A DNA stretch of 64,000 nt, from assembly GCA_943788135.1 (NCBI GenBank), contig CALSPC010000003.1, forward strand, positions 496,001-560,000. Direction: 5' to 3'. A model generated the notes under the pieces. The model saw nothing but the letters and a program-made list of their open reading frames with translations, did not search any database and was not told the origin of the DNA. The DNA is from an uncultured Paracoccaceae bacterium. GTDB lineage: Bacteria > Bacteroidota > Bacteroidia > Flavobacteriales > Flavobacteriaceae. How positions within the stretch are numbered: the stretch's first letter is position 1; every line of letters starts with the position of its first letter. The position numbers and the translations under genes were made by a program. Positions 1 through 64,000 of the stretch are shown here, one piece after another.

Positions 1-1502
1 TACAATTATCAGCTTCAAACCTGTTGGTAAAAGCAGAAGAGAATTATAAAAAAGCCCTAGAACGTATAGACACCCAGCCCAATTATATCTATGCTATTGC
101 ACAACAATTCGAAGCCCACGGAAGGATCGATAATGCCATTCAAGCCTATGAACGTGGTCTTGAGCTTGCTCCTAATCCGGTGTTTTACTACAAGCTGGCT
201 GTGCTGCATGGTGTGCAGAAAAACATCGAGAAAATGATGGAACGCTTTCTGGATTATGTCGAAACCAACCCCACTTACACAACTCAAGTGATGCGCTTAT
301 TGGCAGAATATATTTCAGAAGATGCCAGTCAACCCTATAATCAATTGTTTAAAAATATACTCTTAAAAAAAATACAATCCACACCAAATACATTATGGAA
401 CCAGTGGTTGAGTTGGTTATATATTCAACAAAACGATTACAAAAAAGCATTTATTCAAGAGAAAGCAATTTTTAGACGAGAACCGGAATCTTTCCAGGGC
501 TTGATTAATTTGGCTTTATTGACAAAAGAGTCTAAGGCATATAAAACAGCACTGACAATTTTTGAGTTTATAATTCAAAATGCGACTGCTCCCCGTTTGA
601 TTATTCAAGCCAATACCCAATGTTTAGAACTTCAATTAGAAGTATCTACAACAGACTATAACGTCATAAAAGCATCATATCTCGAGCTGTTGGATACCTA
701 TAAGCTTGGCGTTGAAACACTCGATTTGCAAGTATCGTATGCTGATTTTTTAGCGTTTTATGACAACAATCCAGATGCGGCGATTACATTTCTAAAAAGC
801 GCTTTAAAAGCAAATTTAACTGCTTTAGCGTCTTCAACATTAAAGATGAAACTTGCCGATATTTTAATTACTCAAAATAAATTTAATCAAGCCTTGCTCT
901 ATTATACACAGATTCAAATGCGTGTTAAAAATAGTACCCTAGCTCAGGAGGCACGTTTCAAAGCCGCAAAAACTAGCTATTATAAAGGCGATTTTGATTG
1001 GGCTGAAACTCAATTAAAAGTATTGAAATCATCCACCTCTCAGCTCACGGCCAATGATGCGTTAGATTTGCAGCTATTGATTTCTGACCATAAAGCAAGT
1101 GATTCCCTTCACACAGCTCTAAAGTTATATGCCAAAGCCGAAGTGTTGACGCTTCAGAACAAACCAACAGAAGCCATTAGCGTTTTAGAGTCTATTCTTG
1201 AAAATCACAAAACAGATCCTATTATCGATCAAGCGCTTTTGGCCCAAGCTCAATTGTATGAGTCCGAAAAAATGTATTCAAAAGCAGAAGCTAATTATAT
1301 ACGGATTATTACGGCTTATAAAGATGATATTCTTGCAGATGACGCCTATTTTTATCTAGCGGAGTTGTATCGACTTCACTTAAATCAGCCAGAGAAAGCA
1401 AAGCTTAATTATGAAACGATTATCTTTAACCACGAAGATAGTATTCATTTTGTTGCTGCTCGAAAACAGTACCGCATACTAAGAGGGGATGCAATTAATT
1501 AA
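1..1502 (+). CDS. TPR-repeat protein, 5' end outside window
   Basis: The reading frame is open from base 3 to the stop at 1502, so the true start lies upstream of the window; the TTG at 24 is an internal codon. The visible part (about 499 residues) is almost entirely helical tetratricopeptide-like repeats, for example the early unit with the pattern A-x-Q-F-x-x-x-G-x-x-x-x-A-I-x-A-Y and several later A-x-x-x-Y-x-x-A units. Such proteins act as protein-interaction scaffolds; in Bacteroidota many are periplasmic or outer-membrane associated, but the N-terminus that would show a signal peptide is missing. It is followed after 17 nt by a DUF4286 gene. No specific function can be given. Confidence 0.85.
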   Translation, partial: QLSASNLLVKAEENYKKALERIDTQPNYIYAIAQQFEAHGRIDNAIQAYERGLELAPNPVFYYKLAVLHGVQKNIEKMMERFLDYVETNPTYTTQVMRLLAEYISEDASQPYNQLFKNILLKKIQSTPNTLWNQWLSWLYIQQNDYKKAFIQEKAIFRREPESFQGLINLALLTKESKAYKTALTIFEFIIQNATAPRLIIQANTQCLELQLEVSTTDYNVIKASYLELLDTYKLGVETLDLQVSYADFLAFYDNNPDAAITFLKSALKANLTALASSTLKMKLADILITQNKFNQALLYYTQIQMRVKNSTLAQEARFKAAKTSYYKGDFDWAETQLKVLKSSTSQLTANDALDLQLLISDHKASDSLHTALKLYAKAEVLTLQNKPTEAISVLESILENHKTDPIIDQALLAQAQLYESEKMYSKAEANYIRIITAYKDDILADDAYFYLAELYRLHLNQPEKAKLNYETIIFNHEDSIHFVAARKQYRILRGDAIN

Positions 1503-1519
1503 TGACAACATATTAACCA

Positions 1520-1843
1520 ATGATAATTTATAACATAACCGCCAATATTGATGATAGCATTCATGACGACTGGCTAGAGTGGATTCAACAGCACATTCCA
1601 AAGGTGCTCGCCACAGGATTTTTTATTAAAGCTACATTTACAAAAGTTTTGGTGGAGGAATCTATGGGAGGATTAACCTATTCGATTCAGTATCTAGCAT
1701 CTTCAAAAGCCGCTTTAGAGGCTTACTACCAGCAGCACGCAGCACATTTTCAAGCGGAAGAATCTCAGCGATTTGCAGATAAAATGCTTGCCTTTAGAAC
1801 CGAATTAGAATGGATTGATGAGTTTACCTTAACCCCACACTAA
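1520..1843 (+). CDS. DUF4286 family protein
   Basis: A 107-residue protein recognised as the DUF4286 family, small cytoplasmic ferredoxin-fold-like proteins frequent in Bacteroidota. It starts with the typical hydrophobic strand M-I-I-Y-N-I-T and has the family's conserved G-G-x-T-Y-S-I-Q-Y segment in the middle, followed by an acidic helix. Its stop codon directly abuts the ATG of rsmA, so the two are very probably co-translated. The biochemical function of the family is not known; the fixed neighbourhood with rsmA suggests a link to ribosome or translation biology only by association. Confidence 0.8.
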   Translation: MIIYNITANIDDSIHDDWLEWIQQHIPKVLATGFFIKATFTKVLVEESMGGLTYSIQYLASSKAALEAYYQQHAAHFQAEESQRFADKMLAFRTELEWIDEFTLTPH

Positions 1844-2617
1844 ATGACTGTAAAAGCAAAAAAATATTTAGGGCAACATTTTCTGAACGATGAATTGATC
1901 GCAAAGCAAATAGCGGATACCTTAACCCTTAAAGGCTACTCAGATGTTTTAGAGATTGGCCCCGGAATGGGCGTTTTGACCAAGTATATTCTAGAGAAAC
2001 CGATCACAACATATGTCATTGAAATTGATGAAGAATCAGTAGACTATTTACAAGCCAACTTTTTAAATTTAGCGCCTAGAATTATTCAAAAAGATGTATT
2101 AAAGTACGATTTTAGTGCCGCTTTTGAAAACCGCTCTTTTGCTATTATTGGAAATTTTCCTTACAATATCTCTACACAAATTGTGTTTAAAACCTTAGAA
2201 AACAGAGCGCAAATCCCTGAATTTTCAGGGATGTTTCAAAAGGAAGTTGCTGAGCGTATTTGTGAAAAAGAAGGCAGTAAAGTGTATGGCATATTATCAG
2301 TATTAGTTCAAGCTTTTTATGAAGCGGAGTATTTATTTACGGTACCGCCATCGGTGTTTGTTCCACCGCCAAAAGTAGAATCTGGGGTGTTAAGGCTCAC
2401 ACGAAAAACCGATTATACCTTGCCTTGTGACGAGAAATTATTTTTCAGAGTGGTTAAGTCTGCCTTCCAACAACGCCGTAAAACCTTAAGAAATAGCTTA
2501 AAAACCTATAATTTATCGGATAATTTAAAAGCAAATACTATCTTTGACAAGCGTCCAGAACAACTTAGTGTTGCGGCGTTTATCGAACTGACATTAGCAA
2601 TAGAAACCGATCAATAA
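1844..2617 (+). CDS. rsmA: 16S rRNA (adenine1518-N6/adenine1519-N6)-dimethyltransferase
   Basis: RsmA (KsgA) dimethylates two adjacent adenines in the helix-45 loop of 16S rRNA with S-adenosylmethionine, late in 30S assembly. The 257-residue protein has the N-terminal K-K-x-L-G-Q-H-F-L signature, the SAM-binding E-I-G-P-G-M-G loop (residues 37-43) and the catalytic N-F-P-Y motif (104-107), then the C-terminal helical domain with the usual F[11 protein letters not shown] segment. The length is normal. The ATG follows the DUF4286 stop with no gap, and mgtE begins 11 nt after the rsmA stop. Confidence 0.97.
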
Positions 2618-2628
2618 CCAATTTAATT

Positions 2629-3999
2629 TTGGAAAAAACTAAGGAACATATCCCGTTTGAAATTACTGACGCCTTAATTGAGGTTCTTAATGAACTTATC
2701 GATGCTCAAGACGATAAAGCCGTTTTGGAGCAGTTACGAGATGTGCATTATGCGGATATTGCTGAAATTTTGGATGATCTAAATTTAGATCAAGCCACCT
2801 ACGTAATCAAACTTTTAGACAGTCAAACAACTTCTGATATATTAGCTGAATTAGAAGATGATGTTCGTGAGAAAGTCTTAAAAAACCTTTCTGTAAAAGA
2901 AATTGCAGAGGAAGTACAAGAGCTTGAATCTGATGATGCCGCAGATGTATTAGCAGAATTGTCACCCGAACGTAAGCAAAAAGTTATCGCCCAAATGGAT
3001 GATAAAGAGCTTGTTGCGGATATTCAAGAGCTTTTGACGTATGATGAGGATACAGCAGGGGGATTAATGGCAAAAGAATTGGTCAAAGTCTATGAAACTT
3101 GGACCGTTGCTGGCTGTTTGCGAAAAATTAGAGCGCAAGCCAAAGATGTTAAGCGTGTACATTCAATTTATGTGGTTACCAAAGACGAAAAACTCATTGG
3201 TCGTTTATCTCTTAAAGATCTTTTGATCGCTAATAACGAAACTAAAATTAAAGCGATATACATTCCAAAAGTGGACTCTGTTCACGTAAATGAAGATGCC
3301 GAAGAAGTTGCCAAATTAATGGCAAAATATGATTTAGAAGCTATTCCTGTTGTCGATGATGATAAAGTCCTTTTAGGACGCATTACTATTGATGATATTG
3401 TAGATGTTATTATCGAAGAAGCTGAAAAAGATTACCAACTTGCCGCAGGTATTACACAAGATGTCGATGCGGAAGATAGTATCCTCGCCTTAACACGTGC
3501 TCGATTGCCATGGTTGTTTTTAGGACTTATAGGCGGCGTTGGTGCTGCAGTTATTATGGGTGGTTTTGAAACCATTATCGAAGATTTCCCCCTTATTTTA
3601 TTGTTTACGCCATTGATTGCCGCAATGGCAGGCAATGTGGGTGTACAATCCTCTGCCATTATCGTTCAAGGTTTGGCTAATGATGAAGTGCGAGGAAGTG
3701 TAAATACCCGTCTGCTAAAAGAGATGTTTTTAGCAGCCTTAAATGGAATTATTTTAGCCTTGTTCTTATTTGTCTTTGTTTGGATATGGAAAGAAGACCT
3801 TCGTACTGCCCTAGCAATTTCATTATCTTTAGTCATTGTGATTATTGTAGCGGGAATTATCGGAACTTTCATTCCTTTATTTCTCCATAAAAAAGGGATT
3901 GATCCAGCGATTGCAACAGGACCTTTTATAACCACTAGCAATGATATCTTTGGGATATTAATTTACTTTACAATTGCGAAATTGATTTTAAATATCTAA
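2629..3999 (+). CDS. mgtE: MgtE-family magnesium transporter
   Basis: A Mg2+ channel/transporter of the inner membrane. The order matches the family: MgtE N-terminal superhelical domain (about residues 15-135), two CBS domains that sense cytosolic Mg2+ (about 140-260), a plug helix, then five transmembrane helices (about 292-455). The pore-lining region G-N-V-G-V-Q-S-S (335-342) and the last helix with T-T-S-N-D-I-F (D439, equivalent to the selectivity aspartate) are present. Length 456 is normal. The start is TTG at 2629; no ATG exists nearby and the N-terminal domain would be cut by a later start. The next gene begins one base after the stop. Confidence 0.96.
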   Translation: MEKTKEHIPFEITDALIEVLNELIDAQDDKAVLEQLRDVHYADIAEILDDLNLDQATYVIKLLDSQTTSDILAELEDDVREKVLKNLSVKEIAEEVQELESDDAADVLAELSPERKQKVIAQMDDKELVADIQELLTYDEDTAGGLMAKELVKVYETWTVAGCLRKIRAQAKDVKRVHSIYVVTKDEKLIGRLSLKDLLIANNETKIKAIYIPKVDSVHVNEDAEEVAKLMAKYDLEAIPVVDDDKVLLGRITIDDIVDVIIEEAEKDYQLAAGITQDVDAEDSILALTRARLPWLFLGLIGGVGAAVIMGGFETIIEDFPLILLFTPLIAAMAGNVGVQSSAIIVQGLANDEVRGSVNTRLLKEMFLAALNGIILALFLFVFVWIWKEDLRTALAISLSLVIVIIVAGIIGTFIPLFLHKKGIDPAIATGPFITTSNDIFGILIYFTIAKLILNI

Positions 4000-4000
4000 A

Positions 4001-4936
4001 ATGAAAATTTTACATTTAGATCAAAATCATCCTGTATTAATTGAGCAATTAGCTGCTCTAGGCCATACGAATCACGAAGATTATACAAGCTCAAAAGCTG
4101 CTATTGAAGCTAAAATGCATTTATATGACGGTATAATTATAAGAAGTCGTTTTCGTATAGATGCTGGTTTTTTAGATAAGGCTACGCATCTTAAATTTAT
4201 AGGTCGGGTAGGGGCTGGACTAGAAAATATTGACACTACCTATGCCGCAACAAAAGGCATCCATCTAATAGCAGCTCCCGAGGGCAATAGGAATGCAGTA
4301 GGTGAGCATGCGCTTGGATTGTTATTAGCATTGTTCAATAAATTGCATACCGCAGATCGTGAGGTTCGTGAGGGGAATTGGCAACGCGAAGCCAACCGTG
4401 GGCTTGAACTCGAAGGCAAAACTGTTGGCATTATTGGCTATGGACATATGGGCAAAGCATTTGCTAAAAAACTTCGAGGTTTTGATGTTGAGGTGCTGTG
4501 TTACGATATTAAACCCAATGTTGGCGATGAAAATGCAACACAGGTTTCTTTAGAAACACTTCAAGAAAAGGCACAAGTACTCAGTCTTCATGTGCCACAT
4601 ACTGAATTGACATTCCAAATGATAAACACGAATTTCATCAGTGCATTTAAGCAGCCCTTTTGGCTCTTAAACACCGCTCGTGGGAGTTGTGTGGTTACCG
4701 AAGATTTAGTTGCAGCGCTTAAGTCTAAAGCTATTTTAGGTGCTGGATTGGATGTTTTAGAATACGAAAAAACTTCGTTTGAGAGCTTGTTTTCAAATAC
4801 AACTCCACCTGCTTTTGCTTATTTACTTTCTGCGGATAATGTCATTCTATCACCTCATGTCGCCGGATGGACGGTTGAAAGTCATCACAAACTGGCACAA
4901 ACCATAGTTGATAAAATTGTCAATTATTTTCATTAG
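4001..4936 (+). CDS. D-2-hydroxyacid dehydrogenase (SerA-like)
   Basis: A 311-residue NAD-dependent D-isomer-specific 2-hydroxyacid dehydrogenase, closest in pattern to phosphoglycerate dehydrogenases. The Rossmann G-Y-G-H-M-G motif is at 146-151, and the catalytic triad is seen as R227 (N-T-A-R-G), E254 (L-D-V-L-E) and H286 (S-P-H-V-A-G). It lacks the C-terminal ACT regulatory domain of long SerA forms, so serine feedback through such a domain is not expected. 3-phosphoglycerate dehydrogenation is the likeliest reaction, but other hydroxyacids cannot be excluded from sequence. It starts one base after mgtE. Confidence 0.85.
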   Translation: MKILHLDQNHPVLIEQLAALGHTNHEDYTSSKAAIEAKMHLYDGIIIRSRFRIDAGFLDKATHLKFIGRVGAGLENIDTTYAATKGIHLIAAPEGNRNAVGEHALGLLLALFNKLHTADREVREGNWQREANRGLELEGKTVGIIGYGHMGKAFAKKLRGFDVEVLCYDIKPNVGDENATQVSLETLQEKAQVLSLHVPHTELTFQMINTNFISAFKQPFWLLNTARGSCVVTEDLVAALKSKAILGAGLDVLEYEKTSFESLFSNTTPPAFAYLLSADNVILSPHVAGWTVESHHKLAQTIVDKIVNYFH

Positions 4937-4963
4937 ATTTAGAGTCCTCAAACGCTTTAAACT

Positions 4964-5419
4964 ATGAAATCTACGGCATCTACGCCTAAAGCATATATTG
5001 CTCAATTACCTGAAGTCCGCAAAGGACCGCTTCAGAATTTAAGACAAACTATTCTAGAACATTTAGACCCTAAATTTCAGGAATGTATCAGCTATGGCAT
5101 GTTAGGCTACGTGGTGCCATTTGCAGTCTATCCAGATGGCTACCATTGCAACCCAACGTTGCCATTGCCGTTTATGAACTTGGCATCTCAGAAAAATTTC
5201 ATAGCAGTCTATCACATGGGAATGTACGCTAAAAAAGAAATTTTGAATTGGTTTGTCGCGGAATATCCGAACCATTGTAGTGCTAAGTTAGACATGGGGA
5301 AAAGCTGTGTGCGCTTTAAAAACATGAACGACATTCCATATGCATTGATAGGGCAATTGGCGGCAAAACTTTCTGTTGATGAATGGATTTCTCTTTATGA
5401 ATCTCAAATCAAAAGATAA
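4964..5419 (+). CDS. DUF1801 domain protein
   Basis: A 151-residue soluble protein of the DUF1801 (YdhG-like) family. The family hallmarks are present: an N-terminal helix with R-x-x-L-Q-x-L-R-x-x-I, then I-S-Y-G-M-L-G-Y, and a later G-K-S-C-V-R-F segment before two closing helices. No enzymatic activity is established for the family. It lies 27 nt after the hydroxyacid dehydrogenase and 6 nt before a VOC protein, inside a run of same-strand genes. Confidence 0.8.
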   Translation: MKSTASTPKAYIAQLPEVRKGPLQNLRQTILEHLDPKFQECISYGMLGYVVPFAVYPDGYHCNPTLPLPFMNLASQKNFIAVYHMGMYAKKEILNWFVAEYPNHCSAKLDMGKSCVRFKNMNDIPYALIGQLAAKLSVDEWISLYESQIKR

Positions 5420-5425
5420 CTAGAT

Positions 5426-5815
5426 ATGAAAAAACGAGTCACAGGTCTTGGGGGTATTTTTTTTAAAACCAAAGATTCAAAAGCAACAAAAGCATGGTAC
5501 GGCAAACACCTTGGTTTGCCAGTTGATGACTATGGCTGTACCTTCTGGTGGAAGGACGAAGAAGGTAACAAGGCTTCTACGCAGTGGTCGCCTTTTAAGG
5601 CCGATACCACCTATTTTGAACCCAGCAAGCAGCCTTTTATGGTTAATTTCAGGGTTGAAAACCTTAACAATTTGATAACCGTACTTAAGTCAGAAGGTGT
5701 TACTATTGTAGGCGAAATACAAACGTTCGAATACGGTAAATTTGCATGGATTTTAGACCCTGAAGGGAATAAGATTGAGCTCTGGGAACCGATTGATAGT
5801 GCGTTTGAGCAATAA
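5426..5815 (+). CDS. VOC family (glyoxalase/bleomycin-resistance fold) protein
   Basis: A 129-residue protein of the vicinal oxygen chelate fold. Two beta-alpha-beta-beta-beta modules are visible: module one from about residue 8 (G-I-F-F-K-T-K-D) through the W-Y-x-K-x-L-G-L helix, and module two from about 70, ending with the typical D-P-E-G-N-K-I-E-L-W-E-P. The C-terminal glutamate of that motif is the usual metal ligand. Members include glyoxalases, dioxygenases and antibiotic-binding proteins; the substrate cannot be assigned. It lies 6 nt after the DUF1801 gene and 12 nt before the arsC-like gene. Confidence 0.85.
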   Translation: MKKRVTGLGGIFFKTKDSKATKAWYGKHLGLPVDDYGCTFWWKDEEGNKASTQWSPFKADTTYFEPSKQPFMVNFRVENLNNLITVLKSEGVTIVGEIQTFEYGKFAWILDPEGNKIELWEPIDSAFEQ

Positions 5816-5827
5816 TAAAATAAATAC

Positions 5828-6244
5828 ATGAAAAATATTTTAGTCCTTTGTACAGGAAACTCCTGCCGTAGCCAAATGGCACACGGCTATTTAAATCAAT
5901 TCGCAGCAAACCACGCTACTATTTACAGTGCTGGTATTGAAACGCACGGCATAAATCCAGGCGCTGCAGCCATTATGAAAGAAGATGGAATTGATATTTC
6001 GGAACATACCTCCAATCATGTCGATGAATATGCAGCTATCAATTTTGACTATATCATCACGGTTTGTGACCATGCCAAAGAAAATTGTCCATTTATCGCC
6101 AGCCCGAATGCCGAGCGTTTGCATCATGATTTTTTTGACCCCTCTAAACTTGTTGGAACTGATCAAGAAAAACATGCCGCATTCCTAAAAGCCCGTACAG
6201 AAATTAAAGACTATATGAAGGCGTTTGTGGCGGAACGTTTTTAG
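5828..6244 (+). CDS. arsC: Arsenate reductase / low-molecular-weight tyrosine-phosphatase family protein
   Basis: A 138-residue protein of the thioredoxin-coupled ArsC type. The P-loop C8-T-G-N-S-C13-R14-S (CX5R) and a second pair C80 and C87 (V-C-D-H-A-K-E-N-C-P) form the nucleophile and redox relay used to reduce arsenate to arsenite; D-P near the C-terminus (F-F-D-P) is the general acid. No arsR, acr3 or arsB is adjacent, so a housekeeping phosphatase-like role is possible. It is the last gene of the + strand run; the stop codon is embedded in an inverted repeat that may act as a terminator. Confidence 0.88.
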   Translation: MKNILVLCTGNSCRSQMAHGYLNQFAANHATIYSAGIETHGINPGAAAIMKEDGIDISEHTSNHVDEYAAINFDYIITVCDHAKENCPFIASPNAERLHHDFFDPSKLVGTDQEKHAAFLKARTEIKDYMKAFVAERF

Positions 6245-6256
6245 AAAAAGCGTTCC
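6232..6256 (+). terminator. Possible hairpin terminator at the end of arsC
   Basis: GGAACG (6232-6237) and CGTTCC (6251-6256) form an inverted repeat with further T/A pairing between them (TTTTT 6238-6242, AAAAA 6245-6249, one bulged G). The stop codon lies in the loop. Downstream runs of T are short and interrupted, so termination efficiency is uncertain. Confidence 0.35.
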
Positions 6257-6324
6257 CTTTTGAGGTGTTTTTATTGCGATACTTTGCAGAGTAAAGTGTA
6301 GTAAACCTAATTAAAGCGAAGCTA

Positions 6325-6432
6325 TTAAGCGCCTAATCCTTCTTTGAAACAATACCAGTTGATAAATAATAAGGCGAGTACTATCAAAAATACTAAGATT
6401 GCTAAAAAGGTTTTGAATTTTTTACGTTTCAT
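6325..6432 (-). CDS. 35-residue single-span membrane peptide (hypothetical)
   Basis: A short ORF, ATG at 6432 and TAA ending at 6325. The peptide has five N-terminal K/R residues among the first eight (M-K-R-K-K-F-K-T), then about 18 uninterrupted hydrophobic residues (F-L-A-I-L-V-F-L-I-V-L-A-L-L-F-I), then N-W-Y-C-F-K-E-G-L-G-A. This predicts an inner-membrane peptide with N-in orientation. Only 4 nt separate its ATG from the stop of the upstream acyltransferase gene, which argues for co-translation as the last gene of that operon. No family was recognised. It could be a small membrane regulator of the acyltransferase, or an unselected ORF; coding bias cannot be measured on 35 codons. Confidence 0.5.
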   Translation of the reverse strand: MKRKKFKTFLAILVFLIVLALLFINWYCFKEGLGA

Positions 6433-6436
6433 AATT

Positions 6437-8311
6437 TTAGGTTAAGTGATAGGACTCTATAAAACTACAAAAAAAATCAACTGAAATTACAAACAGTCTC
6501 TTTAGTTTCCCTCCGTAGGGCCATAGGTACGTTCCAGTTCTGGCTTGAAATTCTTCCATCACTGGACGTACGGTACTTTCGGGAATATCCGCAATACGGA
6601 TATACATCAAACCATCTACGGCATTATTAAATAGAGGATCTACATTAAAACCAATGAGACGTGCGTTCTGTTTGATGTATTTTTTGAGCAGTACAGGGAG
6701 GCGCAAAGCTCCTGGCTCAATGTCGTCAATAATTTTATCAAACCTATTCAAGTCAGCTGCAGTAGCATCAAACACAAAATCCTTGTCTGCATCTTTGAGT
6801 TTCACTTTAAATTCTTTCTTTGGGTGCACATATTGCGCTAAATAGGGATCATAATAATGCGATTTCATAAACTCAATCATCAAGGATTTAGAAAAATTTG
6901 AAAATTGATTACTAATACTCACGCCGCCAATGAGGTATTTGTGATCTGGAAAACGTAAGGTAGTATGCACGATGCCTTTCCACAATAGAAACAGCGGCAT
7001 TGGTTTTTGTTGATAGGCTTTGATAATAAACGCCCGCCCTAGCTCAATAGACTGACGCATCATGGAATGCAGTTCGGGTTCAAAACGAAACAAGTCTTGC
7101 AAGTAAAACCCATCAATACCTTTGGCCTCAAAAATCTCACTGCCAAAGCCCATCCGATAAGCACCCACAAGACACTGAGCATCGGTATCCCATAAAAACA
7201 TATGGTGATAATAATAGTCAAATTTGTCCAAGTCTATGGCTTTATTTGTGCCTTCTCCAATATCTCTGAAGGTAAGTTCTCGCAAGCGCCCTATCTCGTG
7301 TAAAATAGTGGGTATTTTGGCTGCAGCAGCCAAATAGACCTCGTAGTTTTTGCTCTTTAAAAGCCGGTGGTTATCGGCTTTCAAATTCTCAACTTCCGAA
7401 CACATTTCTTCTGAAGGTGCTGGCGTCACAATTGTTTTTGGCGCCTTGGTTATTTTTAAACTTGAGGTGAGGTTTGTTAAAATTTTAGGGCTTTCGAAAC
7501 TCTTTGAAAGCATATAGGTTTTGCGCCTCACAAAATCAGAAAACCCCTCCAAAGTCGGGTGCTCTTTTTGGTCTTTTATAGGAATTGGTTTGCCTATTCT
7601 TACTTTAATAACTCGTTTCTTTTGGGTTAATAATTCCGAAGGAAGTTTGGCCGTTCTTAAGGCCGCACTGAGTTTTGAGAGTCGGTAAAACAAGCGACTA
7701 TTTTTGGCGTGAAAATAGAGGGGTACAATGGGCACTTCGGCACGTTGAATGAGTTTCATGGCGGCGGGCTCCCATGGTTTATCGACCACAAGTTTCCCAT
7801 CTTTGTACGTGGAAACTTCCCCTGCTGGAAATATGCCCAGAGGCTGCCCATTTTGTAAATGCAATAAAGCGCTCTTGAATCCAGCAACACTCGATTGGGC
7901 CTCTTTGTGGTTTTCAAATGGATTAACCGGTAGTATGTACGGCACCAAAGGCGCTATTCGATGCAATAAAAAATTAGCTATAATTTTAAAATCGCTGCGC
8001 TGTTCAAGCATTAATTTTAGAAGTAAAATTCCATCGATGCCACCAAGTGGATGGTTAGAAACCGTAATATAAGCACCGTCTTTTGGTAAACGTTTTAAAT
8101 CTTCTTCGGGAATTTCGAATCGAATCTGAAAATCTGCTAAAAGGGCATTTAAAAAATCAAGATCGCTTTTGTGTTTGTTTTTAGTGTAAATCTTATTAAT
8201 CCTAGAAATCTTAAATACCTTCATGAATATCCAGCCGATAAAGGTCCCTATAATCCCGTAGTTTTCGAGCTTAAGTGCTTTTGCAATTTCTTTGGGGCTT
8301 ACAATGCTCAT
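6437..8311 (-). CDS. Bifunctional amino-acid-lipid acyltransferase (OlsF-like: PlsC domain + GNAT/OlsB domain)
   Basis: A 624-residue fusion. The N-terminal half is a lysophospholipid acyltransferase (PlsC) domain with the N-H-P-L-G-G-I-D motif (H87, D93) and the F-P-A-G-E acceptor motif. The C-terminal half, from about residue 320, is the N-acyltransferase domain of the OlsB/hemolysin type (R-E-x-T-F-R-x-x-G-E-G-T near its start, E-L-G-R-A-F in the middle). In OlsF proteins the C-terminal domain N-acylates an amino acid (ornithine, or glycine in related Bacteroidota enzymes) and the N-terminal domain adds the second acyl chain, giving phosphorus-free membrane lipids. Which amino acid is used here cannot be read from sequence. 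It follows aspartate kinase after 49 nt and precedes a tiny membrane peptide. Confidence 0.8.
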   Translation of the reverse strand: MSIVSPKEIAKALKLENYGIIGTFIGWIFMKVFKISRINKIYTKNKHKSDLDFLNALLADFQIRFEIPEEDLKRLPKDGAYITVSNHPLGGIDGILLLKLMLEQRSDFKIIANFLLHRIAPLVPYILPVNPFENHKEAQSSVAGFKSALLHLQNGQPLGIFPAGEVSTYKDGKLVVDKPWEPAAMKLIQRAEVPIVPLYFHAKNSRLFYRLSKLSAALRTAKLPSELLTQKKRVIKVRIGKPIPIKDQKEHPTLEGFSDFVRRKTYMLSKSFESPKILTNLTSSLKITKAPKTIVTPAPSEEMCSEVENLKADNHRLLKSKNYEVYLAAAAKIPTILHEIGRLRELTFRDIGEGTNKAIDLDKFDYYYHHMFLWDTDAQCLVGAYRMGFGSEIFEAKGIDGFYLQDLFRFEPELHSMMRQSIELGRAFIIKAYQQKPMPLFLLWKGIVHTTLRFPDHKYLIGGVSISNQFSNFSKSLMIEFMKSHYYDPYLAQYVHPKKEFKVKLKDADKDFVFDATAADLNRFDKIIDDIEPGALRLPVLLKKYIKQNARLIGFNVDPLFNNAVDGLMYIRIADIPESTVRPVMEEFQARTGTYLWPYGGKLKRLFVISVDFFCSFIESYHLT

Positions 8312-8360
8312 AGTGTTTTGGTCTTAAAAAAAATACTTTTTTTATGAATAAACAATGAAT

Positions 8361-9611
8361 TTAGGTCGTAATAATTTGTACGATCTCAGGAGTGATTTGC
8401 TTTAAAAGAACAGTTTTATCTGTTTCCATCGCTTCAATAGCTTGTGAGGTGTAGTGTCTGATAGTGTATAACTTAACTGCTTTGTGTGTGGATACTTTAT
8501 ACTTTGCCTTTAAATGTAACACTAAACGGTCGAGGTTATTATAATTGTTTTCAATACATACAGAAAAGCTTATCGCCGAATTTTGAAGCATACTAACTTT
8601 CATTTTGTATTCGTGTAGTAAACTAAAAATATGACTGATGTTATCTTCGACTATATATGAAAAATCAAGGGATGAAATTGAAATTAAAATTTGATTTTGT
8701 TTTAAAATATAACACGGCACTTTTGGGTTTAGTTCTAAATCTTTACCCACTGTTGTGCCTGTATTTTCAGGGTTTAAAAACGACTTGACATACAGTGGAA
8801 TTTCTTTGCGTTGCAAAGGTTGAAGTGTTTTTGGGTGAATAACAGATGCTCCATAATAGGACAATTCTATCGCCTCGGTATAAGATAATTGGTGCAACAA
8901 TTCAGCATTCTCAAAATAACGTGGATCAGCATTAAGCACGCCAGGCACATCTTTCCATATTGTTACTGCATTAGCATTCAGACAATAGGCAAAAACCGCT
9001 GCCGTATAATCGCTACCCTCTCGCCCTAGTGTGGTTGTAAAATTATTAGCATCACTTCCTAAAAATCCTTGCGTGATATTTAATTTTTTGGTATCTACTT
9101 GCGCAGATATTAACGTTTGGGTTTGATTCCAATTAATTTTTGCATTTCGGTAATAATTATCTGTTTTTATAAGATCTCTCACATCTAACCACGTATTTGT
9201 TACTCCAATATCATTTAAATACGAACTGATAATAGTGGTAGAAATTAATTCTCCAAATCCAATAACTTGATCATATACAAAGTTGTAGTTTGGAGATTTG
9301 TTATGCTCCAAAAACTGAACTATTCCTTGAAATAAGCGATCCACAGTTTCAAACACAGGATGCCGTTCGTTTTCAAACAAATCTAAAAGAATATTATTGT
9401 GGTATTTTTTTACATCTTGTATCGAACTTTGAAGCTCGTGTTTGGCCTCAAAATAATTCGAAATCACCATTTCCATGGCATTTGTTGTTTTTCCCATAGC
9501 TGACACCACGATAAGTGTGTTGCTATAGCCAACAGTTTGTAAAACATGCGCTAAGTTTTTTACGCCTTCAGCGTCCTTAACAGAAGCGCCCCCAAATTTA
9601 AAAATCTGCAT
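8361..9611 (-). CDS. lysC: Aspartate kinase, monofunctional
   Basis: Phosphorylates aspartate, the first step toward lysine/diaminopimelate, threonine and methionine. The 416-residue protein opens with K-F-G-G-A-S (5-10), the amino-acid-kinase signature; it has G-R-E-G-S-D-Y-T-A in the nucleotide site, and a C-terminal region of about 110 residues that fits degenerate ACT domains for allosteric control. No homoserine dehydrogenase domain is fused, unlike ThrA. The ATG overlaps the stop of the upstream GNAT gene by one base (TAATG), indicating translational coupling. Confidence 0.93.
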   Translation of the reverse strand: MQIFKFGGASVKDAEGVKNLAHVLQTVGYSNTLIVVSAMGKTTNAMEMVISNYFEAKHELQSSIQDVKKYHNNILLDLFENERHPVFETVDRLFQGIVQFLEHNKSPNYNFVYDQVIGFGELISTTIISSYLNDIGVTNTWLDVRDLIKTDNYYRNAKINWNQTQTLISAQVDTKKLNITQGFLGSDANNFTTTLGREGSDYTAAVFAYCLNANAVTIWKDVPGVLNADPRYFENAELLHQLSYTEAIELSYYGASVIHPKTLQPLQRKEIPLYVKSFLNPENTGTTVGKDLELNPKVPCYILKQNQILISISSLDFSYIVEDNISHIFSLLHEYKMKVSMLQNSAISFSVCIENNYNNLDRLVLHLKAKYKVSTHKAVKLYTIRHYTSQAIEAMETDKTVLLKQITPEIVQIITT

Positions 9612-10093
9612 TAATTTAGTTTTGAGATGTAATTTTTAATTCCCTGTTCGTCTAGCTGAACGACATTCCAATCGCGCATCACATTAGCGCCTTTACGCTC
9701 ATAAAATTCAATTGCAGGCGCATTCCAGTCAATAACCTCCCAACAAACACGTTTGACGCCTTTATCTTCAGCATGAAGGATCACTTGATCCAAAAGTGCA
9801 GAGCCCAGGCCATGACCACGCATACGCTCCGAAACAATTAAATCTTCTAGGTGAAGAACAGTGCCTTTCCAAGTCGAAAAACGTGAATATACCAATGCAA
9901 TCCCCACTACATTCTGATCAACTTCCGCTACAAAACAATCAAATTCAGCACTGTTGCCAAATCCTTTGGCAATTAAATCTGCTTCTGTAATTTCGACGGC
10001 ATTAGGTTCTTTTTCAAAAATAGCGAGCTCGGTAATTAAGTTTAAAACTTGACTCATATCGCTAGTAACTGCTTTTCTTATGTGATAATTCAT
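9611..10093 (-). CDS. GNAT family N-acetyltransferase
   Basis: A 160-residue acetyl-CoA-dependent acetyltransferase of the size and pattern of spermidine/thialysine-type GNATs: N-terminal I-R-K-A strand, central L-x-D-L-I-V strand, the acetyl-CoA motif R-M-R-G-H-G-L-G-S-A, and the late N-x-x-A-I-x-F-Y-E-R-K-G-A motif. The acceptor is unknown; diamines or lysine analogues are possible. The ATG at 10093 is preferred to the in-frame TTG at 10114, because a full promoter (-7 box 10112-10119) overlaps that TTG and would place the transcript start after it. First gene of the operon with lysC. Confidence 0.88.
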   Translation of the reverse strand: MNYHIRKAVTSDMSQVLNLITELAIFEKEPNAVEITEADLIAKGFGNSAEFDCFVAEVDQNVVGIALVYSRFSTWKGTVLHLEDLIVSERMRGHGLGSALLDQVILHAEDKGVKRVCWEVIDWNAPAIEFYERKGANVMRDWNVVQLDEQGIKNYISKLN

Positions 10094-10111
10094 ATGCTGT
10101 TTTTGGAACTC

Positions 10112-10144
10112 CAAAGATACTTAAAAGCGTTTTAAATTTCTCAA
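10112..10144 (-). promoter_or_regulatory. Bacteroidota-type promoter for the GNAT-lysC-acyltransferase operon
   Basis: On the minus strand TTG (10144-10142), a 22-nt spacer and TATCTTTG (10119-10112) match the TTG / TAnnTTTG consensus known for Bacteroides and Flavobacterium. Transcription would begin near 10107, giving a leader of about 12-15 nt before the ATG at 10093. Confidence 0.7.
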
Positions 10145-10210
10145 ATAAAATAACGACGAAAACGTTGTAGTTCTCTAAAAAATTAGATATTTGCATAAAT
10201 TCTGAACCAA

Positions 10211-11224
10211 ATGCCTCAAAAACACCAAACGCTCGGAGAATTTATCATTGAACACCAATCGTCTTTCAAGTATACTTCTGGCGAATTATCACGACTCATA
10301 AACTCCATTCGATTGGCGGCTAAAGTGGTCAACTACGAAGTGAATAAAGCCGGTCTAGTTGATATTTTGGGCACTGCTGGAGATACTAACGTCCAAGGCG
10401 AAAACCAGCAAAAATTGGATGTTTATGCCAATGAAAAATTTATTCAAACGCTTGTCAACCGTAATATTGTTTGTGGTATTGCCAGTGAAGAAGAGGATAG
10501 CTTTATTGCGATTAATAGCAACGATAAAAACCATCAAAATAAATACATTGTCCTGATAGACCCCTTGGATGGATCTTCCAATATTGATGTGAATGTATCC
10601 GTAGGGACTATTTTTTCAATTTATCGCCGTGTAACGCCTTTGGGAACTCCTGTTCAAGATCAAGATTTTTTACAAAAAGGAAGCGAACAAGTTGCAGCGG
10701 GATACATTATTTACGGTACTTCTACTATGTTGGTTTACACTACTGGCGATGGAGTCAATGGATTCACTTTAAACCCAGCGATTGGGACATTTTACTTGTC
10801 TCATCCAAAAATGCAATTTCCTAAGCACGGGTCTATTTATTCTGTAAATGAAGGGAATTATATACATTTTTCGCAAGGCATCAAAAACTACATCAAATAC
10901 TGCCAAATGGAAGAAGGAAATCGTCCTTATACTTCGCGGTATATAGGGTCTCTAGTGTCGGATTTTCACCGTAATATGATTAAAGGCGGAATTTATTTAT
11001 ACCCTACAAGTTCCAAAAATCCCAACGGAAAACTTCGTTTGTTATATGAGTGTAATCCTATGGCATTTTTAGCGGAACAAGCTGCGGGTAAAGCTAGTGA
11101 TGGTACAACTCGAATTTTGGATATTGTACCAACAAAGCTGCACCAACGTGTGCCTTTTGTTTGTGGAAGTAGCGCTATGGTAGATAAAGTGGAAGATTTT
11201 ATGCGTTCTGCCTTGGATTCTTAA
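10211..11224 (+). CDS. fbp: Fructose-1,6-bisphosphatase class 1
   Basis: Hydrolyses fructose-1,6-bisphosphate to fructose-6-phosphate in gluconeogenesis. The 337-residue protein has the metal/phosphate site D-P-L-D-G-S-S-N at residues 117-124 with the E-E-E cluster at 93-95, and the late substrate region with Y-L-Y-P-T and [10 protein letters not shown]. All class 1 hallmarks and the normal length are present. It is a divergent neighbour of the GNAT operon across 117 nt; the TATTTG just upstream (near 10190) is only a partial -7 match. Confidence 0.96.
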
Positions 11225-11259
11225 GTATTTAAAGCTTAGCTAGTTTAAAAGTAAGGTTG

Positions 11260-11267
11260 TAACTTTG
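11260..11267 (+). promoter_or_regulatory. -7 promoter box upstream of era
   Basis: TAACTTTG matches TAnnTTTG and lies 17 nt before the era ATG. A TTA (11236-11238) 21 nt upstream is a one-mismatch -33 element. It implies that era has its own short-leader transcript. Confidence 0.5.
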
Positions 11268-11284
11268 TCGAAATTTAAAAGTAA

Positions 11285-12166
11285 ATGCACAAAGCTGGTT
11301 TTGTTAATATTATTGGAAATCCAAACGTCGGAAAATCAACGTTGATGAATGCCTTTGTGGGCGAAAAGTTATCCATTATTACGTCAAAGGCACAAACTAC
11401 GCGCCACCGAATTTTAGGCATTGTAAATGGCGATGATTTTCAGGTTATTCTTTCAGATACGCCAGGAATTATTAAGCCAGCTTACGAGCTACAAAGCTCA
11501 ATGATGGATTTTGTTAAATCTGCTTTTGAAGATGCTGATATTTTAATTTATATGGTTGAAATTGGCGAAAAAGAATTGAAAGACGAAGCGTTTTTCAATA
11601 AAATCACTGCCTCCAAAAAACCTGTTTTATTACTGTTAAATAAAATTGATACCTCCAATCAAGAACAACTAGAAGCACAAGCACAGCTGTGGCAACAAAA
11701 AGTTCCCAACGCAGAATTTATAGCCATTTCTGCCTTGGAAGGTTTTAATGTGAACACAGTTTTTGATCGTATTTTAGAATTATTGCCTGAATCTCCTGCC
11801 TATTACCCTAAAGATCAATTGACAGATAAACCCGAACGGTTTTTTGTCAATGAAAAAATCCGTGAAAAGATTTTGATGCACTACAAAAAAGAAATTCCGT
11901 ATGCCGTTGAGGTTGTCACAGAAGAATTTTTTGAAGAAGACGCTATCATCCGGATGCGTTCTGTAATTATGGTAGAACGCGAAACTCAAAAAGGAATCAT
12001 TATTGGTCATAAAGGAAGTGCTTTGAAACGAGTTGGTGTAGAAGCGCGGAAAGATCTAGAGCAATTTTTTGGCAAGCAAGTCCACTTAGAATTGTATGTC
12101 AAAGTCAATAAAAACTGGAGATCTAGCCAAAACCAACTCAAACGTTTTGGGTACAATAACTCCTAA
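11285..12166 (+). CDS. era: GTPase Era
   Basis: A GTPase that binds the 3' end of 16S rRNA and controls 30S maturation. The 293-residue protein has the G1 loop G-N-P-N-V-G-K-S-T (11-19), D-T-P-G (G3) and N-K-I-D (G4), followed by a C-terminal KH domain with the G-H-K-G-S loop and the closing W-R-x-x-x-x-x-L-x-R-F-G-Y segment. Length and domain order are normal. It is 60 nt downstream of fbp and 180 nt upstream of der, with separate promoter boxes before each. Confidence 0.97.
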   Translation: MHKAGFVNIIGNPNVGKSTLMNAFVGEKLSIITSKAQTTRHRILGIVNGDDFQVILSDTPGIIKPAYELQSSMMDFVKSAFEDADILIYMVEIGEKELKDEAFFNKITASKKPVLLLLNKIDTSNQEQLEAQAQLWQQKVPNAEFIAISALEGFNVNTVFDRILELLPESPAYYPKDQLTDKPERFFVNEKIREKILMHYKKEIPYAVEVVTEEFFEEDAIIRMRSVIMVERETQKGIIIGHKGSALKRVGVEARKDLEQFFGKQVHLELYVKVNKNWRSSQNQLKRFGYNNS

Positions 12167-12320
12167 AAATTTAAACATATTTGTTCGGGTTTTCTAGTTT
12201 CAAAAGAATTAAAGTACAAATTTCTATCTCTTCACAGCTGAGAAACATCTAAAGTGAATCATTTCCGCTTATATCGTTTTTAAACTTTCAGAAAAAACAG
12301 CTTACCAAAAGGATATTTCC

Positions 12321-12328
12321 TATTTTTG
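12321..12328 (+). promoter_or_regulatory. -7 promoter box upstream of der
   Basis: TATTTTTG is a perfect TAnnTTTG box ending 18 nt before the ATG at 12347. No TTG is present at the usual -33 distance. The in-frame TTG at 12326 lies inside this box, which argues against its use as a start codon. Confidence 0.5.
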
Positions 12329-12346
12329 CAGCAATTTTATAAGCAT

Positions 12347-13651
12347 ATGAGCAATATTGTAGCGATAGTAGGACGTCCAAATGTGGGGAAATCTACATTT
12401 TTTAACCGGTTGATTCAAAGGCGAGAAGCCATTGTTGATGCCGTGAGTGGGGTAACCCGCGATCGCCATTACGGCAAAAGCGATTGGAACGGCAAAGAGT
12501 TCTCTTTAATCGATACCGGTGGATATGTCCTTGGTAGCGATGATGTTTTTGAGGCAGAAATCGACAAACAAGTTGAGCTGGCCATAGAAGAAGCAGATGC
12601 TATTATTTTTATGGTTGACGTGGAGTCTGGTGTAACTGGCATGGATGAAGACGTGGCTAAATTGCTTAGAAAAGTTCAAAAACCCGTTTTTTTAGTGATA
12701 AACAAAGTGGACAATGCCATGCGTGAGCAAGATGCCGTAGAGTTCTATGCTTTAGGGTTAGGGGCGTATTTTACGATTGCAAGTATCAATGGAAGCGGGA
12801 CCGGTGATTTGCTAGATGCCTTAGTCGAAGCGTTGCCTGAAGTAGAGGAAGTAGAAGAATCAATCCTACCTCGATTTGCAGTTGTAGGCCGTCCAAATGC
12901 AGGGAAATCATCGTTTATTAATGCCTTGATAGGCGAGGACCGTTATATTGTTACAGATATTGCAGGAACGACCCGAGATTCAATCGACACAAAATACAAC
13001 CGCTTTGGATTTGAATTTAATTTGGTCGATACGGCAGGAATTCGCCGAAAATCAAAAGTCAAAGAAGATTTGGAGTTTTATTCGGTAATGCGATCCGTAC
13101 GTGCTATCGAGCATGCCGATGTATGTTTGTTGGTTTGTGATGCGCAACGTGGATTTGACGGTCAAGTTCAAAATATTTTTTGGTTAGCCCAACGCAACCA
13201 TAAAGGCATTGTAATTTTGGTTAATAAATGGGATTTGGTTGAGAAAGACACCAAAACGACCAAAGCCTATGAAACGCACATTCGGGAGCAAATCAAGCCC
13301 TTTACAGATGTGCCCATTGTGTTCATATCGGCACTGTCTAAGCAGCGTATTTATAAAGCTATGGAAACTGCCCTTGACGTGTATAAAAACCGATCAAAAC
13401 GCCTAAAAACAAGTGTTCTGAATGACGATTTATTACCAATAATTGAAAACTATCCACCGCCGGCTTTGAAAGGAAAATTTGTAAAAATAAAATACATAAT
13501 GCAGTTGCCAACGCCACAGCCACAATTTGCATTTTTCTGTAATCTTCCACAATACGTAAAGGAGCCGTATAAACGATTTTTAGAAAATAAACTTAGAGAA
13601 TTGTATGATTTTAAAGGGGTGCCAATTACGGTATATATGCGTAAAAAATAA
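12347..13651 (+). CDS. der: Ribosome biogenesis GTPase Der (EngA)
   Basis: A double-GTPase needed for 50S subunit assembly. The 434-residue protein carries two G domains, each opening with G-R-P-N-x-G-K-S (first near residue 9, second near 180), each with a D-T-x-G switch and an N-K-x-D motif, then a KH-like domain ending in the P-I-x-V-Y-M-R-K-K tail. The frame extends 7 codons upstream to a TTG, but this falls inside a promoter box, so the ATG at 12347, directly before [10 protein letters not shown], is the start. It ends 3 nt from the convergent TPM gene. Confidence 0.96.
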
Positions 13652-13654
13652 GCT

Positions 13655-14443
13655 TTACCAGCCTCCAGAGGCGCCACCACCGCCGAAACCGCCCCCGCCG
13701 AAGCCACCACCAAAACCACCACTTCCAAAACCACCACTGGAACTGCCGCTAAAATTACCACGTCCTAAACTGCTCAATAGAATAGCGTCTAGTAGACTCG
13801 TTGGACGACGATTTCCGCCATTTTTATTACCCCTGTTTTTTTTATTTTTTAAAATTAAAATCAAAAAGATAAAGAAGAAAATTAGTGCTATTATTTTTTC
13901 AAAATTAACGCTCTTTTGTTGGGGAAAAGAAGATGCTTTGAATTCCCCAGTTAGGACTTTGAAAATCTGAGTACTACCCGAATTTAACCCACCATAATAA
14001 TCGTTTTTCTTAAAAAAAGGAATGATCGATTCTTGAATAATTCTGCTGCACATTTTATCCGTAAGTAAATGCTCCACACCATACCCAGTACTGATGTTAA
14101 TTTTGCGATCATTTTTGGCTAATAAAATAAAAACGCCATTATCTTTTTTGGACTTTCCAATACCCCATTCTTGTGCCCAATTGGTCGCTAGATAATTGAT
14201 GTATTCGCCTTTGGTAGAATTAATAATCGCTATCACAATTTGAGTTGATGTGCTGTCAGAGTAGCGAATGAGTTTTTGCTCTAATGCAGAAGCTTCTTGT
14301 GGGCTTAAAAGACTGCTATAGTCATAAATGCTTGTTTGTACTGTCGGTTTTGAGGGAATCTGATATTGCGCATGAGCAAAGTTGAATGTCAATATCAAAA
14401 TGACCACATAGAGTACTGCTATTTTTTGTAGTCTAATATTCAT
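13655..14443 (-). CDS. TPM domain protein with signal peptide and Gly-rich tail
   Basis: A 262-residue exported membrane protein. Residues 1-25 are a signal peptide ending A-H-A; a TPM (DUF477, YgcG-like) domain spans about 38-160 with the S-S-L-L-S-P-Q-E opening and the G-Y-G-V-E-H-L-L-T-D motif; a hydrophobic segment (about 180-195) anchors it; and the last 45 residues are almost only Gly, Ser and Phe. TPM domains are found in thylakoid PSII repair proteins and bacterial envelope proteins; phosphatase activity is reported for a plant member. It overlaps the upstream TPM gene by 4 nt, in a LemA-TPM-TPM set typical of Bacteroidota. Confidence 0.88.
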   Translation of the reverse strand: MNIRLQKIAVLYVVILILTFNFAHAQYQIPSKPTVQTSIYDYSSLLSPQEASALEQKLIRYSDSTSTQIVIAIINSTKGEYINYLATNWAQEWGIGKSKKDNGVFILLAKNDRKINISTGYGVEHLLTDKMCSRIIQESIIPFFKKNDYYGGLNSGSTQIFKVLTGEFKASSFPQQKSVNFEKIIALIFFFIFLILILKNKKNRGNKNGGNRRPTSLLDAILLSSLGRGNFSGSSSGGFGSGGFGGGFGGGGFGGGGASGGW

Positions 14444-14886
14444 AAATCCTCGCCTTTGGAAATAGAATTTGATAATTCATCTGTGTCATCTGCCTCCCAA
14501 GGAAAATGAATTTCGAGGGCTTGACTTGCCGTCTGAATCCCTTGTATAATCCCTTCTTTAAACTCCCCTTTTTTAAATAAGTTGCGCATCACATCTCGAG
14601 TATCATTCCAAAATGTTGAATCGACTTTTGAATCAATGCCTTTGTCTCCAAAAATACCAAATTTATGATGGCCTACAGCAATATAAATGAGAACACCGTT
14701 TTGAAGTTTAGTTTGATCCATTTTCAAGTGATGGAACACCTCTTTGGCACGTTCTTCAACGGAAAGTGAGCTCTGATCTTCGATATGCACACGGATTTCT
14801 CCTGAAGTCTTTTGTTCGGCTAGTCGAATAGCCTCAACTATTTGTTCTTCATCTTTAGCACTTAAGAAATTTTCTAGAGTAGCCAT
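14440..14886 (-). CDS. TPM domain protein, short form
   Basis: A 148-residue TPM domain protein without signal peptide or membrane segment. It shows the same core as its neighbour: an N-terminal helix with A-I-R-L-A-E-Q-K-T-S-G-E-I-R-V, then the H-H-K-F-G-I-F-G-D-K-G-I-D motif and the W-x-x-x-x-D-x-M-x-x-x-F-K-x-G helix. It lies between LemA (one-base overlap of stop and start) and the long TPM protein (4-nt overlap), so the three are almost certainly one translational unit. Function unknown; a role with the LemA/TPM membrane partners is inferred from context. Confidence 0.85.
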   Translation of the reverse strand: MATLENFLSAKDEEQIVEAIRLAEQKTSGEIRVHIEDQSSLSVEERAKEVFHHLKMDQTKLQNGVLIYIAVGHHKFGIFGDKGIDSKVDSTFWNDTRDVMRNLFKKGEFKEGIIQGIQTASQALEIHFPWEADDTDELSNSISKGEDL

Positions 14887-15485
14887 TAGTTAAAATCAAA
14901 CTCAACATCAGGTGCATTTTCTGAACCAGCATTCGCTTTGTATCGTGTCATGTCATCAAATCCGAACCATCCGGCCAAAACAGAGTTAGGAAATTTTTTA
15001 ATGAAAATATCATAAATGTTTACAGCTGCATTAAATCGATCTCTAGCCACATTGATTCTGTTTTCCGTGCCTTCCAATTGATTTTGCAAATCTAAAAAGT
15101 TTTGATTAGCCTTTAGTTCTGGATAGCGTTCTACTGTTACTAAAAGTTTTGACAATGCTCCACTAAGTCCGCTTTGCGCTTGTTGAAATGCAGCTAAATT
15201 TTCTGGGGTAATATTTGTCGGATCAATACTCACAGCGGTAGCTTTAGCTCTCGCCTCGATGACCTGAGTGAGGGTGTTTTTTTCAAATTCGGCAGCACCT
15301 TGAACTGTTTTTACAAGGTTTCCAATCAAATCATTTCGGCGTTGGTAAGAACTTTCGACATTTGACCAAGCGGTTTTTGCATTGGCTTCATATTCTACAG
15401 CAGTATTGTTAAATCCAACGGCCGTGCTATAAATTGCATAAACGATTACAGCAATAAGTATTAAAGGTATAAACCATTTTTTCAT
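14886..15485 (-). CDS. lemA: LemA family protein
   Basis: A 199-residue membrane-anchored protein. A single hydrophobic segment (residues 4-24) is followed by the LemA coiled-coil fold with the family signatures W-x-x-V-E-x-x-Y-Q-R-R-N-D-L-I-x-N-L-V and the later Y-P-E-L-K-A-N-Q-N-F, R-I-N-V-A-R-D-R-F-N-A and Y-N..F-P motifs. LemA proteins have a helical domain exposed outside the cytoplasmic membrane; a precise function is not known. Located 12 nt after a MerR-type regulator and overlapping the short TPM gene, it belongs to the peptidase-MerR-LemA-TPM-TPM operon. Confidence 0.92.
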   Translation of the reverse strand: MKKWFIPLILIAVIVYAIYSTAVGFNNTAVEYEANAKTAWSNVESSYQRRNDLIGNLVKTVQGAAEFEKNTLTQVIEARAKATAVSIDPTNITPENLAAFQQAQSGLSGALSKLLVTVERYPELKANQNFLDLQNQLEGTENRINVARDRFNAAVNIYDIFIKKFPNSVLAGWFGFDDMTRYKANAGSENAPDVEFDFN

Positions 15486-15497
15486 AATTAATTGGGT

Positions 15498-15827
15498 TTA
15501 GAGTTGATTTTTTAGTTTTATTAATTCATTTTTCACGCGCTCTAATTTTGTGATAATTTCAAAATTTTCTAAGGATTTTTGATCTTGTTCCTTAAGATAA
15601 GTTTTAGCCCCTTCAAGCGTATAGCCGCGTTCTTTGACAAGGTTGTAGATTAACTTTAAATTCTGAACATCTTCAGGTGTAAATCTACGGTTGCCTTTGG
15701 CGTTTTTTTTAGGTTTAAGCGCTTCAAATTCTTTATCCCAAAACCGTATCAAAGACGCATTAACATCAAATGCTTTGGCAATTTCTCCAATACTGTAATA
15801 GCGTTTTGTGGGGAGGTCTAAATGCAT
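15498..15827 (-). CDS. Small MerR-family transcriptional regulator
   Basis: A 109-residue protein: a MerR winged helix-turn-helix (Y-Y-S-I-G-E-I-A-K-A-F-D-V-N-x-S-x-I-R-F-W, about 10-30, then K-G-N-R-R-F-T-P-E-D-V, about 43-55) followed by a short charged coiled-coil helix for dimerisation. There is no effector-binding C-terminal domain and no metal-binding cysteines, so it is unlikely to sense metals in the usual MerR way. It begins one base after the stop of the M23 peptidase gene. Autoregulation of this operon is a reasonable but untested idea. Confidence 0.85.
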   Translation of the reverse strand: MHLDLPTKRYYSIGEIAKAFDVNASLIRFWDKEFEALKPKKNAKGNRRFTPEDVQNLKLIYNLVKERGYTLEGAKTYLKEQDQKSLENFEIITKLERVKNELIKLKNQL

Positions 15828-15828
15828 T

Positions 15829-16800
15829 TTAATCTAAAGATTGGTTTTCAAGTGAAGCGATGGCCAACAAGGTGTTAAACTCTTCAGGACTCAGATTACC
15901 GTAATAAAAATTTACAGGGTTTATTCGTTTCTTATCTTTGAAAACTTCATAATGTAAGTGAGGTGCTTGAGAGCGTCCTGTACTTCCAACATATCCAATC
16001 AGATCGCCACGTTTTACCTTTTGGCCTCTTCTAACATTATATTTATAGAGGTGTGCATATAAACTACTATAACCATACCCGTGATCTATTCGAATGTGTC
16101 GTCCATAGCCCGAAGATCGACTATCTGCACGCTTAATGACGCCATCACCAGTGGCATAAACAGGGGTGCCTCGTGGTGCGGTAAAGTCCATTCCATAATG
16201 AAATTTACGAACCTTAGTAAAGGGATCACTTCGGTAGCCATAGCCTGATGCCATACGCGTTAGATCTTCATTTTTTATAGGTTGAATTGCGGGAATCTTA
16301 GCTAAAAAATTCTCTTTGTCTTTTGCTAATTCAGTGATTTCATCAAGTGATTTGGATTGCACAATGATGCGTTTTTGAAGGACGTCTATCCGTTTGTTGG
16401 CATCAATGATTAATTCTGAATTATTGAATCCTTCATATTTTTTGTAGCGGTTAACTCCACCAAGACCTTGTTTACGTTGTTCTTCAGGGATTGGATTCGC
16501 CTCAAAATACAGTCGGTAAATGGCATTGTCACGATCTTCAATATTTGTTAGAACTGCTTCTACTTCTTCCATTTTTTTATTAAGAAGATTGAAGTGTAGA
16601 GTTAGGTTTTCTAATTCCCTATTAAGTGCTTTTTCTCTCGGAGATTCAAAATATTGACCCGCTACCAAAACGATTAAAAACCCAAACATGCTCGCCGCTA
16701 ATAAGAAAATAAACGTCTGTTTAAATGCCGTTCTTTTTTTCCGAATTATCTGTCGATAGGTAAGTGTTTCGGGATCGTAATAATATTTTACATTAGACAT
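15829..16800 (-). CDS. M23 family peptidase (LytM-type), membrane-anchored
   Basis: A 323-residue envelope peptidase. Residues 28-48 form one transmembrane segment, followed by a periplasmic coiled coil (about 55-165) and a C-terminal M23 domain. The zinc ligands are visible: H-Y-G-M-D (H and D of HxxxD, about 202-206) and H-L-H-Y-E (HxH, about 281-285). The set is complete, so it should be an active endopeptidase that cuts peptidoglycan cross-links, probably in growth or division. First gene of the five-gene minus-strand operon and preceded by a well-formed promoter. Confidence 0.92.
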   Translation of the reverse strand: MSNVKYYYDPETLTYRQIIRKKRTAFKQTFIFLLAASMFGFLIVLVAGQYFESPREKALNRELENLTLHFNLLNKKMEEVEAVLTNIEDRDNAIYRLYFEANPIPEEQRKQGLGGVNRYKKYEGFNNSELIIDANKRIDVLQKRIIVQSKSLDEITELAKDKENFLAKIPAIQPIKNEDLTRMASGYGYRSDPFTKVRKFHYGMDFTAPRGTPVYATGDGVIKRADSRSSGYGRHIRIDHGYGYSSLYAHLYKYNVRRGQKVKRGDLIGYVGSTGRSQAPHLHYEVFKDKKRINPVNFYYGNLSPEEFNTLLAIASLENQSLD

Positions 16801-16866
16801 TGCCTAAAAAGTTCTATTTTTGTTGAATAATAGATAATCTTCACTAGTTAAAGATTGTCTTCTGAA

Positions 16867-16898
16867 CAAAGATATAAATTGTTTCGAATTAAATACAA
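16867..16898 (-). promoter_or_regulatory. Bacteroidota-type promoter of the M23-MerR-lemA-TPM operon
   Basis: Minus strand: TTG (16898-16896), 21-nt spacer, TATCTTTG (16874-16867). Both boxes fit the family consensus. Transcription would start near 16862, giving a 5' UTR of about 60 nt before the ATG at 16800. Confidence 0.7.
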
Positions 16899-16926
16899 AT
16901 TATTACACTAAGCTTAACATTTTTGC

Positions 16927-19539
16927 ATGAAATCTCAAGATATAAGATCTCAATTTTTAGCCTTTTTTGAAACAAAAAAACACCAAGTTTTAGCTTCAGC
17001 ACCAATGGTCGTAAAAGACGATCCGTCCTTGTTGTTTGTCAATTCGGGAATGGCACCATTCAAAGCCTATTTTCTTGAAGATGAAACCCCACCAAAAAAT
17101 CGAATTACCGATACTCAAAAATGTTTACGAGTTTCAGGAAAACACAATGACTTGGAAGAAGTGGGCTATGACACCTATCACCACACGCTCTTTGAGATGT
17201 TGGGGAATTGGAGTTTTGGGGATTACTTCAAAAAAGAAGCTATTGAATGGGCTTGGGAACTGTTGACTGAAGTCTATCAAATTGATAAAGATATTCTGTA
17301 TGTAACCGTATTTGAAGGCAGTAAAGACGATAATACCCCTATGGATTCTGAAGCCTATAACATTTGGAAAACATTGATTCCTGAAGACCGTATTCTTATG
17401 GGTAATAAGGCAGATAATTTTTGGGAAATGGGTGAGCAAGGGCCTTGTGGACCATGTAGTGAAATACATGTAGACATCCGTTCCAAAGCAGATAAAGCAA
17501 AAGTGCCTGGTCATGAATTGATTAATAAAGACCATCCACAAGTTGTTGAAATATGGAACCTTGTCTTTATGGAATTTAACCGTAAAGCCAATGGAAGTTT
17601 AGACCCTCTGCCCAACAAACACATTGACACGGGTATGGGATTTGAGCGCCTTTGTATGGTGCTTCAAAATGTGACCTCTAATTATGATACGGATGTGTTT
17701 ACGCCTATAATTCGCGAAATTGAAACCATCTCAGGTTTAGATTACGGTAAACAACTCAAACAAGATATAGCCATCCGCGTTATAGCCGACCATGTAAGAG
17801 CCGTTGCTTTTTCTATTGCAGATGGTCAGTTGCCGAGTAATACTGGCGCTGGTTACGTAATTCGAAGAATTTTAAGGCGGGCTGTACGTTACGGATTTAC
17901 ATTTTTGGAGCTTAAAGATCCTTTTATGTATCGATTGGTTTCTGTGCTCACTAAGCAAATGGGTGCAGTTTTTCCAGAATTATTGGCTCAAAAACAATTA
18001 ATCCAAAATGTAATTAAAGAAGAAGAAACGTCTTTTTTAAGAACACTCGACCAAGGACTCGTACTTTTAGATCGGATTATAGAAACCACAAAAGGCACAC
18101 AAGTCTCAGGAGATAAAGCTTTTGAATTATACGACACCTATGGATTCCCCGTCGATTTAACGGCCTTGATCCTTAGTGAAAAAGAAATGACTTTAGACAA
18201 TGCTGGTTTTGAGGTGGAACTTCAAAAACAAAAAAACCGTTCCAGAGCTGCTAGTGAGGTTTCAACCGAAGATTGGACGATTGTTTTAGATGATGCGGTG
18301 CAGGAATTTGTGGGGTACGATGTCTTAAAAACTACTGTTAAACTCACAAAATACAGAAAAGTAACTTCTGTTAAAGATGGTGAACACTACCAGTTAGTGT
18401 TTAACCTCACCCCGTTTTATTCTGAAAGTGGTGGACAGGTTGGTGACAAAGGCTATTTAGAAGCCGCTAACGGCGATGTAGTTTATATTTTAGATACTAA
18501 AAAAGAAAATAATGTAGCCATTCATATGGCGAAACATTTACCGAAAAATATAACCGACACCTTCACGGCTGTAGTGGACGCAAATCAACGCTTTCGTACA
18601 GAATGTAACCATACAGCTACTCATTTGCTCCATCAAGCTTTGAGAGAAATTTTGGGAACACATGTCGAGCAGAAAGGATCAGCAGTTCATTCTAAATATT
18701 TACGTTTTGATTTTTCTCATTTTTCAAAAGTTACTGATGAACAACTCAAAGAGATTGAAAATTTTGTCAATGCTCGTATTGAAGGTAAATTAGACTTGGA
18801 AGAACACCGTGCCGTACCAATGGAACAGGCTGTTTCAGACGGCGCTATGGCACTTTTTGGCGAAAAATATGGCGACGTGGTTCGTACCATTCGTTTTGGT
18901 AATTCTATCGAATTATGCGGTGGAACGCATGTCAAGAATACAGCAGATATATGGCATTTTAAAATCAAGTCGGAAGGCGCAGTTGCTTCAGGAATACGGC
19001 GTATTGAAGCCATTACAAATGATGCTGCTAAAGAATTTTATGTTCAAAACAATGCTAGCTTTGAACGCTTAAAATCAGCACTTAATAATTCAAGTGACCC
19101 TGTCAAATCTCTTATGGATTTGAAAGCAGAAAACTCTAAACTCAAGAAACAAATTGAAGCCCTTTTAAAAGACAAGGCAGCGGCAATGAAAGGGAATTTA
19201 AAACAAGAAGTAGAACTGATTAATGGGGTTCATTTTTTAGCGAAACAGGTAGATTTAGATGCCGCGGGAATTAAAGATTTATCTTTTGAACTAGGGCAAG
19301 CGTTTGATAGTGCAGTGTTACTTTTTGGTTCAGAACAAAACGGCAAAGCATTACTCAGCTGTTATGTGTCAAAAGGACTCGTGACTGCGAAAGACCTTAA
19401 TGCGGGAACCATTGTGCGCGAACTTGGACGTTACATTCAAGGCGGAGGCGGTGGACAACCCTTTTATGCTACTGCTGGTGGTAAGCATCCTGACGGGTTA
19501 AAAGAGGCTCTAGAAAAAGCAAAATCGTATATCTTGTAA
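16927..19539 (+). CDS. alaS: Alanine--tRNA ligase
   Basis: Charges tRNA-Ala. The 870-residue protein has the class II catalytic core at the N-terminus (F-x-N-S-G-M-x-P-F-K, then R-x-x-x-x-Q-K-C-L-R), the tRNA-recognition domain, the editing domain with its zinc ligands H-T-A-T-H (about 560) and C-G-G-T-H (about 665), and the C-terminal coiled coil and DHHA1 domain ending in [14 protein letters not shown]. It is divergent from the M23 operon; the ATG is only one base after a T5G run, and no good -7 box was found at a usual distance. Confidence 0.98.
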
Positions 19540-19549
19540 TCTAAGTATT

Positions 19550-20497
19550 GTGAAGCTACAAACTCAGATTCCTTTAATACAACAAACACCAGCTATCGAC
19601 TACGATTCAAAACTGCTGTTGTTAGGATCGTGTTTTGCAGAAAATATGGCGAAAAAGCTGTCCTATTTTAAGTTTCAGAATAAGGTTAATCCTCTTGGGG
19701 TATTATTTAATCCCGTAGCAATTTCCGAGCTATTGATTAGAGCAAAAGCATCGACTCCATACACTGAAAAAGATGTTTTTTATAGTAATGATTGTTGGCA
19801 AAGTTTCCGAGCACATTCTCGATTAAATAGCACTTCGAAATCCGAAATGATAACAGGCTTAAATACGGCTTTGCAATCCACTCAAGACCACTTAAAAAGC
19901 GCCTCTCATGTCTTTCTGACATTTGGTACAGCTTGGGTTTATAAACATATACAATCACAAACTGTTGTGGCAAACTGCCATAAACAACCTCAAGACCAGT
20001 TTGAAAAATCGATTCTGAGTGTTGCTCAACTTCAAAAGATTTTTGCAACTATTATTTCAGTCTTGAAAGCTTTTAATCCAAAGGTGACTATTGTGTTTTC
20101 AATTTCTCCAGTCCGCCATCTAAAAGACGGTTTTGTTGAAAATAACCAAAGTAAAGCCCATCTTATGGCTGCTGTCCATTCTGTAGTTGAACCCTCAAAA
20201 AACATACAGTATTTCCCATCCTATGAGCTGTTGATGGATGAGCTTAGAGACTATCGTTTTTATAATGAAGACATGGTGCATCCAAACCAGATTGCTATCG
20301 ACTATATTTGGAAAAGATTTCAATATTCATGGATTAGTGATGAATCTACAGCAATAATGCAAGAGGTGAATCAGCTGCAAAAAGGGCTCGCTCACAGACC
20401 GTTTAATCCTTTGGCGGCAGCGCACACAGCGTTTTTGACCAAGTTGGCTGTGAAGGTTAAAACCCTAGAATCAAGGTTTCCGTTTATGAAGTTTTAA
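19550..20497 (+). CDS. GSCFA domain protein
   Basis: A 315-residue protein of the GSCFA family, named for the motif seen here at L-L-G-S-C-F-A-E-N (about 26-34). Other conserved parts are F-L-T-F-G-T-A-W-V-Y, S-I-S-P-V-R-H, and Y-F-P-S-Y-E-L with D-x-x-H-P-N near the end. The G-x-S-x-F and D-x-x-H arrangement resembles SGNH/GDSL hydrolases, so acyl-ester hydrolysis or transfer is plausible; the substrate is unknown. Start GTG at 19550, 10 nt after alaS, chosen because no other start keeps the N-terminal strand. Confidence 0.85.
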   Translation: MKLQTQIPLIQQTPAIDYDSKLLLLGSCFAENMAKKLSYFKFQNKVNPLGVLFNPVAISELLIRAKASTPYTEKDVFYSNDCWQSFRAHSRLNSTSKSEMITGLNTALQSTQDHLKSASHVFLTFGTAWVYKHIQSQTVVANCHKQPQDQFEKSILSVAQLQKIFATIISVLKAFNPKVTIVFSISPVRHLKDGFVENNQSKAHLMAAVHSVVEPSKNIQYFPSYELLMDELRDYRFYNEDMVHPNQIAIDYIWKRFQYSWISDESTAIMQEVNQLQKGLAHRPFNPLAAAHTAFLTKLAVKVKTLESRFPFMKF

Positions 20498-20555
20498 TGA
20501 GATCTATTTAAAACCCTAAAATTCTAGTATATTAGCCTAAACAAATCTAGACACT

Positions 20556-21311
20556 ATGTCAACGTCTTACGTCCATTTAAATGTCGAAAATAAAGTTGGT
20601 TATATTGAATTTTATAATCCACCTCATAATGCGTTACCAGCATCCTTATTAGCAATTCTTACAGAAACCATAGAAACGGCAGCTAATGACCCTTCTATTA
20701 GCGTGATTGTCTTACAAAGTGGAGGAGACCGAACGTTCTGTGCAGGCGCAAGTTTTGAGGAGTTAGTAGCCATTTCAAATCCTGAACAAGGGACTGCTTT
20801 TTTTGAAGGTTTTGCCAATGTGATCAATGCGCTTCGAAACTGCTCTAAACTCACGATTGGTCGTGTGCAAGGCAAAGCTGTTGGAGGCGGAGTTGGGTTA
20901 GCAGCCGCAACCGATTATTGTATGGCAACAACACATTCAGATATAAAATTAAGCGAACTCACTATCGGAATTGGTCCGTTTGTGATTGAACCTGCCGTAA
21001 CTCGAAAAATTGGATCAAGTGCAATGACTCAATTAAGTTTAGAAGCCTCAACATTTTTCTCAGCGCAATGGGCACACGACAAGGGGTTGTACATGAAAAT
21101 ATGTTCTTCGAAAGAATCCCTAGATGCCGAAGTGAAGCAATTCGCAGAACAGTTATGTAGCTATAATCCAGAAGCCCTAATGCAGCTTAAAAAAACAATT
21201 TGGGATGGCACAGCACACTGGGCAGAATTACTAAAAAAACGCGCTGCTATAAGTGGCCGCTTAGTCTTGAGTGAGTTCACAAAATCTCAACTAAAAAACA
21301 GAAGTAAATAG
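20556..21311 (+). CDS. Enoyl-CoA hydratase/isomerase family protein
   Basis: A 251-residue crotonase-fold enzyme. The oxyanion-hole segments are F-C-A-G-A-S-F-E-E-L (about 66-75) and G-K-A-V-G-G-G-V-G-L-A (about 106-116); the catalytic glutamate is expected in S-E-L-T-I-G-I-G-P-F-V-I-E-P. That last region resembles methylglutaconyl-CoA hydratase (leucine degradation), and the next gene is a branched-chain aminotransferase, but general enoyl-CoA hydratase activity is equally possible. Gap of 58 nt to the GSCFA gene and 31 nt to ilvE. Confidence 0.85.
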   Translation: MSTSYVHLNVENKVGYIEFYNPPHNALPASLLAILTETIETAANDPSISVIVLQSGGDRTFCAGASFEELVAISNPEQGTAFFEGFANVINALRNCSKLTIGRVQGKAVGGGVGLAAATDYCMATTHSDIKLSELTIGIGPFVIEPAVTRKIGSSAMTQLSLEASTFFSAQWAHDKGLYMKICSSKESLDAEVKQFAEQLCSYNPEALMQLKKTIWDGTAHWAELLKKRAAISGRLVLSEFTKSQLKNRSK

Positions 21312-21342
21312 GCGTTTAATTTCATTTAAACCTTTTATAGTA

Positions 21343-22401
21343 ATGGCACATTCAATATCAGTTAAAACAGTTAAGAAATCAAATGTTGATGGACTTGACT
21401 TTGATACAATTGCTTTAGGGCGCACATTTACGGATCATATGTTTGTTTGCGACTATGAAGAAGGGCAATGGTGCAATCCAAGAATTACGCCTATGGATAC
21501 AATTCCAATGCATCCTGCATGTATGGCATTGCATTATGGACAGGCTTTGTTTGAAGGCATGAAAGCCACACTCGGGACAAAGGGCGCACCTTTGTTATTT
21601 CGTCCCGAAAAAAATGCAGAACGCTTAAATTTTAGTGCCCGCCGTTTGGGTATGCCAGAGTTTCCAATCCCACTTTTTGTAGAGGCCTTGAAACAATTGG
21701 TGCATTTGGACCAAAAATGGATCCCGCCACACGAAGGAAGTGCGTTGTATTTACGTCCTTTTATGTTTGCCGATGAAGCCTTTATTGGGATGCGGGCTGC
21801 AAACTCCTATAAATTTATTGTGATGGCATCGCCCTCAAAACCAATATACACCAACCGTGTGCGTTTGTATGCAGAAACCACTTTTATTCGCGCTGCGCAT
21901 GGTGGTACAGGTGAGGCAAAAGCTGCAGGAAATTATGCTGCTGCTGTACTGCCTACCGAAATTGCTAAATCTAAAGGCTTTGATCAAGTACTGTGGCTAG
22001 ATGCTAAGGAATTTAAATATATTCAAGAAGTAGGTACCATGAATATTTTTTTTAAAATTAATGGTGCTTTTGTCACACCATCATTAGATGGCTCCATTTT
22101 AGCTGGAATTACACGGATGAGTGTGATTGAATTTTTACGCCACAAAGGCTATGATGTCGAAGAGCGTCCCATTACAATTGATGAGGTTATTGAAGCCTCT
22201 AATTCTGGCAAATTAGAAGAAGCATTTGGAACTGGTACTGCTGTTGGGATCGCTATGATTCAAGAGATTGGTTATAAAGACAGTCTGATTCATGTTTCCG
22301 ATACGAGTCCTGTAGGGCAACTTGTTTTAGACACCATCAATGGCGTTCGAATTGGAACACTTCCCGATGAATTAAATTGGATGGTTACTGTAGAGGCCTA
22401 A
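21343..22401 (+). CDS. ilvE: Branched-chain amino acid aminotransferase
   Basis: A PLP-dependent class IV aminotransferase that interconverts leucine, isoleucine and valine with their 2-oxo acids. The 352-residue length and the motifs H-Y-G-Q-A-L-F-E-G-M-K-A, R-x-x-x-N-A-x-R-L, G-T-G-E-A-K-A-A-G-N-Y (PLP lysine) and the E-V-G-T-M-N-I-F-F substrate loop identify the type II (BCAT-like) form. The 3' end overlaps the convergent glycosyltransferase gene by 17 nt, with no terminator between them. Confidence 0.95.
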   Translation: MAHSISVKTVKKSNVDGLDFDTIALGRTFTDHMFVCDYEEGQWCNPRITPMDTIPMHPACMALHYGQALFEGMKATLGTKGAPLLFRPEKNAERLNFSARRLGMPEFPIPLFVEALKQLVHLDQKWIPPHEGSALYLRPFMFADEAFIGMRAANSYKFIVMASPSKPIYTNRVRLYAETTFIRAAHGGTGEAKAAGNYAAAVLPTEIAKSKGFDQVLWLDAKEFKYIQEVGTMNIFFKINGAFVTPSLDGSILAGITRMSVIEFLRHKGYDVEERPITIDEVIEASNSGKLEEAFGTGTAVGIAMIQEIGYKDSLIHVSDTSPVGQLVLDTINGVRIGTLPDELNWMVTVEA

Positions 22402-23242
22402 ATTTTCGTTTGATATTTTTCCACCGGTAAGCTCTGATAAACGCGCCTTGATCAGCGTCAATGAGAAAAGGTTCGCTTTGAAAAGATGCTTTGATATAGC
22501 CCATGATATAATCCCAAAAAAGAGTCACGCGTCGTTTTTTGAATGCGAGTTTCAAAGCCGATAAAAAGGCTAATACAAATCCGTAGCGCATTTTGTAGAG
22601 AGCAGTTCCTTGCAAATGTTTAGCATTTCGGTTATAGTGGGCGCCAGTAGGTTTTAAATGTTTTACGTGTAAAGTAGCATCGGTTTTAAATTCCCATCCA
22701 TAGTAAAGTGCTAATAATTCATCAAGAGTATCCCATCCCATTGCTTTTTTCAGACCGCCAATATCTGAAAAACACACTTTTCTGTATGCTTTTAATCCCC
22801 CTCGAATATGAGCTTTTGAAGTCAGATTTTCTAATACCCATTGCCCATTTTTTTCTATATAACAGTGTCCGGCAACCATACCCAAACGCGAATTGTTATG
22901 ATAATGCTTTGTGAGAGTTTCAAGATAATTTTCAGGAAATATTACATCGGCATCGAATTTGCAAATGACATCATATTCAGCATCTAAAGTTTCATACCCT
23001 TTATAGAAAGCAGTTATAATTTTCCCACCTGGTAGGTGTGTATCTGATGAGGTGTTTGAAACCAATGAAATCCAGGGGTGCGTTTTTGATAAGGTTGTTA
23101 CAATGGCTGCTGTTTCATCTGATGAATGGTCATCAACCACCACAACTTTGGTTGGTAGTAAAGTTTGATTTGTTAGAGATTGAAGCGTTGTGCCAATAAA
23201 ATCAGCTTCGTTATGGGCCGGTATGACAATATAAAACTTCAA
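22385..23242 (-). CDS. Glycosyltransferase family 2
   Basis: A 285-residue GT-A fold glycosyltransferase. It opens with F-Y-I-V-I-P-A-H-N-E-A (3-13), then V-V-V-D-D-H-S-S-D-E-T (nucleotide site), and the metal-binding C-K-F-D-A-D (DxD) motif near residue 90; W-D-T-L-D-E near 170 gives the E-D type base region. One short amphipathic region near the C-terminus may touch the membrane, but there are no clear transmembrane helices. Donor and acceptor are unknown. It overlaps the upstream methyltransferase by 4 nt and is the last gene of the gcvP-ketosynthase-methyltransferase run. Confidence 0.88.
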   Translation of the reverse strand: MKFYIVIPAHNEADFIGTTLQSLTNQTLLPTKVVVVDDHSSDETAAIVTTLSKTHPWISLVSNTSSDTHLPGGKIITAFYKGYETLDAEYDVICKFDADVIFPENYLETLTKHYHNNSRLGMVAGHCYIEKNGQWVLENLTSKAHIRGGLKAYRKVCFSDIGGLKKAMGWDTLDELLALYYGWEFKTDATLHVKHLKPTGAHYNRNAKHLQGTALYKMRYGFVLAFLSALKLAFKKRRVTLFWDYIMGYIKASFQSEPFLIDADQGAFIRAYRWKNIKRKFRPLQ

Positions 23243-23760
23243 ATCCTTTCAGCGTAAACAATATAATATCTCGGCGTAAACCATCGAAGTAAAGGCCTGA
23301 ATCCAATTTTTTTTGTAGGATTCGTCCATTTTTCAGTAGCAATAATTTTCCACCCTGCTTTTTCTAATAACCAGTCAAATTGCCAGGATTCAAACTCGTG
23401 AAAATGACGATCTCTAGGGTCAGTTTTACTGCGATAGGCGGAAGCAAACCATAACCGAAGCGGAATACTGGCTACTAATTTTTTGGATTTGATGCTTTTC
23501 AAAACGGTAAAAGGCGAGAGTAAATGCTCAAATATTTCAAAGGCAGTTACAACATCAGAAGTGTCGGCGTCTAACGTGCTCGTATCAACATCTAAATCTT
23601 CTCCCGAAGTATTTTCTATCGTAAACCCTTCATGTTTTAAAATTTCAGAAAACGGATTTGCAACCCCTAAATCTAAAATAGTTTCTGTAGGCGAAACATG
23701 ACGCTTAAAAAATTTTAGCGTATGCTTGTAGCGTTTTTTAGGGAAATTAGATCCGTACAT
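23239..23760 (-). CDS. SAM-dependent methyltransferase (class I)
   Basis: A 173-residue class I methyltransferase. The SAM loop is I-L-D-L-G-V-A-N-P-F (about 28-37), the acidic residue after strand 2 is in S-G-E-D-L-D-V-D, and the T-A-F-E-I-F-E-H-L segment (about 72-80) is the UbiE/Methyltransf_11-like post-motif. The ATG at 23760 lies one base after the stop of the ketosynthase; an earlier in-frame ATG at 23826 would overlap that gene by 65 nt and is less likely. Substrate unknown; its place between a ketosynthase and a glycosyltransferase suggests a lipid or glycolipid intermediate. Confidence 0.82.
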   Translation of the reverse strand: MYGSNFPKKRYKHTLKFFKRHVSPTETILDLGVANPFSEILKHEGFTIENTSGEDLDVDTSTLDADTSDVVTAFEIFEHLLSPFTVLKSIKSKKLVASIPLRLWFASAYRSKTDPRDRHFHEFESWQFDWLLEKAGWKIIATEKWTNPTKKIGFRPLLRWFTPRYYIVYAERI

Positions 23761-23761
23761 A

Positions 23762-24820
23762 TTAGTATCTGTAAGTAATCGCATTGATGTGCATTCCTGC
23801 ACCCACACTAGCAAATATAATAACATCTCCTTTATGAAGTTGATGCCCTTCCATTTGGTTACTTTTAATAAGGTCTAATAACGTTGGTACTGTGGCTACC
23901 GAACTATTTCCTAATTTATGAATACTCATCGGCATGATGCCCTCAGGAACTGGAGTTTTGTAAAGCCTATAAAAACGACTGATAATGGCTTCATCCATTT
24001 TTTCATTGGCTTGATGAATCAATATTTTTTTCACATCCTTAATATCCACGCCACTAGCATCTAAACAAGTTTTCATGGCACTTGGAACATTAGACAATGC
24101 GAATTCATATATTTTACGTCCATACATTTTGATGAAACGGGTATCTTCATCTAAAGACTTGTTGTTTGAACATCCAAAAAATAAATGATAAACTTCATCA
24201 TGGGTGTATGAGGCTGATTCATGCGATAATATACCGCCTTCTTCTTCTGTTGATTCAATAATAGTAGCACCTGCGCCATCCGAATAAATCATAGAATCTC
24301 TATCATAAGGATCCACCACTCTAGAGAGTGTTTCAGCACCGATAACCAGACATCGTTTGGCCATGCCTGCTTTGATGTATGCTTGAGCCTGTATTACGCC
24401 TTCGACCCAACCAGGACAACCAAAAAGGATATCATAAGCCACACATTTTGGGTTCTTTATTTTTAAACTATTTTTCACGCGCGCTGCTAAACACGGCAAA
24501 ATATCGCTTTGTATAGCGCCAGCTTTAACATCTCCAAAATTATGAGCCAGGATAATGTAATCTATAGTTTCAGGATCAATATTAGCATCTTTTATGGCTT
24601 GTTCTGCGGCTAACGCGCCAAGATCAGATGTTGTCAAGTGGTCTTCAGCATATCGACGTTCTGAAATTCCGGTAATAGCTTTGAATTTTTTTACAATAAC
24701 CTCATTAGAAGACGGAATCTCTGAGCCGTCAATATTTAGAAAGGAATGCTGTTGGAAGGCCTCGTTTTTCTGTACTATTTTTGGAATATAACTCCCAACT
24801 CCTGTAATTTTGATACTCAT
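23762..24820 (-). CDS. 3-oxoacyl-ACP synthase III family (FabH-like) protein
   Basis: A 352-residue thiolase-fold condensing enzyme. The catalytic cysteine is C135 in F-G-C-P-G-W, with the histidine in I-H-Q-A-N-E-K and the asparagine in L-G-N-S-S-V-A-T, so the FabH triad Cys-His-Asn is complete. In contrast to typical FabH (about 330 residues), it carries an extra loop near residues 25-45 and the substrate loop differs, so it may use a special acyl donor rather than start housekeeping fatty acid synthesis. It lies 12 nt after gcvP and one base before a methyltransferase. Confidence 0.85.
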   Translation of the reverse strand: MSIKITGVGSYIPKIVQKNEAFQQHSFLNIDGSEIPSSNEVIVKKFKAITGISERRYAEDHLTTSDLGALAAEQAIKDANIDPETIDYIILAHNFGDVKAGAIQSDILPCLAARVKNSLKIKNPKCVAYDILFGCPGWVEGVIQAQAYIKAGMAKRCLVIGAETLSRVVDPYDRDSMIYSDGAGATIIESTEEEGGILSHESASYTHDEVYHLFFGCSNNKSLDEDTRFIKMYGRKIYEFALSNVPSAMKTCLDASGVDIKDVKKILIHQANEKMDEAIISRFYRLYKTPVPEGIMPMSIHKLGNSSVATVPTLLDLIKSNQMEGHQLHKGDVIIFASVGAGMHINAITYRY

Positions 24821-24832
24821 AGTGTGCGTGTT

Positions 24833-27685
24833 TTATGCTTCGACATAGGCCTCAATTGGGGCGCATGTACATATTAAATTTCGATCGCCATAGGCGTCAT
24901 CAACGCGACGAACAGATGGCCAAAATTTATCTTCTTTTATATAGTCTAATGGAAATGCTGCAACTGTTCTTGTGTAAGGAAGTTCCCAGGCATCGTTGGT
25001 GAGCATTTCTTGTGTATGTGGCGCATTTTTTAAAGGGTTGTTAGGCTGGTCTTTGGTTGCCGTTTCAATTTCTTTTCGGATAGCAATCATCGCATCACAA
25101 AACCGATCCATTTCCGCCTTACTTTCACTTTCTGTGGGTTCAATCATCATAGTACCAGCAACAGGAAAAGATACGGTTGGGGCGTGAAACCCAAAATCCA
25201 TAAGCCGTTTTGCAATATCGACAACCTCAATCCCTTTAGCTTTAAAATTGCGACAATCAATAATCATTTCATGCGCCGCACGTCCGCGTTCTCCAGAATA
25301 TAAAGTGTCATAATATCCTTGAAGTCGTTCCTTGATGTAATTGGCGTTTAGGATAGCGATTTTTGTAGAATCGGTTAGTCCTTTTGCCCCTAACATTTTG
25401 ATGTAGCCATAGGAAATCAAACAGGCTAACGAGGATCCGAAAGGAGCACCTGAAATGGAATTAATGGCTGCTGAGCCTCCTGTTTCGATTAATGGATTGC
25501 CAGGTAAAAATGGTGTTAATTGTTTTGCAACACATATTGGTCCAACCCCAGGACCACCACCGCCATGAGGTATTGCAAATGTTTTATGAAGGTTCAAATG
25601 GCATACATCAGCGCCAATATTGCCTGGGTTGGTCAACCCAACTTGAGCATTCATGTTAGCGCCATCCATATAAACCTGCCCACCATTATCATGAATAATT
25701 TTAGTAATCTCTTTGATAGCAGATTCATAAACGCCATGCGTTGAGGGATAGGTCACCATCAAGGCAGCTAAGTTGTCTTTGTGAAGGGTTGCTTTTTCTC
25801 TTAAATCATCTACATCAATATTTCCATTTTCAGATGATTTTGTCACAACGACTTTCATTCCTGCCATCACCGCGCTCGCAGGGTTTGTTCCGTGTGCAGA
25901 TGATGGAATGATACAAATATTTCGGTGTGAATCTCCTCTTGATTCATGATAAGCTCTTATAACCATCAGTCCCGCAAATTCGCCTTGAGCTCCAGAATTG
26001 GGTTGAAGTGATGTTCCTGCAAACCCAGTAATTTCGGTGAGTTGTGCTTCGAGCTTAGTCAGTACAGTTCGGTAACCTTCCACTTGGTCTAGGGGTGCAA
26101 ACGGGTGAATGTTTCCCCAATTTGGCCAACTCAAGGGCAGCATTTCTACAGCTGCATTGAGTTTCATGGTGCAAGACCCTAATGAAATCATTGAGAAATT
26201 AAGAGCGAGATCTTTGCGTTCTAAGCGTTTGATATAACGCATCAATTCCGTTTCAGAATGATGACTATTAAAAATCTCTTGACTTAAATAATCGGAAGCG
26301 CGTTGCGCCATTTCGGGTAGTCTATGAGTTGAAACAAGCGCCTGAATCGGAGTCGTAGTTTTATGATAAACTTCACCAAAAATAGAAATAATGAGATTAA
26401 GATCTAAAATTGTTGTGGTTTCATTTACTGAAATAGAAACTGTTGTAGCGTCAGGATAATAAAAATTAACTTCCTGTTGTTCCGCTTTAATTTTGAGCTT
26501 TGAATTCTCAGGAACACGAACTTGGATGGTGTCAAAAAACGATTGGTGTACCAATTCGAAGCCTAAACCCTCCAGAGTATTGGCTAAAGAAACAGTTGTA
26601 GAATGCACTTTATGGGCAATATATTTTAATCCTTTTGGACCGTGATATACGGCATACATTCCTGCCATGACTGCAAGCAATACTTGTGCGGTACAAATAT
26701 TGGATGTTGCGCGATCTCTTTTGATATGTTGTTCGCGGGTTTGAAGTGCCATACGCAAAGCACGATTGCCATCCATGTCTTTGGTCACTCCAATAATTCT
26801 TCCAGGAATAAAACGTTTATAAACTTCTTTTGTTGCAAAATAGGCGGCGTGTGGCCCTCCGTAGCCCATAGGAATACCAAAACGTTGAGTGGTACCAACC
26901 ACCACATCTGCGCCATGTTTGCCAGGCGCTTCTAGAACAACTAAACTTAAAATATCAGCAGCTACGGCTACTTTTATGTCATTTTGATTCGCTTCAGAAA
27001 TAAAACGTTGTAAGTCCACAATTACTCCCGATTTTCCTGGGTATTGTAAAAGCGCTCCAAAATATTCGGATGAAAAATCAAACTTTTCAACACTGCCAAT
27101 AACAAGCTCAATTCCAATGGGAATTGCACGTGTTTTGAGAACAGATAGTGTTTGTGGTAAAATTTCATTGGATACAAAAAACTTCACAACCCCTGTTTTT
27201 ATTTGTAATTTTGGACGTACTGCAAAAAGCAATGCCATCGCTTCAGCGGCAGCTGTACTTTCGTCTAATAACGAAGCATTAGCAAGCTCCATACCGGTCA
27301 AATCTGTAATCATGGTTTGGTAGTTGAGCAAGGCTTCTAAACGCCCTTGCGCAATCTCAGCCTGGTACGGTGTGTAAGCCGTGTACCATCCGGGGTTTTC
27401 TAAAATATTACGTTGAATAACGGCTGGAAGGTTGGAAGGATGATAGCCCATTCCAATAAAAGATTTGTAGACCTTGTTTTTTGAAGCCAACTGATGAATG
27501 TGTTCGATGTATTCTTGTTCACTTAAGGGTGTGTCTAAGCCTAAAGGGGACTGTAATCGAATATTATCAGGAACGGTTTCAACGATCAATTCGTCAATAG
27601 AACCTACGCCAACAACTTTCAACATTTCATTGAAATGTTCATTTCTTGGCCCAATATGCCTCAGAGCAAATACATCTGTTTTCAT
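24833..27685 (-). CDS. gcvP: Glycine dehydrogenase (decarboxylating), P protein
   Basis: P protein of the glycine cleavage system: PLP-dependent decarboxylation of glycine and transfer of the aminomethyl group to lipoylated H protein. The 950-residue length is that of the fused alpha2-type enzyme; the N-terminal half starts R-H-I-G-P-R and the C-terminal half carries the PLP lysine in [16 protein letters not shown]. gcvT and gcvH are not in this window. A -7 box lies about 25 nt upstream of the ATG. Confidence 0.97.
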
Positions 27686-27709
27686 CGTTTAAGATTCAAG
27701 AATAAAAAA

Positions 27710-27717
27710 CAAAATTA
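27710..27717 (-). promoter_or_regulatory. -7 promoter box upstream of gcvP
   Basis: On the minus strand TAATTTTG (27717-27710) matches TAnnTTTG; the ATG is 24 nt further on. The nearest TTG (27747-27745) is 27 nt upstream of the box, longer than usual, so support is partial. No glycine riboswitch-like structure was recognised in this short leader. Confidence 0.45.
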
Positions 27718-27791
27718 AGGAAATTAATAAGGTTTTAATTTTCTCAAAATGAAAGTTATTAAACAATTCTAAGGGTTATTAACAGTTTGCC

Positions 27792-27799
27792 TATTTTTG
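27792..27799 (+). promoter_or_regulatory. -7 promoter box 4 nt before a start codon
   Basis: TATTTTTG ends exactly 4 nt before the ATG at 27804. With this consensus transcription starts a few bases after the G, so the mRNA would be leaderless or nearly so. No TTG at the usual -33 distance. Confidence 0.5.
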
Positions 27800-27803
27800 C
27801 AGT

Positions 27804-28637
27804 ATGATGCTTCTAAAACGCCTCTTAGATTTCTATATAAATAGCAGCTTGCATGTGGCGCTTGCGGTGCTTTCTTTTTGTGTTTTAACGACTTATGAAT
27901 TGGATTTGAATAGCTCAATAGTGTTGTTCAGTGCTGTTTTTTGCGCCGCAATCGTTGGCTATAATTTTGTAAAATATTTTGGATTAGCAAAATTTTATTA
28001 CCGCTCGCTTACTACCAAATTAAAATACATTCAGTTGGTTTCAGCTTTAAGTATCTTGGGCTTAGGGTATGCCTTTTTACAACTTCAAAGTGCGACTCAA
28101 ATGCTCTTATTTTTTTTAGGGTTAATTACTTTTTTTTATGCCATTCCAATGGGGCTAAAAACTCCAAAAAATTTAAGGTCTATAGGTGGCGTTAAAATTT
28201 ATATTATTGCATTTGTTTGGGCTATGACTACGGTTGCTTTGCCAATTTTAGAATCCCAATTATTACTTAATTTTGAGCATTGGATTTTAATAGTACAGCG
28301 CACTTTTATAATCATTGTTTTGATGCTACCCTTTGAAATTAGAGATCTAGATTTAGATCAAATTTACCTGTCAACTATACCACAAAAAATAGGGGTCAGA
28401 AACACCAAAATTATTGGATATGCCTTGTTGGGCGATGCGTTGTTATTAGAATTTTTTAAACATCAGTTTGATCAAAATCGGTTTTTAATAGTAGTTTTTT
28501 TAGTTGTAATATTGATTTTATTTTTAGCTAAAAGTACACCAAAACGAAGTCGGTATTACACGGCTTTTTGGGTAGAAGCTATTCCAATTCTGACGCTTGG
28601 TATTTTGTGGATTATGGTATTAATTCAAAAGGCCTGA
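27804..28637 (+). CDS. Polytopic membrane protein, UbiA-prenyltransferase-like
   Basis: A 277-residue protein with seven to nine hydrophobic helices. The layout and the cytoplasmic loop E-I-R-D-L-D-L-D (about 178-185) resemble the second aspartate-rich motif of UbiA-type prenyltransferases. The first motif (NDxxD-like) is replaced by Y-N-F-V-K-Y-F-G (about 53-60), so catalysis as a normal prenyltransferase is doubtful. The gene begins with two consecutive ATG codons (27804 and 27807) directly behind a promoter box. Its 3' end overlaps the convergent M3 peptidase gene by 18 nt. Confidence 0.65.
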   Translation: MMLLKRLLDFYINSSLHVALAVLSFCVLTTYELDLNSSIVLFSAVFCAAIVGYNFVKYFGLAKFYYRSLTTKLKYIQLVSALSILGLGYAFLQLQSATQMLLFFLGLITFFYAIPMGLKTPKNLRSIGGVKIYIIAFVWAMTTVALPILESQLLLNFEHWILIVQRTFIIIVLMLPFEIRDLDLDQIYLSTIPQKIGVRNTKIIGYALLGDALLLEFFKHQFDQNRFLIVVFLVVILILFLAKSTPKRSRYYTAFWVEAIPILTLGILWIMVLIQKA

Positions 28638-30650
28638 ACGTCTCAGTAGCGGTTCTACTTTTGGTTTTTGTCCTCTAAATTTAATATACAATTCTAAAGG
28701 GTCTAGAGTTCCACCTTTACTTAATATGTGAGTTTTAAAAGCCTCAGCAATTTCTGGATCAAAAAGATCATTTTCTTTAAAATATTCGAAAGCATCTGCA
28801 TCTAAAACTTCGGCCCATTTATAGCTATAATATCCTGATGAGTATCCGCCTTGAAAGATGTGAGCAAACGCTGTTGACATACAGTTTTCAGGAACATTAG
28901 GAAACAATTGAGTTGCTTTAAATGCTGCCGTTTCATGGTCTTTTACGTCTGCTATTTTAGTCGGATTTATGCCGTGCCAACTCATATCCAATAAGCCAAA
29001 ACTAAGCTGTCTTAACGTTTGCATGCCTTGTTGAAAAGTAGAAGCCGCTTTAATTTTTTCAATAAGTGCCATCGGAATGTTCTCTCCAGTTTCATAATGC
29101 TTCGCAAAGAGCGCCAACGCCTCTTTTTCATAACACCAATTTTCCAAAATTTGACTTGGTAATTCCACAAAATCCCAGGCTACACTCGTCCCTGATAAAC
29201 TCGGGTAAATAGTGTCAGCTAACATGCCGTGAAGCGCATGTCCGAACTCGTGAAAAAGAGTGGTAACTTCGTTAAATGTCAGTAAAGATGGTTTTGTTGA
29301 AGTTGGTTTTGTAAAGTTACATACAATAGAGACGTGTGGTCTTTCGTTGATGTCATTTTTAACAAACTGCGATTTGTAGGAGGTCATCCAAGCCCCATTG
29401 CGTTTGCCGGCTCTTGGAAAAAAATCGGCATAAAAAATTGCTACTAAATTTTGTTTTGAATCCTCAACTTTATACGTCAGAACGTCTTTGTGATACGTGT
29501 CTATATTGTCTAGTTGTGTAAATTGTAATCCAAATAGTTTTTGTGCAACTTTAAAAGCCCCATCAATAACATTTTCTAACTTGAAATAGGGTTTTAATTG
29601 TTCGTCATCAAAATTGAAAAGTTGTTGTTTTAGTTTTTCGCTGTAATACGCGCTATCCCATTTTTCCAAACGATCTATACCATCTAATTTTTTTGCAAAG
29701 TTTTCCAATACTTTAAACTCTTTTTGTGCTGCTGGTAATGCTTTTGATAAAAGGTCTTCCAAGAAATTTTGTACAGTTTCAGGTGTTTTAGCCATGCGTT
29801 CTTCTAATATAAAATGGGCATGCGTTTTATAGCCTAAAAGTTGAGCTCTTTCATAACGGAGTTGAGTGATTTTTAAAACGATTTCCTGATTATCTAAGGC
29901 GTCATTTTGGAACCCTTTTTTGCCAAATGCTAAAGCGAGTTCTTGCCGTAAGGCTCTGTTTTTGGCATACGTCATAAAAGGGATGTAGCTCGGGTAATCG
30001 AGTGTAATTAACCAGCCTTTTTTATCTTTTTCGTCAGCCAATTGTTTGGCAGCTTCGATAGCACCTTCTGGCAAGCCTTCCAAGTCTGAGAATTCAGTAA
30101 TCAGAAGTTCATAGCGGTTAGTTTCTGCTAAAATATTTTCGCCAAAAGTCAATTGGAGTTTACTGAGTGTTTTATCAATTGCGCGTAGTTTTTCCTTTTG
30201 ATCGCGGTTTAGATTAGCTCCATTTCTAGAAAACCCTTTATATTTTTTATCTAAAAGGGTACTTTGTTCATCGGATAATGCGAGCGATTTTTTAGTGTTA
30301 TAAACGGTTTTAACACGCTCAAAGAGAGCGGTATTTAATGCGACATCATTAGAAAATTCGGTAAGCAATGGTGAAACGTCTTGTGCTATGTTTTGAATCG
30401 TGGCGTTGGTTTCTGCAGCATTTAGATTAAAAAATATACTTGAAATCCGATCGAGTTGTTCACCCGTAAATTCTAGTGCTTCAATCGTGTTTTCAAAAGT
30501 AGGGACAGCCTTGTTTTTTGTAATATGATCAATTTCAGCTTTAGCACTTTTAATGGCTTTTTTGAAAGCAGGTAAAAAGGCGTCTATCTCAAGTTGCGAA
30601 AAAGGTGCAGTATTATAGGGCGTTTCAAAACGCGTATCAAGTATACTCAT
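28620..30650 (-). CDS. M3 family metallopeptidase (oligopeptidase / dipeptidyl carboxypeptidase type)
   Basis: A 676-residue zinc peptidase that degrades short peptides. The zinc site H-E-F-G-H-A-L-H-G is at about 465-473 with the third ligand glutamate in the following helix region (A-W-D-F-V-E-L-P-S-Q). No signal peptide is seen, which fits a cytoplasmic oligopeptidase. The C-terminus G-G-T-L-D-P-L-E-L-Y-x-K-F-R-G is typical of the M3A subfamily. It is third in the purK-purE-M3 operon, 21 nt after purE, and converges on the UbiA-like gene. Confidence 0.93.
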   Translation of the reverse strand: MSILDTRFETPYNTAPFSQLEIDAFLPAFKKAIKSAKAEIDHITKNKAVPTFENTIEALEFTGEQLDRISSIFFNLNAAETNATIQNIAQDVSPLLTEFSNDVALNTALFERVKTVYNTKKSLALSDEQSTLLDKKYKGFSRNGANLNRDQKEKLRAIDKTLSKLQLTFGENILAETNRYELLITEFSDLEGLPEGAIEAAKQLADEKDKKGWLITLDYPSYIPFMTYAKNRALRQELALAFGKKGFQNDALDNQEIVLKITQLRYERAQLLGYKTHAHFILEERMAKTPETVQNFLEDLLSKALPAAQKEFKVLENFAKKLDGIDRLEKWDSAYYSEKLKQQLFNFDDEQLKPYFKLENVIDGAFKVAQKLFGLQFTQLDNIDTYHKDVLTYKVEDSKQNLVAIFYADFFPRAGKRNGAWMTSYKSQFVKNDINERPHVSIVCNFTKPTSTKPSLLTFNEVTTLFHEFGHALHGMLADTIYPSLSGTSVAWDFVELPSQILENWCYEKEALALFAKHYETGENIPMALIEKIKAASTFQQGMQTLRQLSFGLLDMSWHGINPTKIADVKDHETAAFKATQLFPNVPENCMSTAFAHIFQGGYSSGYYSYKWAEVLDADAFEYFKENDLFDPEIAEAFKTHILSKGGTLDPLELYIKFRGQKPKVEPLLRRSGLLN

Positions 30651-30671
30651 AACGATTTTTTAAGGGTAAAT

Positions 30672-31157
30672 TTAGGATTTGATATTTTTGGAAGCGTCTA
30701 GAACTTTTGCTTTTAACCCTTCTTTATAAACTAAAACTTTATCTAAAACACAAGTGTCAGAGGCTCCAATAATTTGTGCGGCTAAGATTCCCGCATTTTT
30801 AGCACCGTTAAGCGCTACTGTCGCTACAGGAACGCCGCCAGGCATTTGTAAAATGGACAATATAGAATCCCATCCATCAATTGAATTGCTAGACTTTACA
30901 GGTACGCCAATTACTGGTAAAGGACTTAGTGAAGCAATCATTCCAGGTAAATGTGCGGCACCGCCTGCGCCGGCAATAATTACTTTTAAGCCACGTTTGT
31001 GTGCATTTGCCCCATAATCAAATAGTTTTTCTGGAGTGCGATGTGCAGACACAATATCCACTTCGACTTGGATATCAAATCCTTCTAAAATTGTAATTGC
31101 TTCTTTCATGACAGGCATATCGCTGTCGCTTCCCATAATAATTCCTACTTGTGCCAT
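30672..31157 (-). CDS. purE: 5-(carboxyamino)imidazole ribonucleotide mutase
   Basis: Converts N5-CAIR to CAIR in purine synthesis, acting on the product of PurK. The 161-residue protein has the class I signature G-S-D-S-D (9-13), the active-site S-A-H-R-T-P segment (about 38-43), and the A-G-A-G-G-A-A-H-L-P-G substrate loop. It lies one base after the purK stop. Confidence 0.96.
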   Translation of the reverse strand: MAQVGIIMGSDSDMPVMKEAITILEGFDIQVEVDIVSAHRTPEKLFDYGANAHKRGLKVIIAGAGGAAHLPGMIASLSPLPVIGVPVKSSNSIDGWDSILSILQMPGGVPVATVALNGAKNAGILAAQIIGASDTCVLDKVLVYKEGLKAKVLDASKNIKS

Positions 31158-31158
31158 A

Positions 31159-32313
31159 TTATTTACTTATTACTTTGATTGACTGTTTTACTTTTTGAGC
31201 AATCGTTCTTGCATTTTCGATATTAGAATGAACAATTGTAACATGTCCCATTTTTCGAAATGGACGTGTATGTTTTTTACCATAGATATGCGGGGTAACT
31301 CCATCCATTTCCATGATTTTTTCTATATTTTGATAGACAACTTCTCCAGTATGACCTTCTGCACCAACCAGATTAACCATCACGCCACTTAATTTATTTT
31401 CTGTGCTTCCCATTGGTAGGCCTAAAATTGCGCGAATGTGTTGTTCAAATTGGGAGGTATAGCTTGCTTCAATAGTTTGATGTCCTGAATTGTGTGGTCT
31501 TGGCGCCACTTCATTGATCATAATGTCATCGTCTTGTGTCAAAAACAACTCAACGGCCAACAGCCCAACATGAGCAAATGCCTCGGAAGTTTTTAGGGCG
31601 ATTTGTTTCGCTTTTTCTGCAATTTCTTTAGAAATTCGAGCAGGACATAAAACATATTCAACTTGGTTCGCTTCGGGATGGAATTCCATTTCTACAACAG
31701 GATAAACCTTCACCTCTCCTTTTTCGTTTCTTGTAACACTAACGGCCAATTCACTTTTAAAAGGGATTAAGTCTTCTGCAATACATTCCACATTTGGGAG
31801 GGCTTCTAAATCGTCTAAAGAACGCACAATTTTCACGCCAGTGCCATCATAGCCAAATTGCGCACACTTCCATACAAATGGAAACGTTATGCTGTTGTGC
31901 TCTACTGCGGTACGAATTTCATTTGTGAAAGCAAAACGTTTAAAGGGTGCAGTTGGTAAATTATGAGCATTATAAAACAACTTTTGGGTTGCTTTGTTTT
32001 GAATTGTTTCTAAAGTTTTTGAAGACGGGTATACTGTAATTCCTTCTTTTTCAAGTGCTTTTAAGGCTTCAATATTAACATTTTCAATCTCTATTGTTAG
32101 GGTGTTTACATTTTTTCCAAAATTATAAACTGTGTCATAATCCATCAAGTCTCCCTGAACAAATTCATTACAGGCCAGTTTACTTGGGGCGTCTTCACTA
32201 GGATCTAAAACACAAGTGTAGATGTCGAATTTTCGGGTTGAGTACAGTAGCATTTTTCCGAGCTGACCGCCGCCTAAAATACCAAGTTTGAAGTGGGATG
32301 AAAAATACTCCAT
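31159..32313 (-). CDS. purK: 5-(carboxyamino)imidazole ribonucleotide synthase
   Basis: ATP-grasp enzyme that carboxylates AIR with bicarbonate to N5-CAIR. The 384-residue protein starts with L-G-I-L-G-G-G-Q-L-G-K-M-L (11-23), shows the ATP-grasp core (A-E-D-L-I-P-F-K-S-E-L-A-V, then M-I-N-E-V-A-P-R-P-H-N-S-G-H) and ends normally. First gene of the purK-purE-M3 operon, divergent from adk. Confidence 0.96.
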   Translation of the reverse strand: MEYFSSHFKLGILGGGQLGKMLLYSTRKFDIYTCVLDPSEDAPSKLACNEFVQGDLMDYDTVYNFGKNVNTLTIEIENVNIEALKALEKEGITVYPSSKTLETIQNKATQKLFYNAHNLPTAPFKRFAFTNEIRTAVEHNSITFPFVWKCAQFGYDGTGVKIVRSLDDLEALPNVECIAEDLIPFKSELAVSVTRNEKGEVKVYPVVEMEFHPEANQVEYVLCPARISKEIAEKAKQIALKTSEAFAHVGLLAVELFLTQDDDIMINEVAPRPHNSGHQTIEASYTSQFEQHIRAILGLPMGSTENKLSGVMVNLVGAEGHTGEVVYQNIEKIMEMDGVTPHIYGKKHTRPFRKMGHVTIVHSNIENARTIAQKVKQSIKVISK

Positions 32314-32349
32314 TATAAGATTTTCTTGATCGATTTTATAAATACACTA

Positions 32350-32357
32350 CAAAAATA
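32350..32357 (-). promoter_or_regulatory. -7 promoter box of the purK-purE operon
   Basis: TATTTTTG on the minus strand, 36 nt before the purK ATG. No clear TTG at -33. No purine riboswitch structure was recognised in the short leader. Confidence 0.45.
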
Positions 32358-32422
32358 CACTTAAAAATGAAATTGGACACTAAAATCGGCTATCAAAAGG
32401 AACCAAAACCTTTACAATTGAC

Positions 32423-32430
32423 TATCTTTG
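32423..32430 (+). promoter_or_regulatory. -7 promoter box of adk
   Basis: TATCTTTG on the plus strand, 65 nt before the adk ATG. No TTG at -33 distance. The two boxes in this 182-nt divergent region (32314-32495) do not overlap. Confidence 0.45.
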
Positions 32431-32495
32431 CTCCTTGATTTTAGTTAATTACTAAGACCTTTAAAAAAGTCAATAATTTAAAGTTTAAATTAGAA

Positions 32496-33068
32496 ATGAA
32501 AAATTTAGTATTATTTGGCCCTCCAGGTGCAGGCAAAGGCACTCAGGCGGCTTTTCTAAAAGACACTTATGATTTAATTCATATTTCTACAGGAGATGTG
32601 TTTCGGTTTAATATTAAAAACGAAACAGATTTAGGAAAACTAGCCAAATCTTTTATGGACAAAGGTGAGTTGGTTCCAGATCAAGTCACTATCGATATGC
32701 TTAGTGCTGAAGTGGCTAAAAATTCAGATTCAAACGGGTTTATATTTGATGGATTTCCAAGAAATGTTTTACAAGCCGAGGCTTTAGATGTACTTTTAAA
32801 ATCACATCATACAGAAATAAGTGCTATGATAGCTTTGGAAGTTGATGATGAAATTTTAGTTGAACGCCTTCTCAAACGTGGTGAAACTAGCGGCCGTCCT
32901 GATGATGCTAATGAAACGGTGGTTCGAAACAGAATAAAAATATATTATGCTGAAACAGCAATTCTGAAATCATATTATATGGCTAAGGATAAATATTTTG
33001 GTGTGAACGGTGTAGGGTCTGTAGAAGACATCACTGTTCGGTTAAATACAGTAATAAACACACTGTAA
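32496..33068 (+). CDS. adk: Adenylate kinase
   Basis: Interconverts ATP + AMP and 2 ADP. The 190-residue short form has the P-loop G-P-P-G-A-G-K-G-T (8-16), the AMP site with D-G-F-P-R-N (about 87-92) and the R-G-E-T-S-G-R-x-D-D short LID. It lacks the zinc-binding long LID, as usual in this phylum. Followed by obgE after 15 nt. Confidence 0.96.
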   Translation: MKNLVLFGPPGAGKGTQAAFLKDTYDLIHISTGDVFRFNIKNETDLGKLAKSFMDKGELVPDQVTIDMLSAEVAKNSDSNGFIFDGFPRNVLQAEALDVLLKSHHTEISAMIALEVDDEILVERLLKRGETSGRPDDANETVVRNRIKIYYAETAILKSYYMAKDKYFGVNGVGSVEDITVRLNTVINTL

Positions 33069-33083
33069 AATAAATCACATTTC

Positions 33084-34082
33084 ATGACAGAAGGTAATTT
33101 TGTAGATTATGTAAAAATGTTTGCTTGCTCAGGAAATGGAGGAAAAGGATCTGTACATCTTCATCGCGAGAAATTCATCACTAAGGGAGGTCCTGATGGT
33201 GGTGATGGTGGACGTGGCGGTCATGTTATTGTGCGCGGTAATGAACATCTTTGGACGTTACACCACTTGAAATTTAAGCGTCACTTTAGAGCCGGTCATG
33301 GGGGATCTGGAAGTAAAAGTCGTAGTTCTGGAGCTGATGGAGAAGACGTCTATATTGAGGTGCCATTAGGGACAGTAATTCGGGATACAGATACTAACGA
33401 AATTCTCTTTGAAATTACAGAGAATCAAGAAGAGATTATACTTTGCGAAGGCGGAAAAGGCGGTTTGGGCAATTGGCATTTTAGATCGTCAACAAACCAA
33501 ACACCACGGTATGCTCAGCCTGGACTTCCAATGGTTGAGAAATATGTCACTATTGAGCTAAAAATTTTAGCAGATGTTGGTTTAGTAGGATTTCCAAATG
33601 CTGGAAAATCAACATTATTATCAGTAATTACGTCGGCAAAGCCAAAAATTGCCGATTATGAATTCACAACCTTAAAACCAAATTTAGGTATTGTAGAGTA
33701 CAGAGATTTTCAGTCGTTTGTAATGGCGGATATCCCTGGGATTATTGAGGGTGCCGCAGAAGGAAAAGGGCTGGGGCATTATTTTTTACGTCATATTGAA
33801 CGGAACTCTATTTTATTGTTTTTGATTCCAGCAGATGCCGATAATATCAGAAAACAATACGACATTTTATTAGACGAGTTAAGACGGTATAATCCGGAGA
33901 TGCTCGACAAAGATCGTCTAATCGCCATCTCTAAAAGTGATATGCTAGACGAGGAGCTAAAAGCGGAGTTAAAACAAGAGTTGGATGGTGAATTACCCAT
34001 CGATTATTTGTTTATTTCATCTGTTGCACAAACAGGTATTGTGCAGCTTAAAGATCATTTGTGGACGATGTTGAACCGCTAA
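33084..34082 (+). CDS. obgE: GTPase Obg
   Basis: Ribosome-associated GTPase acting in 50S maturation. The 332-residue protein has the glycine-rich Obg fold (1-157; G-G-x-G-G-x-G-G-H pattern) and a G domain starting near 158 with [13 protein letters not shown] and S-K-S-D in place of N-K-x-D. The C-terminal OCT domain of many Obg proteins is absent, the usual form in Bacteroidota. It sits between adk (15 nt) and a secreted TPR protein (12 nt). Confidence 0.96.
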
Positions 34083-34094
34083 AAAACAGTAAGA

Positions 34095-35009
34095 ATGAAA
34101 AATTTCGTTCTGATTTTATTGTGCCCATTCTTCTTAACAGGCCAAAACTATACTCAAGAAATTGAGAGCTTATTTGCCTCTAAAAACTATGATCAAGCGG
34201 TTATAACATTAGAACGGTATTTAATCGAATCACCAAAAGACATCGCATTAATTGAATTGTTGGGGGATGCTTATGGATATCAAAGTCAATGGAGTAAAGC
34301 AGTGACCATTTATAAATCTCTTCTGGATATAGATTCAAAGCGTGTTACATACCACTACAAATATGCGGGTGTCTTAGGAAAGCTTGCCAAAACCGAACGT
34401 AAGCTAAGTTCGATCGGTCAAATTTCTAAGGTCAAAGCCTCTTTTATTACAGCTGCAGAGTTAGATCCAACACACATCAATGTGCGATGGGCATTAGTAG
34501 AGTTATTCACCCAACTGCCCAGCTTTTTAGGGGGGAGTTATAAAAAAGCACTAATTTATGCGGATCAGTTAGAGCAACTTTCTAAGCCAAATGGGTTTTT
34601 GGCGAAAGCATATATTTTTGAAAGCTCAAGCCAAGACGATTTAGCAAAAACATATTCCAAAAAAGGACTTGAATCGCTTAAAGAATTGGAGTGTTTTCAA
34701 TCGAAATTGCCACACTCAAATCACTCGAGTATGCATGTCAATTCATTACATTTTCTAATCGCAAAGGCTTGTGTCTCACAGAACGCTCAACTTGCTTTAG
34801 GGCAGCAATACATACAAAACTATATAGAGCTTATTTCTTCAAAAGACAGTAAGCCTTTAGAGGAGGCTTATTTGATTCAATCTCAGCTTTTTAAGCTTCA
34901 GAATAATATTCCAAAAGCATTGTCAACACTCGAGCAAGCCCTACTTTTGAAACCCGATTTTACAGCGGCATTGGAAGAACGCCAATTAATTTTATTGTTA
35001 AAGCCTTAA
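34095..35009 (+). CDS. Exported TPR-repeat protein
   Basis: A 304-residue protein. Residues 1-16 form a short signal peptide (M-K-N-F-V-L-I-L-L-C-P-F-F-L-T-G). Several TPR-like units follow: A-x-x-x-L-E-R-Y-L-I (about 38-47), A-V-T-I-Y-K-S-L-L-D-I (about 75-85) and a C-terminal A-L-S-T-L-E-Q-A-L-L-L-K-P unit. A middle segment has two cysteines around residues 200-222. Probably a periplasmic scaffold; no specific function is recognised. 12 nt after obgE, so possibly co-transcribed. Confidence 0.8.
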   Translation: MKNFVLILLCPFFLTGQNYTQEIESLFASKNYDQAVITLERYLIESPKDIALIELLGDAYGYQSQWSKAVTIYKSLLDIDSKRVTYHYKYAGVLGKLAKTERKLSSIGQISKVKASFITAAELDPTHINVRWALVELFTQLPSFLGGSYKKALIYADQLEQLSKPNGFLAKAYIFESSSQDDLAKTYSKKGLESLKELECFQSKLPHSNHSSMHVNSLHFLIAKACVSQNAQLALGQQYIQNYIELISSKDSKPLEEAYLIQSQLFKLQNNIPKALSTLEQALLLKPDFTAALEERQLILLLKP

Positions 35010-35056
35010 AGAAATCTAAGCTCATTCCGTATATTTACTTCTCATAAACTTTCAAT

Positions 35057-36409
35057 ATGAATGTACATTTTATTGCTATAGGTGGTGCTGCGATGCACAA
35101 TTTAGCATTAGCGCTTCACAACAATGGGCTACACGTCACAGGGAGTGATGATACTATTTTTGAGCCCTCTAAATCGCGATTAAATGCTGCGGGACTTTTG
35201 CCAACTCAATTTGGGTGGTACCCAGAAAAAATCACCTCAAATCTGGATGCAGTGGTTCTTGGAATGCATGCTAAACAGGACAATCCGGAGCTTTTAAAAG
35301 CTCAAGAATTGGGACTAAAGATATATTCATATCCGGAGTTTTTATATGAGCAATCCAAGCATAAAACTCGTGTAGTGATAGGGGGTAGTCATGGGAAAAC
35401 AACCATTACGGCTATGATATTACACGTTTTAAATTATCATGATATTGATGTTGATTATATGGTTGGAGCGCAGCTGGAAGGCTTTGATGTGATGGTAAAG
35501 CTTACAGATGATGCAGATTTTATAGTGCTTGAGGGTGACGAATATTTAAGTTCACCAATTGATCGTCGCCCAAAATTTCATTTATACCAACCAAATATTG
35601 CCTTGTTGAGTGGCATTGCTTGGGATCATATCAATGTATTTCCAACGTTCGAAAATTATATAGAGCAATTCAAAATTTTTGTAGATAGCATTACAGTTGG
35701 GGGGAGTATTTCTTATAACACTGAAGATATAAATGTAAAAACTATCGTTGAGCAAAGTGAGAACCAAATCCGCAAATTCCCTTACCAAACTCCCGAACAT
35801 AAAATTGAGGCAGGTTTAACGTATTTGGATACTGAAGAAGGACCACTTCCATTAGAAGTTTTTGGCGCCCATAATTTAAATAACTTAGCAGGTTCTAAAT
35901 GGATATGTCAGCAAATGGGTGTTGATCAGGATGATTTTTATGAAGCAATTTCAAGTTTTTCTGGAGCAAGTAAGCGTCTAGAAAAAGTTGCAGAAAATAC
36001 AAATTGTGTAGTTTATAAAGATTTTGCTCATTCCCCAAGTAAGGTGAAAGCAACGACCCAAGCCGTAAAGTCACAATATCCAAAACGTGAACTTGTGGCG
36101 TGTTTAGAACTTCACACTTATAGTAGTTTAAATGCCGAATTTTTGGAGCATTATAAAAACACATTAGACGCCGCAGATACTGCAGTTGTATTTTATTCAC
36201 CAGACGCTATTGAAATCAAACAATTAGAAGCGGTTAGCAAAACTCAAATAGCAACTGCTTTTGAGCGTGAAGATTTGATTATTTTTACAGATCCAACGCT
36301 TTTTGAAGCATATTTAATGGCTCTGAAATATGATCATAAAACAGTGCTATTAATGAGCTCTGGAAGTTATGGCGGTTTGGATTTTGAAGTGCTTAAAAAT
36401 AAAGTATAG
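35057..36409 (+). CDS. mpl: UDP-N-acetylmuramate:L-alanyl-gamma-D-glutamyl-meso-diaminopimelate ligase family
   Basis: A Mur-ligase family enzyme that reattaches murein tripeptide to UDP-MurNAc during cell-wall recycling. The 450-residue protein has the N-terminal Rossmann motif I-A-I-G-G-A-A-M-H-N-L-A (6-17), the ATP P-loop G-G-S-H-G-K-T-T (about 111-118), the central E-G-D-E-Y-L-S-S segment and the C-terminal K-D-F-A-H-S-P-S-K-V motif that distinguishes Mpl from MurC. All parts are complete. Confidence 0.9.
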   Translation: MNVHFIAIGGAAMHNLALALHNNGLHVTGSDDTIFEPSKSRLNAAGLLPTQFGWYPEKITSNLDAVVLGMHAKQDNPELLKAQELGLKIYSYPEFLYEQSKHKTRVVIGGSHGKTTITAMILHVLNYHDIDVDYMVGAQLEGFDVMVKLTDDADFIVLEGDEYLSSPIDRRPKFHLYQPNIALLSGIAWDHINVFPTFENYIEQFKIFVDSITVGGSISYNTEDINVKTIVEQSENQIRKFPYQTPEHKIEAGLTYLDTEEGPLPLEVFGAHNLNNLAGSKWICQQMGVDQDDFYEAISSFSGASKRLEKVAENTNCVVYKDFAHSPSKVKATTQAVKSQYPKRELVACLELHTYSSLNAEFLEHYKNTLDAADTAVVFYSPDAIEIKQLEAVSKTQIATAFEREDLIIFTDPTLFEAYLMALKYDHKTVLLMSSGSYGGLDFEVLKNKV

Positions 36410-36460
36410 AAGTCCATTTGATGGTTTGAAATTGTATTAGTAACACATAAATTTATAAAA

Positions 36461-37153
36461 ATGGTCCCCAAATCATTCTCTATAAAAAATTGGTCTGAAG
36501 ATGACCAGCCTCGTGAAAAACTTAGAGACAAGGGCTCTCGATTTTTAAGTGATGCCGAATTAATTGCGATCCTAATTGGCTCTGGAACAGTCCAAGAAAG
36601 TGCCGTAGATTTATCGAAACGCATTTTGTCGAGTGTGCAGCATGACTTACAAGGGTTGGGGCAGTTAACGATTGCCCAATTAATGATGTTTAAAGGTATT
36701 GGCGAAGCCAAAGCGGTCAAAATTAGAGCAGCCATGGAACTGAGTCGACGACGACGAGAAGCACCCTTAAAACGCTTAAATAAAATCAATTCTAGTCTTT
36801 CGGTTTTTGAGCTTATGCATCCCCTTTTAGGGCATCTTGCTTACGAGGAGTTTTGGGTTTTATACCTCAATAACTCAAATAAAATTTTAGCAAAAACACA
36901 ATTGAGCAAAGGCGGCATTACCAGTACTATAGTCGATGTTCGTATTGTGCTAAAAGAAGCCTTGGAGCACTCTGCAACTGCAATTGTTTTGGTGCATAAC
37001 CATCCTTCTGGGGGACTAAATCCCAGCGAGTCAGATAAAAAATTAACACAAAAATTTAAATTAGCTGCGAAAAGTTTAGACATTAAAGTCTTAGACCATA
37101 TAATTGTCACAGAAAAGACCTATTTTAGTTTTTCTGATGAAAGCTTATTATAA
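36461..37153 (+). CDS. radC: RadC family JAB1/MPN-type protein
   Basis: A 230-residue protein with an N-terminal helix-hairpin-helix part (L-S-D-A-E-L-I-A-I-L-I-G-S-G, then F-K-G-I-G-E-A-K-A) and a C-terminal JAB/MPN domain with the full metal motif H-N-H-P-S-G-G-L-N-P-S-E-S-D. Despite the historical name its role in DNA repair is not proven; metal-dependent hydrolase chemistry is expected from the motif. The last base of its stop is the first base of the next gene's start. Confidence 0.93.
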   Translation: MVPKSFSIKNWSEDDQPREKLRDKGSRFLSDAELIAILIGSGTVQESAVDLSKRILSSVQHDLQGLGQLTIAQLMMFKGIGEAKAVKIRAAMELSRRRREAPLKRLNKINSSLSVFELMHPLLGHLAYEEFWVLYLNNSNKILAKTQLSKGGITSTIVDVRIVLKEALEHSATAIVLVHNHPSGGLNPSESDKKLTQKFKLAAKSLDIKVLDHIIVTEKTYFSFSDESLL

Positions 37154-38460
37154 TGTTATTAGTTTATACGTCTAAAATTACTCCGAGACTCAAATTTGTG
37201 TTTAAACAAATCTGTACACGAATTCTTAAAATCCCTGTTTCATTTACAAATACAATTGAAGCGTTTATTGCACATGACAGTCTTAAAATGTCGTATGGTG
37301 CCCAGCCTTTAGGGAGCGAATTTTTCGTGAAAAGTAATGGCCTTTTGTTTGATCAAGGGATTTCGGACTTAGAGTTAAATGTACAACCTTGGGAGGACAC
37401 AAAGTGTTTTTTTAGTAGTGGAGAAAAAAGCCATATCCCATTTGATATTTTTTCAGCAGCCTTTTATTTATTGAGTAGATATGAAGAGTATTTACCCCAT
37501 GTTAAAGATTCATATGGTCGCTTTACAAAAGAAGAAAGTTTAGCCTTTCAATTTGGATTTTTGCACCAACCAGTGATAGATCTTTGGGCCTATAAATTCA
37601 AAGAAGCCTTACAAGAACAGTATCCAAACTATAAATTTGAACTTCGCCAGTATTCAATTAACCCTGTGATCGATGTTCCAGTAGCCTATTACTTTAAAAA
37701 CAAAGGGCTACTCAGAACATTAGGTGGTATAGTTTCGGATTTATTTCGTTTTCGGTTGAAGTTTTCATACAATCGTTTTCCTGTTTTGTTTGGATTAAAA
37801 AAAGATCCTTATGATAATTTTAAATGGATTATTAACCGTCAAAAAACTACAGAAACAAGGTTTAACGTATTTTTTTTAATTGGAAATTTAACCACTTATG
37901 ACAAAAATAATAGTCTCAATAAAAAACAGTTTGTTTCGCTAATCAAGTCGGTTGCCGATTATTGTAATGTTGGCATTAAGGCGTCCTATATGGCGCTCGA
38001 TTCTATGGCTGTTTTAAAATCCGAAAAACGGCAAATGGATGGCGTTTTAAATTTCGTTACGACATCTGCACGTTCATCGTTTTCTAAAGTTAATTTACCT
38101 ACAACTTACCGGAATTATATTGATCTTGAAATTACCTCAGATTATACGATGGGCTATCCAAAAACTATTGGGTTTAGAGCAGGAACCTGTACGCCTTTTT
38201 TATTTTATGATTTGGATTATGAAATTCAAACTCCTCTAATGATTCATCCCTATCAATTGATGGATTCTGCCCTGCTTAAAAAAGCCTCCTTTTTAGATAA
38301 AAAAGAAACCTTATTGCAAGCCATTTCAGAAGTTAAAAAGGTAGATGGAACGTTTACATTTGTCTTTCATAATTATGCGTTTAGTCCGCTTAAAAAATGG
38401 ACCGATTTCAAAGCTTTATTTAATATTATAATTGACATACCAAATGACATTTCATCATAA
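37153..38460 (+). CDS. Polysaccharide-deacetylase-like protein (DUF7033 type)
   Basis: A 435-residue protein that resembles the Bacteroidota polysaccharide-deacetylase-like family with an N-terminal DUF7033 region. Recognisable parts are F-D-I-F-S-A-A-F-Y-L-L-S-R-Y-E-E (about 96-111) and, in the C-terminal half, the degenerate NodB-like barrel with N-V-F-F-L-I-G, D-L-E-I-T-S-D-Y-T-M-G-Y-P and F-R-A-G-T-C-T-P-F. The usual N-terminal D-D metal motif of NodB enzymes is replaced by N-P-V-I-D-V-P, so activity is uncertain. Overlaps radC by one base and the HAD gene by 17 nt. Confidence 0.72.
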   Translation: MLLVYTSKITPRLKFVFKQICTRILKIPVSFTNTIEAFIAHDSLKMSYGAQPLGSEFFVKSNGLLFDQGISDLELNVQPWEDTKCFFSSGEKSHIPFDIFSAAFYLLSRYEEYLPHVKDSYGRFTKEESLAFQFGFLHQPVIDLWAYKFKEALQEQYPNYKFELRQYSINPVIDVPVAYYFKNKGLLRTLGGIVSDLFRFRLKFSYNRFPVLFGLKKDPYDNFKWIINRQKTTETRFNVFFLIGNLTTYDKNNSLNKKQFVSLIKSVADYCNVGIKASYMALDSMAVLKSEKRQMDGVLNFVTTSARSSFSKVNLPTTYRNYIDLEITSDYTMGYPKTIGFRAGTCTPFLFYDLDYEIQTPLMIHPYQLMDSALLKKASFLDKKETLLQAISEVKKVDGTFTFVFHNYAFSPLKKWTDFKALFNIIIDIPNDISS

Positions 38461-39133
38461 AAAACACATTTTTTTAGACTTAGATCATACCCTTTGGGAT
38501 TTTGATAAAAACTCCGCATTAACCTTTGAGAAAATATTCAAATTAAACGATTTGCATATCGACTTGAGCGCCTTTTTGGAAGTTTATGTACCTATAAATC
38601 TACAGTATTGGAAATTGTATCGTGAGGAAAAAATTGATAAAAAGAGTTTGAAATTTGCACGCCTTAATGACGCATTTAAGGCCTTAAACTTGGAGGTGTC
38701 TGCAAGAATGATTCATCAATTATCTGATGATTATATTACACATCTCAGTACGTTCAACCATTTATTTCCTGATACGATTGCTCTTTTGGAGTATCTACAG
38801 CCCAAGTATACGCTGCATATTATTACCAATGGCTTTAAGGAAGTCCAACACGGTAAATTAAATCAATCTAACATCGACCATTTTTTCCAGACGGTCACGA
38901 ATTCTGAGATGGTAGGAGTTAAGAAACCAAACCCTAAAATTTTTAAACATGCCCTTCAAATGGCCAAAGCCACTGCAGAAGAGAGCGTGATGATCGGAGA
39001 CAACCTAGAAGCTGATATTATGGGTGCCCTTAATTTTGGAATGGATGCGATTTGTTTTAATTACCACAAAGAAACCCTAGGGTCAGAAGTCATTGGCGTA
39101 GATCAGTTATTAGAATTAAAAATGTATCTTTAG
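38444..39133 (+). CDS. HAD-family hydrolase, YjjG-type noncanonical nucleotidase
   Basis: A 229-residue haloacid-dehalogenase phosphatase. Motif I is F-L-D-L-D-H-T-L-W (about 10-18), motif II T-N-G near 108-110, motif III the lysine in V-K-K-P-N-P, and motif IV G-D-N-L-E-A-D. The cap-domain pattern and the W-D-F-D segment fit the YjjG/YfnB type of 5'-nucleotidases. ATG 38444 is chosen over TTG 38432, which would add only four residues; either start overlaps the end of the deacetylase-like gene. Confidence 0.88.
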   Translation: MTFHHKKHIFLDLDHTLWDFDKNSALTFEKIFKLNDLHIDLSAFLEVYVPINLQYWKLYREEKIDKKSLKFARLNDAFKALNLEVSARMIHQLSDDYITHLSTFNHLFPDTIALLEYLQPKYTLHIITNGFKEVQHGKLNQSNIDHFFQTVTNSEMVGVKKPNPKIFKHALQMAKATAEESVMIGDNLEADIMGALNFGMDAICFNYHKETLGSEVIGVDQLLELKMYL

Positions 39134-39157
39134 ATTTTAACTCAATATTGAGAACTT

Positions 39158-39955
39158 ATGAACACTAAACTTTACATTCTCCTACTAGTGCTTTGCAGTA
39201 CTATGAATACCTTTGCACAACCTTCAATCAATGCTTATAAATATGTTACGGTCAATGAACGCTTTGATTTTTTAAAGTCTTCTGATCAATATCAGTTAAA
39301 TTCTCTAACCGCATTTCTACTTGAAAAAAAAGGATTTATAGTTGTTGATAAACAAAATGATTACCCCCAAGACTTAGCGCAAAATAACTGTTTAAATTTA
39401 CAAGCAAATGTGATTAAAGTGAAAGGGTTTTTAAAAACTAAATTACAATTGGTCCTTACCAACTGTATGAATACGGTTATATTTACATCTGAAATAGGGA
39501 GTTCTAAACTCAAGAATTATAAAGACGCTTATTTCGAAGCGCTTCGAAAAGTTTTTGAATTAACTAATTTTAATTACGCATATACGGGCAATGCTAGTTC
39601 TGAAATTTCACCAACGTCTCCAAAACCTGCCATACAGCCCTTAGCTCGCCAAGATTCACAACCCCTTACAGTAACGAAAGAGGTTACCGCTGCCAAACAA
39701 GCGCCACAAGTTGTAGATTCCAAAACGTCCTTAACAGTTTCTTCAGGATTAGAAATTACACAAACGAATTCGGGCTATGATTTTATTGATTCAAGTTCTA
39801 AATCAATCAAATATTCGGTACATGCGACGCTGTTTGAAAATGTCTATATTATAGAAGGTCAAGCGGGTATTATTTATAAACGCGGACAAAACTGGGTGCG
39901 TGAGTATATCGAAAATGGAAAAACTACGATTGAGGCGTTGGATATTAAACGCTAG
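39158..39955 (+). CDS. Secreted hypothetical protein
   Basis: A 265-residue protein with a clear signal peptide (residues 1-20, ending N-T-F-A before Q-P-S). The middle (about 25-145) looks like a mixed alpha/beta domain with L-Q-A-N-V-I-K-V-K-G-F-L; a Ser/Pro/Gln-rich linker follows (about 145-190); and a small beta-rich C-terminal domain ends W-V-R-E-Y-I-E-N-G-K. No family was recognised with certainty. It begins 24 nt after the HAD gene and ends 2 nt from the convergent rarA. Confidence 0.75.
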   Translation: MNTKLYILLLVLCSTMNTFAQPSINAYKYVTVNERFDFLKSSDQYQLNSLTAFLLEKKGFIVVDKQNDYPQDLAQNNCLNLQANVIKVKGFLKTKLQLVLTNCMNTVIFTSEIGSSKLKNYKDAYFEALRKVFELTNFNYAYTGNASSEISPTSPKPAIQPLARQDSQPLTVTKEVTAAKQAPQVVDSKTSLTVSSGLEITQTNSGYDFIDSSSKSIKYSVHATLFENVYIIEGQAGIIYKRGQNWVREYIENGKTTIEALDIKR

Positions 39956-39957
39956 AT

Positions 39958-41235
39958 CTAGTCTTTATACTTGTCTTTCCAGCGAAGACTTAAAAATTCT
40001 TGTTGCGCCTTTTCACGGGCATTATTTCCAGGTTTATAGAACCGTGTATTTTCGATGCCTTCTGGTAAAAACTCTTGTTCTGTAAAATTCAGATCATAAT
40101 TGTGGGCGTATTTGTAGGACGCTCCATATCCTAAATCTTTCATGAGTTTCGTAGGTGCATTTCGAATGTCGAGTGGCACAGCAAGGTTTCCTGTGTTTTT
40201 CACCACATCAATGGCTTGATTTATGGCCATATAGGCAGCATTACTTTTTGGAGAGCAGGCGAGGTAAGTGGCACATTGGCTTAGTATAATTCTACTTTCG
40301 GGCATGCCTATTGCTGCGACAGATTGAAAGGTGCTGTTTGCCAATACCAAGGCTGTTGGGTTAGCATTCCCGATGTCTTCACTCGCTAAAATGAGTAACC
40401 GCCGTGCAATAAATTTCGCATCTTCTCCGCCTTCCAACATTCGGGCCAACCAATAGACTGCGCCATTGGGGTCACTGCCTCGAATGGATTTAATAAACGC
40501 AGATATGATGTCATAATGCTGATCGCCCGTTTTGTCATATAAAACCGTACTATTTTGAACTTTATCTAGAACCAACTGATTTGTGATGCTCACTTTAGTT
40601 GCTGTTTCAGAATTAACAATCAACTCAAAAATATTGAGTAATTTTCGAGCATCACCACCAGACAACCGCAGTAAGGCTTCAGTTTCTAGAAGTTTAATGT
40701 TCTTTTTTGAAAGTTCTTCGTCTGTTTCAATCGCACGTTTTAGCAGCGCTTCCAAATCTTTGGTATCAAAGGGTTTTAAAGTATAGACTTGACACCTTGA
40801 GAGTAGGGCAGAGATGACCTCAAAACTTGGGTTTTCGGTAGTAGCTCCTATTAGCGTTACCCATCCTTTTTCTACCGCTTGAAGTAGGGAATCTTGTTGC
40901 GATTTACTAAAACGATGAATCTCATCAATGAATAATATTGGGTTTTTGGTGGTAAATAAACCGCCACTTGTTTTTGCCTTTTCAATAACTTCTCTAACCT
41001 CTTTGACCCCGGAATTGATCGCACTGAGCGTATAAAAGGGACGTTCAGATGCTGTGGCTATGATGGTGGCAAGTGTTGTTTTTCCAATGCCCGGTGGTCC
41101 CCAAAAAATCATGGAAGGAATCAACCCTTGTTTTAGTGCTTGTGTCAGTGCGCCATTGGGTCCAATAAGGTGGGATTGACTTATATAATCTGTCAATTTT
41201 TTTGGACGTAAACGTTCTGCTAATGGTGCATTCAT
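39958..41235 (-). CDS. rarA: Replication-associated recombination protein A (RarA/MgsA) AAA ATPase
   Basis: A 425-residue AAA+ ATPase acting at stalled replication forks with SSB. It has Walker A G-P-P-G-I-G-K-T-T (about 46-54), Walker B L-F-I-D-E-I-H-R-F (about 100-108), sensor 1 G-A-T-T-E-N-P-S and the family-specific C-terminal part (R-G-S-D-P-N-G-A-V-Y-W-L-A-R-M-L, then S-E-D-I-G-N-A). Complete length. A -7 box ends 4 nt before its ATG. Confidence 0.95.
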   Translation of the reverse strand: MNAPLAERLRPKKLTDYISQSHLIGPNGALTQALKQGLIPSMIFWGPPGIGKTTLATIIATASERPFYTLSAINSGVKEVREVIEKAKTSGGLFTTKNPILFIDEIHRFSKSQQDSLLQAVEKGWVTLIGATTENPSFEVISALLSRCQVYTLKPFDTKDLEALLKRAIETDEELSKKNIKLLETEALLRLSGGDARKLLNIFELIVNSETATKVSITNQLVLDKVQNSTVLYDKTGDQHYDIISAFIKSIRGSDPNGAVYWLARMLEGGEDAKFIARRLLILASEDIGNANPTALVLANSTFQSVAAIGMPESRIILSQCATYLACSPKSNAAYMAINQAIDVVKNTGNLAVPLDIRNAPTKLMKDLGYGASYKYAHNYDLNFTEQEFLPEGIENTRFYKPGNNAREKAQQEFLSLRWKDKYKD

Positions 41236-41239
41236 ATTA

Positions 41240-41247
41240 CAAAACTA
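41240..41247 (-). promoter_or_regulatory. -7 promoter box 4 nt before the rarA start
   Basis: TAGTTTTG on the minus strand followed by four bases and the rarA ATG. This spacing predicts a leaderless transcript. No TTG at the usual -33 distance. Confidence 0.5.
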
Positions 41248-41332
41248 AAGTTTTTTTTTATATAAATATGACATTCTAACATATTGGCTTTTTTTGGCGG
41301 GTTATTTGCTAGTGTTTAGTAAATTTATAAGC

Positions 41333-42064
41333 ATGAATTCACAACAACCCTTTCGATTTTCTACAGGCGTGATTGGTTATCCTATTGCGTTTGTGTTAGT
41401 GATATGGATTGTATATTGGATCGAACTTCGGTTTGGATATCGATTGAATGATTTTGGGGTGTACCCCCGAACGCTATCAGGCTTAAAAGGAATCATCTTT
41501 AGCCCATTTATTCATGGGAGTTTAGAACACCTTTATCACAACTCCACCCCTTTATTGTTGTTATCAATGGGGTTGTTTTATTTTTATCGCCCATTGGCTT
41601 GGAACGTTATTTTATATGGTATTTTACTTTCTGGTTTATGTACTTGGATAATTGGGAGTTCTGCCTATCATATTGGTGCGAGTGGACTTATTTATGTCTT
41701 GATGAGTTTTACTCTTTTTAAAGGAATTTTCTCTAAACATTTTCGTTTAATAGCACTATCATTTGTAGTCATTTTTCTTTACGGCAGTATGTTGTGGTAT
41801 GTATTTCCGGTTAAAGAGAACATGTCTTGGGAAGGCCATTTGTCAGGGTTGTTTGTAGGCTTGGTTTTCGCAATTATTTTTAGAGCCGATATCCCTAAAC
41901 CGCCTAAATATGCTTGGGAAGCCTCAAATTATGACGAAACAGAAGACCCTTTTCTGCAACAGTTTGATGCAGAGGGGAATTTTATAGAGTTAGACACAGA
42001 AAAAGAGCCTACTGCAGATTCAGCCAAAGCGTTTCATTATACCTATAAAGAAAAGGATGTTTAG
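41333..42064 (+). CDS. Rhomboid family intramembrane serine protease
   Basis: A 243-residue polytopic protein. The catalytic serine is in H-I-G-A-S-G-L-I-Y (GASG, about 113-121) and the histidine in the late helix W-E-G-H-L-S-G-L-F-V-G; the H-G-S-L-E-H-L-Y-H-N segment in the second helix is also typical. A soluble acidic C-terminal tail of about 50 residues follows the last helix. The ATG at 41333 is preferred to the TTG at 41294, because the added residues form no sensible N-terminus. Overlaps the convergent rlmB by 4 nt. Confidence 0.9.
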   Translation: MNSQQPFRFSTGVIGYPIAFVLVIWIVYWIELRFGYRLNDFGVYPRTLSGLKGIIFSPFIHGSLEHLYHNSTPLLLLSMGLFYFYRPLAWNVILYGILLSGLCTWIIGSSAYHIGASGLIYVLMSFTLFKGIFSKHFRLIALSFVVIFLYGSMLWYVFPVKENMSWEGHLSGLFVGLVFAIIFRADIPKPPKYAWEASNYDETEDPFLQQFDAEGNFIELDTEKEPTADSAKAFHYTYKEKDV

Positions 42065-42795
42065 AGGCGTTGTCTGACGGCTTCATAAAGAAAAGCACCA
42101 CAAGCTACAGAAACGTTCAATGAGGCAATACTGCCATACATAGGGAGTTTGGCTTTAGCGTCCACCAATTTTAAAATAGAAGGGTTGACTCCTCGATCTT
42201 CGGAGCCCATAATAATAGCACAGCCTTGTGAAAAATCGATATCATAAATGGTATTTTCTGTTTTTTCGGTTGCTGCTACAACCTTTATATCCGAGGCTTG
42301 CAAATAAAATAGGGCATCTTTAATATGATCTACTTTACATATGGGAATATTAAATACTGCACCTGCGCTCGTTTTAACGGTATCGCCGTTTATGGGTGCT
42401 CCACCACTTTTTTGAATAATGATACCATCAACGCCTGTACATTCTGCGGTTCTAATGATGGCGCCAAAATTTCGCACATCACTAAGCTGGTCTAGGAGTA
42501 AAAACAAGGGATTTTCCTTGGTTTCTTTAACGGCAGATATCAATTCTTCTAAATCATAAAATGCAATCGGCGACATGTTGGCTACTGCACCTTGGTGGTT
42601 GTGTTGGGTTAGGCGGTTGAGCTTTTCTACGGGAACATACGAAAAATTGATGTTTTGTTTTCGTAACAGTTTTTCTAGTGTTGAATACAATTCGCCACTG
42701 AGTCCTTTTTGTAAAAAAACCTTATCAATGGTGTTCTCTGCTTCAATGGCTTCTATAATAGCACGAAGGCCGTAAATTTTGGTTGCTTTCTCCAT
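42061..42795 (-). CDS. rlmB: 23S rRNA (guanosine2251-2'-O)-methyltransferase family (SpoU/TrmH)
   Basis: A 244-residue SPOUT methyltransferase with the N-terminal substrate-binding domain (Y-G-L-R-A-I-I-E-A-I-E-A) and the C-terminal trefoil knot: R-N-F-G-A-I-I-R-T-A-E-C (motif 1), I-M-G-S-E-D-R-G-V (motif 2) and S-L-N-V-S-V-A-C-G-A (motif 3). RlmB methylates G2251 in the peptidyl-transferase P loop; a tRNA substrate as in TrmH cannot be excluded. A -7 box ends 4 nt before the ATG. Confidence 0.92.
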   Translation of the reverse strand: MEKATKIYGLRAIIEAIEAENTIDKVFLQKGLSGELYSTLEKLLRKQNINFSYVPVEKLNRLTQHNHQGAVANMSPIAFYDLEELISAVKETKENPLFLLLDQLSDVRNFGAIIRTAECTGVDGIIIQKSGGAPINGDTVKTSAGAVFNIPICKVDHIKDALFYLQASDIKVVAATEKTENTIYDIDFSQGCAIIMGSEDRGVNPSILKLVDAKAKLPMYGSIASLNVSVACGAFLYEAVRQRL

Positions 42796-42799
42796 AGTG

Positions 42800-42807
42800 C
42801 AAAAGTA
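42800..42807 (-). promoter_or_regulatory. -7 promoter box 4 nt before the rlmB start
   Basis: TACTTTTG on the minus strand, four bases, then ATG. Same arrangement as at rarA and at the gene starting at 27804. A TTG (42823-42821) lies 13 nt upstream, shorter than the usual spacer. Confidence 0.5.
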
Positions 42808-42844
42808 AGGAATCGGATGACAATAGCAGTTAATTTAAAGGCAT

Positions 42845-42873
42845 AAAAAAACCCCGCTATTGCGGGGTTTTTT
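42845..42873. terminator. Strong intrinsic terminator after the SusCD operon
   Basis: A7, CCCCGC, loop TATT, GCGGGG, T6: a six-pair G/C stem flanked by A and T tracts, able to work in both directions. On the minus strand it lies 28 nt after the stop of the last lipoprotein gene (42902); on the same strand it also isolates rlmB from that operon. Confidence 0.93.
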
Positions 42874-42901
42874 AGTATTAAATAAGAGTGTATTTTCCTA
42901 T

Positions 42902-43798
42902 TTAGTTTTGTGTAGCTTCCCAGGTATCTCCAGAGACAACAACTTTCATTAGTAAGCTATTACCACCTTGAGTATCTCCACCTTCTTTTGTATAAGAATC
43001 ACTTTCATCTTGTACAAATGTATACGATACTACCCCTGTTTGACTAATTGTGGTAGTGATTGGCATAAACCCAGGAGCCCAAAGGCTTGCGTATTGAACA
43101 CTCCACAGATCAGACCAGAAATAAAATGTACCATCGCCTAATGCATTGATATCAATATCCTCTGGACAATCTCCTGTTGCTCCGTCATAGTTTCCTATTT
43201 CATTAGCCCATCCCCAATCAGCGGTTTCAGTAATGTAGACATCCATATCAACATATGTACATGCAGAATAAGGATCACCATCAAAAATCATATCTGTTTC
43301 CCAGTTAAATGTTGCTGTGATTTGATCAGAAGTATAGTTTTCAATTGATGCTTCAAATGAAGGATATTCAGAGTTAGGGTTTACCAAATACTTAGTTCCT
43401 AATCCAGTACCACTATTAGCTTTTAGCTTGATTGTCTCCGTTTCTTCAGGAGTCGTATCGGCTAGTACAGTTAATGTTAGTGTTCCTGTTGTGTCATAGG
43501 CAGCTATAGAAGCTTTAGTAACTATGAAATCTTCTCCCATAGTTGCTGTACCTCCAGCATCTTCAAAGTTAAATTCTACAGCTCTATCTGTTGCTTTATC
43601 TAAAGTTACAGTCCATGTATACACTGTTTCTAAACTCTCGTTAGCAGTTAATTCACCACCGTTGAAAGTAAATGTTGGTGTAGGGTATCTATCGGTACTT
43701 CCGATGCCACTAGAATCTTGTTTTGGAGACTCGGCATCACAGCCTACTAATAATCCCGCAACCAAGACTGAAGATATTATATATTTTAATTTTTTCAT
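42902..43798 (-). CDS. Outer-membrane lipoprotein of the SusCD operon (second accessory)
   Basis: A 298-residue lipoprotein: lipobox L-L-V-G-C with Cys20, then C-D-A-E-S with acidic residues after the cysteine, which suggests surface export. Residues about 45-150 form a Calx-beta-like domain (T-V-T-L-D-K-A-T-D, then G-E-D-F and T-L-T-V-L-A-D-T-T-P-E-E-T-E-T), and the C-terminal 150 residues contain many aromatic residues (W-G-W-A, F-Y-F-W-S-D-L-W), as expected for a ligand-binding beta domain. It takes the place of SusE/SusF-type proteins. Ligand unknown. Last gene of the operon, 12 nt after the preceding lipoprotein gene. Confidence 0.78.
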   Translation of the reverse strand: MKKLKYIISSVLVAGLLVGCDAESPKQDSSGIGSTDRYPTPTFTFNGGELTANESLETVYTWTVTLDKATDRAVEFNFEDAGGTATMGEDFIVTKASIAAYDTTGTLTLTVLADTTPEETETIKLKANSGTGLGTKYLVNPNSEYPSFEASIENYTSDQITATFNWETDMIFDGDPYSACTYVDMDVYITETADWGWANEIGNYDGATGDCPEDIDINALGDGTFYFWSDLWSVQYASLWAPGFMPITTTISQTGVVSYTFVQDESDSYTKEGGDTQGGNSLLMKVVVSGDTWEATQN

Positions 43799-43810
43799 CT
43801 TTTTTCTTTT

Positions 43811-44734
43811 TTAGTTGATTTTATTCATTTCTTGATAAAACTCTCTTGATCCAGAACCTGCAGTGAAGTAACCATATGACATGTATAGTGTTACATCATC
43901 GCCGCTTATAGAAACATAATTTGAACTACTACATCCAACATTTGATAAATCTGAAGCGTTTAATTCACAAGTAATTAAAGGCTGACCATTTAACATTTGT
44001 GGATCTCCATCTGGAGTTGTCGCAGGATATGTAATCTCTGCACCATCAGCCACATTGCCAAACTCATCAGTTTCTACTTCAAAATACCATTCATTTCCAT
44101 CAAATAATCCACAGTATTCCAAGACTCTGTAAACGCCGTTACAGATGTAGATCATTTCAGTTTCTTCTGGCCATGAAGAAGCAGTTGCATTGTTTGAACC
44201 AATTCTCCAATATGCTGCATCAGCTGTGCTGTATTTACCTGTTATAGGTGAGTAGCATAAGTATTCGATAGTGATATCGATACTGCTAGTTCTTCCGTTA
44301 GGTTTTACAGAACCGTTAGAGATTTCAACAATGTTTAATTTCAACTTTGGATTTACATCTAAAGGAGGTGCTATACCATCTGTGATTACAGTAAGTGGTA
44401 AATTGTCAATATAGTTTCCTGATGCACTAAGTGCAAGAGAAAAACTGTCTAGTCTGTAGTGTACACCTTCAATAGCAGTTGAGCTAGGATCGATTTCAAC
44501 AGTAACGTCAAAATCTTCACTAAATTCTGCTGCTGTAGGTCCCGCTAATTTTACAGTCATTAAAAACTCTTTGTCTGCACCATCAGCTACTACCGAAGCA
44601 TTAATTGAAGATTTCACAAACCCAACTAGGTTAGGTCCTTCTCCATTTAATTCGTATGTCGTATCATCTTCCACGCAAGACATTACAAGTGTCGCACCAA
44701 GAAAAAGATATAATAGTTTTTTAATATTTTTCAT
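43811..44734 (-). CDS. Outer-membrane lipoprotein of the SusCD operon (first accessory)
   Basis: A 307-residue lipoprotein with lipobox L-V-M-S-C (Cys20) followed by C-V-E-D-D, again acidic and consistent with surface display. An immunoglobulin-like DUF1735/BT_3987-type N-terminal domain is suggested by G-P-T-A-A-E-F-S-E-D-F-D-V-T-V and G-V-H-Y-R-L; the C-terminal part has five cysteines and ends Y-M-S-Y-G-Y-F-T-A-G-S-G-S-R. It lies 18 nt after the SusD gene and 12 nt before another lipoprotein. Exact family not certain. Confidence 0.75.
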   Translation of the reverse strand: MKNIKKLLYLFLGATLVMSCVEDDTTYELNGEGPNLVGFVKSSINASVVADGADKEFLMTVKLAGPTAAEFSEDFDVTVEIDPSSTAIEGVHYRLDSFSLALSASGNYIDNLPLTVITDGIAPPLDVNPKLKLNIVEISNGSVKPNGRTSSIDITIEYLCYSPITGKYSTADAAYWRIGSNNATASSWPEETEMIYICNGVYRVLEYCGLFDGNEWYFEVETDEFGNVADGAEITYPATTPDGDPQMLNGQPLITCELNASDLSNVGCSSSNYVSISGDDVTLYMSYGYFTAGSGSREFYQEMNKIN

Positions 44735-44752
44735 TTTTTTTGATATTTAGAA

Positions 44753-46237
44753 TTAGTTTGCCCAAAATATTTTAGATGAAAATACATCTTGTTGGGTTGG
44801 TAAATTATTAGAGTTTGCTGTGATCTCACTAGAAGGATACGCTAACCTAACTGGTCGGTTTGGCTTTGTAGATAATAGTGACATTGGCACATCTGATGGA
44901 TACCCAGTTCGGTTATAATCAAACCAACTTTGTAACGCGTTGATTCCCATTACACCTAACCATTTTTGAACGATAATTGCTTCAAGCTTGTCTGTAGACG
45001 CATCCCAACCAACAGTTGCAATGTTCTGCGCATAATAAGTACTTGCTCCTGAAGCTCCTAAGTAGTCAAAAGAAGCAGTAATACCCGACTCATACATTGT
45101 TTGTGCATCGTCAGCAATAAAGCCTTTTAGAGCAGCTTCAGCTAAATTGAAATACGCTTCTGCAGCAGTATAAATTACAGCACCTTGATCTGGTCCTCTT
45201 AATATACCAGGGCCAATATTTGACACTAAGTCTGGAACATATTGATCCACTACAGGACTATCATACTCCTGAAGACCTTGAACAACACCTAAATGTCCTG
45301 TGTCAGGCTCTTCAAATAATAAGTTTAATCTTCCATCATTGGTATCAGTTAATCTGTCTAATACATAAGGCGTTGCACACGTGGCGTTGTTAGTCAACGT
45401 TTTAGTTCCTGAAACATCTTCTCCTAAACCATTCCATTTTGGATTTTGTTGAGATTCTGTTTGGCTGTAACCAATATTGATCATTACATCGTCAGTCATA
45501 TATCCTGAACCTTCAGCATTAATTGCATTGAACTCTTCTTGGATATAAGCTGATTTTCCAGCAAGATCAGACTGACGTACAAGAATTCTTAACTTAAGAG
45601 AATTTGCAAATTGCTTCCACTTAGTCATGTCACCTCCAAATACACCGTCATCGTCGCTAGGTACAAGTGCTCCAGTCACATCAGCTGTTGCTGAGATCAA
45701 GTTGATTGCAGCAGTTAATTGACTAACGAGACCGTCATATATTGTTTCTGCATCATCATACTTAGGAGTTGGGTTTGCACCTCTTTGTAGTGCTTCCGAG
45801 TAAGGAACATTTCCATAAGTATCAACTAGGATCTGAAAATGCATTGATTGCATGATTTTTGAAATTGCTTGGTAATTACCATATTCTGCACCTTCAAGTA
45901 CTTCTAAACCTTTATATTGTTTCAATACAGTACCGTATGTTGTATCAAAAATTCTTTGATAAAACGATGGCGTAACTAAGTACAAGAATTCATCATTATA
46001 CCATGAGAATCCGTCCGATTGGCTCCAAGCGCCCATGAACATGTTTCCTAAGTGGTTTTGACCTCTGTCTTGTTCTTCGATACCAGCTGTATAGTTAAGT
46101 GCTACTGGTAAGATCAAGTTAGGACTTACCGTTAATGGGTTATTTGGATCGGTATTTACATCCAGATAACTATCACTACATGAACCTAAGACTAAAAGGA
46201 CAAGTAGCGTTTTCATTGTTGTTAAAATATTTTTCAT
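44753..46237 (-). CDS. SusD/RagB-family nutrient-binding lipoprotein (SusD-like 2)
   Basis: A 494-residue surface lipoprotein that forms the lid of the SusC transporter. Lipobox V-L-G-S-C with Cys20, then S-D-S-Y-L-D-V-N-T-D-P-N-N-P, the standard opening of the SusD-like_2 family. TPR-like helices bearing A-I-S-K-I-M-Q-S-M-H-F-Q-I-L-V-D-T-Y-G-N-V-P-Y-S-E-A-L (about 124-152) and the C-terminal P-S-S-E segment follow. No carbohydrate-active enzyme is next to it, so the substrate (glycan or peptide) cannot be given. 18 nt after susC. Confidence 0.92.
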   Translation of the reverse strand: MKNILTTMKTLLVLLVLGSCSDSYLDVNTDPNNPLTVSPNLILPVALNYTAGIEEQDRGQNHLGNMFMGAWSQSDGFSWYNDEFLYLVTPSFYQRIFDTTYGTVLKQYKGLEVLEGAEYGNYQAISKIMQSMHFQILVDTYGNVPYSEALQRGANPTPKYDDAETIYDGLVSQLTAAINLISATADVTGALVPSDDDGVFGGDMTKWKQFANSLKLRILVRQSDLAGKSAYIQEEFNAINAEGSGYMTDDVMINIGYSQTESQQNPKWNGLGEDVSGTKTLTNNATCATPYVLDRLTDTNDGRLNLLFEEPDTGHLGVVQGLQEYDSPVVDQYVPDLVSNIGPGILRGPDQGAVIYTAAEAYFNLAEAALKGFIADDAQTMYESGITASFDYLGASGASTYYAQNIATVGWDASTDKLEAIIVQKWLGVMGINALQSWFDYNRTGYPSDVPMSLLSTKPNRPVRLAYPSSEITANSNNLPTQQDVFSSKIFWAN

Positions 46238-46255
46238 AATGTTTCTTTTTTTTGG

Positions 46256-49200
46256 TTAAAACTCGATATTAACACTAAATCCGTAAGATCTTGTAGGAGG
46301 TGACTGGAAGTATCCACCAATACCAATAGCATTACTATTTGAATTGTTAAATTCAGGATCAGAGAAGTGATTTTCTGATGGTAACCAAGTGAATAAGTTT
46401 CTTCCGATAAATCCAACATTTACAGCACTAATAGGAGTGTTTTTCAACACATCAGCAGGAAGTGTATAGTTAAGAGCAACTTCTCTTATTTTAAGAGCTG
46501 TAGCGTCTTTCACGTAGTTTTCTTTAATTTCATTGTACGTGTTTGTCCAGTAATCTTGTTTTCCATCTGTAATTGGAATATTTGTGTTTGGCACATATAC
46601 TCCGGTACCAGCTCCAGTTTCAACTACTGAGTTAGGGAATACAAAATCTTGTCTGTTAGCAGAAACTGATTCTAATGATCTTCCTGTGAATTCCATTGCA
46701 TCTGATCCTTGCTCATAATACACATGACCTGTTCTGTAGTCCATTGTAGCTGATAAGCTAAAGTTTTTGTAGTTTACAGTAGAGGTTAAACCTAAAATGT
46801 AATCAGGTGTTGTTTTCCCCATGTTTTTCAACTCTCCAACTTGTGGATTTCCACTAGCCGCATCAATAATAACGCGCCCTTGAGGATCTCTTTGGTATGA
46901 TGTCGCTTTCATTTGTGGGAAATCTTCTCCTACAATAGCAAAAATTCCAACCTCTCCAGTAGAAGTAATTGTAATTTCATTAACGCCTTCAGAAATAGAT
47001 TTTACTTTCTGCTCATTAGCAGTATAATTTACATTTACATCCCAAGAAAAATCAGTTGCTTTGAGCACTGTTCCTCCAATAGTGAATTCATAACCTGTTC
47101 CTTCAACTTCACCAATGTTTGTTAAGAAAGATCCAGCTCCTGAAGATAATGAAGGAGTAGTAAACGTAATTAAGTCTGTTGAGTTCGTTAAGTAATATGC
47201 TGCGTCAACTGTCAATCTATTGTTGAAGAATGCTGCATTTACACCAAATTCAGTAGTATTAATCATCTCTTTAGTTAAGCCGCTATCTACAGCTGTTCCT
47301 GTTTGGAAAAATCCGTTTAGACTTCCAAAAGGAAACCCTGAAGATTGTCCGTAAGTCTCATTATTTAAGTAAGGCCCTAAATCGTTATATACTGTAGAGT
47401 TACTCACTGTCGCTTTTAAATAAGATAATGCACCGTCTGTAAGAGATGGTATCGCATCAGTAGCAACAAAAGAAAGACCTGCGTATGGATAAAAGTAACT
47501 ATTGTCACCTGAAGGCAGTGTAGATGTGAAATCATAACGACCTGCTAAGTTTAAGAATAAGTAATCTTTATATCCAAACGTTAAATCAGTAAATACACCA
47601 TAAGATTTTTTAATGGATTCATTTACACTTACAACAGGTTGCCCTGTACCGTTTGATACATCGTAGAAACCAGGAATACTAATGTTTGTTACAGCAATAG
47701 CACTGCTTCTTGATTTCTGTGTCTTATTTGTTCCACCAAAAAGTGCAATTACATTTAAGTCTTCTGTAAGATCAAATTTAGTGCTTAAAATCGCATCTGT
47801 TGTATACGTAATGTAAGAACTCTCAGAATCAGTTACAAAAGAAGACACTGCAGAGTGTGCAGGTTGTAAATCGCTATTGTAAGTTTGAGCAGCTCTCCAG
47901 TTTTTTCCAGCACCATTTCCGGTGTTAACACCTAATCTGGTTGTGAAGTTAGTGGAATCAGAAATATCCCAAGATGCAGAAATATTTGCAGTTAATCTTG
48001 AGTTATTAGAACTATTTCTGTTAGTCCCTATAGCCCAATATGGGTTTTGGTAATAAGCATTATAATAGTTGTCAGCATAACCGTATCCTTCAGGATTACT
48101 CCAATCGCTGTAACGCGATAATGGAATGTTTGCAGGTGTATTCAATACAAACCAGTATAAAGGTCTGTCTTGATCTCCAATAGAAGATCCAACAACACTT
48201 TGCTTATCTCTTAAGTAGTTAGAAGCTAACTTTAAAGTAATGTCTCCAAGTTTCTTAGAAGCATTAATTCTAAATGTGTTTCTGTCATAGGTATCACTAG
48301 GTACGATTCCAGTTGTTTTTTGATTACCAACAGACATGTAAAATGAACTTCCTTCAGAACTTCCTGAAGCATAAACTGTATTTTGTAGTGTATTACCAGT
48401 GTCGTAGAAATCTAGTAAGTTATTATCAACTGGAGCATAATCTACCATTTGAGTTTGAAGTGGATAACCTTCAGGGAAGGTTGGTCCAATTTGTCTAGAT
48501 GTCCCATCGAAACGAGGTCCCCAGTTAGTGTTTTCTACTGGGTCATAAACCCCTTGCCAACCTGTTCCATATTCAGATTGAAACTTTGGCATGTAAGCTA
48601 CAGATTCCATAGTGTTAGCTGTAGTAATTCCTATTTTGAACGCTTCTCCGTCGTCACCACTTTTAGTTTCAACGAGTATTGCTCCGTTACTTGCTGCAGA
48701 ACCGTATAGTGCTGCTGCCGTAGCGCCTTTAAGAACGTTTAAGCTTTCAATATCATTTGGGTTCAACGCATCAAATGCTCCTTGAGAAGCAACCGATCCA
48801 TCAATCACGATCAACGCACTGTTGTTCTGACTTATAGATCTAAGACCTCTTAAAAGAATTTGTGTTGATGGGTTCACACCATTACTTTGTACATTAATCT
48901 GTACACCGGCAACTTTTCCAGCAAGTGCGCTAGCAGCACGTGTTGGAGCAACTTTCATAAGTTCTTTGCTTCCTACAGCTTCTGCTTGGTATGTTAATGT
49001 TTTCTTCTGTCTCTGTATACCATAAGCTGTTACAACGATCTCTTCAAGAGTGTTATCCGTTAGTAAAGTTACATTTACAGTTGAAGATTCGCCAACCGTT
49101 ACATCCTGAGTAGAATAGCCTACATAGCTAAAACTAAGGACATCACCTTGGTTAACTGAGATGGAATAATTTCCATCAAAATCTGATGACGTTCCAGTTG

Positions 49201-49348
49201 AGGTGCCTGCAATTGCAATTGTAGCGCCTATAAGTGGCATGCCACTGTCATCTGAAACATTACCTGTTACGGTACGTTGTTGTGCGAATGAAAGTTGCAC
49301 AGTAAACGCCAAAAATAGCGTTAGAATGATTCTTAACTTTGTTTTCAT
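46256..49348 (-). CDS. SusC/RagA-family TonB-dependent outer-membrane transporter
   Basis: A 1030-residue TonB-dependent transporter. Signal peptide 1-22 (S-F-A before Q-Q), a carboxypeptidase-D-regulatory-like domain (about 25-100), the linker E-E-I-V-V-T-A-Y-G (102-110), the plug domain with A-L-A-G-K-V-A-G-V-Q-I-N and L-L-R-G-L-R-S-I, N-N-S-A-L-I-V-I-D-G, and a 22-strand barrel ending in S-V-N-I-E-F with the terminal phenylalanine for BAM. Complete. First gene of a four-gene operon, with SusD and two lipoproteins. No sigma/anti-sigma pair or hybrid regulator lies next to it. Confidence 0.94.
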   Translation of the reverse strand: MKTKLRIILTLFLAFTVQLSFAQQRTVTGNVSDDSGMPLIGATIAIAGTSTGTSSDFDGNYSISVNQGDVLSFSYVGYSTQDVTVGESSTVNVTLLTDNTLEEIVVTAYGIQRQKKTLTYQAEAVGSKELMKVAPTRAASALAGKVAGVQINVQSNGVNPSTQILLRGLRSISQNNSALIVIDGSVASQGAFDALNPNDIESLNVLKGATAAALYGSAASNGAILVETKSGDDGEAFKIGITTANTMESVAYMPKFQSEYGTGWQGVYDPVENTNWGPRFDGTSRQIGPTFPEGYPLQTQMVDYAPVDNNLLDFYDTGNTLQNTVYASGSSEGSSFYMSVGNQKTTGIVPSDTYDRNTFRINASKKLGDITLKLASNYLRDKQSVVGSSIGDQDRPLYWFVLNTPANIPLSRYSDWSNPEGYGYADNYYNAYYQNPYWAIGTNRNSSNNSRLTANISASWDISDSTNFTTRLGVNTGNGAGKNWRAAQTYNSDLQPAHSAVSSFVTDSESSYITYTTDAILSTKFDLTEDLNVIALFGGTNKTQKSRSSAIAVTNISIPGFYDVSNGTGQPVVSVNESIKKSYGVFTDLTFGYKDYLFLNLAGRYDFTSTLPSGDNSYFYPYAGLSFVATDAIPSLTDGALSYLKATVSNSTVYNDLGPYLNNETYGQSSGFPFGSLNGFFQTGTAVDSGLTKEMINTTEFGVNAAFFNNRLTVDAAYYLTNSTDLITFTTPSLSSGAGSFLTNIGEVEGTGYEFTIGGTVLKATDFSWDVNVNYTANEQKVKSISEGVNEITITSTGEVGIFAIVGEDFPQMKATSYQRDPQGRVIIDAASGNPQVGELKNMGKTTPDYILGLTSTVNYKNFSLSATMDYRTGHVYYEQGSDAMEFTGRSLESVSANRQDFVFPNSVVETGAGTGVYVPNTNIPITDGKQDYWTNTYNEIKENYVKDATALKIREVALNYTLPADVLKNTPISAVNVGFIGRNLFTWLPSENHFSDPEFNNSNSNAIGIGGYFQSPPTRSYGFSVNIEF

Positions 49349-49683
49349 TTTTGTTATTTATTTAAATTAGTCATCGCAAATGTGACGATAATTCATCAAA
49401 CAAACAACTTTTTGTTTATAAAAATTAGATATTAATTAAACATTTTAAGGTAAATACTATGGTATTAATGCATTATGTTTAATTTATTTAGTTAAAAATT
49501 AGACTTGATTTTAGGATTTTAATATTATAGTTTAGGTTGAGCCATCTCAGGGAAGTGTGTCAGTCATTTTTTTTGGTATTTCTAAATTTGACTGAGCTGT
49601 TCTACTAGTCAGAATTAGGATATATGACGTTTTAAAAGATCATACATCGGCGCATCATTTTATAATCCTTAGAATAAAGACAT
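49349..49683. other. Non-coding upstream region of the SusCD operon
   Basis: About 335 nt, very AT-rich. No ORF of interest on either strand and no clear TTG/TAnnTTTG pair on the minus strand, although the susC promoter must be here or use another sigma factor. A short interrupted repeat ATCG..CGAT (near 49373-49389) lies just upstream of the start. The plus-strand TAAATTTG at 49583-49590 has no -33 partner. Confidence 0.5.
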
Positions 49684-49711
49684 AAAAAAACCACCCGAAT
49701 GGGTGGTTTTT
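49684..49711. terminator. Intrinsic terminator after the T9SS-domain remnant
   Basis: A7, CCACCC, loop GAAT, GGGTGG, T5: a six-pair G/C-rich stem with A/T flanks, usable in both directions. On the minus strand it lies 22 nt after the end (49734) of the decayed T9SS-cargo fragment, so it is the original terminator of that lost gene and now insulates susC. Confidence 0.9.
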
Positions 49712-49733
49712 GGTTTAAGAGAATATTTTTTAT

Positions 49734-50020
49734 TTATTGTAAAATTAATTTTTTAGTGCTTGAGCCAATATCTGATTGGAATATAATAAAATACAAACCT
49801 TTTTGAAATTGATTTAGATCCAATACAAAATCATTTTTATTTATATGAACTTTAGTAATTACTTTTTTCCTGTAATGTCATAAAGATCAAAAGTAAAATT
49901 AGAAAGATTTCTAAGTTTTAAATTAAATTTTCTAGAGGGGTTAGGATATATGCTAATTATATCGTCAAGGTCATTAATTTCAGTAATTGATAATACTTCT
50001 GTACAATTGTAAACCACTAT
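49734..50020 (-). pseudogene. C-terminal remnant of a T9SS-secreted protein (type A sorting domain), frameshifted
   Basis: Read on the minus strand from 50020, the frame gives ...I-V-V-Y-N-C-T-E-V-L-S-I-T-E then D-D-I-I-S-I-Y-P-N-P-S, the classic Y-P-N-P opening of the Por/T9SS type A C-terminal sorting domain, then F-D-L-Y-D-I-T-G-K-K and a stop. Shifting one base at the six-base A run (plus-strand T run 49863-49868) restores V-I-T-K-V, then Q-F-Q-K-G-L-Y-F-I-I-F and the closing K-K-L-I-L-Q, ending at 49734. Upstream of 50021 in-frame stops begin. So only about 95 residues of the cargo remain, with a frameshift inside. Sequencing error in the A run could explain the shift, but not the missing N-terminal part. 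Confidence 0.8.
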
Positions 50021-50089
50021 TTAGTTTTTTTTTAAGGCAATTTCATTAGTTTATGAATCTATATAATTTGTTGGTTAAATTATTAAAAC

Positions 50090-50120
50090 AAAAAGACTGC
50101 CTTTTTAGACAGTCTTTTTT
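50090..50120. terminator. Intrinsic terminator between the two remnants
   Basis: AAAAAGACTG (50090-50099) pairs with CAGTCTTTTT (50110-50119), followed by one more T on the plus strand. On the minus strand it lies 30 nt after the end (50150) of the orphan C-terminal fragment. Confidence 0.8.
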
Positions 50121-50149
50121 ATTTATAATATTTATTGTAGAGAAACTAT

Positions 50150-50325
50150 TTATTGCTTTTCTAAAGTAAAAAAGTTTGGAATAAAACCAGGTGATGTTAT
50201 TGTTAAATCAATGAAACCAACACAACTAAAAGTAAAACCTCCAACATTTCCATACACACCTGGTCCAAAGGTGTTGAAATGAGTAGCATTGGGACTACCT
50301 GTACTAGTCACTACTCCCCTTGACG
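50150..50325 (-). pseudogene. Orphan C-terminal fragment of an unidentified protein
   Basis: On the minus strand an open stretch of about 58 codons ends at the TAA 50152-50150. Its residues include T-S-T-G-S-P-N-A-T-H-F-N and, near the end, I-D-L-T-I-T-S-P-G-F-I-P-N-F-F. The composition (Gly, Thr, Phe, one Cys) looks like the beta-rich end of a secreted or lipoprotein, and an intrinsic terminator follows at the normal distance. There is no start codon and no N-terminal part; the frame differs from that of the truncated SusC just upstream. Read as the tail of a former downstream gene joined to the susC remnant by deletion; family unknown. Confidence 0.55.
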
Positions 50326-50520
50326 GGCATTAATTCTGTAATTGCCATCAAAATCGGTTGTGGTTCCAGAAGACGTGCCCGAAATGACTACGGTGGCACC
50401 AATGAGGGGTAAGCCGTTTTCATCTGAAACCGTTCCTGAAACTGTTTGTTGTTGTGCAAACGTTACTTGCACAATTAACGCCATAAATAGCGTTAAAATC
50501 ATTGTAAATTTGGTTTTCAT
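50311..50520 (-). pseudogene. Truncated SusC-family gene (signal peptide and part of the regulatory-like domain)
   Basis: A 69-codon ORF. Residues 1-22 are a signal peptide and residues 24-66 the start of a carboxypeptidase-regulatory-like domain (V-S-G-T-V-S-D-E-N-G-L-P-L-I-G-A-T, then D-F-D-G-N-Y). It aligns without gaps with the intact SusC at 46256-49348, but with many substitutions, so it is a paralogue and not a recent duplicate. After R-Q-G-E the frame stops at TAG, just where the intact protein continues with V-L-S-F-S-Y-V-G-Y. Plug and barrel are absent. A tiny secreted product is conceivable, but decay is much more likely. Confidence 0.85.
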
Positions 50521-50640
50521 TCTTTTAATGTTTTGAATTAGTCTAATCCAAAAGTCTTAATAATAAGTTAATAAAAAAAATAAACCCCTTATATTTTAAC
50601 AATTCTTTAACACTTTAAAGTGTGAAATGTTAACACATCA

Positions 50641-52328
50641 CTAGAAACTAGCTGTAATGCTAAGGTGAACTTTGGATTCAGAGAACTTGAAGTTTTGAGT
50701 CTCTGTTTTTCCATTGGCAAGGTTAAATTTTAAGAGGCCAGCCTCAGTGCGTAGTCCAAATCCAAATCCAAACCCATAAAGTTTTTGGCGGTCAAGTAAA
50801 GGGCTTTCAAAATAGGCAGCATCTACAATAGAGTGTATGTATAGGTTAGGGCTAAGTTGGTAGCGGTATTCGGAAGCTAAAACGCCTAGTCTTGAGGCGT
50901 CGATACTATTTTCTTCAAACCCGCGTATAGAGTTTATGCCTCCAAAACGAATTAGTTCATTTGACAAATAGGTTTCAGATTCTATGGCCTGCGCGTGAAA
51001 CCGCACATAAAAACTATTTTTAGCGTTTAAATTAATTTGTTTGGCGCCTTTAAGTAGAAACAGCGATTGGTCTGTTTGGGTGTCTGTTGTTTTTCGGAGG
51101 GCTTTGGAAAAGCGAATTTCTAATGTGCTGCGTATTGGAAATAATAGATTTTGGGTTGTGCGTTTTAGGTAGGTATATTTGATCTCGTATGCGTTTGTTT
51201 TGTAATTACTAAGAGTCGTGGTGTTTTCTGCAGCTAGGATATTGGATTGGAAGCTCGTAAGCCTAAAAACAGTTTTTGTTTTGGGTTAATTTGATAAAAC
51301 AGATTAGCGGCCTGTTCAGCGGTGGTGAAGGTGCTGTCTTTTTTAAAAATATTAAGCTCAAGTTCACTTCCAATTGGGGATTTGAATAAATAGGGGAGGG
51401 TGAGTTGTGCTCTAAATGTTTTGAGCTCATTTTCGTCACTCCTATAGTTGAGGCGAAAGGATTCGCCAAAATTTAAAGTATTGACAAGGTTGAGGTTGAG
51501 GTAACCGTTTAAGTCTAAAGCGCCAGTAGCTTCATCAGACCCAAACCCTAAAAACCCATCAAACCGATTGCTTTTGGTTTGTTCTAAGTAGAGGTATATA
51601 TGAGTAGAGTCCGGCGTAAATAATACTTCTGCAGGGCGAAGCTGTTTGCTAAAATTGAGTTGGTTCAGGGCTTCTGTTTTGGAACGAATGGTGTTTAAAT
51701 CAAAGGGTGTGTTTGGTTTTATCCCCAAATAGTGTTTTATAAACGCCTTTGGAAATTTCTCATACCCTTTAATTTTTATCGAATGAAGCTGACGGGCTTT
51801 TTTTGTAATTACAGATAAATCTGCGCTGAGAGTAGAAGCCTCAATTGGGCTAATGTTTTTTAAAGTAATGCGCGCAAAAGGATAACTTTTTGTACTTAGA
51901 AAAGAGGTGAGAGTTTCGAGGAAATTTTCGAGTGCTGAAAGTTTTACAATATAATAAGGACTGTTGTCGAGGTTTTTAATGTCATCAAGCTCTAAAAATT
52001 CAAAAAGACTTTTTTCGGCATAGAGATGGATAGATTCATAGCGTTGCCCTAAAGATAGCTGTGCAACTACCAGATCTCCTTGTTTAGAAATTTGAAGGAT
52101 TTGAGTTTCAATAAAGCCTTGTTGAAGGAGTTGTTTTTTGAGCGTGTATATTTCAGCTTCCAAAGTTTTATAGTCCTCAAAGGTATTTGAATAGCCAATA
52201 GTATTTATTAGAGTGGTTTCGACAGGGTCTGAGCTTGAAATTTTTAATTGAAGTTGTTGTGCAGCTCCTATATTGTAGGCTAGACACAAATGCAAAAGCG
52301 CAAAAATTAATTTTAATTGTTTGGACAC
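50641..52328 (-). pseudogene. TamA/BamA-like (Omp85) outer-membrane protein, split by one frameshift
   Basis: First part (GTG 52328 to TAG at 51234): signal peptide 1-23, several POTRA-like units (clearest at about 185-245, I-K-I-K-G-Y-E-K-F-P then N-T-I-R-S-K-T-E-A-L-N) and the first barrel strands. The frame ends R-A-S-N-P-I-S-stop. The other frame opens at once (I-L-A-A-E-N-T-T-T-L-S, from 51240) and runs to 50641 with the L6-loop motif S-I-R-G-F, G-F-G-F-G-L-R-T, and a terminal F. A one-base shift near 51241-51250 would restore one protein of about 563 residues. There is no homopolymer there, so a true mutation is likelier than a read error. As it stands, the barrel is cut and the protein should be non-functional. 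Confidence 0.82.
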
Positions 52329-52423
52329 ATTTAATATTTAATGTAAAACTAACGTAAAAAGATATCTAATTATTTACACAACACTAAAAAAACGTAAATA
52401 TTTTAAAATTATAGAGTTATGAT

Positions 52424-52453
52424 TTGAATAATTGATTTTAATGTTTACCTTTG
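52424..52453 (+). promoter_or_regulatory. Promoter of the rpsL-rpsG-fusA-rpsJ operon
   Basis: TTG (52424-52426), 19-nt spacer, TACCTTTG (52446-52453): a full match to the Bacteroidota TTG / TAnnTTTG consensus at the ideal spacing. Transcription should start near 52458-52460, about 40 nt before rpsL. Confidence 0.8.
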
Positions 52454-52457
52454 CAGC

Positions 52458-52471
52458 CCTCTAAGAAGAGG
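52458..52471 (+). promoter_or_regulatory. 5'-end hairpin in the rpsL leader
   Basis: CCTCT, loop AAGA, AGAGG forms a five-pair stem at or near the predicted 5' end of the mRNA. It could protect the transcript end from nucleases or take part in S12/S7 feedback; neither is shown by sequence alone. Confidence 0.4.
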
Positions 52472-52497
52472 ATTTTAAAAAAAACAGTATATATAAT

Positions 52498-52872
52498 ATG
52501 CCAACAATTTCACAATTAGTAAGAAAAGGAAGAGCCAAAATAACTAAGAAGAGTAAATCGGCTGCTTTAGATTCTTGTCCACAACGACGTGGTGTGTGTA
52601 CTCGTGTTTACACGACGACTCCAAAAAAACCAAATTCAGCAATGCGTAAAGTTGCCAGAGTTAGGTTGACAAATGGAAACGAAGTCAATGCATACATCGG
52701 AGGTGAAGGACATAATCTACAAGAGCACTCGATAGTATTAGTTAGAGGTGGAAGGGTAAAAGATTTACCAGGAGTTAGATACCACATTGTGCGTGGGGCT
52801 TTAGACACCGCAGGTGTTTCAGGTCGTACACAACGTAGATCTAAGTATGGTGCAAAACGCCCTAAGAAATAA
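52498..52872 (+). CDS. rpsL: 30S ribosomal protein S12
   Basis: A 124-residue S12, part of the decoding centre. It has the strictly conserved T-T-P-K-K-P-N-S-A (40-48) and [11 protein letters not shown] (85-95) loops; Lys43 and Lys88, whose substitution gives streptomycin resistance in other bacteria, are unaltered, and Asp89, the methylthiolation site, is present. First gene of the str operon, followed by rpsG after 20 nt. Confidence 0.99.
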
Positions 52873-52892
52873 TTAGTTTTAATTAAGAAGAC

Positions 52893-53369
52893 ATGAGAAA
52901 AAAACAAGCGAAAAAAAGACCGCTGTTACCAGATCCAAAATTTAATGATCAATTGGTAACACGTTTCGTCAACATGATGATGTGGGATGGTAAAAAATCA
53001 ACTGCATTCAAAATTTTTTATGATGCAATTGCAATCGTAGACGAAAAGAAAACAGACGAAGAAAAAACAGCACTAGAAGTTTGGAAAGATGCGTTATCAA
53101 ATGTGATGCCTCACGTAGAAGTACGTAGTCGTCGTGTTGGAGGAGCAACCTTCCAAATTCCAATGCAAATACGACCAGATCGTAAAATATCTACTGCGAT
53201 GAAGTGGTTGATTAGTTTTTCAAGAAAACGTAATGAAAAATCTATGGCTTTAAAATTAGCTTCTGAAATTTTAGCAGCTGCTAAAGAAGAAGGTGCTGCT
53301 GTAAAGAAACGTACAGATACGCACAAGATGGCTGAAGCAAATAAAGCATTCTCACACTTTAGATTCTAA
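52893..53369 (+). CDS. rpsG: 30S ribosomal protein S7
   Basis: A 158-residue S7, which nucleates the 30S head by binding the 3' major domain of 16S rRNA. It shows the N-terminal basic arm, the P[18 protein letters not shown] beta hairpin (about 74-91) and the closing [10 protein letters not shown]-x-H-F segment. Between rpsL and fusA (7-nt gap). In other phyla S7 represses this operon; no matching site was identified here. Confidence 0.98.
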
Positions 53370-53376
53370 TAGCGAC

Positions 53377-55503
53377 ATGGCAAGAGATTTAAGATTTACA
53401 AGAAATATTGGTATTGCAGCTCATATTGATGCTGGAAAAACCACGACGACAGAACGTGTCCTTTATTATACAGGAGTTTCACACAAAATTGGAGAAGTAC
53501 ATGATGGTGCTGCAACAATGGACTGGATGGAGCAAGAGCAAGAACGTGGAATCACGATTACCTCTGCAGCGACAACCTGTGAGTGGAAATTCCCAATCGA
53601 AAATGGAGAACCAACTCCAGAAACTAAAGGCTACCACTTTAATATTATTGACACCCCTGGCCACGTTGATTTTACCGTTGAGGTAAACAGATCATTACGT
53701 GTATTAGATGGGTTAGTATTCTTGTTTAGTGCAGTGGATGGTGTTGAGCCACAATCTGAAACAAACTGGAGACTAGCAGACAACTACAAAGTGCCTAGAA
53801 TAGGTTTTGTTAACAAAATGGACCGTCAAGGATCAGACTTTTTAGGCGTTTGTCAGCAGGTCAAAGACATGTTAAAATCAAACGCAGTGCCAATCGTTTT
53901 AAACATTGGTGATGAAGATGATTTTAAAGGTGTTATCGATTTAGTTAAAAACCGTGCTATTGTATGGCATGATAAAACTCAAGGCGCCACTTTCGATGTT
54001 ATCGAAATCCCTGAGGATATGAAAGAAGAAGCTCGAAAATACCGTGCACTCTTAATTGAAGAAGTTGCAAGTTATGACGAGAATCTTTTAGAGAAATTCA
54101 TGGAAGATGAAGAGTCTATCACAGAAGAAGAAGTGCATGCTGCACTTAGAGCTGCTGTTATGGACATGGCTATTATTCCTATGATTTGTGGGTCAGCATT
54201 TAAAAATAAAGGCGTTCAGTTTCTATTAGATGCTGTATGTCGTTATTTACCTTCTCCAACAGATAAAGAAGGTATTGTAGGTGTGAATCCAGATACAGAT
54301 CAAGAAGAACTTCGTAAGCCAGATGTAAAAGAGCCGTTTGCGGCTTTGGCGTTTAAAATTGCAACCGATCCTTTTGTTGGACGTTTAGCATTTTTCCGTG
54401 CCTATTCAGGTCGTTTAGATGCAGGTTCCTATGTTTTAAATAACCGTTCAGGTAAAAAAGAACGTATCTCACGTATTTATCAAATGCATGCTAACAAGCA
54501 AAATGCAATTGATTTTATTGAAGCTGGAGATATTGGTGCAGCTGTTGGATTTAAATCTATCAAAACAGGTGATACACTTTCTGCAGAAAAACATCCTATT
54601 GTTTTAGAATCAATGGACTTTCCGGATCCTGTAATTGGAATCGCAGTAGAGCCAAAAACAAAAGCGGATGTAGATAAATTAGGAATTGGACTTGCTAAAC
54701 TAGCCGAAGAAGATCCAACATTTACTGTGCGTTCAGACGAAGCTTCAGGTCAAACAATTATCTCTGGAATGGGTGAATTGCACTTAGATGTAATTGTAGA
54801 TCGTTTACGTCGTGAATTTAAAGTAGAAGTTAATCAAGGTCAACCACAAGTAGAATACAAAGAAGCGATCACACAAACTGCCGATCACAGAGAAGTTTAC
54901 AAGAAACAATCTGGTGGTCGTGGTAAATTTGCTGATATTGTATTTACAATTGAGCCAGCAGACGAAGGTGTTGTAGGGCTTCAATTTATTTCTACTATTA
55001 AAGGTGGAAACGTGCCAAAGGAATTTATTCCTTCGATAGAAAAAGGGTTCAAAATGGCAATGGTCAATGGGCCACTTGCAGGTTACGAAGTTGATGCTGT
55101 CAAAGTAACATTGAAAGATGGATCTTACCACGATGTGGATTCGGATCAACTCTCATTTGAATTAGCTGCCAAGCTTGGGTTTAAAAACTCAGCAAAAGCA
55201 GCCAAAGCAGTGATCATGGAACCAATCATGAAATTAGAAGTTATTACTCCTGAAGAAAACATGGGAGATATTGTAGGAGACCTTAACCGTCGCCGTGGTC
55301 AAGTAAGTGACATGGGCGATAGAGCAGGTGCAAAAACTGTAAAAGCTACAGTGCCTCTTTCAGAAATGTTTGGTTATGTAACCACGCTTAGAACGCTATC
55401 ATCAGGTCGTGCAACTTCAACAATGGAGTTTTCACACTATGCTGAAACGCCTTCTAACATTTCAGAAGACGTTATTAAAGAAGCTAAAGGAATCCAATCT
55501 TAA
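53377..55503 (+). CDS. fusA: Elongation factor G
   Basis: The GTPase that drives translocation and, with RRF, ribosome recycling. The 708-residue protein has the P-loop A-H-I-D-A-G-K-T (15-22), switch [14 protein letters not shown], domain IV with G-G-R-G-K-F-A-D and the domain V V-N-G-P-L-A-G-Y and R-R-G-Q segments. It is encoded in the str operon without a tuf gene after it; rpsJ follows at 11 nt. Confidence 0.98.
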
Positions 55504-55514
55504 AAGTTAAGAAC

Positions 55515-55820
55515 ATGAGTCAAAAAATCAGAATAAAATTAAAGTCTTACGATCATAACTTAGTAGATAAGTCTGCTGATAAGATTGTGAAAACCGTAAA
55601 AAGTACAGGTGCTATTGTAACAGGACCAATTCCATTACCAACGCACAAAAAATTGTTCACTGTATTGCGTTCTCCTCACGTTAACAAAAAATCGAGAGAA
55701 CAATTTCAATTAAGCTCTTACAAAAGACTATTAGATATCTATAGTTCTTCATCAAAAACAATCGATGCATTGATGAAACTTGAACTACCTAGTGGTGTAG
55801 AAGTAGAGATTAAAGTGTAA
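55515..55820 (+). CDS. rpsJ: 30S ribosomal protein S10
   Basis: A 101-residue S10 (NusE in antitermination complexes). The family pattern [18 protein letters not shown] and the long-loop [12 protein letters not shown] are complete. In Proteobacteria rpsJ opens the S10 operon; here it ends the str operon and is cut off from rplC by a very strong terminator and a new promoter, the order typical of Bacteroidota. Confidence 0.99.
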
Positions 55821-55850
55821 TTATAACTTTACCGCTATTTAATGCGATAA

Positions 55851-55898
55851 CTATATGCAAAAAAAACAGTACTATAGTACTGTTTTTTTTGCATATAG
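55851..55898. terminator. Perfect 48-nt palindromic terminator between str and S10 operons
   Basis: The sequence 55851-55898 is an uninterrupted inverted repeat centred between 55874 and 55875: CTATATGC, A8, CAGTAC, TA|TA, GTACTG, T8, GCATATAG. The stem with its A and T tracts is symmetric and should stop RNA polymerase from both sides. It begins 30 nt after the rpsJ stop. Confidence 0.93.
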
Positions 55899-55959
55899 AT
55901 ATAGTGTGGTATTAGGGCGTCTTTAAACTGTAAAGTATTTAAAATAAGTTCTAATTATT

Positions 55960-55991
55960 TTAGGTGAATAGATTAAATTTATCTAAATTTG
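55960..55991 (+). promoter_or_regulatory. Promoter of the rplC (S10-spc) operon
   Basis: A perfect -7 box TAAATTTG (55984-55991) preceded, after 21 nt, by TTA (55960-55962), a one-mismatch -33 element. The transcript would start near 55996-55998 and have a leader of about 160 nt, unusually long for this organism, where other predicted leaders are 0-65 nt. Confidence 0.65.
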
Positions 55992-55996
55992 CAGCT

Positions 55997-56160
55997 CGAA
56001 AAACATAGGTCACGACCTTGTTGTTTGACATAGTCACTGAAAATCAGTGATTTACATGTCCCAAGCTTAGTGCGAGGGAAAAACGGAAAAAGTACAATTC
56101 AAGGGTTGAAATGTGTTTTGACCCTTATTTTTTTTAAAAAAATTAAATAAATAAATAAAT
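55997..56160 (+). promoter_or_regulatory. Structured leader RNA of the rplC operon with a terminator-like hairpin
   Basis: Three-tier stem: CTTG (56017-56020)/CAAG (56062-56065), GACAT (56027-56031)/ATGTC (56056-56060), TCACTG (56034-56039)/CAGTGA (56045-56050) with an AAAAT loop. A second hairpin AAGGGT (56101-56106)/ACCCTT (56121-56126), with inner A-T and G-T pairs, is followed by A and T8 (56128-56135): an intrinsic-terminator layout only 25 nt before the rplC ATG. CCTTG (56016-56020) can also pair with CAAGG (56100-56104), giving a possible antiterminator. This fits autoregulation by a ribosomal protein of the operon (L4 or L3 by analogy); the regulator is not identified. Confidence 0.6.
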
Positions 56161-56778
56161 ATGTCTGGGTTAATAGGAAAAAAAATCGGAATGACCAGCA
56201 TCTTCGACGCGAATGGTAAAAATATGCCATGTACCGTTTTAGAAGTTGGACCATGCGTTGTTACCCAAGTCAGAACCGAAGAAGTTGATGGCTATGCAGC
56301 CCTTCAACTAGGTTTCGATGACAAGACAGAAAAAAGTGCTACGAAAGCTGATTTAGGTCACGCCAAGAAAGCAGGTACTTCTGTTAAGAGAAAAGTCGCG
56401 GAATTTAAAGGATTTGACGAGGAGTACAAATTAGGAGACAGTATAACAGTAGACCATTTCACCGAAGGTGAATTTGTTGATGTTTCTGGAACTTCAAAAG
56501 GTAAAGGATTTCAAGGGGTTGTAAAACGTCATGGATTTGCAGGTGTGGGTCAAGCGACTCACGGTCAGCACAACCGTTTACGTGCACCAGGATCTATTGG
56601 TGCGGCTTCGTATCCAGCTCGAGTTTTCAAAGGAATGAAAATGGCAGGACGAATGGGAACCGACACAGTTAAAGTTCAAAATTTAAGAGTTTTAAAGGTA
56701 GTAACTGAAAAAAATCTACTAGTGATTAAGGGTTGTGTCCCTGGTCCTAAAAACGCTTATGTAATTATTCAGAAATAA
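56161..56778 (+). CDS. rplC: 50S ribosomal protein L3
   Basis: A 205-residue L3, one of the first proteins bound in 50S assembly, reaching toward the peptidyl-transferase centre. Hallmarks: G-x-K-x-G-M-T at the start, K-G-K-G-F-Q-G-V-x-K-R-H (about 115-126) and the [15 protein letters not shown] tip loop. The start ATG follows a stretch of A/T only, with no Shine-Dalgarno sequence. Overlaps rplD by one base (TAATG). Confidence 0.99.
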
Positions 56779-57407
56779 TGAAAGTAGCAGTTTTAGATTT
56801 AAACGGAAAAGATACAGGTAGAAAGGCAGACCTTTCTAAAGATGTATTTGCTATAGAGCCAAATAATCATGCGGTATACCTAGACGTTAAGCAATATCTT
56901 GCAAACCAACGTCAAGGAACTCATAAATCAAAAGAAAGAGCTGAGATTTCGGGAAGTACTCGAAAAATCAAGAAACAAAAAGGAACTGGTACAGCTCGTG
57001 CGGGTAGTATCAAATCCGGTGTATTTAGAGGTGGAGGTCGTATGTTCGGTCCAAGACCAAGAAATTACGGGTTCAAGTTAAATAAAAATGTAAAGCGTTT
57101 AGCACGTAAATCTGCATTTACAATTAAGGCTTCTGAAAAATCAATAACGGTTATAGAAGACTTTACGTTTGACTCTCCAAAAACAAAGCATTTTACAGCG
57201 GTATTAAAGGCCTTAGGTCTTGATACCAAAAAATCATTGTTTGTCTTGGGTGGCTCAAATAATAATGTATATTTGTCGTCGCGGAATTTAAAGCGTTCTG
57301 AGGTCTTAATTGACTCAGAAATAAGTACTTATAAAATTCTAAACGCGAATCAAGTTGTGCTTTTTGAAAGTGCATTGAAAAATATTGAAACGAATTTAAG
57401 TAAATAA
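56778..57407 (+). CDS. rplD: 50S ribosomal protein L4
   Basis: A 209-residue L4 with the extended loop reaching into the exit tunnel: R-Q-G-T-H-K-S-K-E-R-A-E-I-S-G-S-T-R-K-I-K-K-Q-K (about 45-68; macrolide-relevant loop) and G-T-G-T-A-R-A-G-S. In enterobacteria free L4 represses its own operon through the leader; the structured leader upstream of rplC makes this a candidate here too. Confidence 0.98.
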   Translation: MKVAVLDLNGKDTGRKADLSKDVFAIEPNNHAVYLDVKQYLANQRQGTHKSKERAEISGSTRKIKKQKGTGTARAGSIKSGVFRGGGRMFGPRPRNYGFKLNKNVKRLARKSAFTIKASEKSITVIEDFTFDSPKTKHFTAVLKALGLDTKKSLFVLGGSNNNVYLSSRNLKRSEVLIDSEISTYKILNANQVVLFESALKNIETNLSK

Positions 57408-57414
57408 GAAAACC

Positions 57415-57705
57415 ATGAGTATCTTAATTAAACCAATAATCACAGAGAAAGCTACACTAGCGAGTGAGTTGAAAAACTGCTACAGTTTTCAGGTGAATAC
57501 GAAGGCGAACAAGGTAGAAATCAAAAAAGCAGTTGAAGCTGCTTACGGTGTTTCTGTTGAAAAAGTTCGTACAATAAATGTCCGTCCAGATCGAAAAACC
57601 AAGTTTACAAAAACGGGGATTCAACATGGTAAAACAAATGCTGTTAAAAAGGCACTTGTACAACTGGCGGAAGGTGAAACGATTGATTTATACGCTAATA
57701 TCTAA
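57415..57705 (+). CDS. rplW: 50S ribosomal protein L23
   Basis: A 96-residue L23 at the tunnel exit, docking site for trigger factor and SRP. The I-I-T-E-K-A-T start, the Y-S-F-Q-V helix-strand unit and A-V-E-A-A-Y-G-V-x-V-x-K-V-R-T are present; length normal. 7 nt after rplD, 10 nt before rplB. Confidence 0.98.
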   Translation: MSILIKPIITEKATLASELKNCYSFQVNTKANKVEIKKAVEAAYGVSVEKVRTINVRPDRKTKFTKTGIQHGKTNAVKKALVQLAEGETIDLYANI

Positions 57706-57715
57706 TTAGACAAAC

Positions 57716-58540
57716 ATGTCAGTAAGAAAATTAAAACCAATCACCCCAGGACAGCGATTTAGAGTAGTAAACGGTTATGACGCCATTACTACTGATAAGC
57801 CGGAGAAGAGTTTATTAGCTCCGAAAAAACGTTCAGGTGGTAGAAACAGTCAAGGAAAAATGACCATGCGCTATATCGGTGGCGGTCATAAAAAGAGATA
57901 TCGTATTATCGATTTCAAAAGAAACAAAGCTGGGATTCCAGCCGAGGTGAAATCTATAGAATACGATCCAAACAGAACGGCATTTATTGCACTTCTAAAT
58001 TATCAAGATGGTGAAAAACGCTATATCATTGCACAAAACGGTCTTCAAGTAGGACAGAAGTTAGTGTCTGGTAAAGGTGTTGCTCCAGAAATTGGAAATG
58101 CAATGCCATTGAGCGAAATTCCATTAGGAACAATCATTTCTTGTATCGAACTTCGTCCAGGTCAAGGTGCTGTTATGGCACGTAGTGCTGGAGCTTTTGC
58201 TCAATTAATGGCAAGAGATGGTAAGTTTGCTACGGTAAAATTACCATCAGGTGAAACACGCTTATTACTATTAGATTGTAACGCCACTATTGGAGTTGTG
58301 TCTAACTCGGATCACCAATTATTGGTGTCTGGTAAAGCAGGTAGAAGCCGTTGGTTAGGAAGACGTCCAAGAACACGTCCAGTTGTGATGAATCCAGTCG
58401 ATCACCCAATGGGTGGTGGTGAAGGAAAATCATCAGGTGGACACCCACGTTCAAGAAACGGTATTCCAGCGAAAGGATTTAGAACACGTTCTAAAACTAA
58501 AGCAAGCAATAAGTATATTATAGAACGTAGAAAGAAATAA
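57716..58540 (+). CDS. rplB: 50S ribosomal protein L2
   Basis: A 274-residue L2, needed for subunit joining and peptidyl transfer. The conserved H-P-M-G-G-G-E-G loop with the key histidine (about 223-230), the OB/SH3 RNA-binding domains ([15 protein letters not shown]) and the basic C-terminal tail are all present. Confidence 0.99.
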
Positions 58541-58546
58541 TAAGAC

Positions 58547-58825
58547 ATGGCAAGATCATTAAAAAAAGGACCTTTCGTTCATTATAAATTAGAGAAAAAA
58601 GTAGCTGCTAATGTAGAAGCTAACAAAAAAACTGTTATCAAAACTTGGTCTAGAGCCAGTATGATTACACCAGATTTTGTTGGACAAACCATTGCAGTGC
58701 ACAACGGCCGTCAATTTGTTCCAGTTTATGTAACTGAAAACATGGTAGGTCATAAACTAGGAGAATTTTCACCAACACGTTCATTCCGTGGGCATGCAGG
58801 TGCTAAAAATAAAGGTAAAAAATAA
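58547..58825 (+). CDS. rpsS: 30S ribosomal protein S19
   Basis: A 92-residue S19 in the 30S head, partner of S13. [11 protein letters not shown] at the start and the [22 protein letters not shown] and F-R-G-H motifs identify it. 6 nt after rplB. Confidence 0.99.
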
Positions 58826-58830
58826 GAGCT

Positions 58831-59241
58831 ATGGGAAGTCGTAAAAAACAAATGGCAGACGCTATTAAAGCTGGTAAAAAGCAAATTGCTTTTGCAAAGC
58901 TTAATAACTGTCCTACGTCACCAAGAAAAATGCGCTTAGTAGCTGATTTAGTAAGAGGCGAAAAGGTAGAAAAAGCACTTAATGTTTTGAGATTTAGTTC
59001 CAAAGAAGCTTCACGTCGTTTAGAAAAATTAGTTCTATCGGCTGTTGCAAACTGGCAATCTAAAAACGAAGATGCAAACATTGAAGAGGCTGATCTTTTT
59101 GTAAAAGAAATTACAGTTGATGGAGGGTCTATGTTAAAGAGACTACGTCCAGCACCTCAAGGTCGTGCACACAGAATTAGAAAAAGATCCAATCATGTTA
59201 CAGTGGTACTTGGAGCTAAAAATAACACACAAAGCAATTAA
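58831..59241 (+). CDS. rplV: 50S ribosomal protein L22
   Basis: A 136-residue L22, lining the exit tunnel. [17 protein letters not shown] opens the globular domain and the tunnel hairpin [16 protein letters not shown] is intact, with no deletion at the macrolide-relevant tip. It has about 20 extra N-terminal basic residues compared with the E. coli protein. Confidence 0.98.
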
Positions 59242-59244
59242 TAA

Positions 59245-59958
59245 ATGGGACAGAAGACAAATCCAATAGGAAATCGCCTTGGAATTATCAGAGGATGGGA
59301 ATCTAACTGGTACGGAGGAAACGATTACGGAGACAAGCTTGCTGAGGATGATAAAATCAGAAAGTATATTTTTGTTCGTTTAGCAAAAGCTAGTGTATCT
59401 AGAGTAATAATCGAAAGAACTCTTAAACTTGTAACCGTTACTATCACAACGGCTCGTCCTGGTATCATTATTGGTAAAGGCGGTCAAGAGGTAGACAAGT
59501 TAAAAGAGGAATTAAGAAAACTTACTAGTAAAGAAGTTCAATTAAACATCTTTGAGATTAAACGTCCAGAATTAGATGCGTTTTTAGTAGCAACTAGTGT
59601 TGCTCGTCAAATTGAAAATCGTATCTCTTACAAACGTGCAATCAAAATGGCTATTCAGGCTACGATGCGTATGAACTCTGAAGGGATTAAGATTCAGATT
59701 AGTGGTCGTTTAAATGGTGCTGAAATGGCACGTAGCGAACACTATAAAGATGGAAGAATTCCTTTATCAACATTTAGAGCTGACATAGACTATGCATTAG
59801 TTGAAGCCCATACTACTTACGGTAGATTAGGGATCAAAGTATGGATTATGAAAGGTGAAGTGTATGGAAAACGTGAGTTATCTCCTTTAGTAGGTCTTTC
59901 AAAAGGACAAGATAAAGGGAACCGTTCATCGAATTCAAAACCTCGCCGTAGAAAGTAA
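59245..59958 (+). CDS. rpsC: 30S ribosomal protein S3
   Basis: A 237-residue S3 at the mRNA entry channel. N-terminal [13 protein letters not shown], the KH motif G-I-I-I-G-K-G-G (about 71-78) and the helicase-active R-A-D-I-D-Y and G-V-K-V-W-type (G-I-K-V-W) segments are present. The basic C-terminal tail is short. 3 nt after rplV. Confidence 0.98.
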
Positions 59959-59979
59959 TTTTTTATAAATTAAAAGAAA

Positions 59980-60399
59980 ATGTTACAACCAAAAAGAACA
60001 AAATTTCGTAAAGTCCAGAAAGGACGCATGAAAGGAAACTCGGAAAGAGGACACCAACTTTCTAACGGAATGTTTGGTATAAAATCACTCGATTCAAATT
60101 TTTTAACTTCACGTCAAATTGAAGCTGCTCGTATTGCTGCAACACGCCATATGAAAAGAGAAGGTCAGTTATGGATTAAAATATTTCCAGACAAACCGAT
60201 CACCAAAAAGCCGCTTGAAGTACGTATGGGAAAAGGAAAAGGTGCCGTTGAATATTGGGCAGCTGTTGTGAAACCTGGAAGAATATTATTTGAAGTTGGT
60301 GGAGTGTCACTAGACGTTGCAAAAGAAGCATTGCGTTTAGCCGCTCAAAAGTTACCAGTTAAAACAAAATTTGTAATCGCTAGAGACTACGAAGCTTAA
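59980..60399 (+). CDS. rplP: 50S ribosomal protein L16
   Basis: A 139-residue L16 beside the A-site t[11 protein letters not shown] at the start, [10 protein letters not shown], and [12 protein letters not shown] near residues 77-88 are conserved; Arg77 region, hydroxylated in some bacteria, is present. Gap of 21 nt after rpsC. Confidence 0.98.
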
Positions 60400-60412
60400 T
60401 TTTATTGATATT

Positions 60413-60604
60413 ATGAAACAATCTGAAATTAAAGAACTATCGACAGCTGAGTTGCAAGAGAAACTTAGTGATACGAAAAAGACTTACGCGGATCTGAAAA
60501 TGACCCACGCAATATCACCACTCGAAAATCCAATCCAATTACGGTCTGTAAGACGATCTGTAGCACGGTTGGCAACGGAGTTAACAAATAGAGAAGTGCA
60601 ATAA
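60413..60604 (+). CDS. rpmC: 50S ribosomal protein L29
   Basis: A 63-residue two-helix L29 next to L23 at the tunnel exit. K-E-L-S-T-A-E-L-Q-E-K-L (helix 1) and R-S-V-R-R-S-V-A-R-L-A-T-E-L (helix 2) match the family. 13 nt after rplP. Confidence 0.97.
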   Translation: MKQSEIKELSTAELQEKLSDTKKTYADLKMTHAISPLENPIQLRSVRRSVARLATELTNREVQ

Positions 60605-60621
60605 TTGTATTCTGCTGAAAG

Positions 60622-60879
60622 ATGGAAAAAAGAAATTTAAGAAAAGAACGTATAGGCGTTGTTACAAGTAACAAAATGATGAAATCGATTGTGGTTTCAG
60701 AAGTGAAAAAAGTAAAACATCCTATGTATGGAAAGTTCGTGCTAAAGACTAAGAAGTATGTAGCACATGACGAACAAAATGACTGCAACGAAGGAGATAC
60801 TGTAAGGATCATGGAAACAAGACCCTTAAGTAAATCTAAATGTTGGAGACTAGTAGAAATCATTGATAGAGCTAAATAA
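60622..60879 (+). CDS. rpsQ: 30S ribosomal protein S17
   Basis: An 85-residue OB-fold S17, binding helix 11 of 16S r[11 protein letters not shown]-x-K-S-I-V-V, H-P-x-Y-G-K and D[14 protein letters not shown] are present. 17 nt after rpmC; the rplN ATG follows 2 nt after its stop. Confidence 0.98.
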
Positions 60880-60881
60880 TT

Positions 60882-61250
60882 ATGGTACAACAAGAATCAA
60901 GATTAAAAGTAGCTGATAATACTGGAGCAAAAGAGGTGTTAACCATCCGTGTTCTAGGAGGTACGAAACGTAGATATGCATCCTTAGGTGACAAGATCGT
61001 TGTGACGGTTAAAGATGCTACACCAAACGGAAATATCAAAAAAGGAGCAGTTTCAACAGCCGTAGTGGTACGAACTGTAAAAGAAGTTAGACGTCCAGAT
61101 GGATCTTATATTAGATTTGATGACAATGCTTGTGTTCTTTTGAATCCTACTGGTGAAATGAGAGGTACTCGTGTTTTCGGACCTGTAGCAAGAGAGCTTC
61201 GTGATAAGTCATTCATGAAGATTGTATCATTAGCACCTGAAGTGCTTTAA
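60882..61250 (+). CDS. rplN: 50S ribosomal protein L14
   Basis: A 122-residue L14 at the subunit interface, binding site of the silencing factor Rsf[19 protein letters not shown] start, K-K-G-x-V-x-x-A-V-V-V-R-T and [13 protein letters not shown] identify it; length is exactly that of most bacteria. Confidence 0.99.
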
Positions 61251-61260
61251 TTTAAGAAAC

Positions 61261-61572
61261 ATGGGAAAGCTAAAAATAAAAACAGGAGATACCGTAAGAG
61301 TTATTGCTGGAGATCATAAAGGATCTGAAGGTAAAGTTATTAAGGTATTGATAGCTAAAAATAAAGCGATCGTTGAAGGGGTAAACATGGTTAAAAAACA
61401 CATGAAGCCTAGTGCTCAAAGCCCTCAAGGTGGTATCGTTGAAAAAGAGGCGTTAATCCAAATATCAAACTTATCGTTGTTAACTTCAAAAGGAGAAACA
61501 ACTAGAGTTGGGTACAAAACGGAAGACGGTAAGAAAGTAAGATTTTCAAAAAAATCTAACGAGGTAATTTAA
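61261..61572 (+). CDS. rplX: 50S ribosomal protein L24
   Basis: A 103-residue L24, an early 50S assembly initiator. The KOW motif [15 protein letters not shown] (about 12-26) and G-V-N-M-V-K-K-H are present. 10 nt after rplN. Confidence 0.98.
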
Positions 61573-61577
61573 GAATT

Positions 61578-62129
61578 ATGGGATACATTCCAAGATTAAA
61601 ACAAGAGTATAAAGACAGAGTAATGTCTGCTCTTACAGAAGAATTCGGATATAAAAATGTAATGCAAGTTCCAAAACTGCAAAAGATAGTAATATCTAAA
61701 GGAGTTGGTGCTGCTGTTTCTGACAAGAAATTAATCGACTATGCAATAGACGAGATTACTAAAATTTCTGGACAAAAAGCAGTTGCAACAATATCTAAAA
61801 AAGATGTTGCAACATTCAAACTCCGTAAAGGGATGCCAATTGGTGTTAAAGTAACTTTACGTGGCGAAAAAATGTATGAGTTTTTAGATCGTCTTGTGAC
61901 TTCTGCACTTCCACGTGTTAGAGATTTCAACGGGATTAAAGCAAATGGATTTGACGGTAGAGGAAATTACAATTTAGGAATTACGGAACAGATTATTTTT
62001 CCAGAAATTAATATTGATAAGGTCAATAAAATTTCAGGAATGGACATCACATTTGTTACAGATGCCGATACCGATAAAGAAGCAAAATCATTATTAACAG
62101 AATTAGGGGTTCCTTTTAAAAAGAATTAA
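61578..62129 (+). CDS. rplE: 50S ribosomal protein L5
   Basis: A 183-residue L5, 5S rRNA-binding and in contact with S13 across the interface. [29 protein letters not shown] and G-L-P-type replaced by A-L-P-R-V-R-D-F are all family features. In E. coli S8 represses the spc operon through a site at the rplE start; the equivalent stem was not recognised here. Confidence 0.98.
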
Positions 62130-62132
62130 GCT

Positions 62133-62402
62133 ATGGCTAAAGAATCAATGAAAGCCCGTGAGGTCAAAAGAGCAAAGATAGTTGCTAAATATGCTGAAAA
62201 ACGCAAAGCGTTAAAAGAAGCTGGCGATTACCAAGGTTTACAAAAATTACCTGTAAATGCATCACCAATTCGTATGCATAACAGATGTAAACTAACCGGT
62301 CGTCCAAAAGGCTACATGCGTCAGTTTGGACTCTCAAGAGTTATGTTTAGAGAAATGGCTAACAATGGATTAATTCCAGGGGTCAAAAAAGCAAGTTGGT
62401 AA
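62133..62402 (+). CDS. rpsN: 30S ribosomal protein S14, zinc-independent form
   Basis: An 89-residue S14. The C-terminal half with [15 protein letters not shown] and F-G-L-S-R[20 protein letters not shown] is typical. It has only one cysteine, so it is the C-minus (zinc-free) long form. After it comes the largest gap of the cluster (60 nt). Confidence 0.98.
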
Positions 62403-62412
62403 AATTATAAAT

Positions 62413-62444
62413 TGGTTTCAGGTTCTAAAAAATAGAAAACCAAA
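62413..62444 (+). promoter_or_regulatory. Hairpin in the rpsN-rpsH gap
   Basis: TTGGTTTC (62413-62420) can pair with GAAAACCAA (62436-62444) with one bulged base; a competing inner pairing of GGTTCTA with TAG..AACC is possible. It occupies a 60-nt gap, while other gaps in rplC-rpsE are at most 21 nt. A processing or regulatory site is possible; there is no T tract for termination. Confidence 0.4.
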
Positions 62445-62462
62445 ACCGCAAATTAATACACT

Positions 62463-62861
62463 ATGTATACAGATCCAATAGCGGATTATTTAACAAGAAT
62501 TAGAAATGCAGTTCGTGCAAATCACAGAGTTGTAGAGATTCCTGCATCTAATTTAAAGAAAGAGATTACAAAAATATTATTCGAACAAGGATATGTTTTA
62601 AGTTACAAATTTGATGACACTACTGTACAAGGTACTATTAAGATAGCACTGAAGTACAATAAGGACACCAAAGAACCTGTAATCAAAAAAATCCAAAGAA
62701 TAAGTAAACCAGGTTTACGTAAATACTCAGGGTCTAACGATCATCCACGTATTCTTAACGGTCTTGGAATTGCAATTGTGTCAACGTCTCATGGCGTTAT
62801 GACTGGCAAACAAGCTCAACGAGAGAATGTTGGTGGTGAAGTATTGTGTTACGTTTACTAA
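62463..62861 (+). CDS. rpsH: 30S ribosomal protein S8
   Basis: A 132-residue S8, binding the central domain of 16S rRNA. D-P-I-A-D-Y-L-T-R-I-R-N-A opening and the C-terminal S-T-S-H-G-V-M-T-G-K-Q-A-Q-R-E-N-V-G-G-E-V-L-C-Y-V are complete. In enterobacteria S8 is the repressor of the spc operon; a hairpin in the gap just before this gene is a possible target. Confidence 0.99.
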   Translation: MYTDPIADYLTRIRNAVRANHRVVEIPASNLKKEITKILFEQGYVLSYKFDDTTVQGTIKIALKYNKDTKEPVIKKIQRISKPGLRKYSGSNDHPRILNGLGIAIVSTSHGVMTGKQAQRENVGGEVLCYVY

Positions 62862-62878
62862 TTTTAAAGATTTAAGAA

Positions 62879-63421
62879 ATGTCAAGAATAGGAAAAAACC
62901 CAGTAGCGATTCCAGAAGGAGTTACCATAGATATCTCTGATAACCTTATTACGGTTAAAGGTAAACTTGGTGAGCTTACTCAAGAATTCTCTGCTGTAAG
63001 TATCAAAATAGAAGAAGGTCACGTTATTTTAGAACGGCCTTCAGAACACAAAGATCACAAAGCAAAACACGGTCTTTACAGAGCTTTAATTTTTAATATG
63101 ATTGAAGGTGTAACCACTGGATGGTCAAAAGAATTAGAACTTGTAGGAGTTGGATATAGAGCTTCTAATCAAGGGCAAAAACTTGATTTAGCTTTAGGAT
63201 TTTCTCACAATATTGTTTTGGATATTGCTGCTGAAGTTAAAGTAGAAACAGTTTCAGAAAAAGGGAAAAACCCAATTATCAAATTAACGTCTCACGACAA
63301 ACAACTTGTAGGACAAGTTGCTGCAAAAATCCGTGGATTCAGAGCGCCTGAACCATACAAAGGAAAAGGGATTAAGTTCGTAGGCGAAGTATTAAGAAGA
63401 AAAGCAGGTAAATCAGCTTAA
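62879..63421 (+). CDS. rplF: 50S ribosomal protein L6
   Basis: A 180-residue L6 at the factor-binding site. [11 protein letters not shown] start, the G-V-T[16 protein letters not shown] linker and the C-terminal [10 protein letters not shown] are conserved. 17 nt after rpsH. Confidence 0.99.
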
Positions 63422-63431
63422 TAATTTAGTT

Positions 63432-63788
63432 ATGGCATTATCAAAAAACGATAGAAGACAAAGAATTAAAAACAGAATACGAAAAATTGTTTCTGGGACA
63501 GCGTCTCAGCCTCGATTAGCTGTTTTTAGAAGTAATAAAGAAATTTATGCTCAATTAGTAGATGACGTTACTGGTGTAACCATTAGTGCAGCATCTTCTA
63601 GAGATAAAGACATCAGTTCTGCTACAGGATCTAAAACTGAAATCGCAGCATTAGTTGGGAAGTCAGTGGCAGCAAAAGCATTAAAGGCTGGTGTTGAAAC
63701 TATCACTTTTGACAGAGGTGGTTATTTATATCATGGTAGAGTAAAATCATTAGCGGAAGGCGCTAGAGAAGCAGGACTTAAATTCTAA
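63432..63788 (+). CDS. rplR: 50S ribosomal protein L18
   Basis: A 118-residue L18, 5S rRNA binding. [13 protein letters not shown] basic N-terminus, R-L-A-V-F-R-S-N-K-x-I-Y-A-Q-L-V-D-D and [24 protein letters not shown] are complete. Confidence 0.99.
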
Positions 63789-63795
63789 AGAAATT

Positions 63796-64000
63796 ATGTA
63801 TCAAAAATACAAAAGTGCAGAACTAGTAAAACCAAGTGGATTGGAATTAAAAGATCGTTTGGTAGGTGTGCAAAGAGTTACAAAAGTAACAAAAGGAGGT
63901 AGAGCATTTGGATTTTCAGCGATTGTAGTTGTTGGAGATGAAGCTGGTGTCGTTGGACACGGTTTAGGAAAATCTAAAGATGTTGCAAGTGCAATTGCGA
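63796..64000 (+). CDS. rpsE: 30S ribosomal protein S5, 3' end outside window
   Basis: The first 68 codons of S5 are visible, starting at ATG 63796, 7 nt after rplR. The double-stranded-RNA-binding region is recognisable: [25 protein letters not shown] and [14 protein letters not shown]. The gene continues past base 64000. Confidence 0.97.

Follow-up and report, generated by a model that had tools for sequence, protein, structure and literature searches.

The leader of the Escherichia coli S10 operon precedes rpsJ. The operon is controlled by L4 through attenuation, and the sections of the source that treat this system describe E. coli-type sites as known in enterobacteria, Haemophilus and Vibrio, but not in Pseudomonas (PMC10931766). 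The same source describes how, in the Bacillus subtilis rplJL leader, binding of L10(L12)4 decides between antiterminator and terminator. Several of the ribosomal protein (r-protein) leader candidates of Eckert and Weinberg (2020) come from Flavobacteria or Bacteroidia (S4, S15, S16 and L13); Table 1 of that paper gives no rplC, L3 or L4 leader for Bacteroidota, its L4 entry being from Archaeoglobi (PMC7247131). Naville and Gautheret (2010) reported rpsL-leaders with potential alternative antiterminators, which are predicted attenuators of a ribosomal operon, and the words rplC, Bacteroidetes, Gramella and Flavobacter are absent from the main text of that paper (PMC2965389). For F. psychrophilum, section 19 of a transcriptome study lists new 5' elements, among which rplC does not appear (PMC9723704). 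In the open-licence papers searched, we found neither a report of the element described here nor an account of rplC-operon control in Flavobacteriaceae.

We analyzed a 64,000-nt stretch of DNA, hereafter the window, in which a structured leader stands before rplC. Like the E. coli S10 leader, this leader has a terminator before a cluster encoding L3, L4, L23 and L2; unlike the E. coli leader, which lies before rpsJ, it is found between rpsJ and rplC, directly before rplC, the comparison being one of descriptions. The likeness would make L4 the leading ligand candidate for the flavobacterial element. The element also resembles the candidates in PMC7247131, as presented there, in being structured and in preceding r-protein genes, and the rpsL-leaders, as described in PMC2965389, in being a predicted attenuator of a ribosomal operon, although the operon differs. 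The choice between antiterminator and terminator by r-protein binding that we propose below would be similar to that of the B. subtilis rplJL leader, which, in the account cited above, differs in its operon, its RNA (a kink-turn in the anti-antiterminator) and its ligand. We regard the element as a predicted r-protein operon leader, with a putative ligand, that would act by transcription attenuation and for which no earlier description was found. It probably adds to the cases in which control of the rplC cluster has evolved independently.

The leader upstream of rplC

In the window, fusA and rpsJ are followed by an inverted repeat, a promoter-like block, the leader, rplC, rplD, rplW and rplB (Table 1). 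These six genes were identified by NCBIfam; the ORFs 3' of rplB are read as further r-protein genes. The original prediction was of a long, attenuation-type leader before rplC, downstream of a promoter with a TAAATTTG box and containing a terminator. The sequence features on which it rests are present in the window. Specifically, the leader comprises 164 nt, from 55997 to the base preceding the rplC start; the box occurs as a consensus match for a putative promoter; and a G-C-containing hairpin is followed by A and then T8. We take TAAATTTG to be the -7 box of the Bacteroidota promoter consensus. The promoter-like block around it (TTTAGGTRRATAGATTAAATTTATCTAAATTTGCAGCTCG, window 55956-55996) is nearly identical in all eight aligned members of the window's genus. 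Inside this block, adjoining the -7 box, is a palindrome-like AGATTAAATTTATCT, possibly an operator.

Table 1. Positions of the genes and leader elements between fusA and rplD in the window.
Feature	Position	Strand	Basis or remark
fusA	53377-55503		NCBIfam
rpsJ	55515-55820		NCBIfam
Perfect inverted repeat and T8	55859..55890	+	Sequence; likely terminator of the fusA-rpsJ unit upstream, in the window's species
-7 box TAAATTTG of putative own promoter	55984..55991	+	Consensus match
P0, 9-bp hairpin immediately 5' of the core	56032..56052	+	Sequence varies among relatives
Conserved ACAUGU	56054..56059	+	Final U is the first base of P1
P1, UCC..GGA hairpin	56059..56079	+	Purine-purine oppositions and GC/GC inner helix
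AAAAACGG, conserved 3' flank of P1	56079..56086	+	First A paired within P1
Antiterminator hairpin (predicted)	56089..56119	+	Terminator G-run sits in its loop
Intrinsic terminator stem-loop (predicted)	56101..56126	+	Mutually exclusive with the antiterminator
T8 tract of leader terminator	56128..56135	+	Sequence
rplC (L3), first gene 3' of the element	56161..56778	+	NCBIfam TIGR03625
rplD (L4), candidate regulator	56778..57407	+	NCBIfam TIGR03953

From 5' to 3', the leader begins its structured part with the hairpin P0, whose sequence varies; ACAUGU and a second, small hairpin, P1, come next, and AAAAACGG is followed by an antiterminator that overlaps the intrinsic terminator. The segment at 55990-56163 folds to -40.1 kcal/mol (z -3.30), with one of 200 shuffles equally good. 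A terminator scan picks up the leader hairpin, yet it reports 13 sites in 54000-64000 versus 6.2 ± 2.7 in shuffles, so that the scan alone is weak evidence for the leader terminator. Searching the whole window against Rfam 15 yielded no matches at the gathering score; at 55800-56300 there were 24 sub-threshold matches, mostly microRNA models on the rpsJ terminator. A check for an existing Rfam family had been suggested with the original prediction, and no Rfam 15 family covers the region. As an Rfam family, the element could serve in the annotation of marine bacteria that are common.

Two further proposals, a three-tier stem at 56017-56065 and a switch based on alternative pairings of CCTTG, fared less well. 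The innermost hairpin of the stem, here named P0, has counterparts in relatives; the outer tiers, compared by eye, were not found conserved in seven relatives from the genus. Both motifs of the switch are present in the window (CCTTG at 56016-56020, CAAGG at 56100-56104). Among the same seven relatives, CCTTG occurs within 70 nt 5' of the core in two, and CAAGG at the foot of the terminator in none. The CCTTG pairing is not kept in the genus and was rejected as the switch, the conserved alternative being the local antiterminator.

Distribution and genomic position of the element

An rplC-guided search of 60 relatives returned a match in 50, and 30 loci were examined. ACAUGUCY-hairpin-GGAAAANNGG was found shortly 5' of rplC in 23 of these: a strict expression recovered 21, a looser one added L008, and L007 was recognized by eye in its upstream sequence. 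The core was thus present in 23 of 26 loci from the window's own family and in none of the four from other families. A covariance model of the core and terminator, R1, was based on 22 aligned leaders that had been found via rplC and had passed a loose core filter. In the window, R1 scored 100.5 bits at 56053-56148, and the next site scored 18.3. Because R1 was built partly from the window sequence, the real test is provided by matches in other genomes.

R1 was first applied to 95 of 148 loci, where it gave 88 true matches and left seven loci without one. At E ≤ 0.001, the model found a match in 241 of the 299 genomes searched from the window's family, in 217 of the 249 high-quality family genomes and in 190 of 236 genera; 58 of the 299 had no match at this threshold. 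A second match occurred in four family genomes, scoring at most 33.6 bits and lacking the core. A search of the order (148 genomes) returned 11 matches of at least 51 bits, all within the window's family. The best match outside the family scored 36.4 bits, and all 24 matches below 51 bits lacked the core and, in the stretch examined, an rplC start. A search of the class (198 genomes) returned three matches in the family and four outside it, the latter being plain terminators of 34-40 bits without the core. The weak matches, that is, those below 51 bits in the order, the second matches in family genomes, and the non-family matches in the class, are not the element.

Based on the record titles of core-pattern matches, the carrier family is taken as Flavobacteriaceae. 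Carriers among the matches listed in the core-pattern search include Winogradskyella, Polaribacter, Tenacibaculum, Maribacter, Zobellia, Gramella/Christiangramia, Cellulophaga, Lacinutrix, Aquimarina, Arenibacter, Allomuricauda/Muricauda and Leeuwenhoekiella. One genus represented by many genomes in the order sample (g146), which we suspect to be Flavobacterium, had no R1 match in nine of the ten genomes listed and, in the remaining genome, a single weak match of 27.1 bits without the core. One Flavobacterium sp. record (L101) carries the element, which argues against its simple absence from Flavobacterium. Of 27 non-carrier loci, from this family and others in the order, some have a promoter before rplC, some a plain hairpin and some a short gap. 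These other arrangements, together with the 58 family genomes without a match, indicate that the element is not needed everywhere. In three genomes from another family of the order (f5; L227, L232 and L234), rplC is preceded by a promoter-like site and by a leader that is short and of a different kind. This leader (about GGRAGNAGTATGCCTA...TTTCAGANATAGAAAT) is similar among the three and is perhaps an unrelated second rplC leader.

All 42 strong R1 loci examined sit just before rplC (39 by script and three with diverged cores by eye), a strong match being one of at least 51 bits and the set including the window's genome and some of the genomes from which R1 was built. Similarly, for 118 loci selected by the core pattern among the matches listed, rplC starts within 420 nt downstream in 115; the remaining three end before an rplC start could appear. 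As these 118 loci were selected by the core pattern, they do not report on the invariance of the core. Indeed, diverged cores exist, as exemplified by AAAUGU instead of ACAUGU. The element thus occupies a consistent place directly before r-protein genes, as expected of an r-leader.

We evaluated the position of rpsJ in 136 distinct leaders. The rpsJ stop lay at most 60 nt before the core in 85, 61-150 nt before it in 27, and over 150 nt before it in 18; the other six yielded no stop. Promoter matches of the Bacteroidota type separated rpsJ from the core in 2 of 85, 12 of 27, 16 of 18 and 3 of 6 of these leaders, respectively, as compared with 24% of shuffled 110-nt stretches; the close rpsJ cases offer less room for a match, and the consensus is the one assumed above. 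The element is usually intergenic between rpsJ and rplC, close behind rpsJ, and a separate promoter is the exception. The window's genus represents one lineage with a separate promoter-like site. Accordingly, the original assignment of rpsJ to a different operon holds for this genus but is atypical of the element, given the 85 leaders in which rpsJ ends within 60 nt of the core. Since the element stands before rplC whether rpsJ adjoins or a promoter-like site intervenes, it travels with rplC and not with rpsJ or a promoter.

The distance between the rpsJ stop and the core is bimodal, being 9-12 nt in 19 leaders and 23-59 nt in the 66 leaders that make up the 16-60 nt class. P0 is present in two of the former, in 61 of the latter and in 38 of the 51 other leaders. 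The spacing looks as if the hairpin and a terminating ribosome were interchangeable. A leader that senses translation, in which the ribosome finishing rpsJ reaches the core and alters its folding, would agree with short distances that mostly lack P0 and longer ones that mostly have it. We nevertheless consider this explanation quite improbable: rpsJ is more than 150 nt away in 18 of the 136 leaders, from the window's genus and others, and a promoter-like match intervenes in 16 of these 18, as compared with 24% of shuffled stretches.

A conserved core and two predicted folds

The terminator pairs covary, providing the compensatory changes that the original prediction had proposed to seek in relatives. 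Specifically, both sides have changed in six of the nine terminator pairs. For the three helices together, 95.9% of cells are paired versus 87.6% when shuffled. The covariation score was 0.351 versus 0.182 ± 0.007 for shuffles (0 of 500) and 0.014-0.084 for slid structures, calculated from an alignment (A2) that was fitted to the structure and that includes four spurious minus-strand rows arising from the near-palindromic terminator or element. Using a lax criterion without a shuffle control, a hairpin with a T-rich tail was detected in 135 of the 136 distinct leaders, the remaining leader being incomplete.

In the conserved antiterminator, AAAGUACA.UUCA is opposed to UGAA.UGUGUUUU, such that an A-rich arm, located 3' of the core and 5' of the terminator, pairs with the sequence that separates the two arms of the terminator. 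The antiterminator overlaps the terminator 5' arm, and its pairing is one that the terminator itself does not require. In 106 unique leaders, the energy of the antiterminator arms with their own partners was -6.44 kcal/mol, as compared with -4.14 ± 0.17 kcal/mol for permuted partners, and none of 10,000 permutations was as low. The arm-fit permutation gave 10 of 10,000 for eight representatives less than 75% similar. The own partner was in the best tenth of all partners for only 44 of the 106 leaders, as expected if many leaders are alike. Because the antiterminator loop holds the G-run of the terminator, the two folds are mutually exclusive. The leader is therefore predicted to contain both parts of a transcription attenuator, an intrinsic terminator and an antiterminator mutually exclusive with it, as well as the conserved, covarying RNA structure characteristic of r-leaders. 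Conservation, covariation and the fit of the antiterminator arms all point to an attenuation-type leader before rplC, as originally predicted.

The mean stability of the terminator was -13.4 versus -6.2 for the antiterminator, and in 94 of 106 leaders, including the terminator made the full fold better by over 2 kcal/mol. With a terminator so much more stable on average, the element might be a constitutive partial terminator that fixes the ratio of fusA/rpsJ to the rplC operon without a ligand, its core tuning termination or pausing, for example via NusA. The usual location close behind rpsJ would suit such a role. This reading is unlikely, however, as fixed attenuation would require no antiterminator that coevolves and no core under strong conservation, and as the element is kept in the window, where rpsJ has its own terminator and rplC its own promoter-like site.

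P1 occurs in three length classes. In the main class (64 distinct), two stacked positions are purine-purine in 62 and 61 sequences. Standard pairs of varied sequence replace these oppositions in 10 and 11 of the 11 distinct sequences of the shorter class, and the 7 distinct sequences of the longer class show a mixture. We infer that the purine-purine oppositions are sheared G.A pairs. At most a few nt separate the end of P0 from ACAUGU. The 40 nt 5' of the core folded better than shuffles, with a mean z of -2.19 and 81% below -1 (n = 134; mononucleotide shuffles).

The strongly conserved AUG of ACAUGUCC could be taken for the start of a leader peptide. This candidate, to which we assign next to no probability, was rejected on account of a stop after two codons in 56 of the 136 leaders, of widely varying reading lengths and of inner core lengths of 14-17, which shift the frame.

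Proposed control and candidate ligands

Comparative analysis shows a conserved core and, downstream in the leader, two predicted folds that exclude one another. We think it rather probable that these constitute an r-protein-bound transcription attenuator, conserved in Flavobacteriaceae, that acts in cis on the rplC-rplD-rplW-rplB-... operon. The antiterminator could form first, before the 3' arm of the terminator is transcribed; the completed terminator, usually the more stable fold, would end in a U tract. The r-protein that binds the core would be encoded in the operon itself: L4 (rplD) is the likeliest candidate, given its precedent in the E. coli S10 operon, and L3 (rplC), the product of the nearest gene, comes next. 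Positioned on the core, two nt from the antiterminator foot, the ligand would decide whether the antiterminator survives. An excess of free protein would favor termination, lowering the expression of rplC and the genes behind it separately from that of fusA and rpsJ, which lie upstream. By analogy with known r-leaders, free L4 or L3 would be the natural signal and termination the response.

Such an RNA switch probably helps flavobacteria adjust the supply of ribosome components to demand; a large part of the r-protein genes lies in the rplC operon. As a family-wide and nearly always single-copy attenuator, the element offers a defined test system and a new protein-RNA recognition problem.

Some r-leaders resemble an rRNA site. 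By sequence, no such resemblance was found here: the full core pattern had 14 mismatches at best against its own 23S rRNA, as compared with a mean of 13.8 for shuffled patterns. In lacking linear similarity to 23S rRNA, the core provides no mimicry argument for any ligand. This lack, together with the compactness of the core and its strongly conserved unpaired stretches, would also be consistent with binding of a small molecule, such as a stringent-response nucleotide, or of a general elongation factor instead of an r-protein. We judge this very unlikely. Among the loci examined, the element was found nowhere but before rplC, as would suit a ligand encoded by the rplC operon, and the core has, in our judgement, few pairs for a metabolite aptamer.

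Within the r-protein reading, we advance a more specific version only tentatively. The element may be an L4- or L3-sensing attenuator within the joined str-S10 cluster of Flavobacteriaceae, uncoupling the long series of downstream r-protein genes from EF-G and S10 through a compact core that does not copy 23S rRNA sequence, with P0 and a nearby rpsJ stop acting as interchangeable insulators of the core. Both the RNA family and its solution to the regulatory problem would then be new.

Several partial similarities to rRNA were also considered and rejected. The commonest P1 differs from AGYGGCGAGCGAACG of 23S rRNA by 2-3 mismatches of 15, which was taken as chance because the other P1 classes do not keep that sequence. 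Complementarity of ACATGTCC to GGACACGT (7/8) in two of four rRNA loci, and to GGAGATGT in a third, was likewise taken as chance. For GGAAAAACGG, no complement within one mismatch was found in the four rRNA loci.

Finally, L3 and L4 were compared between 24 carrier and 15 non-carrier loci, and the differences were few. Uncorrected for descent, the two groups differ at alignment column 162 of L4 (N or K), at its column 186 (K or other), and at columns 60 and 74 of L3.
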